Of a stretch of 64,000 nucleotides of DNA, positions 1 to 64,000 are shown in pieces. Made by a program: the position numbers and the translations under genes. This stretch comes from Branchiostoma floridae (Eukaryota; Chordata; Leptocardii; Amphioxiformes; Branchiostomatidae): positions 12,369,625-12,433,624 of the forward strand of contig NC_049981.1 of the NCBI RefSeq assembly GCF_000003815.2, in the 5' to 3' direction. Positions within the stretch are counted from its first letter, which is position 1. Every line of letters begins with the position of its first letter. Below the pieces are notes generated by a model. It saw only the letters and a list, made by a program, of their open reading frames with translations, searched no databases and was not told the origin of the DNA.

Positions 1-3
1 TAC

Positions 4-3000
4 CTTGGCAAAAAAAATCTGTCTCCGTCCATTGCCCATCTGCAGTGCATGTTCTGACTATGACATCACCGGAAATGACGTGATATCCCGGGGAACATGG
101 GTAGGTGCAATTCTCCCCCAGCAGATAAGGACAGTCACACACAGGTCCGGTAGTGTTGGCTTGAGTAGGCGGGTCAACACACACTCCTGGATATCCATCT
201 GAAAAAAAGCTCAGTTTACAACTAGGAATCGCGTAACGTTAAATGACACTATAGACTCACTGGTTGGTACATCAAAAGAAATCAAAATTTCTCACCTAGT
301 GCACAGTTGAATCTGAAGTCTCCAGGAGCAGCCATGGTCTTGTAACCTGCTTGTATGATAGTGTCTGTGACCGGCTGAGGGTCTGTCCAGCTCATGAAGG
401 GTTCCACCTCTCCACCCCTGCCCACACCAACACTCCCTCCTCTTGACCAGCAAATCCAGAATCTTCGAAACTCTTCAGCCGATGTTATGTCTACATATTT
501 GATAGAACTAAAGCAATACATCACCCACATAAAAAACAAAAGCACTCGTGAGACGAAGTTCAAGATATAGAGGGCAACAGACTCTCGATTTAAGGCGATG
601 TATGAATCAGTCAATAACAAAGGGCACACAAGCTTAGTCACGTCTGGAACCACACGATTCTTGCTGCAGCGCCCCCTTGCAGCGCAAAGGAAATTACTGC
701 CCTGGTAATGGTAGCAAATGTTTTGTCCGACCCACCAATCCAAACAAAAACTTTCGTAACGTTGAATTTGGTACGTGTATTTTTTTCAAATAGCAACAGT
801 ATGGTTAATAACTACCTGGTGTGTTTTGAGTTGCAAAGACAGTGATATCGGTCCGCACGACTCTGGCAATGTCGGACTCTCCCGACCGGAGGATGACGCG
901 ATACCCGTCATGGCCCACCGTGTCCAGCCGGATGACGCAGGTCCCAGTGGTGTCGAGCTTGACCTCGAAGATGAATGGTGAGGTGGGTACCATAGGAAGA
1001 TCCCATGACAGCTCAAATCTGTTCTCACCGTCTCGGTGCTTCGTGATTGGACAGGGTTCTGGGTTGGAAAAGAAAAAAATATTTCGGACGATATTCCCCC
1101 CCAGAAGTATGATATCTTGACTCTTACAAGAAGAAGACTTGATATGTCTGCCGAAACTTTAAAGAAGCTCAGAAGAAAAGAATGGCTCAGAGAATATGTT
1201 GATTATCTTGTTAAACAGTTTGTAAATGTGCTACCTTTTGTCTTTTGCCGAGGAGGAAATGTAGTGTATTGTTAGATATTACATGTACGTCAAACGCAGG
1301 CATAGGTGCACTTCGAACATACTCAAAACTATATGGCAACCTATCAGACTTCGATAGCATTACTAAGCTAAGACAATATCAATAATCATTGTAAAAAGAC
1401 GGGTGTTAGCGAAACTATAAAAACAGAAACATGCAATTGCATGGAAGTGAAGGTAACAAAACGTTTACTAATTAAGTAAAAGAAACGAATGCAAGCTTGA
1501 GTTAAGCGTCTATAAAGTTTATCCACAAAGAAATAATACTGCTGAATGTGTGTAATGTACCATACCAGAACAGTTATGTCCGTCTTCGGCAAGAATAAGC
1601 CCCTCATTGCAGGAACAGTTGTAACTGCCTACGGTATTGGTGCAGGTCTGGTTACAACTGCCATTCTGAATGGTGCACTCATCAATATCTACCAATAGGA
1701 GAACATAGATATGTCAGAGTGATTCTTTGCTTTGTCTGAACATTTCCATACCTCATTGTGATCCTTTAGTTGGGATCTGGCATAGTATATGCATAGCATT
1801 GCGTTGTATATATGTCCTATGAGGTTTGTAGGTAGTTGTCTTAAGTTTCTAGATTTGGAAGAAAATTGAATTCTACATCGTAACTAGGGCTTCAAATTTT
1901 AACCTGCAGAGTCATTTAGGCGTGATTATTTTGTATACCTTTGCAGAAAAGATCAGTCTCCGTCCACAGCCCATCTGCAGTGCACGTTCTGCTTATTACG
2001 TCACCGGAAATGACGTGATATCCCGGGGAACATGGGTAGGTACAGTTCTCCCCCAGCAGATAAGGACAGTCACACACAGGTCCGGTAGTGTTGGCTTGGG
2101 TCGGTGGGTCAACACACACTCCTGCAAATCCATCTGAATAGAATAGAAGTTTATTCCTTTTTTTGATTTGTCATAAAACGTGAATGAAACAAATGTACAA
2201 TACTTGCTAAATCAGCATAAACATAAATTGGTCCATTACTCATTGGTAGATATGTTTAAGGAGAATCAAAGAACTCTTGCCTTGTGAACAGTTGAACAGA
2301 AAGTCTCCGGCAGCATTTACAACCCGATATCCAGCTCTTTTGATGTTAGTGAGTGGCTGAGGGTCTGTAACGCTCAGAAACGGTTCCACCTCTCCACCCC
2401 TGCCTACACCAACACTACCGCCTTTAGACCAACACACCCAGAACCTTCGAAACTCTTCAGCTGATGTCATATCTGAAAATGATCATTTTCGAGATTAATA
2501 AATCTTCTTTACGTTAATACTTTTCCGTTTTCCATGTTGTAGTTATATGTATGTTGAAAGATTTTGAATCAGTGTCATTGTTTTATAAAATCATTCAGAT
2601 TAATCTTTTTATGAGAGGGCTTTTCATAGGCATTGAGCTTTTTGACCGACCCTCAATAGATTTGTGCGAACAATACAAAATAAAATAAAATTTATAAACT
2701 CATGCAACCTACATGTACAAAGTATACAGAACTTTTCAAAGCCATAGAAAAATGTCATAACCATGCACGTTACCTAATGAGTAGTATGTCGCAAGGTTGA
2801 CCCGAGGGCTGTCTGTGTAAACTCTCACGAGATTAGAATTTCCAGACGAGATCACCACGCGGTACCCGCCGTCATCCTGTGTGTCAAGTCGGATAGTGAC
2901 GTCACCGGTGGTGTCGACCTTGACCTCGAAGATGAAGGGCGACGAGGTGATCTCAGGAATATCCCATATCAGGTCAGTGTCATTGTCCGCATGACTTGGT

Positions 3001-4348
3001 ATCGAACAGGATGCTGCATAATAATACAAAAGGAAAATTGTCTTTAACATGTAACATAGAAATCGGCTGTAAACTTTCGCCGATAGTAAGGTAATTAAAC
3101 AACAAAGAGAGAGTATTTTTGATCAATAGAAGTGTCTTCCGACTAAAATGAACGAATTAGACTCACTGGGATTTTCGACCTCATCTCTTTGAGGATCTAA
3201 CTTGATGCACGTGTGACGTTAGAAAGGATGGGCCAAAGGCCGTTGGAAGCCGATATCGACCCCCTCGGTCTTGCTGAGAGAAGGTTGATGTAACTATGCC
3301 CACCTTTACACCTGACCTCAAACAACCTTGGACCCATAGCTGACGTCACACGCGTACGTGCCTTAAGCCATTCAGTCAGAAAGCATAAAGGGACTTGGCG
3401 ATACAGTCGAAAATTCAAGTAGTTCTGATTTTGGTAGCTTTGTTTCGCATTACAGTAATATACTAGGTTTTTATTACAAGAGTAGTATTGTGTGGCGTTG
3501 GTCTCTGAAACGATGTCCATAACCAAAGGTATTTTGTGTAACGGTTATCATAAATGTTTTGGAACCTCCAATGCAGGTTGATACAATGACAAAATTACTA
3601 GTAACGGAGGTGAATTCCATTTGTCATATTTGCATCGTCGGCAGTATCATTATCAGATGAATGATGTTTTACAAAATTGGCTTGATGTGTTCTTTTGTAC
3701 CTACTCGCTGAGTAGAACGGTAAAAGTTCGCCATCTGTAAGTTGAGGCACACCCAGTCCGCAAATTGATGCGGCTTCAAACATGCCTTGCTTTGAATGAA
3801 GTGACGCTGTGAGTGAGTTTCACATTCACATTCACATCTACGACCTTATAATATGAATAGAAAAGGGACAGGTAGTCCACATATGGTTGTTGCCTTTTTC
3901 GAACATTTTCCGTTGGCTCCGTCCTCTTGCAACTGGCGACGAGAAACTGCCATATCGCATTAGATATTTATGTTTTGAACACACCCAAAATAAGATAACA
4001 TCAATATCTGTTTTTCTTTGATAAGAGATAGTCTTCCACGTCAAAACAGTACTTTATTGAACATGAGTGTTTCTACCTGTGTAAAAATGAAAGCTTAATT
4101 TTGTCCTCCGTATAGTAACAAGGGCAGTACGTTTACCAGGTCCTACTTTGAATTTCTTCCCTACAGAAAAATTCGGTAATGTTCACCACGAATAACAAGT
4201 ATCTCTGGCGCTATCCATTTTATGGCCTAGGAAGTCGACTAGTTTTAATATCATAGAAATATGATAGCGAATAGAGCCTACCTTTTATACTTGAAACACA
4301 GATAAGAATTATAGTAAGCCTGGTGACAACATCTTGTCGTGTAGCCAT
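4..4348 (-). CDS. Secreted modular protein with two FAMeT-like/CCP/EGF cassettes (3' end outside window)
   Basis: Exons in transcript order: 4348-4282 (22-residue signal peptide, starts MATRQDVV), 3013-2774 and 2472-2281 (two halves of a Methyltransf_FA/farnesoic-acid O-methyltransferase-like domain), 2133-1939 (sushi/CCP), 1688-1566 (calcium-binding EGF, DIDEC start), then 1058-816 and 490-296 (second FAMeT-like domain) and 198-4 (second CCP). Every junction is phase 1 and every splice codon joins in frame. Splice sites are GT-AG, except the 2281 donor, which reads AAG|GC. Diagnostic motifs are SPFIFEVK, GYRV, EEFRRFW.CW and [11 protein letters not shown] in the FAMeT-like domain, and CxPGYxVISGD in CCP. 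The last donor is positions 3-1, so the gene continues off the window, probably into another EGF exon. The protein is predicted to be extracellular; the FAMeT-like domain is probably a binding module here rather than an enzyme (inference). It could instead be the 3' part of the gene that starts at 14708, with 4348 as an internal promoter. Confidence 0.82.
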
Positions 4349-5215
4349 ACTTCTAAGTGACGGGTCTATCCTCAAGAGAATCCGGAAAGAGACGGCAGTG
4401 CCCCTGGTTGTTTCGGGTCCTGCCAGTGTGCTTTTTGCGTTTCTCCCGCTTCTGATATCAAATCGTACTGTATGGTGCAACGGAAACTCCTTCCTCTGAT
4501 GAACACCCCGTACATACTAATGACTGAAGCAATCCACACATTTATGTTTGAGGATCGGTTTCGGGCAACTCCCAAGCAAACATCGTGACGTCATGAAAAC
4601 ATGGATTGAACCATGAAAATTGGAAAGGATTCTTTACTACGAACAAAAACAGACTAAAGCGATGTATATTGTCGTGTCTGAATACTTGGCAAAAAGAATA
4701 TTTTTTCACCTAGAACACAATTGTTATTCTTATAGTTATTTTCTTAGCTTTTTCCAAGCCATAATTATTCCGTTTGATTGAAGATCTATGAACCTGACAT
4801 CAACATGGGCGGGACCTAGAGATGCTGGTGATAGAGCCTGAGCTATGAAACAATAAAACTGCAACATTTTGGCGCTACGCTGTTTCAGACGAAAACAAAT
4901 TAGCAACTCTTCCTTGTTGCCGACTGTAAAACTGACATGACAATTCCGAGTCATCTATAACACATTTTCCCCTATAATCAACCGGATTCTTTTAACACAA
5001 GAAAGTCAACATTTGCAAACAAATGCGGCATATTTCATTTCATATCCATTCCATGCAAATATGAATGAATTAAAAATCACTCTTGTGCAAAAATGGAACA
5101 TTCTGAAATAATTTCTGCCCAGAATTGAACTGCATTTGCAAAGTTATCCCATGGCCCAGTTCCAAATGGAGATTTCTGTGTTTGCACATTCACGCGTGCT
5201 GATGAATTGTTGTGC

Positions 5216-5380
5216 TCTCGCGCTTCTGTGCTCTTGCGCTGCTGTGCTCTCGCGTTGCTGTACTCTCGTGTTGGTTGCTATTACTGTGCATTCGCGTTGC
5301 CTGTCGTAGTGCATTGCTGTGCTCTCGCGCTGCTGTGCTCTCGAGTTGCTGTGGCCTCGCGCTGCTGTGCTCTCACCACT
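5216..5380. repeat. Outlying diverged block of the 16-bp minisatellite
   Basis: Imperfect repeats of the GCTGTGCTCTCGCG type, related to the large array at 8222-9655 but more mutated. The block abuts the left side of the inserted segment 5381-8221, so the two blocks may be one array split by an insertion. Several frames are open only because the repeat unit lacks stop codons; no coding role is supported. Confidence 0.8.
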
Positions 5381-8221
5381 GCATGAAAACCGCTCTTTAA
5401 GCTCTCTTAAAGTGTGCTTAAGGGTGCCGTATTGGCATTCTTTAAGTTACTTTACGCAATGCTTACGCATTCGTAAATATTATGTGCGTCCGTAAACGGC
5501 ACGTAGTGGCACCCATTTAAGCAACATTTAAGCACCGTAAAGCATACTTAATTCCAAATGATTACGCTACCTTTAAGCTCTGTAAAGTTCCGTAAAAGAT
5601 GTGATTTAAGTTGTCTTAAAGTTTTCTTAAAGAGTAATTAATGGCACTCATTTAAGAGCTGTAAATCAGTTGTAAATATCGATATTTAAGCTTGATATAA
5701 GCTCCTTTATTTCGCAATGATTTTGCATACTACGATCATGTGTCAGTCAATGTATCTTTAATGTAATGTGGTGTAATGTTATGTAATTCAGGTATCCTTT
5801 CTTGTTTGTTTTTTATGGCCGGCCGTTGTTGTGTTCCACTCTTTGTACATGCACGCAACCAAATATGCCATGTTTAGCTTCACGATATATGTCTCGGCGT
5901 GATGCATTCACTCCTGGGCCAGTAGAACATCTTGCTTTCTGCATTCTTCATCCAGTTCCGTCCATTCAGATGTCTCAGGCCTCCAGGTCATCTGGAAACG
6001 ATCTTGAACTACGTAGACTTTCGTTCAGGGTTGGGGGAGATACATGCCCCAGAAATCGACTAGCCGGCGCGGCGTCGTAACTCCCCGGGCTTGATACGGG
6101 GCATGTTGCTAGGGGCCCGGGGAGTTACACCGCTGCGCTCCCTTGCCTACTCTAGGAAACCAAACTGGGTAACGAGAATACCGATCCCCGCCTGCCCAAC
6201 ACGCGCCCGCACTACCAGCTGGCCCCACTTACGTCGGCCCCCGACTATAGCTTACTTCTCCGAGAGGCAAAGCGATAATTGCTAGCTGGATCGGCAGACG
6301 GGCGGGTGTTTGGGGCCCGGGGATTGGTAAACCTATGCGCGCTGGCTCTTAGGAGTTCTGGCTTCACATGGTATCCATTGGCCGGCTAGCGCTTTCCTCC
6401 AATAAGCAGGGTGATCCAATTCTTGTCCAGGGCAGCCAGGGCCGACTGGCCAGGCTCACGGCTTTGTTGTTCTTGGTGACCGTACGGTGTTTGTGTCCTG
6501 GAGCCATTATATTCTGCGTCCCCTGGGCTGAGTTATACGTTGGAGCTGTAGCAGGTCCACACCCAAGCAAGCTACGATCACCAAATGATGACAGACTAGA
6601 TTTGAATTAGGAGCGCGAGTGCTGATTGGTCCAAATCGCGTGTTGTTTAAATTGAAACAATGATTTGCATAGTCAGCAGACATGATGGTCTAAGTTATGT
6701 GTATTGCTATTGTTATTCATAGACAGGCTTGCTGGCCATTTCACAATTGAACAATAGAGTCTAAGTCAAGGTTAACAGCCCAAGAAGGGTGTAAAATGTA
6801 TTTCAGTCTAAATACATGCTAAAAAGCTTGCCCATGCAGAAATCACGTCTAGAAATTGTACATTTTACCACCGCATAGAAAAAAAAATGAATAAGTTCAG
6901 TCAAATACAAACATGATAAGGTCAATTAAGGCCAGCGGGAAAAGTCAAATCATGAAAGTGAGCTCAGATGAGCCTGGCGGAAATCAAAGACATTAAAAAA
7001 CGTAATATAGAATGTCCTTGCAGAAATGAATTCTTATTGTGCCGAGGAAATTCAGCCCCCAGGCTGGGAGGGACTGCTGCAGCGCGTTATATCTAACAAT
7101 GAAAGTTATGAAAACATGAACTTTATGTGATCTAGTATGAACGACTTTCTGTTGTGTCTACGGTGCAATTCGGTACTTGATTGTGTTTCACAGCTTAGAA
7201 ATGGATTGAAACAAAGATGGCGTGGGCTGAGTCAGTGGATATGTAAACAAAGAAAAAATCCCGCTCGGAACTTGAATTTGTTTTTATGACCTAGATACAC
7301 CTGCTGGCTCTCATTAAACCCGCTACTTCACAATTTGTGTGCTGCAATCCATATTGGTCGATCTTTTGATACTGTGCAAGTATTTCCAAGGCTGAAAATG
7401 TGCATAATTCGAGAGAATTGGTTATCACATCGGTAAACCAAATATTTGTATGATGCTTTGTTTTGTTTTGTTTTAGTTTGCGTAGACTGCACAGGCCGTC
7501 TCCTATATGCGACGCCTTCGAATCTAAAACAATTAGGCATTGTATGCTATAGCTTTAGGATCTAAGTCCTGTTACGTTTTATGTCTTTATATCTGAAACT
7601 CTATATATCATATATATATATCAATAAATTGAACTACATATTTCTTGGCAATTATTATGACAATGCAGAGTTGGTGTTGTCCGCTTCTGCAGGACTTTTG
7701 CCTCCTCACTGTAATTATAAAAAGCGTGTGGGCAGAAGCTTTTGAATAAACTGTAGTATGACAAGATATCAAGGAGTAAAGTATTCAAAATCCATTAATT
7801 GAAGAAAAAATTAGACTGATGGCAGACGCTGCTACCCCCAACTTTAAGCAGCTTAAATAAAGCTTAAATAAACGACTTTAAACTCTCCTAATGGGCGTTT
7901 AAAAGTATCGTATACGAAATAATTACAATGAAGAGTAAAAGCGATGATTATTTTAGTCAATACATATAAACTTTGTTAGCAAAACTGCGCAAATTAATGT
8001 CATATCTTTAAGGCAAAGTTAAGTGTACCTTAACTAATATGTATAGTTATTTACATGTTTAAGTGGACTTAACGTTTTTAGTAAATGTGTCTTAAATATC
8101 AGTTTTTAGTTGTGGCATTTACGACTTCTTAAATGTAGCTTAATGATAGCTTAATCATATTCAAATGTTTAAGCTTCATTTACGAATCCCATTAAGCATG
8201 CTTAAATATCCAATTTGGTGC
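5381..8221. mobile_element. Putative inserted element splitting the minisatellite; no gene found
   Basis: This 2.8-kb segment sits between two blocks of the same 16-bp minisatellite. Its outer parts (about 5390-5720 and 7840-8220) are unusually rich in TTTAAG/CTTAAA motifs in both orientations. The extreme ends share a short inverted match: CACTGCA near 5377 and TGCAGTG near 8219. A GC-rich tract at about 6050-6600 contains self-complementary GGGGCCCGGGG stretches. The short ORFs inside show no recognisable family and no splice logic. This is consistent with a non-autonomous DNA transposon with subterminal repeats, but no clean target-site duplication is visible. Confidence 0.45.
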
Positions 8222-9655
8222 AGTGCACGCTGCTGTGCTCTCGCGCTGCTGTGCTCTCGCGCTGCTCTGCTCTCACGTTGATTTGCTCTCGCGCTGCTCT
8301 GCTCTCGCGCTGCTCTGCTCTCGCGCTGCTCTGCCCTCGCGCTGCTCTGCTCTCGCGCTGCTGTGCTCTCACGCTGCTGCCCTCGCGCTGCTGTGCTCTC
8401 GCGCTACTGTGCTCTCACGTTGATGTGATCTCGCGCTGCTCTGCTCTCACGCTGCTCTACTCTCGCGCTGCTGTGCTCTCGCGCTGCTCTGCCCTCGCGC
8501 TGCAGTGCTCTCGCGCTGCTGTGCTCTCACGTTGCTGTGCTCTCACGTTGATGTGCTCTCGCGCTGCTCTGCCCTCGCGCTGCTCTGCCCTCGCGCTGCT
8601 CTGCTCTCACGTTGATGTGCTCTCACGTTGATATGCTCTCGCGCTGCTCTGCCCTCGCGCTGCTCTACTCTCGCGCTGCTGTGCTCTCGCGCTGCTCTGC
8701 CCTCGCGCTGCTCTACTCTCGCGCTGCTGTGCTCTCGCGCTACTGTGCTCTCACGTTGATGTGATCTCGCGCTGCTCTGCCCTCGCGCTGCTCTACTCTC
8801 GCGCTGCTCTGCCCTCGCGCTGCTCTGCCCTCGCGCTGCTCTGCCCTCGCGCTGCTCTGCTCTCACGTTGATGTGCTCTCACGTTGGTGTGCTCTCGCGC
8901 TGCTCTGCCCTTGCGCTGCTCTGCTCTCGCGCTGCTGTGCTCTCGCGCTGCTCTGCGCTCACGCTGCTCTACTCTCGCGCGGCTCTGCTCTCGCGCTGCT
9001 CTGCTCTCACGCTGCTGCCCTCGCGCTGCTGTGCTCTCGCGCTGCTGTGCTCTCACGTTGATGTGATCTCGCGCTGCTCTGCTCTCACGCTGCTCTAGCT
9101 CTACTCTCGCGCTGCTGTGCTCTCGCGCTGCTGTGCTCTCACGCTGCTGCCCTCGCGCTGCTGTGCTCTCGCGCTGCTGTGCTCTCACGTTGATGTGATC
9201 TCGCGCTGCTCTGCTCTCACGCTGCTCTACTCTCGCGCTGCTGTGCTCTCGCGCTGCTCTGCCCTCGCGCTGCTCTGCTCTCGCGCTGCTGTGCTCTCAC
9301 GTTGATGTGCTCTCGCGCTGCTCTGCGCTCACGCTGCTCTACTCTCGCGCGGCTCTGCTCTCGCGCTGCTCTGCTCTCACGCTGCTGCCCTCGCGCTGCT
9401 GTGCTCTCGCGCTGCTGTGCTCTCACGTTGGTGTGATCTCGCGCTGCTCTGCTCTCACGCTGCTCTACTCTCGCGCTGCTCTGCTCTCGCGCTGCTCTGC
9501 CCTCGCGCTGCTGTGCTCTCGCGCTGATTTGCTCTCACGTTGATGTGCTCTCGCGCTGCTGTGCTCTCGCACCGCTGTGCTCTCACGTTGATGTGCTCTC
9601 GATTTGCTATGCTCTCGTGTTGCTATGCTCTCGTGTTGCTGTGCTCTCGTGTTGC
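8222..9655. repeat. 16-bp GC-rich minisatellite array, about 90 units
   Basis: Units of 16 bp, such as CTCTCGCGCTGCTCTG with variants CTCTCACGTTGATGTG and CCCTCGCGCTGCTCTG, run without interruption for about 1.43 kb. Variant units recur in blocks, suggesting higher-order amplification. Because 16 is not a multiple of three, long stop-free frames appear on both strands; they are by-products of the repeat. The array lies just downstream of the EGF exon at 9790-9918 in transcript direction and is CpG-rich compared with its surroundings. Confidence 0.93.
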
Positions 9656-9789
9656 TGGTCTATAAATTATTTAAAACGTTTCAGAAACACAAGATGCTAC
9701 ACTATGACATAGCTGAGCCTTCTGTTGATAAATCATCACGTTATAGGTACACACGTGGCAATATTCTATAACATAATGTCATGACTTAC

Positions 9790-11054
9790 ATGTACTCGAG
9801 CAGTTATGTCCGTCTCCGTCCAGTACGAACCCTTCACTACAGGAACAGTTGTAGCTGCCTACAGTGTTGGTGCAGGTCTGGGAACAGCCGTCATTCAGAG
9901 TGGAGCACTCGTCGATGTCTAAAAACAAATAGAAACATCAATATACTTAGTTAAAAACTGGAAGAGCAGATGTCATTTGTTTGAACGATGTACAAGCACA
10001 CAAGATATCTATTATTAAAGAATTTGATTTGTACCTTGGCAGAAAAAATTCGATTCTGTCCAAATCCCGTTTGATGAGCATGTTCTGGCTATGACATCAC
10101 CGGAAATGACCTGATATCCTGGGGAACATGGGTAGGTGCAGTTCTCCCCCAGCAGATAAGGACAGTCACACACAGGTCCGGTAGTGTTGGCTTGGGTCGG
10201 TGGGTCAACACACACTCCTGGAAAACCATCTGAATAGATACATAACAGATATGTTTGCTTCTGTTCATTCTAAATATTAACGAAGCGTGGTTTATTCCTG
10301 TTGCGTTGAATACCATCATCCCGTGCGAAACAAAATTAATGCTTCACACCAATGTTACCATCACGAGTAAAAGTTAAGATAGTCTAAGTTTTTTAATGCG
10401 GTATGGGGAAGTTAGCTGCTAGTCCTCTATGGTATTAGAATGCATATAGCCTGACCATCTCCTTTCAATGCCTCCTCAACCGAAGTCAAATACCGATTTT
10501 TTACACCTGGATCAAGTGAAGAAAGTCATGTTAAGTGCCTTTTCCAAGGGCATAACCGATTGGTGGCATCATCCACTGGCAGGTCTAGGCTAAATGCCAG
10601 AAATCGTCACGCCAATTGTGAAACGAAGTCACACGTAGAGAAATGAAGCAAAATATAGCTCCACCTTGTGAGCAATTGAACAGGTAGACTCCGGAAGCAT
10701 TGCCAAGTCTGTAGCCGACTCGACTGATGTCAGGGACAGACTTAGGGTCCGTCCAGCTCATGAAGGGTTCCACCTCTCCACCCCTGCCCACACCAACACT
10801 CCCTCCTCTTGACCAGCAAATCCAGAACCTCCGAAACTCTTCAGCCGATGTGATGTCTGCAAAGTACGAGATGGTAATCATTATGAAAAATTGCGCAATG
10901 TTTGTGTATTGTGAAATAATATATACGTGATGGGAGCCTACAGGTGTACTCTTACTGCGCTTGCGTCAAGCTTGCGTCACTGCGGCGGGTGTTCGCTCAC
11001 GGCGTCACTGTTTTCTTACCTGCCCTCATTTTTTTATAATATTATATATGTATA

Positions 11055-11096
<42 letters not shown>

Positions 11097-14000
11097 AATG
11101 TATGGATATTGTAAGAATTAGAAAACGACAAAATGCACAGGGAGGGGGAGGGGGTAGATGAGTTGGGCAGATGATCTACGCAAGCCTGGTCTAGTCTCGT
11201 ATTCTCTCACGAGATCGAGACTAGACCATTCTCCGCGTCCAAGATGTACTGACAGACATAAAAAATTTGGAGGTACGTTCTCTACCTTTAATAAATAGTC
11301 ATTGATCGAAGAAAATTGATAGCAACTTAAACATACGTGACTAATGAATCTCTTCAACGACAAAATGCATAAAAAGTAAGAAAAATTTGTTCAAACTCGT
11401 CGAGTATCTTTCGAACCTCGCAGTGACTCAAGCGTGACGTAAGTGCAGTGAGAGTACACCTTTCGATCACAGCCAGGCTGGATAACAAACTGCGGTATGG
11501 ATCAGGAAAGCTTATCTACTCCGGCCAAGATCCGTGATGAGGGGTGATCTATCATAAAACGTATGCTGGACAAAATCATGTCAAACAGTAAACGAAATGG
11601 AAAATAATTGAATAGCTGCATTTACCTGGTGTCCAGCTTGTTGCCACGGTGTTAACAGCACCAATGGTAATTCTTGCAATGCTGGACTGGCCAGACCTGA
11701 TCTTTACACGATACCCGTTGTTATCCGGCGTGTCAAGCCGGAAAGTGCACATCCCGCTGGTGTTGACCTCAAAGATGAACGGCGATGAGGTGACCTCCGG
11801 GAGGTCGTAGGTCAACTGACCAGAAGCTTCAAGGTGCTTCGAAGTCGAACAGGATGCTGGGTAGAGATAATAAGTCAAAGAAAACTGTAACAGTTATACT
11901 ATTAATACTTTTCTAACACTTAGGCCACAGCAAGTGGCGTTGGCGTGGCGTAACTGGTAGAGCGTTCGGCTCGGAATCGAAAGGTTCCGAGTTCGATTCC
12001 CACCTTGCCCCGACGTTGTGCCCTTGGGAAAGGCACTTTACAAGACTTTCCCTTACGGTGGAGTGACGCCCACCGAGCTTCTTCGGCTAATCTGTCTAAC
12101 TGTGTGCCAAAAACACACTACGGATTTGGTGCATCGATGTGCCAACATCTGCACATTGACTTCCACCAAGAACCGTTAATTTTTTTTAGGCCACAGCAAG
12201 TAAATTTTATGGATGACATCAGCGCGCGCATTAATTTCCGCCTGATTTCAGTAAAAAAATTTTTTTTTTTCTGCAGGGACGGTCAACATGACGATAAATT
12301 ACCTAAATGAGCAAATATGTTGTGTTGTAGCCTAATGATTGTACTTGTAGAAGTGACACTTGCGAGATACCGATGACTGTAGTTGTAGAAATAAAACTTA
12401 TTGGATAGTTGTAAAAGAGACACCAATATGGAAGCCATGAGGGTGGTTGCCTATTTTTGAAAATGTAGCCATCTTGTTTTTTTTTCACCCATCTTGTTTT
12501 TTTTCGCCCCATCGCACTATTTTTCCACTCTGCAGAGGATGCCATCCATAAAATCTACTTGCTGTGGCCTTACTATTTCAAAAAGCTTTATGCGACATGT
12601 TAGCATGATAAACGTCATATTTGGTAGGTGGGGCTGAGAGTCTTGAAAACCTACGAGCTACTGTGATGATGCAAAGAACACATTTTTATTGCCAAATGCG
12701 GTATAGAAAGTAAGCTATGAGTAAATACTAAATTGTTTTATCGTTTTTATCGTTAGATATGAAAAAGCAACATGTGGTGACGCCCAGGAAACAAAATGGC
12801 GTCTACATCAAACACTGTCAGTTTAATCAGTGGGAGGCCATTATAGTAATTTGGAGATCATAGAGTGACTGCCGTGTCCTTTCTTGCTTCAGTAGTCAAT
12901 GAGTTTTAATATATACATACATATAACGTTACTAAAGAGTTGAAGGATACACAGAATATGTATACAATGTTTTAAGGGATTTTCGAATGCTTCAGCTGTC
13001 CATTTTATGGTTGACAACAATAAGACTTAGAGTCATAGTTGTTGTTCCTGATATGGCCCATGAATAAATAATATGCAACATCTATTGTGGTAAGACCACA
13101 CCCAAGCCTGCCTGCTATGGAAAAACTTACCTTCATCTTTTAGTAATCCCACGATTATCTACTTTTATAAAAAAACGAAATGGCAAGAGGGTAGTGAGTA
13201 TGACTGTTGTATACTTGCATGCATTGATGTTTATTTACAGTTTCTAGAGACATTTTTTACAGACTTGAAATATTACTTTTGATGAAGTGGTCATTGACCT
13301 ATCTATAGGGCATGACATATCCCATTATGTGATATGTCCACGGAGCTATTTTGAAAACATCCAAACACTGACAATATCCGCACGTGTTACTGTGCGTGAC
13401 GACCTAGATATCAGAAATATACTGCTAAGAAGGCCCGAGTGCTTGCTAAATTGTATCAATTATTTCTACATCATTCTAAACTTTAGAATAGCTAAGCTAA
13501 CAGATGTGACGGATGTTAGTGACGACTATCATTCTCGAATAGATCTGTTTATCCATGTTTGATACTGTAGTGTAGGGCTGGTGTGAATTATGATATACTA
13601 TAGTCAACATTGGCCGATGTAACTCGTGTATTTATACATACATATTCTATATATATTACTTGTCTATGGGTGGTCAGAAAATGCCATCGGTCTAATAAGC
13701 AGGGCAATTTTACAGCAATCTTTAAAAAATGAAACGGTGTCTTCGGTGAATAGCAGCACATAAAAATGAATTTTATTTCTTCCTGAGGCGCTGGGATGTG
13801 TTAATGAGGGAAAAATGTATGTAGTTAAAAATGGAAGAGTAGAAAATAAGTTTCTATATAGACAAGTGAGATCGTAGAAATAGATTTTCAAATCTAGAAA
13901 GAAAGAAAAAAGACAGAAGGAACTTAATATTAGCGCTCTGTGCATAAAACCGGCACTTGAAGCCTTTTTTTAGATCTACGTAAAGCTATCTGGTAGATCC

Positions 14001-14708
14001 TATCTTGGTATCATTAGAAAAAAAAACTACAGACGCCACAATATAGGCCGACATAACCGCATTCCTCTGGAGCAAAGAATTTGCCAATACTGTAACTTGA
14101 ATAAGATAGAGGATGAGTGTCGCTTTATCGTTGATTGTACTTTATACAACAACGAAAGAAACGTCCTTTTTGAAAATATGCAACAGATGTTCCCTAATTT
14201 CCGATACTTGAATACCACGGAAAATTCATATTTCTCATGCATTTAGATAAACCATACATTCCATGATTTCATCTGCCCTTATGTTTATAACTGTTTTAAG
14301 AAGCGAGAAGAAGTTTAACTTGTACATACTAGAATGTATTAGCATATGTAAAGGTGATAAGATACCTTTTTCTTATACAGTATCGAAATTGTACCTTGTC
14401 ACTAGCGCTACGACCTGTACTTAGCTTGTTTGAGCACAAATGTACAATAAAGGCCATTCATTCATTCATTATCTTGACGAAACAACAGCTAAAATTCACT
14501 TGTTACTTGATGAACCATGATACTAGCTTGTTTCTGGGAGGGAAGTGGTAAAATAGATGATAATACTTTGCGTGAGTAATGCCATCTATTTTGATGAGGA
14601 TTATTCTTTCCATGTCAGATGATGTTAGAGCATACCTTTTGCACGTAGTGCACAGGCGAGAATAACGCAGCAGGTGAACCAGAAGACTGAACCTTGTTGT
14701 AAAGTCAT
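9790..14708 (-). CDS. Secreted modular protein, FAMeT-like/CCP/EGF cassette (upstream gene or gene part)
   Basis: Exons: 14708-14636 (24-residue signal peptide, starts MTLQQGSV), 11856-11626 (FAMeT-like first half with SPFIFEV and NGYRVKI), 10856-10665 (second half with [10 protein letters not shown] and [11 protein letters not shown]), 10229-10035 (CCP; CVDPP, CSPGY, final FC) and 9918-9790 (EGF; starts DIDEC). All boundaries are phase 1 and GT-AG, and the cassette matches the two at 1566-3013 and 4-1058 exon for exon. The EGF exon ends with one base of a split codon, so at least one more exon must follow. None is visible before the minisatellite at 8222-9655. The transcript could run on to the exon ending at 3013, which joins in frame, giving one gene with three cassettes. 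The 3' end and the gene count are therefore open. The intron at 10857-11625 carries a foldback element, and the first intron carries a MITE with a SINE inside it. Predicted secreted or extracellular-matrix protein; function unknown. Confidence 0.8.
10942..11461. mobile_element. Foldback/MITE element in an intron of the cassette gene
   Basis: The ends form an inverted repeat starting AGGTGTACTCT and ending AGAGTACACCT. The similarity runs about 45 bp inward and continues weakly to about 100 bp. Inside are an AT-dinucleotide run (11056-11092) and a hairpin (11188-11227) with 12-bp arms GGTCTAGTCTCG. The element has no coding capacity. It lies between the two exons of a FAMeT-like domain and should be spliced out. 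Confidence 0.7.
11920..12572. mobile_element. PIF/Harbinger-like MITE interrupted by a SINE
   Basis: The inverted ends begin GGCCACAGCAAGT. Next to the SINE the end is repeated at 12189, and the right end lies at about 12537-12569; the match extends over some 33 bp. The outer flanks are TTA on both sides (11920-11922 and 12570-12572), fitting the 3-bp TWA target duplication known for PIF/Harbinger elements. The superfamily assignment is inference from the ends alone; no transposase is present. Confidence 0.75.
11936..12186 (+). mobile_element. tRNA-derived SINE with 15-bp target-site duplication
   Basis: A tRNA-like head shows an A-box-like TGGCGTAACTGGTAGAG and a B-box-like AGTTCGATTCC. A body with the motif CCTTGGGAAAGGCAC follows, then a short T-rich tail. 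It is flanked by a perfect 15-bp direct repeat (11921-11935 and 12187-12201) that is itself the terminal sequence of the surrounding MITE, so the SINE jumped into the MITE after it had arrived. It is not a functional tRNA gene: the acceptor stem does not close. Confidence 0.88.
12573..13224. other. Intronic sequence, nothing recognised
   Basis: AT-rich sequence inside the first intron of the cassette gene. No exon-like ORF bounded by splice sites, no clear repeat and no RNA gene seen. Confidence 0.5.
14033..14484 (+). pseudogene. 5'-truncated LINE 3' end, reverse-transcriptase C-terminal remnant
   Basis: The plus strand encodes a C-terminal LINE fragment with the zinc-knuckle-like stretch [16 protein letters not shown]. 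It is related to the longer copies at 22826-23479 and 18062-18520. An in-frame TAG at 14244-14246 breaks it before the family end FKKREEV. The 3' region ends in an ATTC-type short repeat tail at about 14456-14470. The segment is absent from the paralogous place in the duplicated block (near 16530), so its insertion edges can be read by comparison. Confidence 0.75.
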
Positions 14709-15027
14709 CCTTCTGACGGGCGTGCCCTTTGACAGTCGGCGGGAACAAGCGCGAGCGGTCCCGTAAGAAATATGCCTCTGTTCTTGAAAACCTTCGTCCG
14801 ACTGATTATTCACCGTTTCAGTTGCGAAGTCATGAATTAAATCAACGAAGAAATTATTTCTCGGATAAGAATGTCTTTGGATGAAAAATCTGCCGAGAAA
14901 ACGATCTCTACGCATCTTCCACACCATTTAAAAATGGTAGTCTTATCGATCAAATTTTGTGTCGTAATGATATGGAAGGGCGTAACAAATGGAAACTGTA
15001 GGTCATGCATACAATTTTCCCTTAATG

Positions 15028-15462
15028 TACACCTTCCCAAGCGACCACCTCTTCTTAGCGACCACCTGACCATTACGACCGCTTTTTCTCGGTCCCGAAA
15101 ATTTTCCCCATTGACGTAAGCGAACTCTTCACAACGACCACATGGCCAAGGCGACCGCGACCTCCAAAAAATTGGGACCACATCCCTGCCCATAACGACC
15201 GCGTGATTTTCAAACCTTGAGGTGTTATCGATTTTCAATGATAACTTACGCGATTTTGTTCTGAATTCTGCGTCGGATTTTGACTACCATTACAATGTTA
15301 CGTACGTGCACGTGCGTTTGCTTGCTATTTGCCACTAAACACAACGGAAACCATTTAAACTATGCATCGGGCATGTTGTGATGAGTTGTTGATACTCTTC
15401 TAACCGATCACCTGACCAAATCGACGGCGTTTGCCCGCCCCCGTGGTCGTCTTGGGCAGGTT
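15028..15462. mobile_element. Candidate foldback element with GCGACCAC-type repeats
   Basis: The left end ACCTTCCCAAGCGACCAC is matched in inverted orientation near 15440-15462 (GTGGTCGTCTTGGGCAGGT), with a few mismatches. The left part repeats gcgaccac/aacgaccgc motifs. The segment is absent from the other copy of the segmental duplication, supporting insertion. No target-site duplication could be fixed. Confidence 0.5.
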
Positions 15463-15894
15463 TGATTGTATATGAAATTTGTTCCCGCAAATGCACAGAC
15501 TATCATCTGCAAAAGTCTTATGCATGTTTTTTTTCCAAATTTTGAACTCTACATAATTTTCTTACCATGACCAACTTTTTTTTCGGATATCAGCAGGCGC
15601 CATATTCTTTATCATTCTATCATTCTACCATTATTACAATTCTATGGTTATAATAGATTAAAAGCAAAACGTCATGTTATTACTCGATGTCCTTCGTCAG
15701 AGAGTAATGTGCGTAATGGTCCTTTATGATAGATCCACGTGGGACGTTAGAGGCGGTCTCGTCATGTGGATATGAGAAATGGAAGGACATCTAGGCAAAT
15801 GGGAATAAAAAGCGAAGTACAGTAGTACCTGGACCTTTTCAGTCATCCCACATTTTTCTACCTTATCAAGACAACGAAATGACATGGTGGTTGC

Positions 15895-17430
15895 TTTCAA
15901 AAAATGGTGTTTATTTACAGTTTCAAGAACATCTTTTGCAGGCTTATGTGGAGGTTATTGACATCTGTGGAGAGTATATATGACACTCCCTTTCATGTCG
16001 TAAATCATGTGTCTGTTTTGAACACACCATAAAACTGACAATATCTGCACGTTTGGCTGTACGTGACAACGTTGATGTCAGCGATGGAGTACTGTGAGGG
16101 CTTAGGTGCATGCTATAGTGTTGTATGAATCCTTTTGAACGTCATTCTAAAACTCTACTTTAGTCTGGAATGTGTGAAATATTTCACTTCAACCTATAAA
16201 CATTGACATAGTCTACGGTCGGAAAACGACACTATGGAGAAACAATAAGAAAATGACACTTTTTTCCAACAGAGGAGGGACAATTGAGTAAAGAAATTTA
16301 AACTGTATGGTTTTCAAAATGGAAAATTAAAAGGTTGTGAAGTGTTGCTGTATTGACTAGTAAGGTCGTTAAGTCTGAAGATAGATTCATGAATCTAGAA
16401 AGAAAAAGACGAACTTTTACATGCTTAAAGTGGTACTGGGAGGAAAGGTGTTCGAAACTACTTTTTCTTAGATCTTGAGCTCCTTGGTAGATCCAATTCC
16501 ATCACTAAAACTAGAGACACCATTATATTATATGGTGCAACAAACAGGTATTTGCTTATTTAGACTTGCATTCACTTGTTGCTTGATATAACCATGTTTC
16601 TGAAAGGGAAGTGGTAATATAGATGATAATACTTTGCGTGAGTAATGCCATCTTTTTTTATGAGGATTATTCTTCTATGTTAAATGATGTTAAAGCATAC
16701 CTTTGACACGTAGTGCACAGGCGAGAATAATACAACAGGTGAACCAGAAGACTGAACCTTGCCGTAAAGTCATCCTTCTGATGACGGGCGTGCCCTTTGA
16801 CAGCCGGCGGGGACAAGCGCGAGTGGCCCCGACAGAAATATGCCTCTGTCCCGGCAGACGTACGTCCTACTGAGTCTTTTACCTTTTCAGTTGCTAAGTC
16901 CCGAATTAGATCAACAAAGAATATCTTCTGGAAGATATGTATATCTTTGGATAGAAATCAGCCAAGAAAACGATATCCGGATGCCCGCCTCCTTCACGTT
17001 AAAAAAAAAAGATAGGTATGCCAGAACAGACTTTGTGTCGTCATTATATGGAAGGGTGGGGTGGAACCAATGGAAATTAAATAGGCCATGCATACAATTA
17101 TCATATAAACCTTTGACTATCAACGGTCAGTATTTTCTATTTCTCGAATTTGAGTATTTGTTTTTTCTTCTTAGCTTGATACACATTTGGTAATTATCAG
17201 CAGCGACTTTTTGGTGATTATCAACAAGCGATTTTTCACAATTTAACTATTTTTACAATCTATGTTATATATTGAAAGCAGAACGACAGTTCACTCAATG
17301 TCCTTGGTTAGAGAATGATGTGTTTAATGGTCCTTTATAATAGATCCACGTGGGACGTTAGAAGCAGTCTCCTCATGTGGAAATGAGAAATGGAAGGACA
17401 TACTAGTAGCACATGGGAATAAAAATATCT
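15895..17430. repeat. Tandem segmental duplication, copy 2 (contains first exon 16701-16773)
   Basis: Collinear partner of 13225-15812. Similarity is highest around the signal-peptide exon and in the block near 17340 that begins with TAGATCCACGTGGGACGTTAG. It lacks the LINE and foldback insertions of copy 1 and so shows the pre-insertion arrangement. Confidence 0.8.
16701..16773 (-). CDS. Duplicated signal-peptide first exon (alternative 5' exon)
   Basis: The minus strand encodes a 24-residue signal peptide starting MTLRQGSV with a hydrophobic FWFTCCIILACAL core, ending in phase 1 before a GTATGC donor. It differs at only a few residues from the first exon at 14636-14708, and the flanks are duplicated as well. 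No cassette exon lies between the two copies. It would therefore have to splice to the same acceptor at 11856, acting as an alternative promoter/first exon, or be a non-functional duplicate. The open frame, intact ATG and intact donor favour function. Transcription is not shown. Confidence 0.65.
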
Positions 17431-18061
17431 ACTCCGTTGAAAATTTGGAAAAAAAAGAATACAAGAAGGTGAATTTTTTGATACCCTACAGAACATACCA
17501 GCCTTCTTTTAGTATGAATTATGAAATGCCCTTTAAGACATCCCCTCAGGTTGACTTAAACATGCGTTTATCATATTTATAGATATCAAAATATGTTGAT
17601 CATAAAATATTCATACACACGACTAGAGATGAACTTTGTATGATCCCAAAAATACATTAATAAAAACAAAAACATTCCTGACTGTATCAATGACTATGGT
17701 GCAAATTGCATATGGAATCATAAGCGGAATAAGTTATTGATTAGATGTGTGTTGACAAAAAAACAGAAAGCATTATGTGTAATTTTTCTCTATGAACGTT
17801 TATGTTACACACGAATCTGAAGAAATGTGGTGCAAAGAAGATTAATAAGACGTGGTATTTTCTCTCAAGAGCAATAAGATTAAGAGTTGCTTGGTTCGTA
17901 CTTATTTCCCTCTAGTCCGAGCAGATACATGGTGGCGTGATGGAAGAGGAACTGCTAAATTTAGAACTACATGGGCGATGTCAATCAGGACGGTGTCCTT
18001 TGATCCCAGGTATCTAAGCAACGGCGTGCGGTCAAGCAAAGGTTGTTCCAGCCAATGGACG
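17431..18061. other. Spacer, nothing recognised
   Basis: AT-rich sequence between the duplicated first-exon block and a LINE remnant. No exon with plausible splice signals or conserved domain seen on either strand. Confidence 0.5.
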
Positions 18062-18520
18062 AGTATGAATGAATGAATGAATTTTATTGCTAACAATCGC
18101 ACAGGGTAGAATGTATGGCAGCCAATAACAACTCATAGCTATAAAAACAATAATACTACGAGGATACGTACAGAACAGCAAAATATAATCGATAAAAGTA
18201 CAGTCATGTATGAGTGATCCGGTCACGCATTTGGAATTCGAATACAGTATAAAGAAACTAACTGAATGGGTATATGAGTTGCACATGATAGCGGTATATG
18301 GAAAATATCGTTCTGTGTACCAGTAAGGGAGACGTGTGTTTTGTTCTTATATATATTCTTAAACAACGTTTCTCTCTCTTTACTGTAGGTAGGACATTTA
18401 GTATGATAAGCGTATTCATATCCGCATGCGCAATAAGTCAAAAAGTGGCTGAGACATACCAAAACAGGTTTGGACAATTCTATGCAACCGACAGAGATCC
18501 ATATGTCCGGACATGTACAT
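18062..18520 (-). pseudogene. 5'-truncated LINE 3' end on minus strand
   Basis: Minus-strand ORF remnant ending at 18223 contains CPTYSKERETLF and LSCATHIPIQ, related to CPTYDRERQELL and LLSCPADISA of the copy at 22826-23479. The 3' end is an ATTC-type tail (18062-18085). It is 5'-truncated and non-functional. Confidence 0.7.
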
Positions 18521-18975
18521 AGAACTGTTCACATGCCAGGGCCTTCACCTTTAACCTGCGCTTGATCAGTTGGGCTAGTGAACATGTTTATTATGAGACG
18601 TCACCACTATAGAATACAAAAAACATTTGAGGAGAGCCACACCTTGAGCAGACTAAAAAACCCACCGCACTTGTAATATCTAAAAGATTAGAAGCCCATT
18701 CCGATGTGAGTCGTTCAAAACCTACAGTCCTATCGCCGCACACGGGGCAATTGTCGTGTCACTTACACCTGAGTTAGTGTCGAATGGCAGCCGCTCCGAA
18801 CCCTGGCGATTTAGCGCCGCCGATGGAAAGCTCCTCACAATTTAGCCCCTGGCTGCCCGCTGCGAGGAGAGAGTAGTCGCTCCACCCCAATAATGTATTC
18901 TACATAACCTTTTATTGGGCCCAAACATCACCAATCGGGACATGTTGGAGGCTAGCTGCATTACTAGAAACTTCA

Positions 18976-19023
<48 letters not shown>

Positions 19024-20147
19024 TAGCGAAATAAAGGTGTAGTTATTTAAGGAAGCTTAACTATCGACATTTATGATAGCAGGATATAAATTTGTGTATG
19101 AGAAATATACGTGACAAAAATTAGAATATTAATTACTATCTTACAGAAGTTGGAACGACGCAAATGCAAGCATATATAGTACAAACAATGACTTCTAAAA
19201 TCCGGCATTCTTTCGGGGAATGCTGTTGTCCGTCTATCATAACCTCGCCCTAGATAAATACTGGGATCATTGTATATGACTGCCCAATCATTTTCTGAAT
19301 GACAAAGAATATAGGTGCAGTATCCAGGCGCCGGTAGGCATATGACGACAGAGGCCGGTTTTTCCACTCGTTACGTTACGTATACACGCAACGAGTATGG
19401 CAAACCCACAGCTTTGAGTCTGACACACAACTAGACCTTCTTTTGTCTCGGTATGTCGTTTCTTCGTAAATCATATACAAGTTCTTATCTTTGGCAGTAG
19501 AATTGACTAGATTAAGACGTATTTGTTCGAACAGTCGAAGAGTTCAACTGTACTATGTAGCTATAGCAGTAATTTCTTTATTATATGGTGCTAACACTAA
19601 TATGTCTCGTAATCGCGTTATACCCCTGTCACATTATCCACGATCTTCGGGCGTATCGATGGAAGATCAGCCATATTTAAGATCACAGAATCGTCGTCCG
19701 ACCGATTTTCGTCAAATGTGACAAGGGGTTACAAGTATGTCCTTTGTGTATCCAAGCGTAATGGTAGACGTTTCATTGTCTAAAACTTGTAGTACGGTTA
19801 CAGATGTTTTGTAGGACGAACAGAAATTTGTACACAGTCGAAATCTATCTGTTGATCCATTTCTTTCCTGATATGTACTTATGGAACAGAACAAGGATAT
19901 TTCATATCCACTATGGGTATTATTAATTTTTTTTATGTTGAAATTTTTGTCTGTATGTTTGTTGTTCTATCTCATGTATTACATTATTAGATTTATCTAA
20001 TGAAAGAAATGTGTGTTTGCAGATATCTTGGTGCGGGAATCAGCACAACTGTTGGCACATAAACAAGGACAAGACGCTAAGTATCACAGCATGTGTTAAC
20101 TCAGGTTGTGCAGAATTATTCTTATCTTTGGCTCCGAAGTACCAACA
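18521..20147. other. Intergenic spacer with simple repeat and short MITE
   Basis: Contains an ATC trinucleotide run at 18975-19023. A small inverted-end segment lies at about 19623-19733, with ends ACCCCTGTCACATT and AATGTGACAAGGGGT; it is about 110 bp and MITE-like. Otherwise nothing recognised. The last hundred bases precede the start codon of receptor gene A and should hold its promoter and 5' UTR, but no clear TATA box stands out. Confidence 0.5.
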
Positions 20148-23100
20148 ATGATGACATCAATTATTTTCATGTTCCTTATTCTGCTGTACGGATATGGTGA
20201 GTAAAATGGATGCTATCGAGTCGTTATATGATAGTTATTACAACTTCTACTGTTTCTTCTTGAGTGACAAGGTGTATGATTATCGCGGCCTCGCCCAAGG
20301 CAAGGGTTAGCCCTGTCCCCGTAGGGGAGGTTGGCGTCGTTACCTGACAGCTTGTTATTGTGTAACGTAGGCAACAAAATGTTGGGTAGCAAACTGATTC
20401 ATTATGTGAAAACTTGTGAATGAACGATACTCAAAACAATGGTCCTTTTTGCTACAAAGAAATCTGTTTTGTGTAGTATTCGACTCCCACTGGCGTTTTA
20501 ACAACCCTACAAGGCTAACTACCTCTGTACGATTGACTGTAAAAGTTAGTAAAATGACTATAGAGTCTACTTTGCTTAGCTCTTGTTATTTGCCTAGACC
20601 GGTAAAAGTGTGAATGCCTGATCAGAAATCAGTTCATTTTCCAATCGGTCCAACATCCGGTCAACCGAATTTTTTCAGGTCTGGTTTTTCTGGACCGGTC
20701 CAATGAGAAAAACGGGTTTTGTGCCGGTACACAGTACCGGTACCCAGCACTACTTGTGTGTATTTTTTCCACAGTAATAACCTAAGTACCACCAGATGAA
20801 TTGTAATGATACTTGTTTTTGTTAGGTGTTGTGAACACAAAGTTCAGGAACATTTTTGGCGCTATGGTGGATGATCTTAGTAACGCAACAGAACTTTCGT
20901 TTTCTGTATTTTTTTTGTCCTTTGCATTCTATGGTCTTGTTTTATGTCACGTACGTTTTTGTAACCATTGTAGATAAATTAGCATAGCACATGCTGTTGT
21001 TAAAGGGCATTGGACAACGTAGGACAAGGATATTTGCTGAGGGCGACAACTAGAGTAATGTTTTCCACACAATTATTTACAGTTGCTGCACTATCAGAAC
21101 GTGAACTGGTTGCCACGCTGATGACTGGTTATAACAAGGAAGCCCGACCTGTACGGGACCCTTCAAAACCGGTCACGGTCTCTTTGGATGTAACCCTGGC
21201 ACAGATAATCAGCGTGGTGAGTTCATCTATTGATCAAAACAGATTCTAATGTGACTCCATAGCTACCTGTTGATTGGTTGAAGCCTGAAGAGCCAGACCA
21301 ATAGATATGCTTACATGTGATGTCATGCATATGTAAATGTTACCCATACCCATGAATTCATCCAACAACGTCCGGCTTTAACAATCAAAAATGGCTGACA
21401 GTGACGTCATAGCTATGTCCGTGTAGCTAAATGTGTTGTTGTAAGAGCAAAACAGATTCAATCTAATAGTTCTGTTTTTTTGTTTCCTTTTGACAGAATG
21501 TTAAAGAGCAGACCATGACCACTAACTTGTGGATTCGACGAGTGAGTCAATCGTTTCTTTTTTTTTCTCACCTTTTCTTGGTGGTAGGGCTTACATCACA
21601 GATGTCGTATACAAGGTGGAGTCGTGTATTCAACATGCGTGAATGATGATTTTCGGGCCTAAGTATTTACTTAGGCTGTTGATTGGGCCGGGTATGTAAG
21701 ATTGCCGATTAAACCTTCTGTGGCTAGAAAGTAGAGAAAGGACGATGGAAATTTTAAGTGTATATTGAGACTAAACATTAGCAATTCAAAAGCCCTACCT
21801 ATGCTTCAAGTCCTTTTCTTAGGCATTTCCACTTCAGTGCTTTAAACATCAAATTATTTTCATCACTAATATATCATTGTTGTTGTTTCTATCCCCAGCG
21901 TTGGAGGGATGAATTTCTAACATGGAACATCTCAAAATATGACAATATCAAAACCGTCAACTTTAAGAGTGAACTTATATGGCGTCCCGATATTGTTCTC
22001 TACAACAGGTAAAAATCTGTTTATTCAAAACTTTAAAAAAATTATTAAATGCTGTACTCTTTTACGTGTTTAGTTTTACACAGGAATTGTATCTTTTATA
22101 CTTGACAGTTCTGATAGGCTATATGATAATAACGTACCAGTAATAGGGCCTTCACACTTAAACCGAATTAGCAGGAATCAAGCAGAACCAATCGTAATAA
22201 AGTATTTGCAAAATTCGTACCACATTCGGGGCCATTTGGGTGGGAATTCTAAATGGACCTTATATCCCCTTCACACGAGAAGGAATGAGCCAAAATGTCG
22301 TCAGAATGAAAATTATTTTCTATTCCTGGGAATTCATAGTTTATTCTAGAAATTCTGACTGGCTTCCAGATATTCTTTTGGCCACACTCTGACAGGATTC
22401 GAAGTGGCTTGCCGTTTCGGTTCTCTATCGAATGAGATAAGAATATTTCGAATAATGTTGGAATACCTTGGAATGCGGTCATACTGCAGTTAGAATAGTT
22501 AGAATCCACTTAGAATCCACTTTGAATCCCATTCGATATTTTTTCCACTTCGAATGCAGTTTTTAACATGTCAAAAACTTTCTGGCCAGCCAAAAGAACG
22601 GACACAAATAGTTGGAATGAAGTAAGAATTTCTGGAACACACTACGAATAGCCAGGAATTGCCAGGAATAGAAAATGATTTTCATTCCGACGGCATTTCG
22701 GCTCATTCTTGCTCTCGTGTGAAGGGGCTTTAGCGACCCCCTCTTCCTCGGTGTATATGGTGTCATAATGTCTTGTCCTTCGCTATAACCACCTCATACC
22801 TCTATACATTGATTCACAAACACAGTTGATAAAATACTGGCTTAGATTACATAACCTCCCAAATAACAGACTCGTAAAGAAAGCATACAATACTTCTGTT
22901 CAGCTACAACTAGACTGGGCTGTCCATGTACAAGACATGTTATGTAGACATGGTTTCCAAACTGTTTGGCTCAACCCTGCCGTGAATGCCAATCAGTTTG
23001 GAAATTTATTCAAAAACCGCCTGATAGACACATTTCTCTCTGGCTGGAGACAAGAAATAAGAAGTCTAAGCAAACTTAGTACTTATTGCAGAATCAAAAA

Positions 23101-25365
23101 AGATTTCTGTCTTGAAAATTACCTCTTAACCATCCAAAACAAATCTTTTAGAAATATCATTACGAAACTAAGAATTAGTGCCCACTCCCTACAAATCGAA
23201 AAGGGTAGACATCACAACACACCAGCCAGCGAGAGATTTTGTCCAACGTGCCATGATAATATTGAAAATGAATCCCACTTTATAATGGATTGCCCAACAT
23301 ATGATAGAGAGAGACAAGAATTGTTACAGTGTATTAAATACAAATCTGATATAATGTTACCATCTAACAAGACAGAAATGTTTAATATGCTACTATCATG
23401 TCCTGCTGATATATCTGCCTATGTCGGTCAATTTATATATAACGCATTTAAAAAACGAGACAATATTATACTGTCCTGAACCAGCACATAATGCTAGCCT
23501 GATTGTCAATACTATATACCATGTGTAAAATAGATTAGTTTCCTAGTTTTTTAGATACTAGTAACTTATGTAGTCAAACTGTTCTGAATGTATGTATTGT
23601 ATGTACATGTTGCCATACACTGTATCCTGTACAGGTGTCATGCAATAAAGTTCTTCTTCTATTCTTCTTCTATAAAACATCCTCGTTCGCTTCGCTCACT
23701 CAGTGGTTTGATTCGGTGGTTATAGCAAAGGACCAGGGATAACACCATATACCCAACGGGGAGGCTCATTAACCCTAACCGTAACACTATGTGTGAAATA
23801 ATATTATACGATACAGTACAATACAATACAAAACAAAATATACCATGACAGGGTTCATGAAGAGGGCTGGTCAGAAACTCCCGACACCAATGTCCGTGTC
23901 AGCAGTACCGGTGACGTCACCTGGGGAGCCCCGGTCACCATCATCAGTTCCTGTGTTATGGACATCGCACGCTTCCCTTACGACATCCAAAGGTGCCCCA
24001 TGAAGTTCGGCTCCTGGACATACAACGGTCTGCACCTGAACCTAGTCAACTTTACCAACAAGGGTGACACCGTAAACTTCATTAGGAATGGGGAATGGAC
24101 GTTAGAGTCCTTTGGGTTACAAAGAAACGAAGTTGTTTACTCGAGCGATCTGAGTGTGACGTATCCTGACGTCACCTTCACGGTGGTTATTCGGAGACGA
24201 AGTCTCTACTACACTTACTACTTCATCACTCCGGGTGTGATCATGTGCTTCTTGTCTCTCTTGGGGTTTTTCCTGCCACCGGATTCTGGGGAGAAACTGT
24301 CACTCAACATTACCCTGCTGTTAGCCTTGGTGGTGTTCATGCAAGTTGTGACGGACAGGCTGCCGCCATTGTCAACAAGCATCCCTGCCATAGGTAAGCA
24401 GCCTGGTATTTGTACATGCAGTTAATGTTTTTACTCCGCGTCTTCGTCTCCAAACAAATAAGGGCCTGACATTCACCAGACGGCTGCCACCATGGCTAAA
24501 GTCGTGAGGTGTTCAAGCGCGCAATGTAGCAAGTGGAAGGGCACGGACTGTCTAGACAGTTCGAATGATTTGTCATGTTTTTGGTCCTTTTATTTCACTA
24601 AAAGACATTTTGAAATGTTCCTAGAAGAATATATTGTATCATAATGGATCTAGTTATGTATAACTATGTAATATACTGAATTTAAGGAAGCTACTGGCGT
24701 GTAGACTTAAACGCCGATTGGATCACTGCTATATGTCACCTTAATGTCGCAGACTAGTTTTATCATGGACCAGTGTTAGGTTAGCTAATTAGGTAATTTC
24801 GCTTGAACTTATTACCTACATATGCATGTGGTATTTTGAGTACATCATATAGTGATATCGTATACGACTTTACGTGTCCTGACTTTGCACTCATACAGCG
24901 CTAGCGTTGCCATCTGTTAATTGTCTTCCCCCAGGAACTTTCTATGGAGTGATCATCCTACTGGTGACATTCTCGTCTGCTTTGACCATCTTCACCTTGA
25001 CCTTGCACTTCCGAGGCCCTTACATCCGACCAGTTCCAGACTGGCTCCGATCCATGTTCTTTCTCGGCCCTCCAAAAGCGAGAGTAACCGTCATCACCAA
25101 TAACAAATACGTGAAACATAGTCCACAATCTGGGGAGTCGGAAGAAACGGAGTCTGCCCAGCGCAGAGGCGACCTCCTGAGTCCCGCTTTGGGTAGAATT
25201 GAGAAAGTCATGAACCACCTTTTGGACGACGAAAAGAAGATGAAATACAAACGAGGTTTGGAAAAGGAGTGGAAGATTCTAGCTATGAAGATTGACCGAT
25301 GTCTATTTGTTGTCTTCGTGTTGGCATTGATCATTGCAACAGGGGTGGTACTAGGGACAGCCTAA
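20148..25365 (+). CDS. Nicotinic acetylcholine receptor-type subunit A (non-alpha), complete
   Basis: Exons: 20148-20196 (signal peptide MMTSIIFMFLILLYGY), 21083-21216, 21497-21541 (45 bp), 21899-22008 (110 bp), 23852-24393 (542 bp), 24935-25365. All introns are GT-AG, phases join exactly, and the total is 1311 nt (436 aa plus stop). Ligand-binding domain landmarks are ARPVRDPS near the N-terminus, WRPDIVLYN (loop A region), Cys-loop C147-x13-C161 containing FPYDIQR, and GSWTYNG (loop B tryptophan). Loop C reads EVVYSSDLSVTYPDV with no vicinal cysteines, so this is a non-alpha subunit. M1-M3 follow, with PPDSGEK before M2; M2 has an acidic residue (D) at 20'. Then come the cytoplasmic loop and M4, which begins at about MKIDRCLFVV. 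It is a membrane ligand-gated cation channel subunit. Intron 4 is full of transposon debris. It converges on gene B. Confidence 0.92.
20395..20745. repeat. Dispersed repeat copy 1 in intron 1 of gene A
   Basis: The stretch around 20405-20600 (ACTCAAAACAATGGTCC, then ACTGGCGTTTTAA) is clearly similar to 51395-51570 in the same orientation. Both copies lie beside tracts rich in self-complementary ACCGGT or GGTCCGGACC. Class not determined; no ends or target duplication identified. Confidence 0.7.
22266..22727. mobile_element. MITE with long terminal inverted repeats in intron 4 of gene A
   Basis: The ends start CCCCTTCACACGAG and match each other inverted for roughly 70 bp, including gaatgagcc and ttttctattcctgg. 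About 460 bp, non-coding, rich in gaat/attc motifs. Target duplication not evident. Confidence 0.75.
22746..23761. mobile_element. Foldback element enclosing a LINE fragment
   Basis: The left arm (22746-22793) and right arm (23715-23761) are inverted copies of a sequence containing GTATATGGTGT and GCTATAACCACC. The LINE 3' fragment lies between them. The simplest reading is a short inverted-end element that received the LINE insertion. Confidence 0.6.
22826..23668 (+). pseudogene. 5'-truncated LINE with 217-codon ORF remnant
   Basis: An open frame at 22826-23479 encodes the C-terminal region of a non-LTR retrotransposon polyprotein. It has a CPTC-x8-H-x4-C zinc knuckle (CPTCHDNIENESHF) followed by CPTYDRERQ and YNAFKKRDN. 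Upstream endonuclease and reverse-transcriptase catalytic motifs are missing, so it cannot move. The 3' UTR ends in a TTCTTC-type tail near 23660. It sits in intron 4 of receptor gene A on the sense strand. This is the best preserved of three related fragments in the window. Confidence 0.8.
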
Positions 25366-28300
25366 ATACTGGTACGAACTGGCCTATTACCGGCAGCTAC
25401 TGCAAGCGGTCATTATATCTCTAATAACAGCTGCAAACTTGAGGTTACCAAAGCCATGGTCCAGCGAAAACAATTAAAATTTATGAGTGTGTAACGTAGC
25501 AAACGGCCTACACATTCATTGAACGTAGCTCAATTTCTGCGTTATTCTATGTTATTCATAACGTTGACATGATTGCTAATGGTATTGCTTCTCTACAAAA
25601 TACATATAGTGTGGTGATGGAAAACAAACTTTATCAATTCAAGGGGTATACTATAAGCGCAGTTATCTTTAAGCATGTAATAGTATCTATCAAATCTGAG
25701 CATTTAAGCGTTACTTTTAAAATGTTGTATAAAAGTTATTGTGAGTTTGTATGTAATTAAATATTAGGCACCAGTAACAAAATTATACCACATGTACACA
25801 CCTCTGTGCATGCATCTTTTGCTCAGAGACCGCATTGACCCGGATGTTTATCTGAAAGGGACATATTAGCATCCGGTTCTTCCACCAATGCCTTCATTAT
25901 ACGTGACTACCTCGGGGCATTACTCATCTGTTTCGTAAGGGGCGAATTTTGTTTAGTAATAGTGACCTATTTAGAAGTATGTGTCTGATGCTATCGCGCA
26001 AAATGCACATAGTTTGAACAACAATATTTGTTATTCAAAGGTTTTCGTTAAATGTGCGACTCCTGTGTCAACATGTATTGTTAAATTTAATACTCGCTAA
26101 CCGAAAAATTCAAGAAATGTACAACTGTTAGGTGTGGTGTTTTTATTCTATTAGATTGTGGTCCGTCTACATTTAACCACCTGATACCACAGTGATTTTA
26201 TATTATGCCAAATTGATGAAAATATCGTTTGTCAGTGGTCTTGTTTTGGGTTTCCCATTCCTGTTCCGCATGGTTTGAAATGCGTCACTACAATGATATG
26301 TTGGTTACACCCTTTCTTGGTCAAAGGTAAGTTGATGATGCCAAAGTATTCTTCCAGCTCGATGCATCGGATTCCCGTACACCCCAGCACCACAATAAAA
26401 AGCGCCGCCTAGCGAGAAAAATAGCATCGACACATATGCAAAGTAGACGATGCAATTTCTTGTCGTCGTATCTGATAAGTAAGCTAGACATTAACTTTGC
26501 AGTGTCTATCCCCGATAGATAAATGTGTACGTCATGCAAACACGTCATATATTGAGTTAAATCATAATCATTATTTTTACAGAAAAAGATTCTGTCAGAT
26601 ATGATAATCATTTTGATTAATAGCTGAATCAAACCCAAAATAAACAGAGAGGGATATATACCCTGTTGATTCTCAACAGCCGTACTTACCATGAATGAAT
26701 CGCGAAACGCCACACAGGATGATGTGAACCACATCCCCACCATTAGACACTCAGCTCATTGCCTCATATACACCTTGACCTTTTGGCCTCTAACCTTTAG
26801 ATTGCAACCAACACTGCAGGACTGGTGTCCATAATCATGGTTTAAGGAAATGGAGGAGTAGCTCTTTTTTTTTTCTTGTCACTCAAATAAATTACACATT
26901 TAAACCTTTGCATTTAGAATATACTGTGCGTGCGCATAAATACGCCGGGAACTGTGATGAAACCCATCCTGTTCTTCCCGTTTAAATGCGATGCTCTTAT
27001 GACGTCAGCTGCACCTGTGGACCACGATGGAATTTCCTGTAATTATTTTGATTATTCAGTTGGCGTGTGCTCGAGGTTGTACCTAATGTCAAATGCTATG
27101 AGTGACAAGGTAAGATAGAGGTTGCATCCTTGATTGTACAGCTTACAATATATCTTTAAATGAGTAAAATTGGTGCATGTTCATTGTGATTTTCCCCTCA
27201 ATCCTGCATAGTTTGTGCCTTTTCTGTCCATGTTTTGCTACCATGACCTGAAACGTTGACAAGACAAGGTGGTGTGTTACGTTGAAGGGCGGTTGTACTG
27301 GCTATATAGATACAGATAATGACAGACAAGAGTTCGGAAAACTCATATTTTACATGAAATAGTGTGATTCCACATTTACATGACCACCTTTACATTGGTC
27401 AGTCCAATCATTTACCGATCAGAAGAAATATTGCACTTTGCATTGAGTATGCAAAGTAGGATGTTATTAGCATAATAGGTATTTGTTACTAGTAATGTTC
27501 CAATGCCACTGACTACATGTATTTGGGTACACTAAAACACTGTAAATATGTTTTTTTCTAATTGATGATCCAAATCAAGTCCCAATTCGCACGGTTTTTC
27601 ATTACGTACATCTCTGTTAAAGCTACTTGCATGCTAAATGTCATGGAAATCCGTTTCTTTCAGTTAATCTCCTTGAAATGTTCTAACGAAAACACCCCTC
27701 CTTTTTAGGGCAAGCTGATAAGGGGCCCAGTCATACACCACTTATTCCTTACAACACAATCTATCTGTCACTAAAACTCAAGATCATAGAATGTCCAGAT
27801 TAAAAGATACAAAAACAGAAGCTCTGCTGCAGTACCAAGGTCACACACAAGAGGCCCAAAATCGGCCATGGCCTTCGTTTTTCCAAAACCTACCAGCATA
27901 TCAAATAGCATCGTATTTATTTAACCAAAGACACATCTAAAATGATATCTCAATTTTTCATGGATATAATGAAGATTTCATTCACACAATACTTATACTC
28001 AATAAATGATAAAGTACATTGAATCAGCTAACAACTGTTTTAATTCATTAAGCAAGCGTAATTGCAAAAAAATGCATGGTAATTGTGTATTGTCAGCTAA
28101 TGCAACATCATCAATATGTCTCTTATAGCATGTCATATATTACAATGAACAGATTCGCTCTTAATTGTGTTTTACACATTCTTCTTATATCAGAGTCACA
28201 ATATATACCCATTGCAATATATCCAATATCTACTTTACTTTATGTACATTGTTAAAGCAATATGCTATGTTTCACGTGTCAACCTTTTTATCATCAATAC

Positions 28301-28678
28301 AGGACACTGGCAAAAGCAATGTTAATGTAACAAATACACTTTCCTTCTGTGCAATATCTATGTACATATAACATCTTCATCTTAACGGACGGTAGCTGTG
28401 TCCATATTTGATATGGTTTCATATTCACTTCATGAAAGTATTCTGTTTTATTTTCTAGCCCGACATATATCTCAGGGTGACACTCGTCGCGATTGGGAAC
28501 GAAATTTTGGCCAGGTCCACTGGAAACGTCGTTCCTAGAGTGTTCTGACAAGCCAAGGGTCTTGTGTTGTCCTTCTCCTTAGCAGAACAAAGATCTTTCC
28601 ATGGAAAATAAATCTCCGGCTGGGGTGACATGTGATTGTTGACATATCACACAGAAGGTAATAACCTCCTCTTGTAGG
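25366..28678. other. Intergenic region between convergent receptor genes A and B
   Basis: Should contain the 3' UTRs of both genes. No conserved domain, RNA gene or well-formed transposon was recognised. An ORF at 26321-26743 (minus) contains a good-looking donor (ATG|GTAAGT at about 26690), but it has no partner exon and no family resemblance. Confidence 0.5.
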
Positions 28679-31600
28679 CTAATATATAGCAGACATGATA
28701 ACAATAAGCGTAATAAACGATAACACAAGGAATAACACAAGTAGACATCTATCCATTTTCACAGCTAAAGTTTTCCACTCATCTTCAATGGCTGTTGTTG
28801 AAGCCTTGGATCTGCGCGTGCGCAGCATCTCATCCAGGTGCTCGTTGATGACGTCAATCCTCTTGTGTAGCTCCATGTAGCGTATGGTTTTAGCCTGCAA
28901 TATGTCCGTTCTCTCCAAGGAGGCGCTGTCCCGTCTGTTACGGTTCATCTCGGGCAGTTCCCGTTGTTCCGTGTCCTCGGGATGGTTGTTGTGACGTGTC
29001 TCCTGCAAGAGTTGCTTACAGGCTTTTATGGAGAACATGAGCTTGAGCCATCTGGGTACCGGGCGGATGTTCGGACCCCGGAAGTGGATGCTGAGGATGA
29101 AGATGGTAAGGACGGATGACAGAGCGACAATCACGATAGTTGCTCCAAAGAACTGCCCTGAAATGAAATCGAAAACAAACAAGAATTACACACAGTTCAC
29201 AGATAAAATTTTGACATGTTTTCGACAGTCCTACTGCCAGCTTGTTGAGACTTCAAGTGACCAATCACCAGACCTTATGGATACGCTTCGTCAGCGATTG
29301 GTCAAAAGTGCCTGGAAGTTTATACCGTTCGCCGTTTCTGTTGAATTAAGAATTAGATATATTTGTCAACTAATTTGAGCATCATAAATTTATTCATTTC
29401 ACACAATTAAAATGTATAGAAGTCGATAATTCAGCAATTCAGCTGACCCAACAGCCAATCAATTAACCAACCAACCAGGTAGCCAATTAATTAATGAGCT
29501 ATCCAAGAATTTGATTGTTGTTTCTATAATGGAAATTTTGTGTCTATCTGGTAGGGCGAGGAGCCGGCCATTGTTGCCAATACGTTTTGCTGCTGTAGAC
29601 TGATCATTCAATACATGGGGAAAGTTGGTTTTGATAGCATGTATATCATATAATAATGCGGTGATATCGAGCGGTCCTTGCAAGGTCAAAAGTTGATGTC
29701 CCCCAGCCAGCATAGCTGCGACCAAGCTTTGATCGGCTTAGCTGTAATCAACGGTCTTTGTTGGTTGTATCACGAATGAGTCGTTTCAATGTCTCCCAAG
29801 GGCACTATTATCACTTAATCTACTCCGTACGCCCCCGCTGAAGGACTCAAGCTCATTTCAACTATCGACCACGCCATCCTTCAACATAATTCTTTGTAAA
29901 ACGTACTCCCAATGCCAATCCCCAATGCCAACATCAATACATCACAGCCGTAGGTTTAAGTCGATATTGTTATTGCAAAAAGATTGGGATGATAAAGTGC
30001 TCTCATTTCTTTGTACGCTTATTTTTCAGCAGTCAGTCTAGCTTATACACCTGTAAAATCAATGATAGTTTGTTCCGGGTAATATCCCGCCCCTGTACAA
30101 AGTCTGTACATTCAGTGTAGTTTACCATCCTCGTCATTGCAGTTGATGATAAATAGATGGAGTTCCTCTGTTGCCCATAAGCAACTCGTAGTCAGCTGCG
30201 TATCATTACCAGAGAGGTTGTGTTCATTATGGTGTACGAGTATTGACTCCCTATTCCAATTACAGGCATCCGGATTCATTTAACGGCACAGTTACCAAAA
30301 CTCCAATTAACACATTGAAAAGTAACAGAATTACCAGTCCATACTGTAAGGTGACCTAGAATCCTTGTAATGCGGATAACGTGTCATACTGTAAAATGTA
30401 AAATAAAGCCTTACCTATTTAACTTTGTAGTTCTTTGCACACAATCACCAGATATCTACATACCACAATTTTGGTAATTCTGTTATATTCATTAGGCCAA
30501 TACTGACTGATTCTATTCCCCATCTCTAGGTGGAGCTGCAATAGGAACAATACGGTCTGAAACGTGGCTAAGTTTGTATCCCCCCTCATCACGGTTCATG
30601 ACTGGAGTAGTGGAAAGTAGAACCAGTTAGTACTGATCAACGATGGTAGTGGAGTCATTCCTAATCGAGNNNNNNNNNNNNNNNNNNNNNNNNNNNNNNN
30701 NNNNNNNNNNNNNNNNNNNNNNNNNNNNNNNNNNNNNNNNNNNNNNNNNNNNNNNNNNNNNNNNNNNNNCAGTTTTTTGAGGAAGTCTTTGCTGTGTGCA
30801 ACGAACATTTTAAGCTTTTGAATTACAAACCTAGAATGATTCAAAACTATCAATAGTAAAGGCTTACCTATCAGTGGAATCGTTGTCGAAGTTGCTGGTA
30901 GACTGTCCGCAACAAGCTGCATGAAGACCACTAGAGATAGCAACATGGTGATACTGAGGGACAGTTTCTCTCCTGAATCAGGAGGCAGGCAGAACCCCAA
31001 CAGACTGATGAGAACTATGATAATACAAGGCGCGAGCACGTAGTAGTTATAATACAGTGCCTTTCGCGCTATTTCAATAGTGAACGTCACATCCGGGTAC
31101 GGCTGGGTACAGCAGTTGTAGTACTGGATATTTTTGGCGGCCGCGAAGCTGACGAGGTCCCACTCCTCGTTCTTGATGAAGTTCTCGCTGTCTCCCGTGG
31201 CTGACGTGTTTACGATGTCCACCGCGAGACCGTCGTACGCCCAGGAGCTGAACTTGAGCGGACAGGACTGCACGTCGTACGGGAAGAGTGACACGTCCAT
31301 CAGACACGAGCTGCGGAGGGTGATGGGATACAGCCACTGCACGGACCCGTTATGGTTCACGTGCGCATGCGTGTTCGGAGTTTCGGACCAGCCCTCTTCA
31401 TGGATTCTATATGTGTGGAAAAGATATCAAGGAATCGTTTTTGGTTAAATCTTGATCTGTATGATGGACCAAAAATGACCAATAACCTTAAGAATATTTT
31501 TCTAGATTTCAATAGGGGTGTGTCAACAGTTTGTACCTAATTAGTTACAACTGTAGCTACTACAGTCAAATATGTTTTATCATTCAAATAGATGCAATTC

Positions 31601-34140
31601 TCGTTTCGTAGTTGCAAGTATGGTCAAGTATCTATAGGTGTTTTGCGTAGTCACATTCGTCTTAGGTGACGTCACACGATACGGATGTGATAGAACCCTC
31701 ACGCAGGCTGTGAGAGAGTCAGCGGCCGACAGGGATATGGGACAGTCCTTTCCCGTAACAAGGCGGCTGAATACAACACATACACGACTGTCCAAGAATG
31801 ACCTCACTTCACGATCGTACGACGATCGTAAGACGACTGTGACCAGGCCTGAAAGGCAACCTATGCAATATTACAGCGTCAAAGTGGAAATATTCTGAAT
31901 AAGGCAATCTGCATGATATTGACATCTACTGCACTGTATTCTCACATTTACATCATAATTTGATACTTTGAGCGGTTAAAAACAGCACAGAGACAAGTTG
32001 CACGAGGATATCCCTTATTATTGTACCCCCCCAAAATAAGGACTTAATCTGGAATCCCTGTGCAACTCATTCCCGCACTGTTTTTAACGGCTCAATTTAT
32101 GAAATAATGAAGTAAACGTGCTAAAATAGTGCATTAGATGTCAATATTATACAGACTGCCTTATTCAGAATATTTCCACTTTTAACAATGTGATATTGCT
32201 TAGGTTGCCTTTAACTAGAAAGCAGTTATAGTTTCTGTTCAGTGTGGCCAACTCTCAAGACACGGCGTGTGTTCCACAATGTTATGTGGTTTTACGCACA
32301 CGTACAGTTTTTGTAGCTTCTCACCTCTCATAGAGCACGATGTCTGGCCGCCATATTTTCTCGCTCGGGATTCTGATAGAAGTTATCCCATTATACTCGT
32401 CGGGATTCCATACTAAGAAGTCGTCGTCCCAGTACTAGAATAAAATAAAACAGAGAAACATGTGAACTGTAATAACATACTTTATTTCACCCTTGACTCT
32501 TCCCTCATGACCTCAATGAAAGTGATTTGAACAAAGGTTCAAACAAACAAACAATAGATGTCTTGTCATCCATTATTGATAAGTTCAAAAGAAGTACTTA
32601 CATGGCGGAACCACACATTCACTGTCAGCATCTGGTCTCTAGCGACCTGTTCAGTAAATAAAATCTGGTTAATAAGTGCTATGCATTAAGCCACAATAAA
32701 TGCAACAACCAGACAGTCTTTGCACCTTACAACATCGTATCGTGATTTTGTAGAATGACGCTATTTTGATACCTAGATGCTGAAAAGAAGACACCATAAT
32801 GTCTCACCACTTCGATGATCTGTGCCAACACCAGTTCGAACCTCACGGTGACATTTTGCATGGGGTCCTTCACTGGGCGTGCGTCCGACGTATAGTTCAC
32901 TAGCAGGGCGTCAATAAGGTTTCCCTCGTTCGCTGATGCAAGAACTGTGAGTTTAAGAAGTAAATGACATAGCATTAGAAATTTACAACAATATCAAAAA
33001 ATCTCTCTTTGAACAATGGCATGGAATCACGTACATGTATCGTAGAATGGTAGAAAGTTGTGTTCTAACAAGACATAAAGGCACTTGAGTACAGTTTTCG
33101 AGCTCCTGCATTTTTATGTACAAGTAATCTATGTATTCCACGTGTTGAAGTAAAAACGAAAAGAGGTGAAAAAACAGCGATAGGAGACAAAGTGTGGAGG
33201 AAGACTAACAATAAACGGGTCACTTATTGGCGATATTGCTATCAGCAATGGCCAGGTTAACCTGTTAACGTTATCTCTAAGCGTGTCCATGCCTGTAGTT
33301 GATTTTTCTCGGGGCATGTTGACCATAAAGCCGATGAAACAGTCAATCCTTCTTTTTTTAGCGTTCACAAGGATTATACAGTTGCCCAATTAAAATAAAC
33401 AGCAAAGGAACGAATTTCCGCTCGTGCATTTGTCGTAAAAATAAACAAATTCTTGGTGATAACTTTGCTTGCTATTCCTACCGATTCGTGCACTAGAATT
33501 TATTTGCGTCCACTCTTAAAATGACTGGCCCATACATCACACAAGCCCTTCTACATGCATCAGAGTATGCCTTAAAAGTCAATATGATTTTGAATGATTC
33601 GTTCCGGGAATGGAGGGCAGAAAATTGCCAATTTCGTAAGATTAAGGGTGACAATAGGGGATGCGAGCCGTACATGGGAAGAATATGAAAAATGTTGAAC
33701 AGACTGTGTAGATGGTGAGAAATTTTCGTCCTACTCACCTGCAATTTAGTTCTACTTTATAGCTACCTATGATCTGTGATATGCTTCGGATATAATAAAT
33801 AAGATAAAATTTCAACCAGTATTTTAATAACAAGTAAGCAAGATGAAATTACAACCAGTAATTTGGTAGTTACACTTAGCTCTTTTTGAATCTTGATTTT
33901 GAATTTGTTACAAAAAGAGTACATATTGCAATAAACAGATATGCAATAAACTAGAAGAAGGTGTCTCAAGAACATTAAATGGGAGGGGCTATTGAGCCTT
34001 TCCCTGCTAAATATACCCTGCCACAAAAACAGCAAGTAAACCTACTGCCATTAGGCACTACAAGGTGAAACAACAACTTTAACACTCTTACCGAAAGAAT
34101 GGTGGATGAGTAGCAAACAGACAAAAATGGCGGCAGCCAT
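28679..34140 (-). CDS. Nicotinic acetylcholine receptor-type subunit B (alpha type), complete
   Basis: Exons in order: 34140-34092 (signal peptide [16 protein letters not shown]), 32944-32808, 32646-32602 (45 bp), 32434-32325 (110 bp), 31406-30868 (539 bp), 29157-28679. All introns are GT-AG and phases match; total 1359 nt, 452 aa. Cys-loop C148-x13-C162; loop B tryptophan W169 in SSWAYDG; loop [10 protein letters not shown] with vicinal cysteines C212-C213, the hallmark of acetylcholine-binding alpha subunits. M2 is preceded by PPDSGEK, with E at -1' and D at 20', as in cation-selective channels. The M3-M4 loop has a long charged helix, then M4 beginning at about MDRCLLVLF. The 100-N gap (30670-30769) lies in intron 5, so the coding sequence is intact. 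Intron 4 contains a foldback MITE. It shares the fused Cys-loop-to-M2 exon with gene A. Confidence 0.94.
30670..30769. other. Assembly gap (100 N)
   Basis: Exactly 100 N, the conventional size for a gap of unknown length. It lies in intron 5 of receptor gene B. The real intron length is therefore uncertain. Confidence 0.99.
31852..32212. mobile_element. Foldback MITE in intron 4 of receptor gene B
   Basis: The ends begin AAAGGCAACCTA, and the two halves pair over most of the length. Examples are GTGGAAATATTCTGAATAAG on the left and its complement near 32158-32180, and the inner pair GCGGTTAAAAACAG and CTGTTTTTAACGG. About 361 bp, non-coding. The centre holds a C-homopolymer run (about 32025-32031). 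Confidence 0.85.
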
Positions 34141-35300
34141 CTCGACCCGACGCCCCGAATCCCTCAGAAGTCAGCCCCTCAGTATGTGTAGCTAGTCATA
34201 CAGCTCGCTGTAAAATAACGAACGTTATGTGTATATTTATGCAGTCCGGACTAGACCACTTTGTTCAGGGTGGCGCCTCATGCCTGAAATTGCCCCCCCC
34301 CCCACCTTAGCAGTCCAATTATAAAGGCTGTTAATAAACGTTGTAATGTAGACTACATAACAAGTACATATATCACTCTGACATACATATTGTAGTTTAA
34401 CATCTATCAACTGTACCTGTATTATATAGTCTAGACTAGACGTAATGTCTGTGAACGAAAGAGTGAGAGGCTCCAGGTTTATCTCTTTCAGTTTCAATGA
34501 CTTGAGGATTGACAGACATCTTAAAGAACATAGCGGCCTTGTGGGGCAGGCTGTATATTTACTTGATGAAGTAATTTGTAGAGGATGGTTGTCTGACAGA
34601 GAGAAATAAATAATGGCTATATATAGAGTAAATTAGTCAACTGGTTACAACAAGTAGTCAATGTCAATCGTTCTTGTCAAAAGCCGGCAAAACAGTTTTC
34701 AAAATTAGTCGTAGGGAAATTGATGATGTTGTGAATCCTATTACGGTCATGATAAAATAGTGTCATGTGTATTGTGTTGTATTTCAGAAGTGATCCATGA
34801 AATACATAACAATCGTCAAAGAGCCGGTAAGCGGCGAGGAAACCTGAAATACATCGATATCGTATCTGAATTATACTATTATACAGGATGTCAAAATAAA
34901 GGGGCCCTAGCTTTCAAACCTAGGTGTTGGAAATCGCCCGTACAACGCTTTCATCCCTCAGATATCAGGTAGTTCCCCCTCCCATAATTATATAAAGATC
35001 TGGGTCGGTGGGTTTTTTTGTGATCGGTCGGGTAACTGGAAAGACAATATTTCAGTTTCTACGACTTTGACATACTACATGCAAGTCCCTCTCTCTAATC
35101 ATGTACCCACCTTCTGACATGGAATAAGTATAATGAGTTCTCCCACGCGTTATATCGATTTCTCCCACGCGTTTTTTTGTTTTATTCATTTTCATGCAAG
35201 ACCCACTGGGATCTACGGAGGTCTCGACATTTTCCTGCACAGAGTCTCACCGACGGCCTATACAATACCAAGGACGTTACAATACTAAATACCTTGCGGA
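34141..35300. other. Intergenic, upstream of receptor gene B; nothing recognised
   Basis: Should contain the promoter of gene B just upstream of 34140. No clear TATA element or conserved exon seen. A C-run lies near 34303. Confidence 0.45.
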
Positions 35301-35466
35301 GGCTCGGCTGAACCGGGCTGAGGTTTCCAACTTCGTGGGCGTGATCTCTAACCAGTTCTCAGCCAATCAGAGAATGGCGTATTTTCCCCTAGGCACACTG
35401 ATTGGCCGATAGCCGGTTAGAGGCAGCCCCCAATAAAATGGAAACCTCAGCCGGTTTAGCAGAGCC
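35301..35466. mobile_element. Small near-perfect foldback element
   Basis: About 166 bp with arms starting GGCTCGGCTGAACCGG and ending CCGGTTTAGCAGAGCC. The arms share gaggtttcca, and the inner pair AACCAGTTCTCAGCCAATCA / TGATTGGCCGATAGCCGGTT also folds. Non-coding, MITE-like; no target duplication defined. Confidence 0.75.
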
Positions 35467-38400
35467 CTCTCTTCCAGAGACATATTGTGTAATGCATTCA
35501 AGGTTGAGGCTTTGCTTCGGACAATGAAGTCTGGCCTCCCTTTCCCTTCGACAGAAATGTGTATTCACAAACCCACCTACGTTCAACATCAATAACTCCT
35601 TAGCCACCTGACTAAAGTGAAAGGTTCTCATGGTAGGGTTCACCCTTTCATATATGAAGTATTTACAAAGCAATACTGTAAATATATTATGTAGGTTAGC
35701 TTTGAAAATAAAGACAGCTTACACAAAGCTGTTTGATTGGTTTGTGTATAAGATTTATTAGTTTTTCCTTTAAAGAAAACTTTGCAAGCTGTCGCCAGTT
35801 TGACTAGTCTTGTATAAACGTTTTTGAAGGGTTAAATGGAAGCACACTTCGCGATTGTCAATTTGTCTTGACTAGAGGGGAAATAAACTTAAAAGGTATT
35901 TTAAGTCCTTCAATTTTACGATGGGAGGGTCCTGGCAAAATGTTTTTTTTTTGGCGTGCTCCAGCGTGTGGCGACAAAATATATGGGTATAAAAATATGA
36001 AGCAGTCATCGTTAACTAAAACAGGCAAAGCGTGATATCAGTACATAGCGAAAAAAATCATTGAAAATCACCAAAAAAGGCAGTTATAATAAACATCTTT
36101 TAAAAAACTATGTTATTCGACAAAGCTCTAGAACTTTTCCTAAAATAACAGTTAAATAACGTCGAATAACCTGTCAAAATGCGAACGTACACTGTATGAA
36201 ATATGCACACATTAAGCATTCGTAAAACATAGGTAAAGCATACTTCTATGAAAACCTTTATACAACCTTTACACATCCTTTATACGCACACTTTAAAATT
36301 GGGATCGGTGGCTTGCTCTGAGTGAGATCTGCTTTCGAATTTGTGTATTGAACGTTTCTCTTCGACTTTTACGCCTTGTTTCTAACATACGCTCGACAGA
36401 GAAGTTTAACATCAGAAAATAAAGACTTCTTAATCTTTCAACCATTGATTGTTAAAGGTTATAGTGCAACTGCCATTCAAGTACGCCATTGATCTATAGC
36501 TAACGGAACGTTGTGCAAATAGCCAGGATAATTTGTCTTCCTAGAATATCTACCACTGTCAGTATCAAGTATCGTATGAGGTTACATTAAAGGTATGCTT
36601 TACACTCATTTTAACAGTAATTTTTTTAGTGTTAAGATAAAAAGTACGTCAATAGCTGCTTGAGTTATTAGATTTTAACGCTTTAGATACAAATGGCCCC
36701 TGCAGTTAAAAAAAATCGGTAGTGGGCGAATCCCAAGTACTCTCTGTCGAAGATTCAATCAAGATGAAATTACAAAACAGCGAATTGAGGTGAGTTGAAG
36801 AGTTTCTATAATTGCACCAAACAATGCATGTCGATGCAATTGAATGGAGTAAATAATGATTTCCTATTGTCAAGAAGACAAAAGCTTGAAAGAAATACAG
36901 GTAATGTAACCCATGGGATTGGCAAAATAAACACATGGAGCATAATCATGTCATGATAGACTATGTTTTCATTCCGTCGGCTATTTTGTTTGTGTCTACG
37001 GCCATTTTGTTAGCGCCCATATCTCACTCCAAATCAACGACACTTGTACATTGTCTGTGGAGTTTGATCTTATTAGTGAAACCATTCCTTTAAAAAAAGT
37101 CATAAATCATTGGCCCTGACCAATTGTGATATGGAGTTTCCTTTTCAACTGAACAATGTATATAGCATAAAAGATCACTATCAAGCGTTTATAATTGACA
37201 TGCTCAATGTGTAGGTTTCCATAAGTATGCCTGCATGAATTGTCCAGTTACCAAGGTAAACGTATGGACTGATTTGCCCCTTGCAGATTTTGATAATGAT
37301 CGATCGACTGAACTATGAAAGCAACTTGACCACGAGACCTCCCATATTCAAAATGGCGACAGGGTTTTGATAAGTGTGCCAAATCTTTACATCAATTACA
37401 GTGTGCTCAACAATGCTAGCTCAACTCTCCCTGCAACATTGGCATTAAATTATCTTCTGTCTAAACCTATAAATTTCAGAAAACAAACAAAAATAAAAAT
37501 CAAGCGTAAGGCTAGGGTCACAATTGGCCCGGTGCCCGTCAGGGATGTAGCCCCGGCCGGGCTCTGAAGTCGGGCGGACACCGGCTGTTTACCGGCTGTC
37601 GTGGTCACAATCAAACGTTGCCTTCGCGCTGCCCCATGGGGGTCCCGGAGTGTTCCGCGGGCACCCCGTCATTTTTCTTTAAAAAATTTCCACCTTCCTA
37701 GGTTCGTCTCCGGCAGACACCCGTCAGATGTTCTGACGGTGTCCTGTAGTCACCCCTGCGGGGTCCGACAGGGTAACGTTTGTCTCTCACAGCCCGATGG
37801 GGCAGTTGTGGGGTCCCTGCCACATGCCCTGCACTGACAACGACAGGGAACCAGGCAGGCTCCTGGTGGGCACTCTTTAAGGGGTATAAAAACAAGCATT
37901 GCCTGCATTCACTTAAGGTAGTACATCATTGAACTTGGAGTACTGGTGCGGTACGTCGGGGTCCGTTCAATGCGGCACGGTTTTTTTCGCCAACTTTTCC
38001 TCGCACTCGCACTGACGTGCGGCACTGTTACGTTTCTAAACTAAACTAAATAAACATGTTATTGGAATTTTTAATGTCGGCGGATGACTTGCCAAACTGT
38101 TGAGGCCTATATTTTTATATTTGTAAAACGAAAAAAAAAATGGCTTATGGGTCCGAATGACTGCAAGTTTGGCGTTCCGTCGGCCAATTGCAGAGGAAAC
38201 GTCCTTCTTCAGCCAAACATATTTCTTCAGCTTGTTTCTATAGTCTGGGGTTGTAATATTGTAAAAAACATAGAAGCTTTCTATGAAGGAGGCTATCTGT
38301 TCGTCCTGCTTCTCAGTGATGCAGCCTATTATGTGGTCTGTTGCGTGGTGTGTTGTCCTATCCCCCTCTGTTCAGCCCTTGTCTGCAGATGTTTCTGTTG

Positions 38401-38605
38401 CTGAATTCTTCCGCCTACCTAGTGGGCTAAGCGCTGTTTCCCCTGGTCTTCTCCTTTCCCTTGGTATAGCGCTATGCACTTAACTCCACTGTAATACGAG
38501 AACTGTGTGATACGTGTAAGTTCACGGCTTTTGTCCTTTCACGTGATCTGTGACGTCACATATTTGACCCGGTGTTACGAATTACACACTTTTATTCCGT
38601 AAACC
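35467..38605. other. Intergenic; GC-rich repeat-like segment at 37509-37850
   Basis: Mostly AT-rich and without recognisable genes. The segment at about 37509-37850 is abruptly GC-rich (CCGGTGCCCGTCAGGG, CCGGCCGGGCTC) and carries two GGTCACAAT-type motifs, as expected for a non-autonomous DNA element, but its ends were not fixed. Short ORFs here have no family resemblance. Confidence 0.45.
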
Positions 38606-38705
38606 NNNNNNNNNNNNNNNNNNNNNNNNNNNNNNNNNNNNNNNNNNNNNNNNNNNNNNNNNNNNNNNNNNNNNNNNNNNNNNNNNNNNNNNNNNNNNNN
38701 NNNNN
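38606..38705. other. Assembly gap (100 N)
   Basis: Exactly 100 N; gap of unknown true length in the spacer between receptor genes B and C. Confidence 0.99.
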
Positions 38706-38974
38706 CGAGATCTTTCCAGAAACTTAAAGACTTGGTACAGGAAATGATCTGTAAGAGGAGTGGGCAGAAAATAGTGACTCAAAATGTTAGCCCATGTATT
38801 GTTGTAATGAGCTCACAAGTGCAGGACGTGGTTGTTTGATCAGTTGTCACAGTGCATTGATTAGACTAGAATTGTTTCAGTGTAAAGATCTGCGAACATG
38901 GCAGCATTGCCGAATACTACACTCAAATTCCTGTCATAGAAGTCATGTGAACGACTGGAAACTGTGTTATGTAG

Positions 38975-38975
<1 letters not shown>

Positions 38976-39037
<62 letters not shown>

Positions 39038-39134
39038 GTGCGTGTGTGCGTGTGTGCGTTCGTGTGCATGTGTGTGCGTTTGTGTGCGCGCGTGTGTGTG
39101 TGTGTATCTGTTGGTGTGTGTGGGGGGGGGGGGG
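38976..39134. repeat. GT dinucleotide microsatellite with G homopolymer
   Basis: A long GT run with scattered GC and CG variants towards its end, followed by 14 consecutive G (39121-39134, after one T). Open frames across it are artefacts of the repeat. Confidence 0.97.
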
Positions 39135-41180
39135 TTGTCTGGGTGTCTGTCACTGTTTGTCTATCTGTGTGTATCTATGAAGACATGAATTTAGATGAAG
39201 AAATAAAACAGGCTTAAGGAAATGGTAAATCATCCAGAAGAAATACTGCAGTGACCCCTTTCCAGCAATCATGGTCAGTCCCTAACTCGGCCTGCTGCCA
39301 AACCCAGTCCATTTCCTTAAGCCATTTTCAGGCACTTGACTTTTCAATATACTTAAGCAGTCTGTTTTTCTCTCTCTCACAAGCCCCGTTACGTGCTATC
39401 ACAAGAATGTATAGTCTTCAAAACAAGAATATATTCATATTATAAGACTATATGTATCTCTAAGTATCAAGATGAAGCTAGCTCCGACTTAAGACATCTT
39501 GAGGACTGGTGTCAAAGTTAGAAAGGTATTTGTGTGCTGAATGTAATACGTTGACAAACAAGCCGTTTACACACATTGAGATGCTATAGACGTATGTCAC
39601 ACAGACGTGTCACAACAGCTGAGCCTTGCATGTGTGCCGGAATTTACAGTCAATTCATACAGTCGGGTGCATTCGAACATTCTATATTAACCTTTCTGTA
39701 ACTAATTATAAAACGTCGTTAGAATTAGTAGGTCACAAATTTGGTTAAATCAATTGTCCAGTTTTGTTGCTGTCGTTGTTGTTGAAACACACGAGGGGGT
39801 CAGAAATTGAATACTATTTTGTCTGATACAGACTTGATTTATATCAACATTTATTTGATATCTAATCCGTCGCAGTGATTCTTTGGCACTTGCGTTCATT
39901 CTAAAGCAATGCATGCTGTCTTTGTAGTTTTCGTACAGCCATCGTAGTTCCTCTCATGATACTGTACACGCCAAGCAATACAGTAATATATAACGTTGCT
40001 AATACAGTGTATCTGCTACAAGCAGTAGTAACCGCCATATCATTTGCTAGACGGCCTTCTTTGTTCATATGCGTTGTAATCAGATTAAGTGCTAGAATAG
40101 GAATCCGTTTAACTCACCTTTTCTTAATCGTCTTGCCTTTATCGCAAAAGATGGAAGAACACTCAGCTCGTACGAGACGACGTTATAACAGTGAAGTAGC
40201 GACGAAGGAGCTTCCGTTGGGCACCCAGGGATGGCAGAATGACTTGCACCGAGCCTGTTTCCTGTTCCACTACCGCTTCTGTCTGTCCATGTTTATCTGA
40301 ACATTCGCGATAAGCAAATGCAAGGATCCACATGCAATCGGACGTTTTGCTGTGGGCGGATAGCCGTGGTACGGACTTCCGTTTACAAGGCGAGGCAAAC
40401 CTTAGAGTGGGCCGTATGGACTAGTCCATGGCCCACGGTCGCTCCGCCGATGTGATTTTCTGCCAGGCGGTGCCGTATTACGTGACCTATTGTTCTAGAT
40501 TCAAGGGTTGCGGCCGTAACCAATACTGGCGGGGTTCTCACCTGTTTTATGTCAACATTGGGGAGGGGAAATGGTTAAAGGCGGGGTGAAAGAGCAGCTC
40601 TGTTTTTCTTTCTAAAGACAGCTTTCACGTCCAGTTTCCAGCTCACGTATTCGTATTTTGAAAAGATTTTGTCGTACCCAAAACCTTTGCATTGCACAGT
40701 AATATTTTACGCAATGAAACTGAATTATGCTTTAAGATATGTTTATAAATTTAGCACGTTTACTTTGTTTCTTCATGAAAATTAGTCATGAAGAACATAA
40801 TGATTTACAATATATATCACTTACGCTTGATTGATGTTTAATACTAAATATATAATGGTAAAACTACGACAATATTTCAACATTGTTCACTTGGTTAATC
40901 GAATTCCCTTTTCGTTCCACATACATTTCTGAGACGAGCCCTACTTGTCCACACGTAGACATGACCAAACACCTGGTGGGCGGGACGAACAACAAAAGCT
41001 GTTTAATGTTCCCGGTCAACGGTTAAGTACAATCATCACATGTTTGCAGCTGACGTGACGGCCGTCCTAATATGTGACTTGTGCATTCTTACGTGTGATT
41101 TTACCACTTCCCTATACTGACCTTATTACCTCCATGATAAATGGTTGTATACTTTTGTGTATGAGTGTGTGTATGTGAAT
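39135..41180. other. Intergenic, nothing recognised
   Basis: No gene or well-defined repeat seen. A hairpin-forming GTGGGCCGTATGGACTAGTC / CATGGCCCAC stretch lies at about 40409-40438. Confidence 0.45.

Positions 41181-41225
<45 letters not shown>
41181..41225. repeat. GT dinucleotide microsatellite
   Basis: Uninterrupted GT repeats of about 45 bp. Confidence 0.97.
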
Positions 41226-41227
<2 letters not shown>

Positions 41228-41410
41228 TCCAGATATTTGTTTGAACCTCTGGATGGATTGTAACGTGGGTATAGGTGTTAGGAAGACGAAGGTCAACTTT
41301 GTGCCTACATCATGATCAGAACTTTGGTGTTTTTTGCCGGGGCGCCGAAGGCGCCCGGCTTTGTGCCCGGTTTAATGGTTCGTCCTTGGATGGGTCTGCT
41401 ATGGTCGCAA

Positions 41411-41526
41411 AATGTACCGTGCGTTTTTACGACAATTCTCAGCCCTTCTCAGCCCTTCAAATAAACGCAATGTACCGTGCGTTTTTACGACAATTCTCAG
41501 CCCTTCTTAGCCCTTCAAATAAACGT
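41411..41526. repeat. 58-bp tandem duplication
   Basis: Two consecutive 58-bp copies beginning ATGTACCGTGCGTTTTTACG, differing at only a few bases. Confidence 0.85.
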
Positions 41527-41697
41527 TGTAAGAATACTGTTTATCCATGACCTCTACTCGTACAGAAAACATTGCAGCGCTCATTAGCAAAGTCTAGGAA
41601 AGGAAAATGTTTCTTGATTTGCAGTAAAACACTGGTCATGTAACATTTGAGGAGTTGTCGTTAAATCGCACGGTTCATTTTGCGATAGCGTTGACGG

Positions 41698-41922
41698 GTC
41701 CGGGTATTTAGCGGAATAACCCGGAATAACCCGGAATAACCCGGAATAACCTTAATAAAGGATGAAAGCTACCGAAATACAGTGTGCTTTGATAAGTTAA
41801 GATCGCAGAATGCAATATTTTGGCATAAAATAATGTATATATGGCCATGGGAACAAGAAATATTACGGTTATTCCGGGTTATTCCGGGTCATTTCGGGTT
41901 ATTCCGGTAAATACCCTCACGG
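41698..41922. mobile_element. Foldback MITE with 10-bp target-site duplication
   Basis: The arms carry GGGTATTTA followed by 11-bp repeats (CGGAATAACCC), and the opposite arm is their reverse complement. Perfect direct repeats GCGTTGACGG flank both sides (41688-41697 and 41923-41932). A 10-bp duplication is within the 9-11 bp range typical of Mutator-like elements; the superfamily is inference. About 225 bp, non-coding. Confidence 0.85.
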
Positions 41923-42044
41923 GCGTTGACGGTGCGGAGGAGGTGAGATTTTTATCGTACAGAAATTGGTACAGTTTGTAAAGTTATCTTTCTGGAATTC
42001 GGATGTATTAAAATATAACATTACATTCTAAGGCGTAGTGTCAT

Positions 42045-42460
42045 GTGAGTAAAATGAGCACGACATTTGACGAAAGATTTTGTGGAGGGTATACAGTCAA
42101 GTTTATTGTGCAACGATTGGAACAGTTTACGTGCGGGTGGGAGGGGGGCGTGCGTCTATATATGCAGCTGCAGGAGGTCCTGCAGGACATTTTCGATCGT
42201 AAGAGTAACGTACAATTTGAAAAGATAGTGATCATGAATTCGGACACATTGAAACATATTTCCAAGGAACGGTATATAGTTTTTTTAGTAAAACCAGTGT
42301 GTGGGGATTGACGAGAATTTAGATAGTTTAATGGTGCACTGTGCTTGAGCCGATGCGAGGCATTATGCAGGGCATTTTTGATTGTAAAAATATCGTACAA
42401 GTTGAAAAGATGGATCGGATTCTAATACATTAAAACATACATTTCCAAAGAATAGTAGAA
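42045..42460. repeat. Diverged local duplication, about 110-bp unit
   Basis: Sequence around 42165-42275 (tgcaggacattttcgatcgtaa ... aaacatatttccaaggaa) recurs in diverged form at 42355-42450. An 88-codon ORF covers the first copy but has no recognisable family and is interrupted in the second. Confidence 0.5.
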
Positions 42461-42825
42461 AACAACGGATTGTAGCTAACTGTTAAACAATCAGCAAAGC
42501 AGTTGGCAAGATGTCACACCTGAACTTTTGTAGATTTTTGCTTTTTGTTGGTACTAGTAAGATGTTATGTGATCAAGACAATATTTTCTTTCTGTTTCAG
42601 TGACGCCTTAGACTGTTCTCTGCTATATATACAAGTGACACAGTAATATACAGAAACTTACAGCTAGCAAAAGTCTGTACTCAATAAGATTTTACACAGT
42701 ACACATTTATACTTCTTCTGCTGAAATCTACGCATTACATTTTGCATCCAACCAAAGAGGTTTGAAAGAGAGTCCTTGATCCAACCAAATTAGACCTTGA
42801 GACCTATTAACAGATCATTGATCAC

Positions 42826-43128
42826 TGTGCATTTTGCACATACCAGACTCAATCGTGCCACTGAGCACTGCATTTTGCACACACCAGACCAATTGTGCCA
42901 CTGAGCACTGTGCATTTTGCACACACCAGACCTATCGTGCCATTGAGCACTGTGCATTTTGCACACACCAGACCTATCGTGCCATTGAGCACTGTGCATT
43001 TTGCACACACCAGACCAATCGTGCCATTGAGCACTGTGCATTTTGCACACACCAGACCAATCGTGCCATTGAGCACTGTGCATTTTGCACACACCAGACT
43101 CAATCGTGCCACTGAGCACTGTGCATTG
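42826..43128. repeat. 42-bp minisatellite, about seven copies
   Basis: The unit contains TGTGCATTTTGCACACACCA followed by GACC(A/T)ATCGTGCCATTGAGCAC. Period 42 bp (14 codons), so frames stay open across the array. It ends 40 bp before the ATG of the ORF at 43169. The TGTGCATTTTGCACA core is palindromic. Confidence 0.93.
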
Positions 43129-43168
43129 TGCAAATAAAGTCAAGCAAAGAACACATATATTGTGAACA

Positions 43169-44071
43169 ATGTGTGAATCTATTTTATCGGGAAAATACCA
43201 CCAAGGTGACATCATTTTCAGTGGAGATAATAGAGGCAAACAATGCACTGCAAATGCTTTAATGGCAGTTGTTAACCACAGTACTTGCAGACAAGCAATT
43301 ACCTGGACAAGTACAGACCTTGATGGTGTACTTTTTCAAGGAGATGCACTATACACCTACATAAAACCATCACTAAGATCTGGTGTGGAGTTCCTCTCCG
43401 TTGATGATATTCCAGACTATTTGCAACTTTACAACAATACTGTACGTGTATCAATAAAAGAGTCTTACACTGGAGACATATTTGCCACAGAAGCAGTCTA
43501 TCCTTATTACACCTTAAAGAAAGCCCTAGAAGCAGCATTTGCTGAATCCAACACTTGTCTTTTCATAACAGCACATGGAATAACTGGTTCAACAGTAGCA
43601 TTGTTGCACGCTGATAACAAGTATTTTGTTTATGACTCACATGCCAGAAGTCCCATAACAGCATTGCCAGATAGCCATGGCACTTCTACTTTAAGCATGC
43701 ACAGTTCAAACAGCAATCTAGTTTCATTCTTGCAACAATTTAACTGGAACACAACATGCAATTTTGAGGTTGTCCCAGTACAAGCAGAAAATGTTTTCTT
43801 ATCAGTTGAACCTACTGGTATACACATTATCAATCTGACTAGCAATGTTTCTTCTATGATTGAGTCAGAAAACTGCTTTCAAGTTCAACAACAACACACA
43901 TACACCTTGGTTAAACCAGAGTCATTTACGTCCGTCGCAATCGGCGTCTGGTCCGTCCGCAGAGACGTCTGTTCCCAGCGGGGGGCCCGCCCGACGGAGC
44001 GCGGGAGCGTCCGGCTGCCCGCTTTCAGACGCCGTCTCGGACGTCCCGAACGTCCGACCGGACGCGTCTAA
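43169..44071 (+). CDS. Single-exon C76-like (herpes tegument-type) cysteine-protease domain protein, 3' end disrupted
   Basis: An intronless ORF of 300 codons; about residues 1-252 look like a real protein and the tail does not. The N-terminal segment YHQGDIIF...RGKQCTANAL has a cysteine in a position typical of papain-like deubiquitinases, and VYDSHAR supplies the D-x-H pair. A Cys...Asp-x-His arrangement is the catalytic signature of the C76/tegument-type deubiquitinase fold, which also occurs outside viruses in animal multi-copy genes. No viral origin is implied by this alone. From about 43926 the reading frame runs into GC-rich repeat-like sequence giving an Arg/Pro-rich tail, so the authentic C-terminus seems lost. 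Lying among repeats with no introns, it is probably a remnant of a mobile-element protein (inference). Other OTU-like protease families are possible. Confidence 0.6.
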   Translation: MCESILSGKYHQGDIIFSGDNRGKQCTANALMAVVNHSTCRQAITWTSTDLDGVLFQGDALYTYIKPSLRSGVEFLSVDDIPDYLQLYNNTVRVSIKESYTGDIFATEAVYPYYTLKKALEAAFAESNTCLFITAHGITGSTVALLHADNKYFVYDSHARSPITALPDSHGTSTLSMHSSNSNLVSFLQQFNWNTTCNFEVVPVQAENVFLSVEPTGIHIINLTSNVSSMIESENCFQVQQQHTYTLVKPESFTSVAIGVWSVRRDVCSQRGARPTERGSVRLPAFRRRLGRPERPTGRV

Positions 44072-44265
44072 AGTGCCAATCTAGACGCGTCCAAGCGTTT
44101 GTTATGCCGTTCGGACCGTCTTGGACGTTTCGTCGGGCGTTCAAAAGCCCGTCCCATGCCGTCCGCCGCCGTAACCGTCCAAAGCGTCCCAATAATTTAA
44201 GACGCCTTGGACGGTTGTCGCAAACGGCGTTTCGCCGTCGGAGACGCTTGAATTTTCACAGAGGT
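43926..44265. mobile_element. GC-rich repeat-like insertion at the 3' end of the protease ORF
   Basis: An abrupt rise in GC content with dense CGTCC/GGACG and GACGCGTC motifs in both orientations, contrasting with the AT-rich flanks. It replaces the end of the preceding ORF. Ends and target duplication not fixed; possibly a MITE. Confidence 0.5.
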
Positions 44266-44789
44266 AGTCCTTCCAAATGCGCCCCGGCCAGCTTTTTTTA
44301 AAAGCTTTCTTGTTTCAGCTTTTACCGTGGACATGCAAGGGTCTTCATTGGTCGGAAGATGGTTTCTGTACACGTTAAGAAGTGATATAGGTTTGAGCTC
44401 TCTAGCAACAGCTTCTGAAAATGCAGAGGCGTTTTGTTAATTTTTCTGAAATAAGAAACTCAAGATTGACTTTTTATCACCTGATCATCCCGCTTTTGAG
44501 AAACATTTCTACCCCTGACAGTGCATTCTTTATTACACAAGTTCGTATTATATATAGTATGACATAGTACAGTCATGTATATCTACAAGCATCTGGCAGT
44601 ACTTAACAGTCAAATCGATAGCGGAGTCTTTCCGGGCACACTTACTATGTTTCTTCTTCACTTGTCACTTTTGATTTTATTTTTATATTTCAGCCATACC
44701 ATAGGTATGGTGAAATATATTGTATTCGTAATGTTTCTTTCTTTCTTTCTTTCTCCTGTCAAATCTTCAAATCGAATCAACTCCGCCAT
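44266..44789. other. Spacer, nothing recognised
   Basis: AT-rich; contains a short CTTT run near 44738-44757. No coding signal. Confidence 0.45.
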
Positions 44790-45760
44790 TTTTTGACCGA
44801 TTGACTTGAAATTTGGCACAAAGGTAGAGTAAGCCAATACCCCCAGGTGTTTTTTTCATTTTTTTCATATCTGCCTTTAAAATGATTTTATTGAGGTTTT
44901 TGTCAATTTTTATGTATATTTCGGGCTCCTGTACCCTGGTATTACAGCCGAATGACATGAAATTTGGTACAGAGGTGCCTTGATCATATGCTCACCTAGA
45001 TTCAATAACAGTTTTGGCTTACGGTACAACAAATTGCTTAATTTGCGATTTTTTGCCATTTTTTTACCAAAAAAGGACATTTTTGGCTCCTGTAGCCTCG
45101 TTTTGCAACCAAATGATCTGAAATTTGGTATAAAAGTGCCCTTCAATTATGTGCACATAAATTCAATAAAATTTTTCCCATACGGTACAACAAAATACTT
45201 AATTTTGCGATTTTGGGCCATTTTTTTTACCAAAAAAGGACATTTGTGGCTCCTGTAGCCTCGTTTTACAACCAAATGACATGAAATTTGGTACAGAGGT
45301 GCCTTGATCATATGCTCACCTAGATTCAATAACAGTTTTGGCTTACGGTACAACAAATTGCTTAATTTGCGATTTTTTGCCATTTTTTTACCAAAAAAGG
45401 ACATTTTTGGCTCCTGTAGCCTCGTTTTGCAACCAAATGATCTGAAATTTGGTATAAAAGTGCCCTTCAATTATGTGCACATAAATTCAATAAAATTTTT
45501 CCCATACGGTACAACAAAATACTTAATTTTGCGATTTTGGGCCATTTTTTTTACCAAAAAAGGACATTTGTGGCTCCTGTAGCCTCGTTTTACAACCAAA
45601 TGATCTGAAATTTGGTATAAAAGTGTCATTCAATTATGTGCACATAAATTTAATAAAAGTTTTCCCATACGGTACAACAAAATGCTTAATTTTGCGATTT
45701 TATGGCTCCTGTTCCCTTGATTTACAACCCAATGACCCGTAAATTGGTAAAGGGGTGCTC
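44790..45760. repeat. Satellite-like array, 162-bp monomers with 324-bp higher-order period
   Basis: Monomers share the core ATGAAATTTGGTA, followed by a tract with TACGGTACAACAAA and then TTTTTACCAAAAAAGGACAT. Two alternating monomer types make a 324-bp dimer present twice nearly identically (44980 and 45304 frames), with diverged monomers at both edges; about six monomers in all. Short identical ORFs in the two dimers are by-products. Confidence 0.9.
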
Positions 45761-46208
45761 TAGATATCTATTCAAATGACCCATGTATAATTTTTGGCAT
45801 GGACCACTTTACAATGATATATTTGGGATTTTTTTTGTCATTTTCCAATGGCCAAAGGGGTCAACGACCTCAAGGCCTATTGTTGCATGATGGAGATGGC
45901 TGAAATATGCTGTATTTGCTCTCAAGCAAATGTCGGCCTTTCTAGTTTTTCTCTATTTTGACACGTAACCTCGATCAGGCTCGCAAATTTCATAAGACAG
46001 ACCTAGGGCACATATTTGTACGTACTGTGACCCTGAGCGAGAGCCACACTTAAGTGCATTGGGACTCGGTCTTAAAATAAGCCGGTGTCTCAAGATGTCA
46101 GATTATCCCAGACATACCGGTCATAACTACTTCCCCGGCCACTCCATCAACTTGTAATCTGATATAAGACGTTGACAAATTGGCCAATGAGAGGCCATCA
46201 AAGTAGTA
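45761..46208. other. Spacer, nothing recognised
   Basis: No gene or repeat recognised between the satellite and the large palindromic element. Confidence 0.45.
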
Positions 46209-49200
46209 TAGTAGGGACACGCTGCTATTATTTATTCTGGAGCAAGATGGAGCAGGTCAGAGGTCATCGCCTGACGGCAAAATCTAGGGGTATTTGCTGA
46301 GCTCTGGGTAGGGGTGAAACAGGGGGCAAGTCGACCTTTTGACCCACCGAGGAAAGTCTACACCCCCCCCCCCCAAAAACCCCAACCCCAAACCCTTTTT
46401 TCTAAAAAAAGCCCTTATTTCCCTTGGTCGTAAGGCTAAACGCCGGGAGGCCTTCCTTTTTTTCTTTATTTTATCTAGTTTTATCGTACAGGTTAGTTTT
46501 ACGTACGAATATATACCATCTATATGTACTTGCAGTGAATCAATGCTTTGAAGTAGCTATACGTGTTGCTCCGGAGTATGCTCCGGAGTATGTGAGAAAG
46601 CATATATTTGTTGAAAGTAAGTATATTTGTCATGTACGTACGACCCTATACCATCTATATGTACATGCAGTGAAACATTGCTTTGGAGTAAGTATACTTG
46701 TTGCTCCGGAGTAAAAACACTGCTCCGGAGCAAAAATACTGCTCCGAAGTATGCTCCGGAGTAAGTGAGTAAGTATATTTGTTGTAAGTATGTATATCTG
46801 TCATGTACGTATAAACATGTGCCATCTATATGTACATGCAGTGAATCATTGCTTTGGAGTAACTATACGTGTTGCTCCGGAGTAAAAACACTGCTCCGGA
46901 GTATGCTCCGGAGTAAGTGAGTAAGTATATTTGTTGTAAGTAAGTATATTTGTCATGTTCATATAAACATGTGCCATCTATATGTACATGCAGTGAATCA
47001 TTGCTTTGGAGCGGCTATACGTGTTGCTCCGGAGTAAAAAAAAACTGCTCCGGAGTATGCTCCGGAGTAAGTGAGTAAGTATATTCGTGTTAAGTAACGC
47101 ATACCTATTTGCCATGTACGTGCCTGTTATGTAGGTATATATCAACACAACAACACAAAAGACAGTAGTGTACGGTGATCTTATCACTTGACGTGAAAAA
47201 TATATCAAGGAATTCATAACCAACGTATATTTCGTCCTATATGTGAAACATGGTATCACATCAGGAAAGAAAAGTTGTACTGCAAACGATATGGCGACCT
47301 CACATTACTTCAGGACGAGGTAACCATATTTTTTCATCAGTGTCTGTTCTGAGACCTACTTCTTGCCGTATTCGATCTCATTACTGTAACGAGGCAACGC
47401 AGCGAACTCTATTAGATAAAACTTTTTGCCAGCACGCTTCGTCTGTTTGATGACACTTTGAGGAACATCGCCTGGCTGGTGAGGTAGTGCGATGGACCAG
47501 TCTCGATAGAGTGTCCACTCCTCCTCTTCACCGCTGTGGTAGCCGCTGTCGTAGCCAGTGCGGTCACTTTCATCAGATGAAACCGTCCCGGAGGACACAT
47601 CTGTCCCTGTATCACTCTCGGAACCACTTTGGTCGCTGTCGGTTTCTTCTGTGGAGTCTCCCTGCCCGGAGCCCATCACAGATTTGGCGCCTGAGACGCT
47701 TTCTTCATCTTGTGACGCCATCAAATCTTCGGAACCAACCGTGGCCGTGTCGTGTTCAGATGACACGTCGGAGTCGTCAAAAACATCGCGGTCCCGGTAA
47801 GACCCCGTCTCGGCATCAACGACGACTTCTCCCGAGGCAACACCTGACTTGTCTCGGTGTTTTCTTTCCAGATGACGCTCGAGGTTGAACGCACGATCAA
47901 ATTCCCGATCACAAATGTCGCAGACGTGAGGCATGCTTTTTCGTCCGGTGGACAGAAGGAAAGTGATAAGATATTGATGTGCACACATATATTTGTCGCG
48001 CATTTAAGTTTTAGGGACCATACGTTTATCTCATCCCATCCCCTGTTTGTATCTACGTATGCCGTAAATGCATTTGTGGTATGAAGTATACCTGTATGAA
48101 ACAGGGGGTGGGATGTTTTATCTAATAGAGTTCGCTGCGTTGCCTCGTTACAGTATTGAGATCGAATACGGCAAGAAGTGGGTCTCAGAACAGACACTGA
48201 TGAAAAAATATGGTTACCTCGTCCTGAAGTAATGTGAGGTCGCCATATCGTTTGCAGTACAACTTTTCTTTCCTGATGTGATACCATGTTTCACATATAG
48301 GACGAAATATACGTTGGTTATGAATTCCTTGATATATTTTTCACGTCAAGTGATAGGATCACCGTACACTACTGTCTTTTGTGTTGTTGTGTTGATATAT
48401 ACCTACATAACAGGCACGTACATGGCAAATAGGTATGCGTTACTTAAAACGAATATACTTACTCACTTACTCCGGAGCATACTCCGGAGCAGTTTTTTTA
48501 CTCCGGAGCAACACGTATAGCCGCTCCAAAGCAATGATTCACTGCATGTACATATAGATGGCACATGTTTATATGAACATGACAAATATACTTACTTACA
48601 ACAAATATACTTACTCACTTACTCCGGAGCATACTCCGGAGCAGTGTTTTTACTCCGGAGCAACACGTATAGTTACTCCAAAGCAATGATTCACTGCATG
48701 TACATATAGATGGCACATGTTTATACGTACATGACAAATATACTTACTTACAACAAATTGACTTACTCACTTACTCCGGAGCATACTCCGGAGCAGTTTT
48801 TTTTACTCCGGAGCAGTGTGTTTACTCCGGAGCAACACGTATACTTACTCCAAAGCAATGATTCACTGCATGTACATATAGATGGTATATGTTCGTACGT
48901 ACATGACAAATATACATACTTACAACAAATATACTTACTTACAACAAATATACTTACTCACTTACTCCGGAGCATACTTCGGAGCAGTATTTTTACTCCG
49001 GAGCAGTGTTTTTACTCCGGAGCAACAAGTACACTTACTCCAAAGCAATGTTTCACTGCATGTACATATAGATGGTATAGGGTCGTACGTACATGACAAA
49101 TATACTTACTTTCAACAAATATATGCTTTCTCACATACTCCGGAGCATATTCCGGAGCAGTGTTTTTACTCCGGAGCAACACGTATAGCTACTTCAAAGC

Positions 49201-49537
49201 ATTGATTCACTGCAAGTACATATAGATGATATATATTCGTACGTAAAACTAACCTGTACGATAAAACTAGATAAAATAAAGAAAAAAGGAAGGCCTCCCG
49301 GCGTTTAGCCTTACGACCAGGGCAAATAAGGGCATGTCTCACGAGAGGGGGGTGGGGGTGGGGGTGTTGGGGGGGGGGGGGGTGTAAGACTTTCCTCGGT
49401 GGGTCAAAAGGTCGACTTGCCCCCTGTTTCACCCCTACCCAGAGCTCAGCAAATACCCCTAGATTTTGCCGTCAGGCGATGACCTCAGACCTGCTCCATC
49501 TTGCTCCAGAATAAATAATAGCAGCGTGTCCCTACTA
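46209..49537. mobile_element. 3.3-kb near-palindromic element with 1.2-1.4-kb inverted arms
   Basis: The left arm (46209-47422) and right arm (48115-49537) are inverted copies from the outer ends (TAGTAGGGACACGCTGC) to the inner edge (ATTAGATAAAAC). They enclose a 692-bp unique core. Each arm contains subterminal repeats of about 150-190 bp bearing clusters of the 8-bp palindrome CTCCGGAG, roughly four clusters on the left and five on the right. The arms also share a fragment encoding MIPCFTYRTKYTLV in opposite orientations. Small differences (bases, homopolymer lengths, repeat number) show two real, aged copies rather than a copy-paste assembly error. The core and inner left arm hold a zinc-finger ORF. 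No transposase was seen. A long-inverted-repeat transposon carrying a cargo gene is the simplest reading. Confidence 0.82.
47356..48003 (-). CDS. C2H2 zinc-finger, acidic protein inside the palindromic element
   Basis: An open frame of 215 codons. The likely start is the internal ATG at 47934 (MPHVCDICDREF), since the upstream residues show no conservation logic; this gives 192 aa. One C2H2 finger: C-x2-C-x12-H-x4-H (CDICDREFDRAFNLERHLER, then KH). A long Asp/Glu/Ser-rich acidic region follows, and a basic C-terminal stretch QTKRAGKKFYLIEFAALPRY. The frame ends in TAG at 47356-47358, inside the left arm. The right arm has TGG at the matching codon, and the frame would otherwise run on about 17 codons, so the left copy probably carries a premature stop. 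The C-terminal piece has a faint chromodomain-like look (YLIEF...WVSEQTL in the right arm), which is speculative. Probable nuclear DNA-binding protein of the element. Confidence 0.6.
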   Translation of the reverse strand: MRDKYMCAHQYLITFLLSTGRKSMPHVCDICDREFDRAFNLERHLERKHRDKSGVASGEVVVDAETGSYRDRDVFDDSDVSSEHDTATVGSEDLMASQDEESVSGAKSVMGSGQGDSTEETDSDQSGSESDTGTDVSSGTVSSDESDRTGYDSGYHSGEEEEWTLYRDWSIALPHQPGDVPQSVIKQTKRAGKKFYLIEFAALPRYSNEIEYGKK

Positions 49538-49538
49538 T

Positions 49539-51935
49539 TAGGGGGGACATTAGTACAAACTTTTTGAAATACGCATCCTAAAATATAGAGATGATCTATC
49601 TAAACACAGAAATCACAAAAATTAGGCAATTGTAAAACTCTAACCCCCCTGTACATACCCCCTGAAGTTTGAATACCCCCCTCGCCATGTACTTGTGTGA
49701 TGTTGCTAAGGTCTGCAAGCACTGACTGCATTACTTCAGTTCTTTTTGCACATTTTGTGTAATTAAATGATACATTACACTCCAAGATACCTTTCTATCA
49801 GCTTTTGCCATAATATTCTTGGTTGCCGTGGCAACAGGGCAGCAGGTATTGGAGCAAATTTCCATTATTTGGCCAAAAACAGGGAAGTCACGGTAGGGCA
49901 GTAATTCGACAAGTGCTCAGAATAATAAAGAGTACCCAAATCAACTACAGAGTGTCTTTAGTTTCACAAGAATAGTGGTAAAATTTTAAGAAACTCGATG
50001 CCAAGGAATTGGGCAACTTCAAAAAGAAACATTGTTTCAAGGTTACAAAAACACAGTTTTTTTTACCAAGCGTAAAACCAGTGTTTTTGTACATGTGTCG
50101 TCAAGTATGGACAGAAAAGCAACAATTGACTGTTCTCTTTACTACTAGGCTCTCTTGTACATGTACATACTATATCCAAGGCTCGAAATACCTTTTCTGC
50201 ATACCTACACTGGTGCAGGTAACATTGAAAATAGCCTGTACCGGACAAATTTTACCTGTACCACTCTGAATTGCATTTTTTTTTCTTTTCTACAGAATAT
50301 TTCTTAATATAGGTGGTAGTGGTAACATTCAATGCAGCTAATAACAATCCCAGTACACCTACATCATATGACGTTTATGTATAAAACCTAGTATTTGGGA
50401 CCAGTGCAGGTTAGGTGCAGGTAGACATGAAGAATACTTGCACAGCTCCAATTTTACCTTCACTAACCTGCATATTAAGCAGGTAGTATTACGAGCCCTG
50501 ATATCTCTCATTGTAAGCAAGATGCCTGTGATACTGAATTTCAACAATGTTTTATTGGTACATAAGACTATTTACAACAGAATCAAAAGAACCATAGTCA
50601 AATTTACACTGAGTCTCATTGATGGTGTCAATGGCGTGTAACATTGTTCAATTACAATTTTAGGTTGACCGCAGATGGATTTTTGTGGTTATGGGTAGTG
50701 ACAGGGCTGTGTTCTTGAGTTGGGCAAGCTTTAAACTTACATATCAACTTCTGCTGCTGATGTGAAAGATCCATCTTGGGTTTTCAGGGTTTGCAATAGT
50801 AAGTATTTGTCTCTCTTCCAATCAACAGCAATGTTTGCAATCTACTTTCTCATTGAGTCCTTGCTTCTTAAGCTCCTCTTCATTTCTCTTCTAAGCTATC
50901 AGAATCTCTGGTATCCTGCCTCCTGTCCTGACTTCTCTACTGTACTGTCTAAACGATACAGGTTCTCTTCTCTTTTTCAGTACCCTTGTAACTTCAGATT
51001 GGTAATTGTGGTTACCACTTGTACAAAGACACTACAGACTTCTTCTTTATTTGTCTGTTGGAACATCTCCTGAGAGATAGGCCCGAAGGCTGCATCCTTT
51101 ACCTGCAGCAACAGTGCTCGAAATGCCCACTTGCATACTTGAAAATGCATTTTGGTTGGCGCAACGTAAGTCGTAATTTTAAATCCGGGTAGTGCGCAAC
51201 CTGAAATTTTTCAGTTGGAACACAACTTTTCCCCACCTACATGCATAATTATTCATTTCTTGTTAGGATAAAACATAAGTAACATGTAACTACAGGGGTG
51301 CCTAATAGGGGTGGGTTAAACGGTACAGGAAATTCAGGTTCATGCAGGTCTGGTTCAGGTCCAGAGGTCCGGACCTGAACCTGGACCTGATTCAGTATAT
51401 GAAAACTTGTGATACTCAAAACAATGGTCCGATTCGATACAAAGAAATCTGCTTTGCAGAGTATTTGAGTACCACTGGCGTTTTAAAATCCTACAAGGCT
51501 AACTTCCTCTGTGAAATTGAGTGTAAAAATTGGTAGAAATGACTACAGACTTTACTATAATTTACCTGTAGCCCGTTTCGTCCAATTTTGAGTTTGGATC
51601 AGTCCATTTTTGCCATGGGGGTGATTTGGAATAGTCCATATTTGCATGGGAAATACATTTGGAGGTTCAGATATCCACAATGATCTCTCCTGAAGTCAAA
51701 TAGTCTGCCAAGGATGCCAAAGTACAATTTCTAAGGCATTAAGCGTGTTTGGTAGTATAGCGTTATACTAGTTTAGTACATTGTCAACTTAAAAACTTCA
51801 GGGGGCATGTACAGGGGGGTTAGCAATCAAAGATTTACAAAATTTTTGCATTTTCATATTCAGATGGACCGTCTCCATATTTCTAGGGGCGTATTTCATC
51901 AAAAACTGCATTTTTGCAAAATAGTGTCCCCCCTA
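49539..51935. mobile_element. 2.4-kb element with about 130-bp terminal inverted repeats
   Basis: The left end (49539-49680) and right end (about 51795-51935) are inverted copies beginning TAGGGGGGACA and including CCCCCCTGTACAT and CCCCCTGAAGTTT. The interior has no convincing ORF and includes a dispersed repeat also found in gene A. It directly abuts the palindromic element, whose end TAGTAGGGACAC is similar, so the two may belong to related families or be nested. Confidence 0.7.
51300..51590. repeat. Dispersed repeat copy 2
   Basis: Matches 20395-20620 in the same orientation (ACTCAAAACAATGGTCC, CCACTGGCGTTTTAAA). It is preceded by self-complementary GGTCCGGACCTGAACC sequence. Confidence 0.7.
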
Positions 51936-53653
51936 CTGAGTACTATACTACTCATCAATCACAGGTAATGATCCTTACATGGTGATCTAAACGCCCGTAG
52001 GACCAGCAAAAAATGTTCAGTTTTCGGTAACCTGACTGACCTATGAAAATCCGCCGACCCTAGCATTTTCGGAGAGTCGCAATCGATAGCAGACGACTTC
52101 AATTTTTCGATTTGACGACACATCATTCCTGGTCCTTTAGAATGTTGTGCTTGTTTGATGCATACGAGTATCTGCATAACTAGGATATGATGTGAAAAAT
52201 ACCAGTATCACATTATTATTATGAATTAATTCGGTAAAAATCTAGAAAAAAAGACAGAATCCCTACCTATCTATCTACCGAAAATAAGTTTCAGCGCCGT
52301 AATAAGAAACAGTATTGACTTCCAGACATTGATTTCCCAAACCAGCCCTAAAAAAACTTATTCATCCATTATTCTTCAAGCATGTGTTTCTTGGAATTAG
52401 ATGTCTCATTCATCAGATGCTGATCACCTCACATTTCTCCTGTGAAAGTTCTTCTATCTAATGTTTTAGACATGTAGGTCTCACCTTCAAAAATACGATA
52501 CGTGTTCATCTTTTAAATGGTCTCCTGCAAGTTTCAGTTACACAATATTGTTAAATAGAAAGAATAGCTGGCATTATTGTGGCAAATTTCTATCAGTATA
52601 ATTATATAATCGCACATCATATTTCGCGTCCTAAATGGCGGTTCCATAATATTGTTCCACAATTTTGTCAGGAACAATATTGTCATTAGAAATATCGTGA
52701 CCGACTCGTGAAGATTACCCTCGTGCACGTCACCTACGTGACCTTTGACTCCCAGGTCACGTGACTAACTTTCAGAGCTGAAGAAAGACGGGTGCCTTCT
52801 GAAAGCCTCTTTGTCGTGTGTATTAAACAGTTTAACTCTCTACTTTCAACAAAGATTAGCAATTCCATCCATAAGTGTGCTATGGTTAACATCATATGTA
52901 TAAGAAGATCTGAAAATGATTTTCTATATAAGTGCTTAGTAAGCCTCCAACCAGAATGGGGAACTAATTTCTCTTATCACTCGTGCTGCACACTTAAACA
53001 CAGGAAGGACTCCGAGCCTGGGGGAAATGTTCGTATCACGTACAATGTTTCCTGGACATAAATCGTATGCAGAATTTGTATTATCCATTCTCCAGACCCC
53101 TGGGCAGAATCAGGAAGTCCTGCAGACAAAGGATGTTGTATGAACATGTGAGCTGGCAAGAAACCAGAACCAGAATCTCCTAATGATTCACTGGTGGAAC
53201 AGAAAAAGGTCATCCCTTGAAAAGACTACTTGATATATTTGAGACACAGTATTGTGCGTGTAAACAGATCCTCATATAAGATGCATGGTCAAAGCTATAA
53301 GATGAACAAATAGTAGAATATTCACATAACGTTACATGTAATATTATATCTACCATAAACGTAAAGTAACTGGTCAACATAGCCCAAATAATCCAGAATC
53401 CATCATAGATTACATCAAGTTTTATCTTGATACTAATGATAGTTCAATGGGAAGCAGAAGCAGAATTTGTGCCTTACAAACAAACATCACTGAGGAGAGA
53501 CGGGGGACGGCATAGGCTAATATATCTCCACCGTCGACCACCAAGTCACGTGTTGAGCGGAAAGTAACGTCAATGAAACATATATTTTGCGTACCGACAT
53601 AGACCTAAGGTGCTGTTCGATATTTTCCGAATGTGTAGAAAGCCATAGACTAA
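51936..53653. other. Intergenic, 3' side of receptor gene C
   Basis: The part next to 53653 should contain the 3' UTR of gene C. No other gene, RNA or clear element recognised. An 89-codon ORF at 52792 has no family resemblance. Confidence 0.45.
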
Positions 53654-56600
53654 TCATGCTATTACGTATGTCATAGTGCAACTAACGAGAACACATGCAG
53701 CAATAAACACCAGCAGAAATACTCGGTCCAGTCTAGATGCTACTTCTTTCCACTCATTCAACACATCATCCTTCTTCTTCTGCTTGAGCTGATCCCGTTT
53801 CCAGGCCTCCAGTTTGTTGATGACTCCATGAAGATGAGGCAACAGGTCTTCACTGTCGTCAAACAGTTCACAAATATGGTTCCCATTGTCAGAAGGATCT
53901 TCAAAGTTTATCTGTCGTAAAGGCAACATGGCGGTTTCTTCTGCTGACCCGTACTCTGCCCTCTGATGTGTTTCCCTCCCTCTGTAGCTTTCTTGTTGGT
54001 GTTCTCCAACTGGCCTTACACAGCCACAGAATACGCAATCGAACCAACGCCACACCTCAGTCATTCCCAGTTTCTGTTTTAGCCAGAGTGGCGGTTTGGT
54101 GTCCATGTTTGTGAAGTTTAGCGCGATGGTGAGGATGCTCAGTATGGTGGACATGGAGACGACCAGGATGATGACACCAAAGAAAAGACCTGATAGATAA
54201 AGCAATATGTTTAACTCAACAGCTAGCCTCATTCACAGACTTGTGATGGTTTTGGCTTTTACTTTTTGGAAGATCGCTAGTTCGTAATTTTCAACATGGG
54301 CAAATGTGCTTTAATGCTACTCTCCAAACAAAGGTTGATGGGGAAAATGGTGACATTTTTCTTATGTGCCGTCTTTTTCTGTTCTGGGAAAACTGACAGA
54401 CGAAGACGGCACATAAGGAAAACGTCACGATTTCCCCCCTCAACCTCTGCTTGGAGAGTACTCTAATGCAAAAACTCCCTTTCAAGACACAAAAACTGGT
54501 ATTTATTGTATTCTTCAACTCAGCGTATTGTAGTCTTCGTCTTCATTCTTTCCGCAATGTAACGGGCTCTTCATGTGTACGGAAATTCTAAATTGCCTTT
54601 GATATGTCATTTCCACACACCAAGAGAAGCTAACTGATAAACTAAAAAGCAGTATTAACACCTCCGTTTTCAGGAAGATAATAACAGAACTCCCCTATCT
54701 TACCTATCAAGGGGATGTAGTTTGAAGTCGCCGGGAGGGACGCTACCACCATGTGCATGTAGACGATCAGGGACAACAGCATCGTGATACTCAGCGACAG
54801 TTTCTCGCCGGAATCTGGTGGGATGTTGAAGCTCAGCAGGCTGTCAATCAAAATTACAGCTACGTTTACAGGCATACAACTAGAGTCAGCTATATATCCC
54901 AGATGATTTTGATTTCATCCCAGGTGAATTACTCAATCGACATCTACTTACTAATAGGATGAAATTAAATGCAAAGTACAGTGATCAGTAAAAGTATAGC
55001 CTATACAGGCTGTTGGATAAGAACCTCATAGTATATATATCTGGCTATACAATAATCCCTAACTAGGGACGGGTGACGCCACAAACTATCTGCTAAACTT
55101 TATCCGCTGCGCACTGAGTTACTTGCATAGAGTGGCGCCATAGAAGAGTGAACGTACTCTTTGACAAAGACCGGTGTCATGCCGTCAAAATCGCGGTAAT
55201 GGTTTATTCATGGAGAAGATCTATGTGCATCTACCTTATTAGAAGAATGACGATGCAGGGTGCGAAGATGTGGTAGATGTAAAACAGCGGTTGTCGTTCT
55301 ATGACCAGGTTAAACGTGACGTCAGCATAAGGTACATCAGAGGAGCTGCGATGAAACAGGCAATAGCACACGATGAGTCATCGCACATGTTATGGGAGGA
55401 TTGGGCTCGCTTTGGCTTACACCAATCTTATAGTCTTTTACAGATCACTTAAGTGGAAGTTGGTATCGGCTCCCGTCACGCACTAAGATAGAAGGACTTT
55501 AATGCTAGTCCTACATGTTGCTTAGGAATGATGTCAACATCAGCTTTGATGTAGAAAATATGACTGCAAGGCGTACCTGTATGATACCACGTTCCTTTGA
55601 GCTGAAAAGCGGACCATATCCCATTCTCCGTTCTTCCTGTACTGGTCCAGATCACCCTCTGAAGACCTGTACATGGTATGTAAATACACGTTTACTGGAT
55701 CTAATTCTAAGGTTTAGGGAATGGCTATTACAAGAAAGGCGGTTGATTAAAGGAATGTAATTATGTGCTCTCTCCTTAGAAAATTATTGCTGCAAGGAAC
55801 ATCCTGTAAATTGTGGACAAATCATAATGATAGGCACATCCTGTCTTTCTATTGACAGGTACCTCCTGTTGCAACGTTGATAGTTAAAACACTTATTGAC
55901 AGTACAATTCCGCCAAAAGCCCTGGTCTATTGTTCATGATAGCTTTTTGGACTTATTGAGACCGTTCTTCATTCCACAACGAATAACAGTATATATTCCA
56001 TTTGATGAAATTACAAAATTAACGTACTTGCTAATGACATCGATGGCGAGAGCGTCGAAGGTCCATGACCCGAACTTGAAGGGGCACCTCTGTGTGTCGT
56101 AAGGGAAGTCTATGACGTTGATCTTGCACGAGGCTTTGAACGTGAACGGGTAAAAGTAGAACACGGTACCGTTGGACGTGACAGTCACCTTCGTGTCCGG
56201 CAGTTCTGCGAAGCCATTTTGTAGGATACTGTGGAGTCGACATACACTGTACTTTATACAACTGTTGCTCAATAAAGTCATTTTAAAATGTAACTGCCAT
56301 CAATACAAAACATTCTAAAAAGAAAAATGAAGAGTAGACTAACCACTTTCAGATTTTTATGTTATCTAGCTCTAGGTCTTACTTGCAATATTTCTTTGTC
56401 GTTCTTTGCCTTTACTTTTGCACTGCTTATTTTTTATTTAGATTAGTTTTCTGACTAGTTTACTTCTGAGTTATAGAGACTAAAACATGACTTTAATCAC
56501 GATGTAGTGATATTGATATTCCAATAGTCAATCTAAATTCTGTTCATCTAAAGATGTTGTAAAAGTTGTGAGACGTAGTTCTTTATTACATATATGGCGG

Positions 56601-58939
56601 CTTTGCTCTGGCTAGCCTCACCCGTTATAAAGAACTATATCGGGTCTCCAAATGCTGCTGCCTTGCATTCGTACAGCCGCCAGCCCGCGATAGTCATCCG
56701 GGTCCCACACCAGATATTCATCGGTCCAATACTGTGGGGAAAAACAAAGGTAACATATTGGCATTGACCCAGGAGCTAGCCATAGGTGTTTCGCACCGTC
56801 CTATGTAATGATTAAGAGTAGCAATTCATACATGTATTCAGAAAAAATGCTGCCTTTAAACTGCACTTGACGAATTTCTTCTTTGATGAGTTGCAACGAC
56901 AGAAGGATCTTCAAGTTGGTTCGCTGCTGGTATTCGTGCAAGTCGTCTGTTCTGAGAAAAATTGGCTCTGCCCATTATTTAGTGATGGGTGTTGTATGTC
57001 TGCTTGATGTTAAAATTGCTCCATCGAAACTAAAAAGTGATGCATTCAAAGTTCAAGTGATGCATTCAAACTACAGTTGATACATTCGAACTACAATTGA
57101 TGCATTCAAAGTACAACTAGTGTATTCAAACTGCAATTGATACATGCAAAGTACAGTTGATGCATTCAATCATAGTTCAAACTGCAAATAATTCATTCCA
57201 ACTGCAGCTGCTGCATTTAAGCTTAAGTAACTGCATCGAAACTAAATTTTATACAATTCAGACTGCGATTGATACATTCACACTGCAATTGACGTATTCC
57301 TTCTTTAATGAACTGAAACAACAGATGTCTCTTGTTTCGCCACAGGTATTCGAACACAGGTATGTTTTGAAATAATGATCATCATTTGGTGATGTGTTTG
57401 GTGTTTCATGCATGCGTGATGACAAAAAGTAGCATTCCAAGGAAGTGGCATTACAATTGATGTATTTCGTCTTGCATGAGTTGTAACAACGGAAGGATCT
57501 CATTTCGCCAGAGATATTTGGACAAACTATATATTTTGACAGGCTATAAAGTTAGACAGACTACTTATTTCGGCAGGCTATATATTTGGACAGACTATAT
57601 ATTTTGACAGGCTATATATTTGGACAGACTATATATTTTGACGGACTAGGATCAATGATTTTTTTTATTGACAGACTATATGTTTCGACAGACCACATAT
57701 TTCGACAGATTATATATTTCGACAGACAACATATTGCGACAGACTATATATTTCGACAGACTATATATTTGGAAAAAAATTGGCTCTGCTCGTTTCTTTT
57801 TGTCAAAACTGTGGCTCAACAACTCAGTCATACGTATAAGCTGATAATTTTAATAGCATTATTGTACAGCAATAAAGTGATGATAATTTGTTTCAAACTC
57901 GTAGCCGACGGCAACGCAATTAAAAAACAGAACAGAAAGCAAAAAACTATAACTTAATAACATACCAGTCGCATCCACATGATTCCTGTGATCTGTTGAT
58001 CCCGATCATTCTGTGAATAGATCAAAATCTGTTTACATTTTGTTGCATTCTACAATAATGATTGTAGAACGTAAACCACTCAGATGATAGTTCAGATCGG
58101 TTACAACTTGTCAAACTTGTCAAACAACGGAATAAACTGTGTACAGCATGCAAATAGCTATTTTGCTTTTTTAAAATACCGTTAGAATTTGAACTGACCA
58201 CGTCAAGCAGTTGTGCCAACGCGACGTTAATAGTAACTCTGACAGGGGAAGAGCTGTTCTTCACCGGCCGTGCGTCCGTCCTGTATCCGGTCATCAGGCG
58301 GTCTACGAGATTCTTCTCTGTAAAGTTTCCCAAGCTTCCTGTAGAGTATAAAATACATGTCAAGCAACGTTTCTTCAAGATTAGATTATAAAGTTTGACT
58401 TCTCTCTTTGTTTACAAAGCAGTCCGTATAATGACTGCGTTTAGCTCGACAAATGGCAAAAAGATCTAATCATTTCTCATTCAGACCTACCCACATACCA
58501 ATAGCAATTATTACCATAATTATAAGCCGACTTGAGCTATGCTGTTCCTCCACATATACACAAATACACAGGTATCTACCTTCTTTGCGAAAATAAAAAT
58601 GTCAACCTTCATGGAATCCAATACAACTCATTACAACATAACAGAGAAGAGTGTGTCCTATCTGTGCACGAATGAAAAAAGAATCAGTTTTGTTACATTT
58701 TAACTTGGCCAGTTCCATATCTTCTGGTATATAGTTTTAGATGTTTTCTACAAGTGCGCTTGAAACAGTAATGATTTAGTGGGATAGCATATACACCCTA
58801 TTAGTAAGCTTTGCGCAGTCCAACCAGCATTTATATAGAAAATCGTACTCAAAAAACGAAGCACAAAATGCCACAAACCTGCAAACATGGCAACCAGAAC
58901 GGATGCCAGCGGGACCAGCCATGGCCAGTTTCCTTGCAT
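53654..58939 (-). CDS. Nicotinic acetylcholine receptor-type subunit C (non-alpha), complete
   Basis: Exons in order: 58939-58879 (signal peptide MQGNWPWLVPLASVLVAMFA), 58338-58199, 58010-57966 (45 bp), 56731-56622 (110 bp), 56228-56028 (201 bp, Cys-loop), 55666-55577 (90 bp, loop C), 55345-55235 (111 bp, M1), 54840-54704 (137 bp, M2) and 54189-53654 (M3, loop, M4). All junctions are in frame; total 1431 nt, 476 aa. Cys-loop C153-x13-C167 with FPYDTQR; loop B GSWTFDA; loop C RNVVSYSSSDVPYADV without vicinal cysteines, so non-alpha. M2 follows PPDSGEK and has E at -1' but no acidic residue at 20'. The first donor is GTTTGT, weaker than the others. M4 begins at about LDRVFLLVF and ends TYVIA. 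It is next to, and head-to-tail with, gene D. Confidence 0.93.
57030..57300. repeat. Degenerate 20-21-bp minisatellite in intron 3 of gene C
   Basis: Repeats of the form AACTACAATTGATGCATTCA with substitutions. Intronic; no coding role. Confidence 0.8.
57530..57775. repeat. 17-18-bp AT-rich minisatellite in intron 3 of gene C
   Basis: Repeats of the form GACAGACTATATATTTC, variably mutated and interrupted once near 57645-57670. Confidence 0.85.
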
Positions 58940-60246
58940 CTTGTGACCAAAATAGATCTCTATATCCAGCTCCCCTCTCTACCGACTACACCACTATACA
59001 TATAGTTCCAGGGCAAACAGGCAAACCGCCTTCCGCAAGTGGTAACATTCCCACCGCCGTACTTGTTCTCCGGATAATAAACAATACCTTGAACCTCTTA
59101 GAAGTGGATTTTGAGTCTAATGGTGGTGGAAAATGGCGTCATTGCACCCATACTGACGGCAATGGGGCGTATATCGTCTAGCCGATCAGAAACGCGTCGT
59201 GTATATGTTCAACGTGGGAGTCTCGCAATTGTTGGAAGCAATCTGTCACCACGCCTCCTACCAAGTTTGTTAGGGGGGAAGGAGTACTTGTTCCAGACCA
59301 GCTGTGATTCACATACCGGAAGTTCAGCTGCTCCCACTCTAACTTCCCGATTAGGTCAAATATTCCCTGTTTCCAGTGACTTAATTTGACAAAAAAATAG
59401 TGAGGATGTGGAGGTTGTATTGTGTCATAGGAAAATTGACTAACTTTGCCATCAATTCATAAATGTATACATCTAGAAGTAAGGATTGTAAGATTTTCTA
59501 CAACAATTGTTAACAAAACACCAGTACTTGGAAGACAATACAAGTTGACTAGTTTTATTTGATATTACACGACGTCTTAAACGCGTTAAACGACTCTTTA
59601 ATTTCCTCACTGTAAGCATTTTGCAAGGTGGGTCCTTACCAACCAATTAATAACATTAAAGTATTGGCATAGATATGATCATATTGGTGCCCTGTATTAT
59701 AGTTGCACATATAACAAGTAATCACGGCTACACATCAGTGATACAGATGACAAAATGCAATTTATTGTTTCATTCTACTTACACATCTTCATGGTAGTCC
59801 CTTGGGGTACAAGATCTGCTTTTAAAGGTAGCCCTCTTCAGATCAGAATACAGCGTTGCATTTTAACCATTAAGTGTAATGCATATATATAGTATACAAT
59901 ATATATAGTTTTCGAAATATTGCTCATTCAATATACATGCTGCTTTTAAACATTCGATGACATGACTTGAGAAAGAAATAGTAGAAAATACTAACTAGGT
60001 AAATACTCACGGGGCTTTAATTTCAGGGTTGGGAAAAAGGAGTATTTGCAGTGGGTTTCGGTTAGCGATTAACCGATTGAAACTGTTTTACTGAGTCTTA
60101 CTGTAAACTGGGAAATATTCTGTGTGGTTCTAAATTCGCGGTGATGATGTCAACGCGAAAACAGTGATCACAAAACTACAACGAACATTTTTCCATTTAT
60201 TGTACAATTCTAATTGAAGGACGTTATACTTTTGACTGATAGAATA
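58940..60246. other. Intergenic between receptor genes D (upstream) and C
   Basis: About 1.3 kb: the 3' UTR of gene D at its right edge and the promoter of gene C at its left. ORFs here show no family resemblance. No TATA box or other site could be supported. Confidence 0.45.
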
Positions 60247-63200
60247 CTACAGCATGGATGTGGTTGTACATGCAGCCACCGCTACAACAACGAAAATCAG
60301 GAGAAAAACACGATCCATTCTAGCTGCTACCTCATTCCACTCGCTCAAAACGTCCTGCTTCTGTTCTTCAAGTCCACGTTCTTCCTTAACTCTGTTCATC
60401 TTACAGATGATGTCATCAAGCTTCACCAGAAGACGATTGGTCAGAAAATCAGACGTACTTCTTGATTGTGAAAAGGAACGCTCACGACAGACGGTACTAA
60501 TTGATTTCTCAATAGCAGACCGCATTGACAAAAGGACGATGTCCTTGTTGCTTTTCTTTCGATGATGCTGGCGCCCTGTTTGAAGTTCTTCTTTAGCAAA
60601 ACTGTGACTGGCTCTACGACCACATCCGCAGAACAGCCACTCCATCACGAACACTTCCTGTGACATACCCATCATCCTCTTGAGCCAAGATGGCGGCGGT
60701 TTGGGATTCGGGTTGGAGAAGTGCAAACTGATGACGAAGATGCTGAGCATGGTTGTCATGGCAACGATGATGATGGTGGCCCCAAAGAATCGACCTGGAA
60801 AATGGATTTAACATTTGTGGTAAACCAACGACATGCTGTTGTTGTTCACCTTGTAGTGCCAAAGGTCGGCAAGACAGGACATACTAATAGAGGTTGATAA
60901 AGCAGGTGTCCGTTATATACTTATCACATGGCATACCGTGAGGTCATAGAGGCTTATTTCTTGACAAAGACTGGAGCTGTCCAGTCCCATTCCCCAAAAT
61001 TGTTGATAAACAGTAAGACACATGTCTTACCTACTAGTGGGATGTATCTAGACGTCGTCGGTAGAGTGGTATTCACGAGTTGCATGTAGACCACGAGTGA
61101 CAACAACATCGTTATGCTTAGTGATAGCTTCTCTCCAGTCTCTGGTGGTAACATGAAGCTAATCAAACTACAACCAAAAGAAAGTGCCATTAGCAGACAT
61201 GCAGCAAGAGAATAAGAATATCTACGCAGCAATCCTACTTTACACACCTTGTGATTCTGATCCACAATCTGCCTCGTTTTGGCGAAACCTAAAGCGCGTT
61301 CTCGCGAGACTGTACTCTCACGAAAGCAAATTTCAAAATGGCACCTTTATTTGAAATTGTGTCTAATTCTGTTTATCTATCTTATATATTTAGGCCAATA
61401 CCACACGAGCAAAACGTAATGAAATAGAAAGTTCAATTGCATAAAACTTTATATCATCTTGAGCACAGTTATTGTCTAGCTATGTATTTTGATCACAGGT
61501 AAAGAAATCAAACTTTTTTTTTTTCAAAATACAATTAGATTTTGTATAATTTTTTCTTACCTTATAAATACAATGAGAACACTTGGAAAGAAGATGAAAA
61601 AGACATAAAACAGCGACTGCCGTTGGATAACGACATGGAACGTCACGTCGGGGTAAGGCACTTCAGATGCCCTACAGTAGGAGAAAACAAGTAGACTTTA
61701 CTACGTGAAAGTAGGATTTTTCCTTGTTTCTTATTTTACTTCTGAAGACTTTCCTTGCTTATGTTCATGTTCACTAATGTCTAAGCTGTGGGTAAAACGT
61801 TGAGGGCTTAATACAACCTTACTTTCTGTTACTCCCGATAGGAAAAAAACTAGACTGGCCGATGGGGCTAATCCCATTTTCTGTCGCATTTCTTGCACCT
61901 TTCTGTTACCTTTGACTTATCGTCCTTTTAAGTGTCCTCGATGTACCAAGCTGTTTACTGCCTAACAGATTACAATACCTCTGTTTCCACGTTATGTCAC
62001 ACTGTAAGTTAAAAAGATTTGATAGTACATCTAGAGTCTATCATCGGTGATTCGGAATATGTTTGACTTACGGATATGTCACCACATTTCTTTGTGCCGG
62101 CAGGTCGATAACTGTCCATATTCCATTGTGCTCGAACTCCAGGTCACCATGAGAAGACCTTTTTGTAAAATGGAAGAAAACTGACAATCAATACGGATTA
62201 ATCAGGATTATCATCGTGATAACATAACAAGTAAGGCCACGCCAATTTAATTTCTTGGTTCACGGATTTTTTCATAAAAAATATGGAGCGAGAGGGCGAA
62301 ATAGAAATAAAAATAAAAATTGTAAAATGGTTGGGGTAAAGGTAACGGCTAATCCAAAACATACAGAAAAGAGTTTTCAGCTTGAAAAAAGTACAAAAAC
62401 ACTATTATTGTACAGTAACAGCATCTGTACCCACACTTTAAGGAGCTTATAATATAAAGGCCAATTTGCTACACCAGAAAGTTGGTGAATGGTTTCATTA
62501 ATGGTGAAAATTTGCTGAGTGGTGATTTTTATTTTCATTTTATTTTATTTTTTTCAAAAAATAGTAGCGAGCGAATCCGTGAACCAAGAAATTTAATTGG
62601 TGTGGCCCAATGAATAACTACGAAATTTATTTAGAGTGTTAACAAAATCATTTAAAAACTCAGTTGAAAATGGAGACTCTTTGAATCAGAGAGTTTACTC
62701 CAGTCATGAACGGTAATGGGGGCCCGGGTATACAATCTTAGTCACGGGACTAAATTATTCCCACTGAAGCCCCACCTAGCAGCCGGAAACAAAAAAAGCC
62801 ATTGTTACCCCATGAAAGTAAAAGCCAGTCTATTTAAACGTTGAATTGTAACTGTTATTGGCTGTAAAATAAACCTTGATTGACATCAATCATGTACGTT
62901 ACTCAGAGCTGCAGCTGTACAAGGAGATGTTCTATTTCATGATAAAGGATTAGTCTAAGATGAACATACGACGTACTTATTGACGACATCGATAGCTAAA
63001 CCGTCGTACGACCATGACCCGAACTTGAGCGGACACGTCTGTGTGTCGTAAGGGAAGTCCTCGACGTTGATTTTGCAGGCGGCCTTGAACGTGAAGGGAT
63101 AGAGATAGGTCACTGAGCCGTCTGAAGTGATGGTGACCTTCGTGTCAGGCAGTTCGGCATAACCTTCCGCAAAGATTCTAGAAACACATAAAAATAGTTC

Positions 63201-63991
63201 TAATCAGAAAGATGAAATGGACCTTCTGCATGTACAAGTTAAGACAGAATAATTGATGTTGTGGCATTGTGCAGGATTCATACAAAAACATTCAAGACTC
63301 CACTTGCAATATGACTCTTGGTACGCATATGCAGCGAAGCGTATTGTGGGTTAGCCTATCCCGCTCATGTAGCGGCTGACCCGACAGTTACCCCTCGGGA
63401 GGGGGTCATAAACTCCAATCAGGAAGAGACTGTGTAAACACGGGATACATTGTGAGTAATATCGAAGGCCTTTGAAACATAAACAAAAAACACATATGAG
63501 CATTATTATGCAAATGGAGTCAATGTTTGAGGCTACAACTGTTTACAAGTGTGGGGCTTTGACGTTTGACATATTAACCACAATACATTTTGTTGCTCAT
63601 GCGCACTTAGAATAGTTAACCTTCATTTTTAAATAGAGCACAATGGCACTTACCTGCAATTGCACCAAATTTAGGATCTGTATTTCTTCTTGATTTTTCA
63701 TTTGTCAGTAATGAGTGTTTTGTATGGTCTCAAAACTTAAAAGTTTTGAGACAATACAAAAACACTCATTACTGACAAAAAAGACGATTGTTTCGTGTGT
63801 CGTTTTTAGCATTTAACTGAAATATGTGTTCTGTTATGTTCACAGCACAGTCGTTGTGTAGTAAACATGTTGTATACTCACCCATTGTAGATAACTATGT
63901 CGGGTCGCCAGATGGCGCTGCTTTGAATACGGACAACGTCTAGCCCATAATAGTCATCCGGGTTCCATGACAGAAACTCATCCGTCCAATA
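60247..63991 (-). CDS. Nicotinic acetylcholine receptor-type subunit D (non-alpha), 5' end outside window
   Basis: Visible exons in order: 63991-63882 (110 bp; YWTDEFLSWNPDDYYG ... WRPDIVIYN), 63177-62977 (201 bp, Cys-loop C-x13-C with FPYDTQT, GSWSYDG), 62158-62072 (87 bp, loop C), 61671-61561 (111 bp, M1), 61167-61031 (137 bp, M2) and 60794-60247 (M3, loop, M4, stop). Phases join exactly and introns are GT-AG. Loop C RNVVTYPASEVPYPDV lacks vicinal cysteines, so it is non-alpha. M2 follows PPETGEK; 20' is T, not acidic. The exon set matches gene C one for one, so the two are recent paralogues. The signal peptide and first exons lie beyond position 64000. One intron has a MITE and another a long hairpin. 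Confidence 0.92.
62235..62607. mobile_element. MITE in an intron of receptor gene D
   Basis: The inverted ends begin GGCCACGCCAATTTAATTTC (left) and GGCCACACCAATTAAATTTC (read from the right). They match for about 40 bp, including CTTGGTTCACGGATT. About 373 bp, non-coding. It lies between the Cys-loop and loop C exons. Confidence 0.85.
63701..63779. repeat. Long hairpin in an intron of receptor gene D
   Basis: The arms TTTGTCAGTAATGAGTGTTT... and ...AAACACTCATTACTGACAAA pair over about 36 bp with one or two irregularities, around a tiny loop at the centre (CAAAACTT|AAAAGTTTTG). It could be a very small foldback element or a structured RNA segment. Confidence 0.85.
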
Positions 63992-64000
63992 CTGCAGGAT

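Follow-up and report, generated by a model that had tools for sequence, protein, structure and literature searches.

A palindromic element with Polinton-type ends, a zinc-finger gene and arrays of its putative binding sites

At w46202-49538 (unstranded) of the window, the whole 64-kb stretch that was analysed (C3:12369625-12433624; positions in it carry the prefix w), lies a palindromic, non-autonomous element with Polinton-type ends, whose relatives we searched for in the 513-Mb genome (431 contigs). An earlier sequence-only reading had matched it to no family; its ends are those of Polintons/Mavericks, and it is a variant of the non-autonomous Polinton derivatives. It can be classed as a derivative of this type from its sequence, by terminal repeats that it has in common with a Polinton of the same genome and by the 6-bp target duplication of its family. 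No palindromic Polinton derivative bearing a zinc-finger (ZF) gene was described in the titles and abstract beginnings of the open-licence literature, in part among the best 10-20 matches, which does not prove its absence, and the available portions of PMC2836005, PMC10120064 and PMC6431247 make no mention of a palindromic derivative. Taken as a whole, we consider it on balance probable that the element is a palindromic, non-autonomous derivative of a Polinton end that is mobilised in trans and whose ZF protein binds the arrays in its arms.

The palindrome and its family

The limits of the element were set by comparison with relatives and of its arms. The true left end is w46202, because the relatives compared begin with AGTAGT; a first placement of the end at ATAGTAGGG was rejected, as AGTAGT is part of the element. 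The inverted arms around a unique core that had been described earlier were confirmed: w46208-47422 pairs with w48115-49538, long segments being 94-99% complementary, and the core between them measures 692 bp. The left arm (w46202-47422, plus strand) is the inverted repeat of w48115-49538, the right arm (minus strand), which is about one array unit longer, and the two differ both by substitutions and by that one whole unit. The outer terminal segment (w46202-46373, plus strand) is common to an intact Polinton (85% over 181 columns). At the right junction (w49533-49544, unstranded) the terminal 6 bp of the element are absent and there is no target duplication.

The ZF open reading frame (w47356-48003, minus strand, 215 aa) is the sole conserved frame of the element by the ORF list and Pfam, with no integrase, PolB, protease or capsid gene. 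It had been placed in the core on the minus strand, and it is indeed a C2H2 frame on that strand, although it extends into the left arm with its final ~21 codons. By comparison with relatives, coding probably starts at w47934 (Met24), codon 24 being the likely start because the frames upstream of it differ among copies, and the frame is 17 aa shorter than in relatives because of a premature TAG. Within the right arm we found the remnant of a second, inverted ZF copy (w48104-48178, plus strand, approximately codons 191-215). Matches to the core of two-gene relatives run through the gene on the left side, end at w48102 (L022) and resume on the right at w48115, inside the lost copy near codon 191, which places the deletion junction at w48103-48114 (unstranded). 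By this sequence comparison the window copy is a deletion derivative of a two-gene palindrome and would have lost most of one of its two gene copies.

A genome search with the ZF protein returned at least 97 matches, corresponding to at least 84 genes at at least 69 loci after merging. Among these 69 loci, 54 have a single gene, 14 have two genes head to head (in several, the window element among them, the second copy is partial) and one has the opposite order with its genes ~4 kb apart. In the fuller relatives a single gene is present as two copies that read outward, and behind each copy come an array and a Polinton terminal repeat. The clearest palindrome, L024, is 4,335 bp long with arms of 2,089 bp at 99.8% identity, two outward-reading ZF genes and the duplication TGTGTA, and another, C18:1.10, has arms of ~1.2 kb at 100% identity and the duplication GATCCC. 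In a tree of 330-bp end segments from nine elements, the two arms were sisters in six (L024, L025, L026, L028, L029 and the Polinton; support 96-100), the window element fell at the root, and L022 and L023 mixed. Arm identity over these segments was 0.89-1.00 within the eight small elements, against a mean of 0.82 between elements; the Polinton value was 0.70, its repeat being shorter than the segment compared.

Some loci depart from this layout. The element at C11:9.39 and its C19 copy are reversed, with the ZF gene reading inward to two facing arrays, an arrangement that a simple model does not explain. At both places (C11:9.39 Mb, L052, L047, L053 and L059; C19:6.46 Mb, L060 and L061) a partial second ZF lies opposite the inward-reading one, and the C11 element has no target duplication. 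L042 has a ZF gene with no array, and L036 and L038 have arrays with no ZF gene. L016 (C6:13.12 Mb) and L038 (C17:18.60 Mb) are ~1.2-kb elements with the family ends and no ZF, L038 retaining 11 CTCCGGAG sites. Open frames of 1,000-4,272 aa, in which runs of N are suspected, surround some of the ZF matches.

Polinton ends and the elements that carry PolB

A search with w46209-46580 returned at least 142 matches in the genome, and the expectation of a multicopy transposon family with common outer ends was borne out. Exact 6-bp target duplications flank 12 of the 16 elements that could be read at both ends (L022, L023, L024, L025, L026, L028, L029, L016, the C15 Polinton, C18:1.10, C13 and C3:6.62), a count that omits loci with a single readable end, among them L021, L027, L033, L034, L035, L036, L039, L040 and L042. 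L038 has a duplication matching at 5 of 6 positions, and no matching duplication was found for L037, whose two ends may come from two elements, for C11:9.39 or for the window copy. The proposed check for a flanking duplication therefore succeeds for the family and fails for the window copy. The available part of PMC12220804 associates rve integrases with target duplications of 6 bp.

The ends of the window element recur in a 17.3-kb Polinton at C15:3688421-3705755 (duplication GATGGT), whose terminal repeats are 192 bp long and 94% identical to each other; aligned over 181 columns they are 85% identical to the window element, and over 176 columns 93% identical to L028. This Polinton encodes an rve integrase with a chromodomain, a frame with a sub-threshold DNA_pol_B_2 match, another frame upstream of that one in which there are three C2H2 fingers, a protein that falls narrowly under the cut-off for adenovirus protease, and two PC4-like proteins. 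It has neither CTCCGGAG nor the ZF gene of the palindromes. A Bcl-2-like protein and a ribonucleotide reductase small chain are also encoded in it (L031, L032). The integrase has 12 genomic copies that are 96-100% identical and free of stops, so the enzymes could be supplied in trans. The idea that the ZF belongs to the gene set of the C15 Polinton family was rejected, since no ZF match begins less than 20 kb from the 18 best of 94 integrase matches; a candidate 12-kb element at C8:3227-3239 kb was likewise rejected, as its two ends point away from each other and come from separate elements. The window element and its family are like the Polinton/Maverick (adintovirus-like) self-synthesizing elements in their AGTAGT ends, terminal repeat and 6-bp target duplications, whereas the window element is palindromic, has its own ZF gene and arrays, and is without the integrase, PolB, protease and capsid genes.

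Two elements of ~7.4 kb have PolB and the ZF gene adjacent to each other and exact 6-bp duplications. In the first, C13:887720-895074 (duplication CACATA), the PolB frame is open for 1,451 codons, its first part 51% identical (624 columns) and its second part 71% identical (669 columns) to the C15 frames. Pfam finds fingers only and no polymerase domain in this frame, and PHROG gives only a weak endonuclease match, so the name PolB rests on the C15 relative (71%, 669 columns). PolB and ZF leave little space in the interior of this element; outside it, at C13:877500-883500, no integrase was found (best E 0.26). We rejected C13 as a full Polinton, its ends being 7,355 bp apart. The second element, C3:6620550-6627996 (duplication AACATA), has terminal repeats of ~475 bp at 95% identity, and the finger part of its ZF was not found. 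At a further locus, C18:5.53 Mb, an AGTAGT end is accompanied by four CTCCGGAG at 11-bp steps and an interrupted ZF frame, with a PolB match 3.5 kb further on; it is uncertain that this PolB belongs to the same element, because no second end of the element was located. At all three of these loci the ZF has an end on one side and PolB on the other, and the palindromes look like an inverted copy of the end of a PolB+ZF element. At C5:7445292-7452262 (L057, L062, L063) we also observed a palindrome with 3-kb arms that are 99.7-100% identical, interrupted PolB relics and few CTCCGGAG; a ZF gene is found immediately beyond the left arm, and the corresponding place on the other side is N.

The zinc-finger protein and the arrays

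The ZF product of ~209 aa consists of a finger, a middle region of 109 residues (32 Asp/Glu and 26 Ser) and a C-terminus. The single C2H2 finger is matched by Pfam zf-C2H2 at E 7.2e-5 and 23.5 bits, just below the curated cut-off of 25.2, and all PDB sequence matches fall on the finger (among the best 60 of 73 and the best 60 of 206). The C-terminus was modelled as a sheet plus helix with fair confidence (mean pLDDT 66 overall, ~75-92 in the last 70 residues), and among the hits that Foldseek and VIA-align list for this model are many chromo and chromoshadow domains, with weak scores. Compared locally with the Polinton integrase, the ZF protein matches best at the integrase chromodomain (E 0.69), and Pfam finds no match in the C-terminus and no chromo match in the ZF proteins. 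The protein has a single C2H2 finger and its middle is acidic, and the weak fold matches suggest that its C-terminus is chromo-like. A search for ZF relatives in viral contigs yielded 126 pattern matches, none of which was confirmed by tblastn.

Within the family, purifying selection acts on the ZF: dN/dS is 0.41 for 91 pairs drawn from 14 close copies, and among distant pairs it is ~0.2-0.35 where dS is unsaturated (for instance, 0.167/0.52 for L042/L049; dS is infinite in 4 of 28 distant pairs). The finger alone gives 0.86 among close copies, with few synonymous changes, and for the window ZF against L021 and L022 dN is approximately equal to dS.

All 26 occurrences of CTCCGGAG in the 64-kb window are inside the element, 11 exact sites in the left array (w46569-47067, plus strand; 0.013 expected in the left arm from dinucleotide shuffles) and 15 in the right array (w48470-49176, minus strand). 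The sites are borne on tandem repeat units of 152, 171 and 190 bp, in agreement with the spacing of 150-190 bp in both arms that had been noted before. Genome-wide, paired CTCCGGAG sites occur at 1,097 places versus 0 for the control; among the five such places listed on C1, three lie next to ZF matches, another is an isolated pair and the remaining one is only partly listed. CTCCGGAG has the form CTC-CG-GAG, that is, two inverted GAG with CG between them. In the diverged subfamily of C11:9.39 and C18:1.10 the arrays are composed of GAGTSACTC (GAG-TSA-CTC), in which the GAGs face the opposite way, with 14 occurrences in the C11 interval versus 0.017 expected and 4 in C18:1.10 versus 0. The 100% identical arms at C18:1.10 Mb also hold a much larger subterminal array of TTATGAATAA type that is without GAG (L050:1510-1960, L051:760-1200).

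Finger residues R14, N17 and R20, at recognition positions -1, 3 and 6, are invariant in 10 of 10 aligned members, down to 49% identity. We take Arg/Asn/Arg at these positions to specify GAG under the C2H2 code, which was applied to the finger after CTCCGGAG had been seen. The finger weakly matches the GAGA factor (PF09237, E 0.0076, under the Pfam cut-off; 1yui, E 0.1), which reads GAG with a single C2H2 finger that has Asn at 3 and Arg at 6. The ZF finger is likewise single and has the same residues at 3 and 6; it differs in having Arg at -1 rather than 2, and the remainder of the protein is unrelated. Among 32 triplets, GAG/CTC ranks 1, 2, 2, 2, 3, 5, 7 and 12 in eight gene-to-end intervals (12th in C18:1.10 and 7th in L042). 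The intervals that contain CTCCGGAG are related to one another, a CT microsatellite inflates the figure for C13, and this test was picked once CTCCGGAG was already known. The ZF protein may bind the arrays, because its GAG-predicting residues are invariant, GAG half-sites are present in two array motifs and the arrays adjoin ZF genes at three of the five C1 places listed. The finger thus looks suited to bind the adjacent short repeats, and the self-recognition suggested by the sequence-only reading is plausible, supported without being proven.

A possible origin and role of the palindromes

In the explanation that we favour, an integrase and a protein-primed polymerase would be provided in trans by Polintons of the same genome. 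During protein-primed replication a displaced single strand would fold back on itself and be copied, which would generate the palindrome and keep its arms uniform, and the palindromes would be snap-back derivatives of the end of a PolB+ZF element. The ZF protein would probably bind as a dimer to the inverted GAG half-sites of the arrays and may stimulate replication or expression from the element ends; each palindrome would therefore bring its own recruiting factor together with a double dose of binding sites.

We count in favour of this explanation the AGTAGT ends with their 12 of 16 duplications, the similarity of the termini to those of a Polinton that encodes rve integrase and protease, the 12 near-identical, stop-free integrases, the two PolB+ZF elements, the near-perfect palindromes L024 and C18:1.10, the sister arms in 6 of 9 elements, the dN/dS values, the invariant R14, N17 and R20, and the GAG in both array motifs. 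Against it we count the window copy, which is without duplication and has a truncated ZF with dN close to dS, the finger dN/dS of 0.86, the low GAG/CTC ranks in C18:1.10 and L042 and the post hoc use of the C2H2 code, the lack of a Pfam chromo match and the weak fold matches, the C15 Polinton without ZF or array, and the arrays without ZF in L036 and L038. Some of these points would suit ordinary long-TIR non-autonomous Polinton derivatives in which the ZF is a passenger that plays no part in movement and the arrays have grown by chance as tandem repeats: the arrays do consist of tandem repeats, L042 on the one hand and L036 and L038 on the other have ZF and array apart, and the window ZF is truncated. 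We regard this as rather unlikely, given purifying selection across ZF copies of 49-95% identity, the occurrence next to a diverged ZF of arrays that are in the same position but have another, unrelated motif, and the position of the ZF beside an end in PolB-bearing elements too.

The chromo/chromoshadow-like C-terminus predicted by the model could instead point to a silencer or competitor, which would bind the arrays and repress Polinton ends via this domain in a self-limiting or host-favouring manner. However, the acidic, Ser-rich middle (32 Asp/Glu of 109) suits activation at least as well, and the Polinton with the common ends has no CTCCGGAG through which it could be repressed, making such a role improbable. 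That the inverted structure was made by the assembler might be suspected from the runs of N near the centres of several relatives, yet the window element, L026, L028 and C18:1.10 contain no N, the window arms differ by substitutions and a whole array unit, and the same layout is found at independent loci; we give an artefact hardly any credence.

The trans-mobilised, array-binding derivative that we favour has several counterparts. Palindromic defective adenovirus genomes, for which no direct source was found among the literature matches listed, are inverted duplications of one end in a protein-primed replicon, as the palindromes would be, and we know of no inherited, gene-bearing family of such adenovirus-type genomes. 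Plant transposons of the En/Spm type have subterminal arrays bound by their own protein and so combine subterminal repeats with a self-encoded DNA-binding protein, here a putative binder; they use other enzymes, whereas in the window element this protein is the sole gene. Foldback elements have very long inverted repeats and arms that are palindromic over most of the element, a structural resemblance only, and MITEs are internally deleted derivatives with conserved ends. The present family differs from both in its Polinton ends and conserved gene, and from the short MITEs without coding capacity in that its ZF frame is under purifying selection. In the part of PMC8235507 available, AAV snapback subgenomes are inverted duplications of one parental end that hold the regulator region and act on the parent virus, a parallel to the palindromes proposed here; AAV differs in replicating by hairpins rather than protein priming, and its subgenomes are infection particles rather than inherited genomic copies.

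We suggest, tentatively, that the palindromes propagate themselves as satellites of Polinton viruses. They would be heritable snap-back genomes with a regulator gene and its own arrays under selection, in subfamilies that differ in half-site geometry (CTC-CG-GAG versus GAG-TSA-CTC) while the GAG code of the finger stays fixed, and would exploit the Polinton polymerase and integrase. Many viruses are known to have satellites and defective genomes; it is, to our knowledge, unusual for these to form multicopy families that are inherited and bear a gene. If this is true, the Polintons of an animal have their own long-lived satellites, and one small protein with two natural types of array would allow a direct test of how a protein-DNA recognition pair evolves. 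The arrays may also indicate the sites at which Polinton ends are controlled in their replication or expression.

The window element sits among Cys-loop receptor genes or fragments (w23802-61346), with neurotransmitter-gated ion-channel domain matches at w23802-24425, w30770-31426, w53654-54232 and w60954-61346. Within w42790-44071, a 301-aa open frame at w43166-44071 (plus strand) matches Herpes_teg_N, a herpesvirus tegument N-terminal region, above the cut-off (E 1.9e-6), and beside it a short tandem repeat is read in the opposite frame. The stretch w8206-9296, which has a strong AT skew and is high in GC, contains repeat-like open frames on both strands, 141-167 aa in length.
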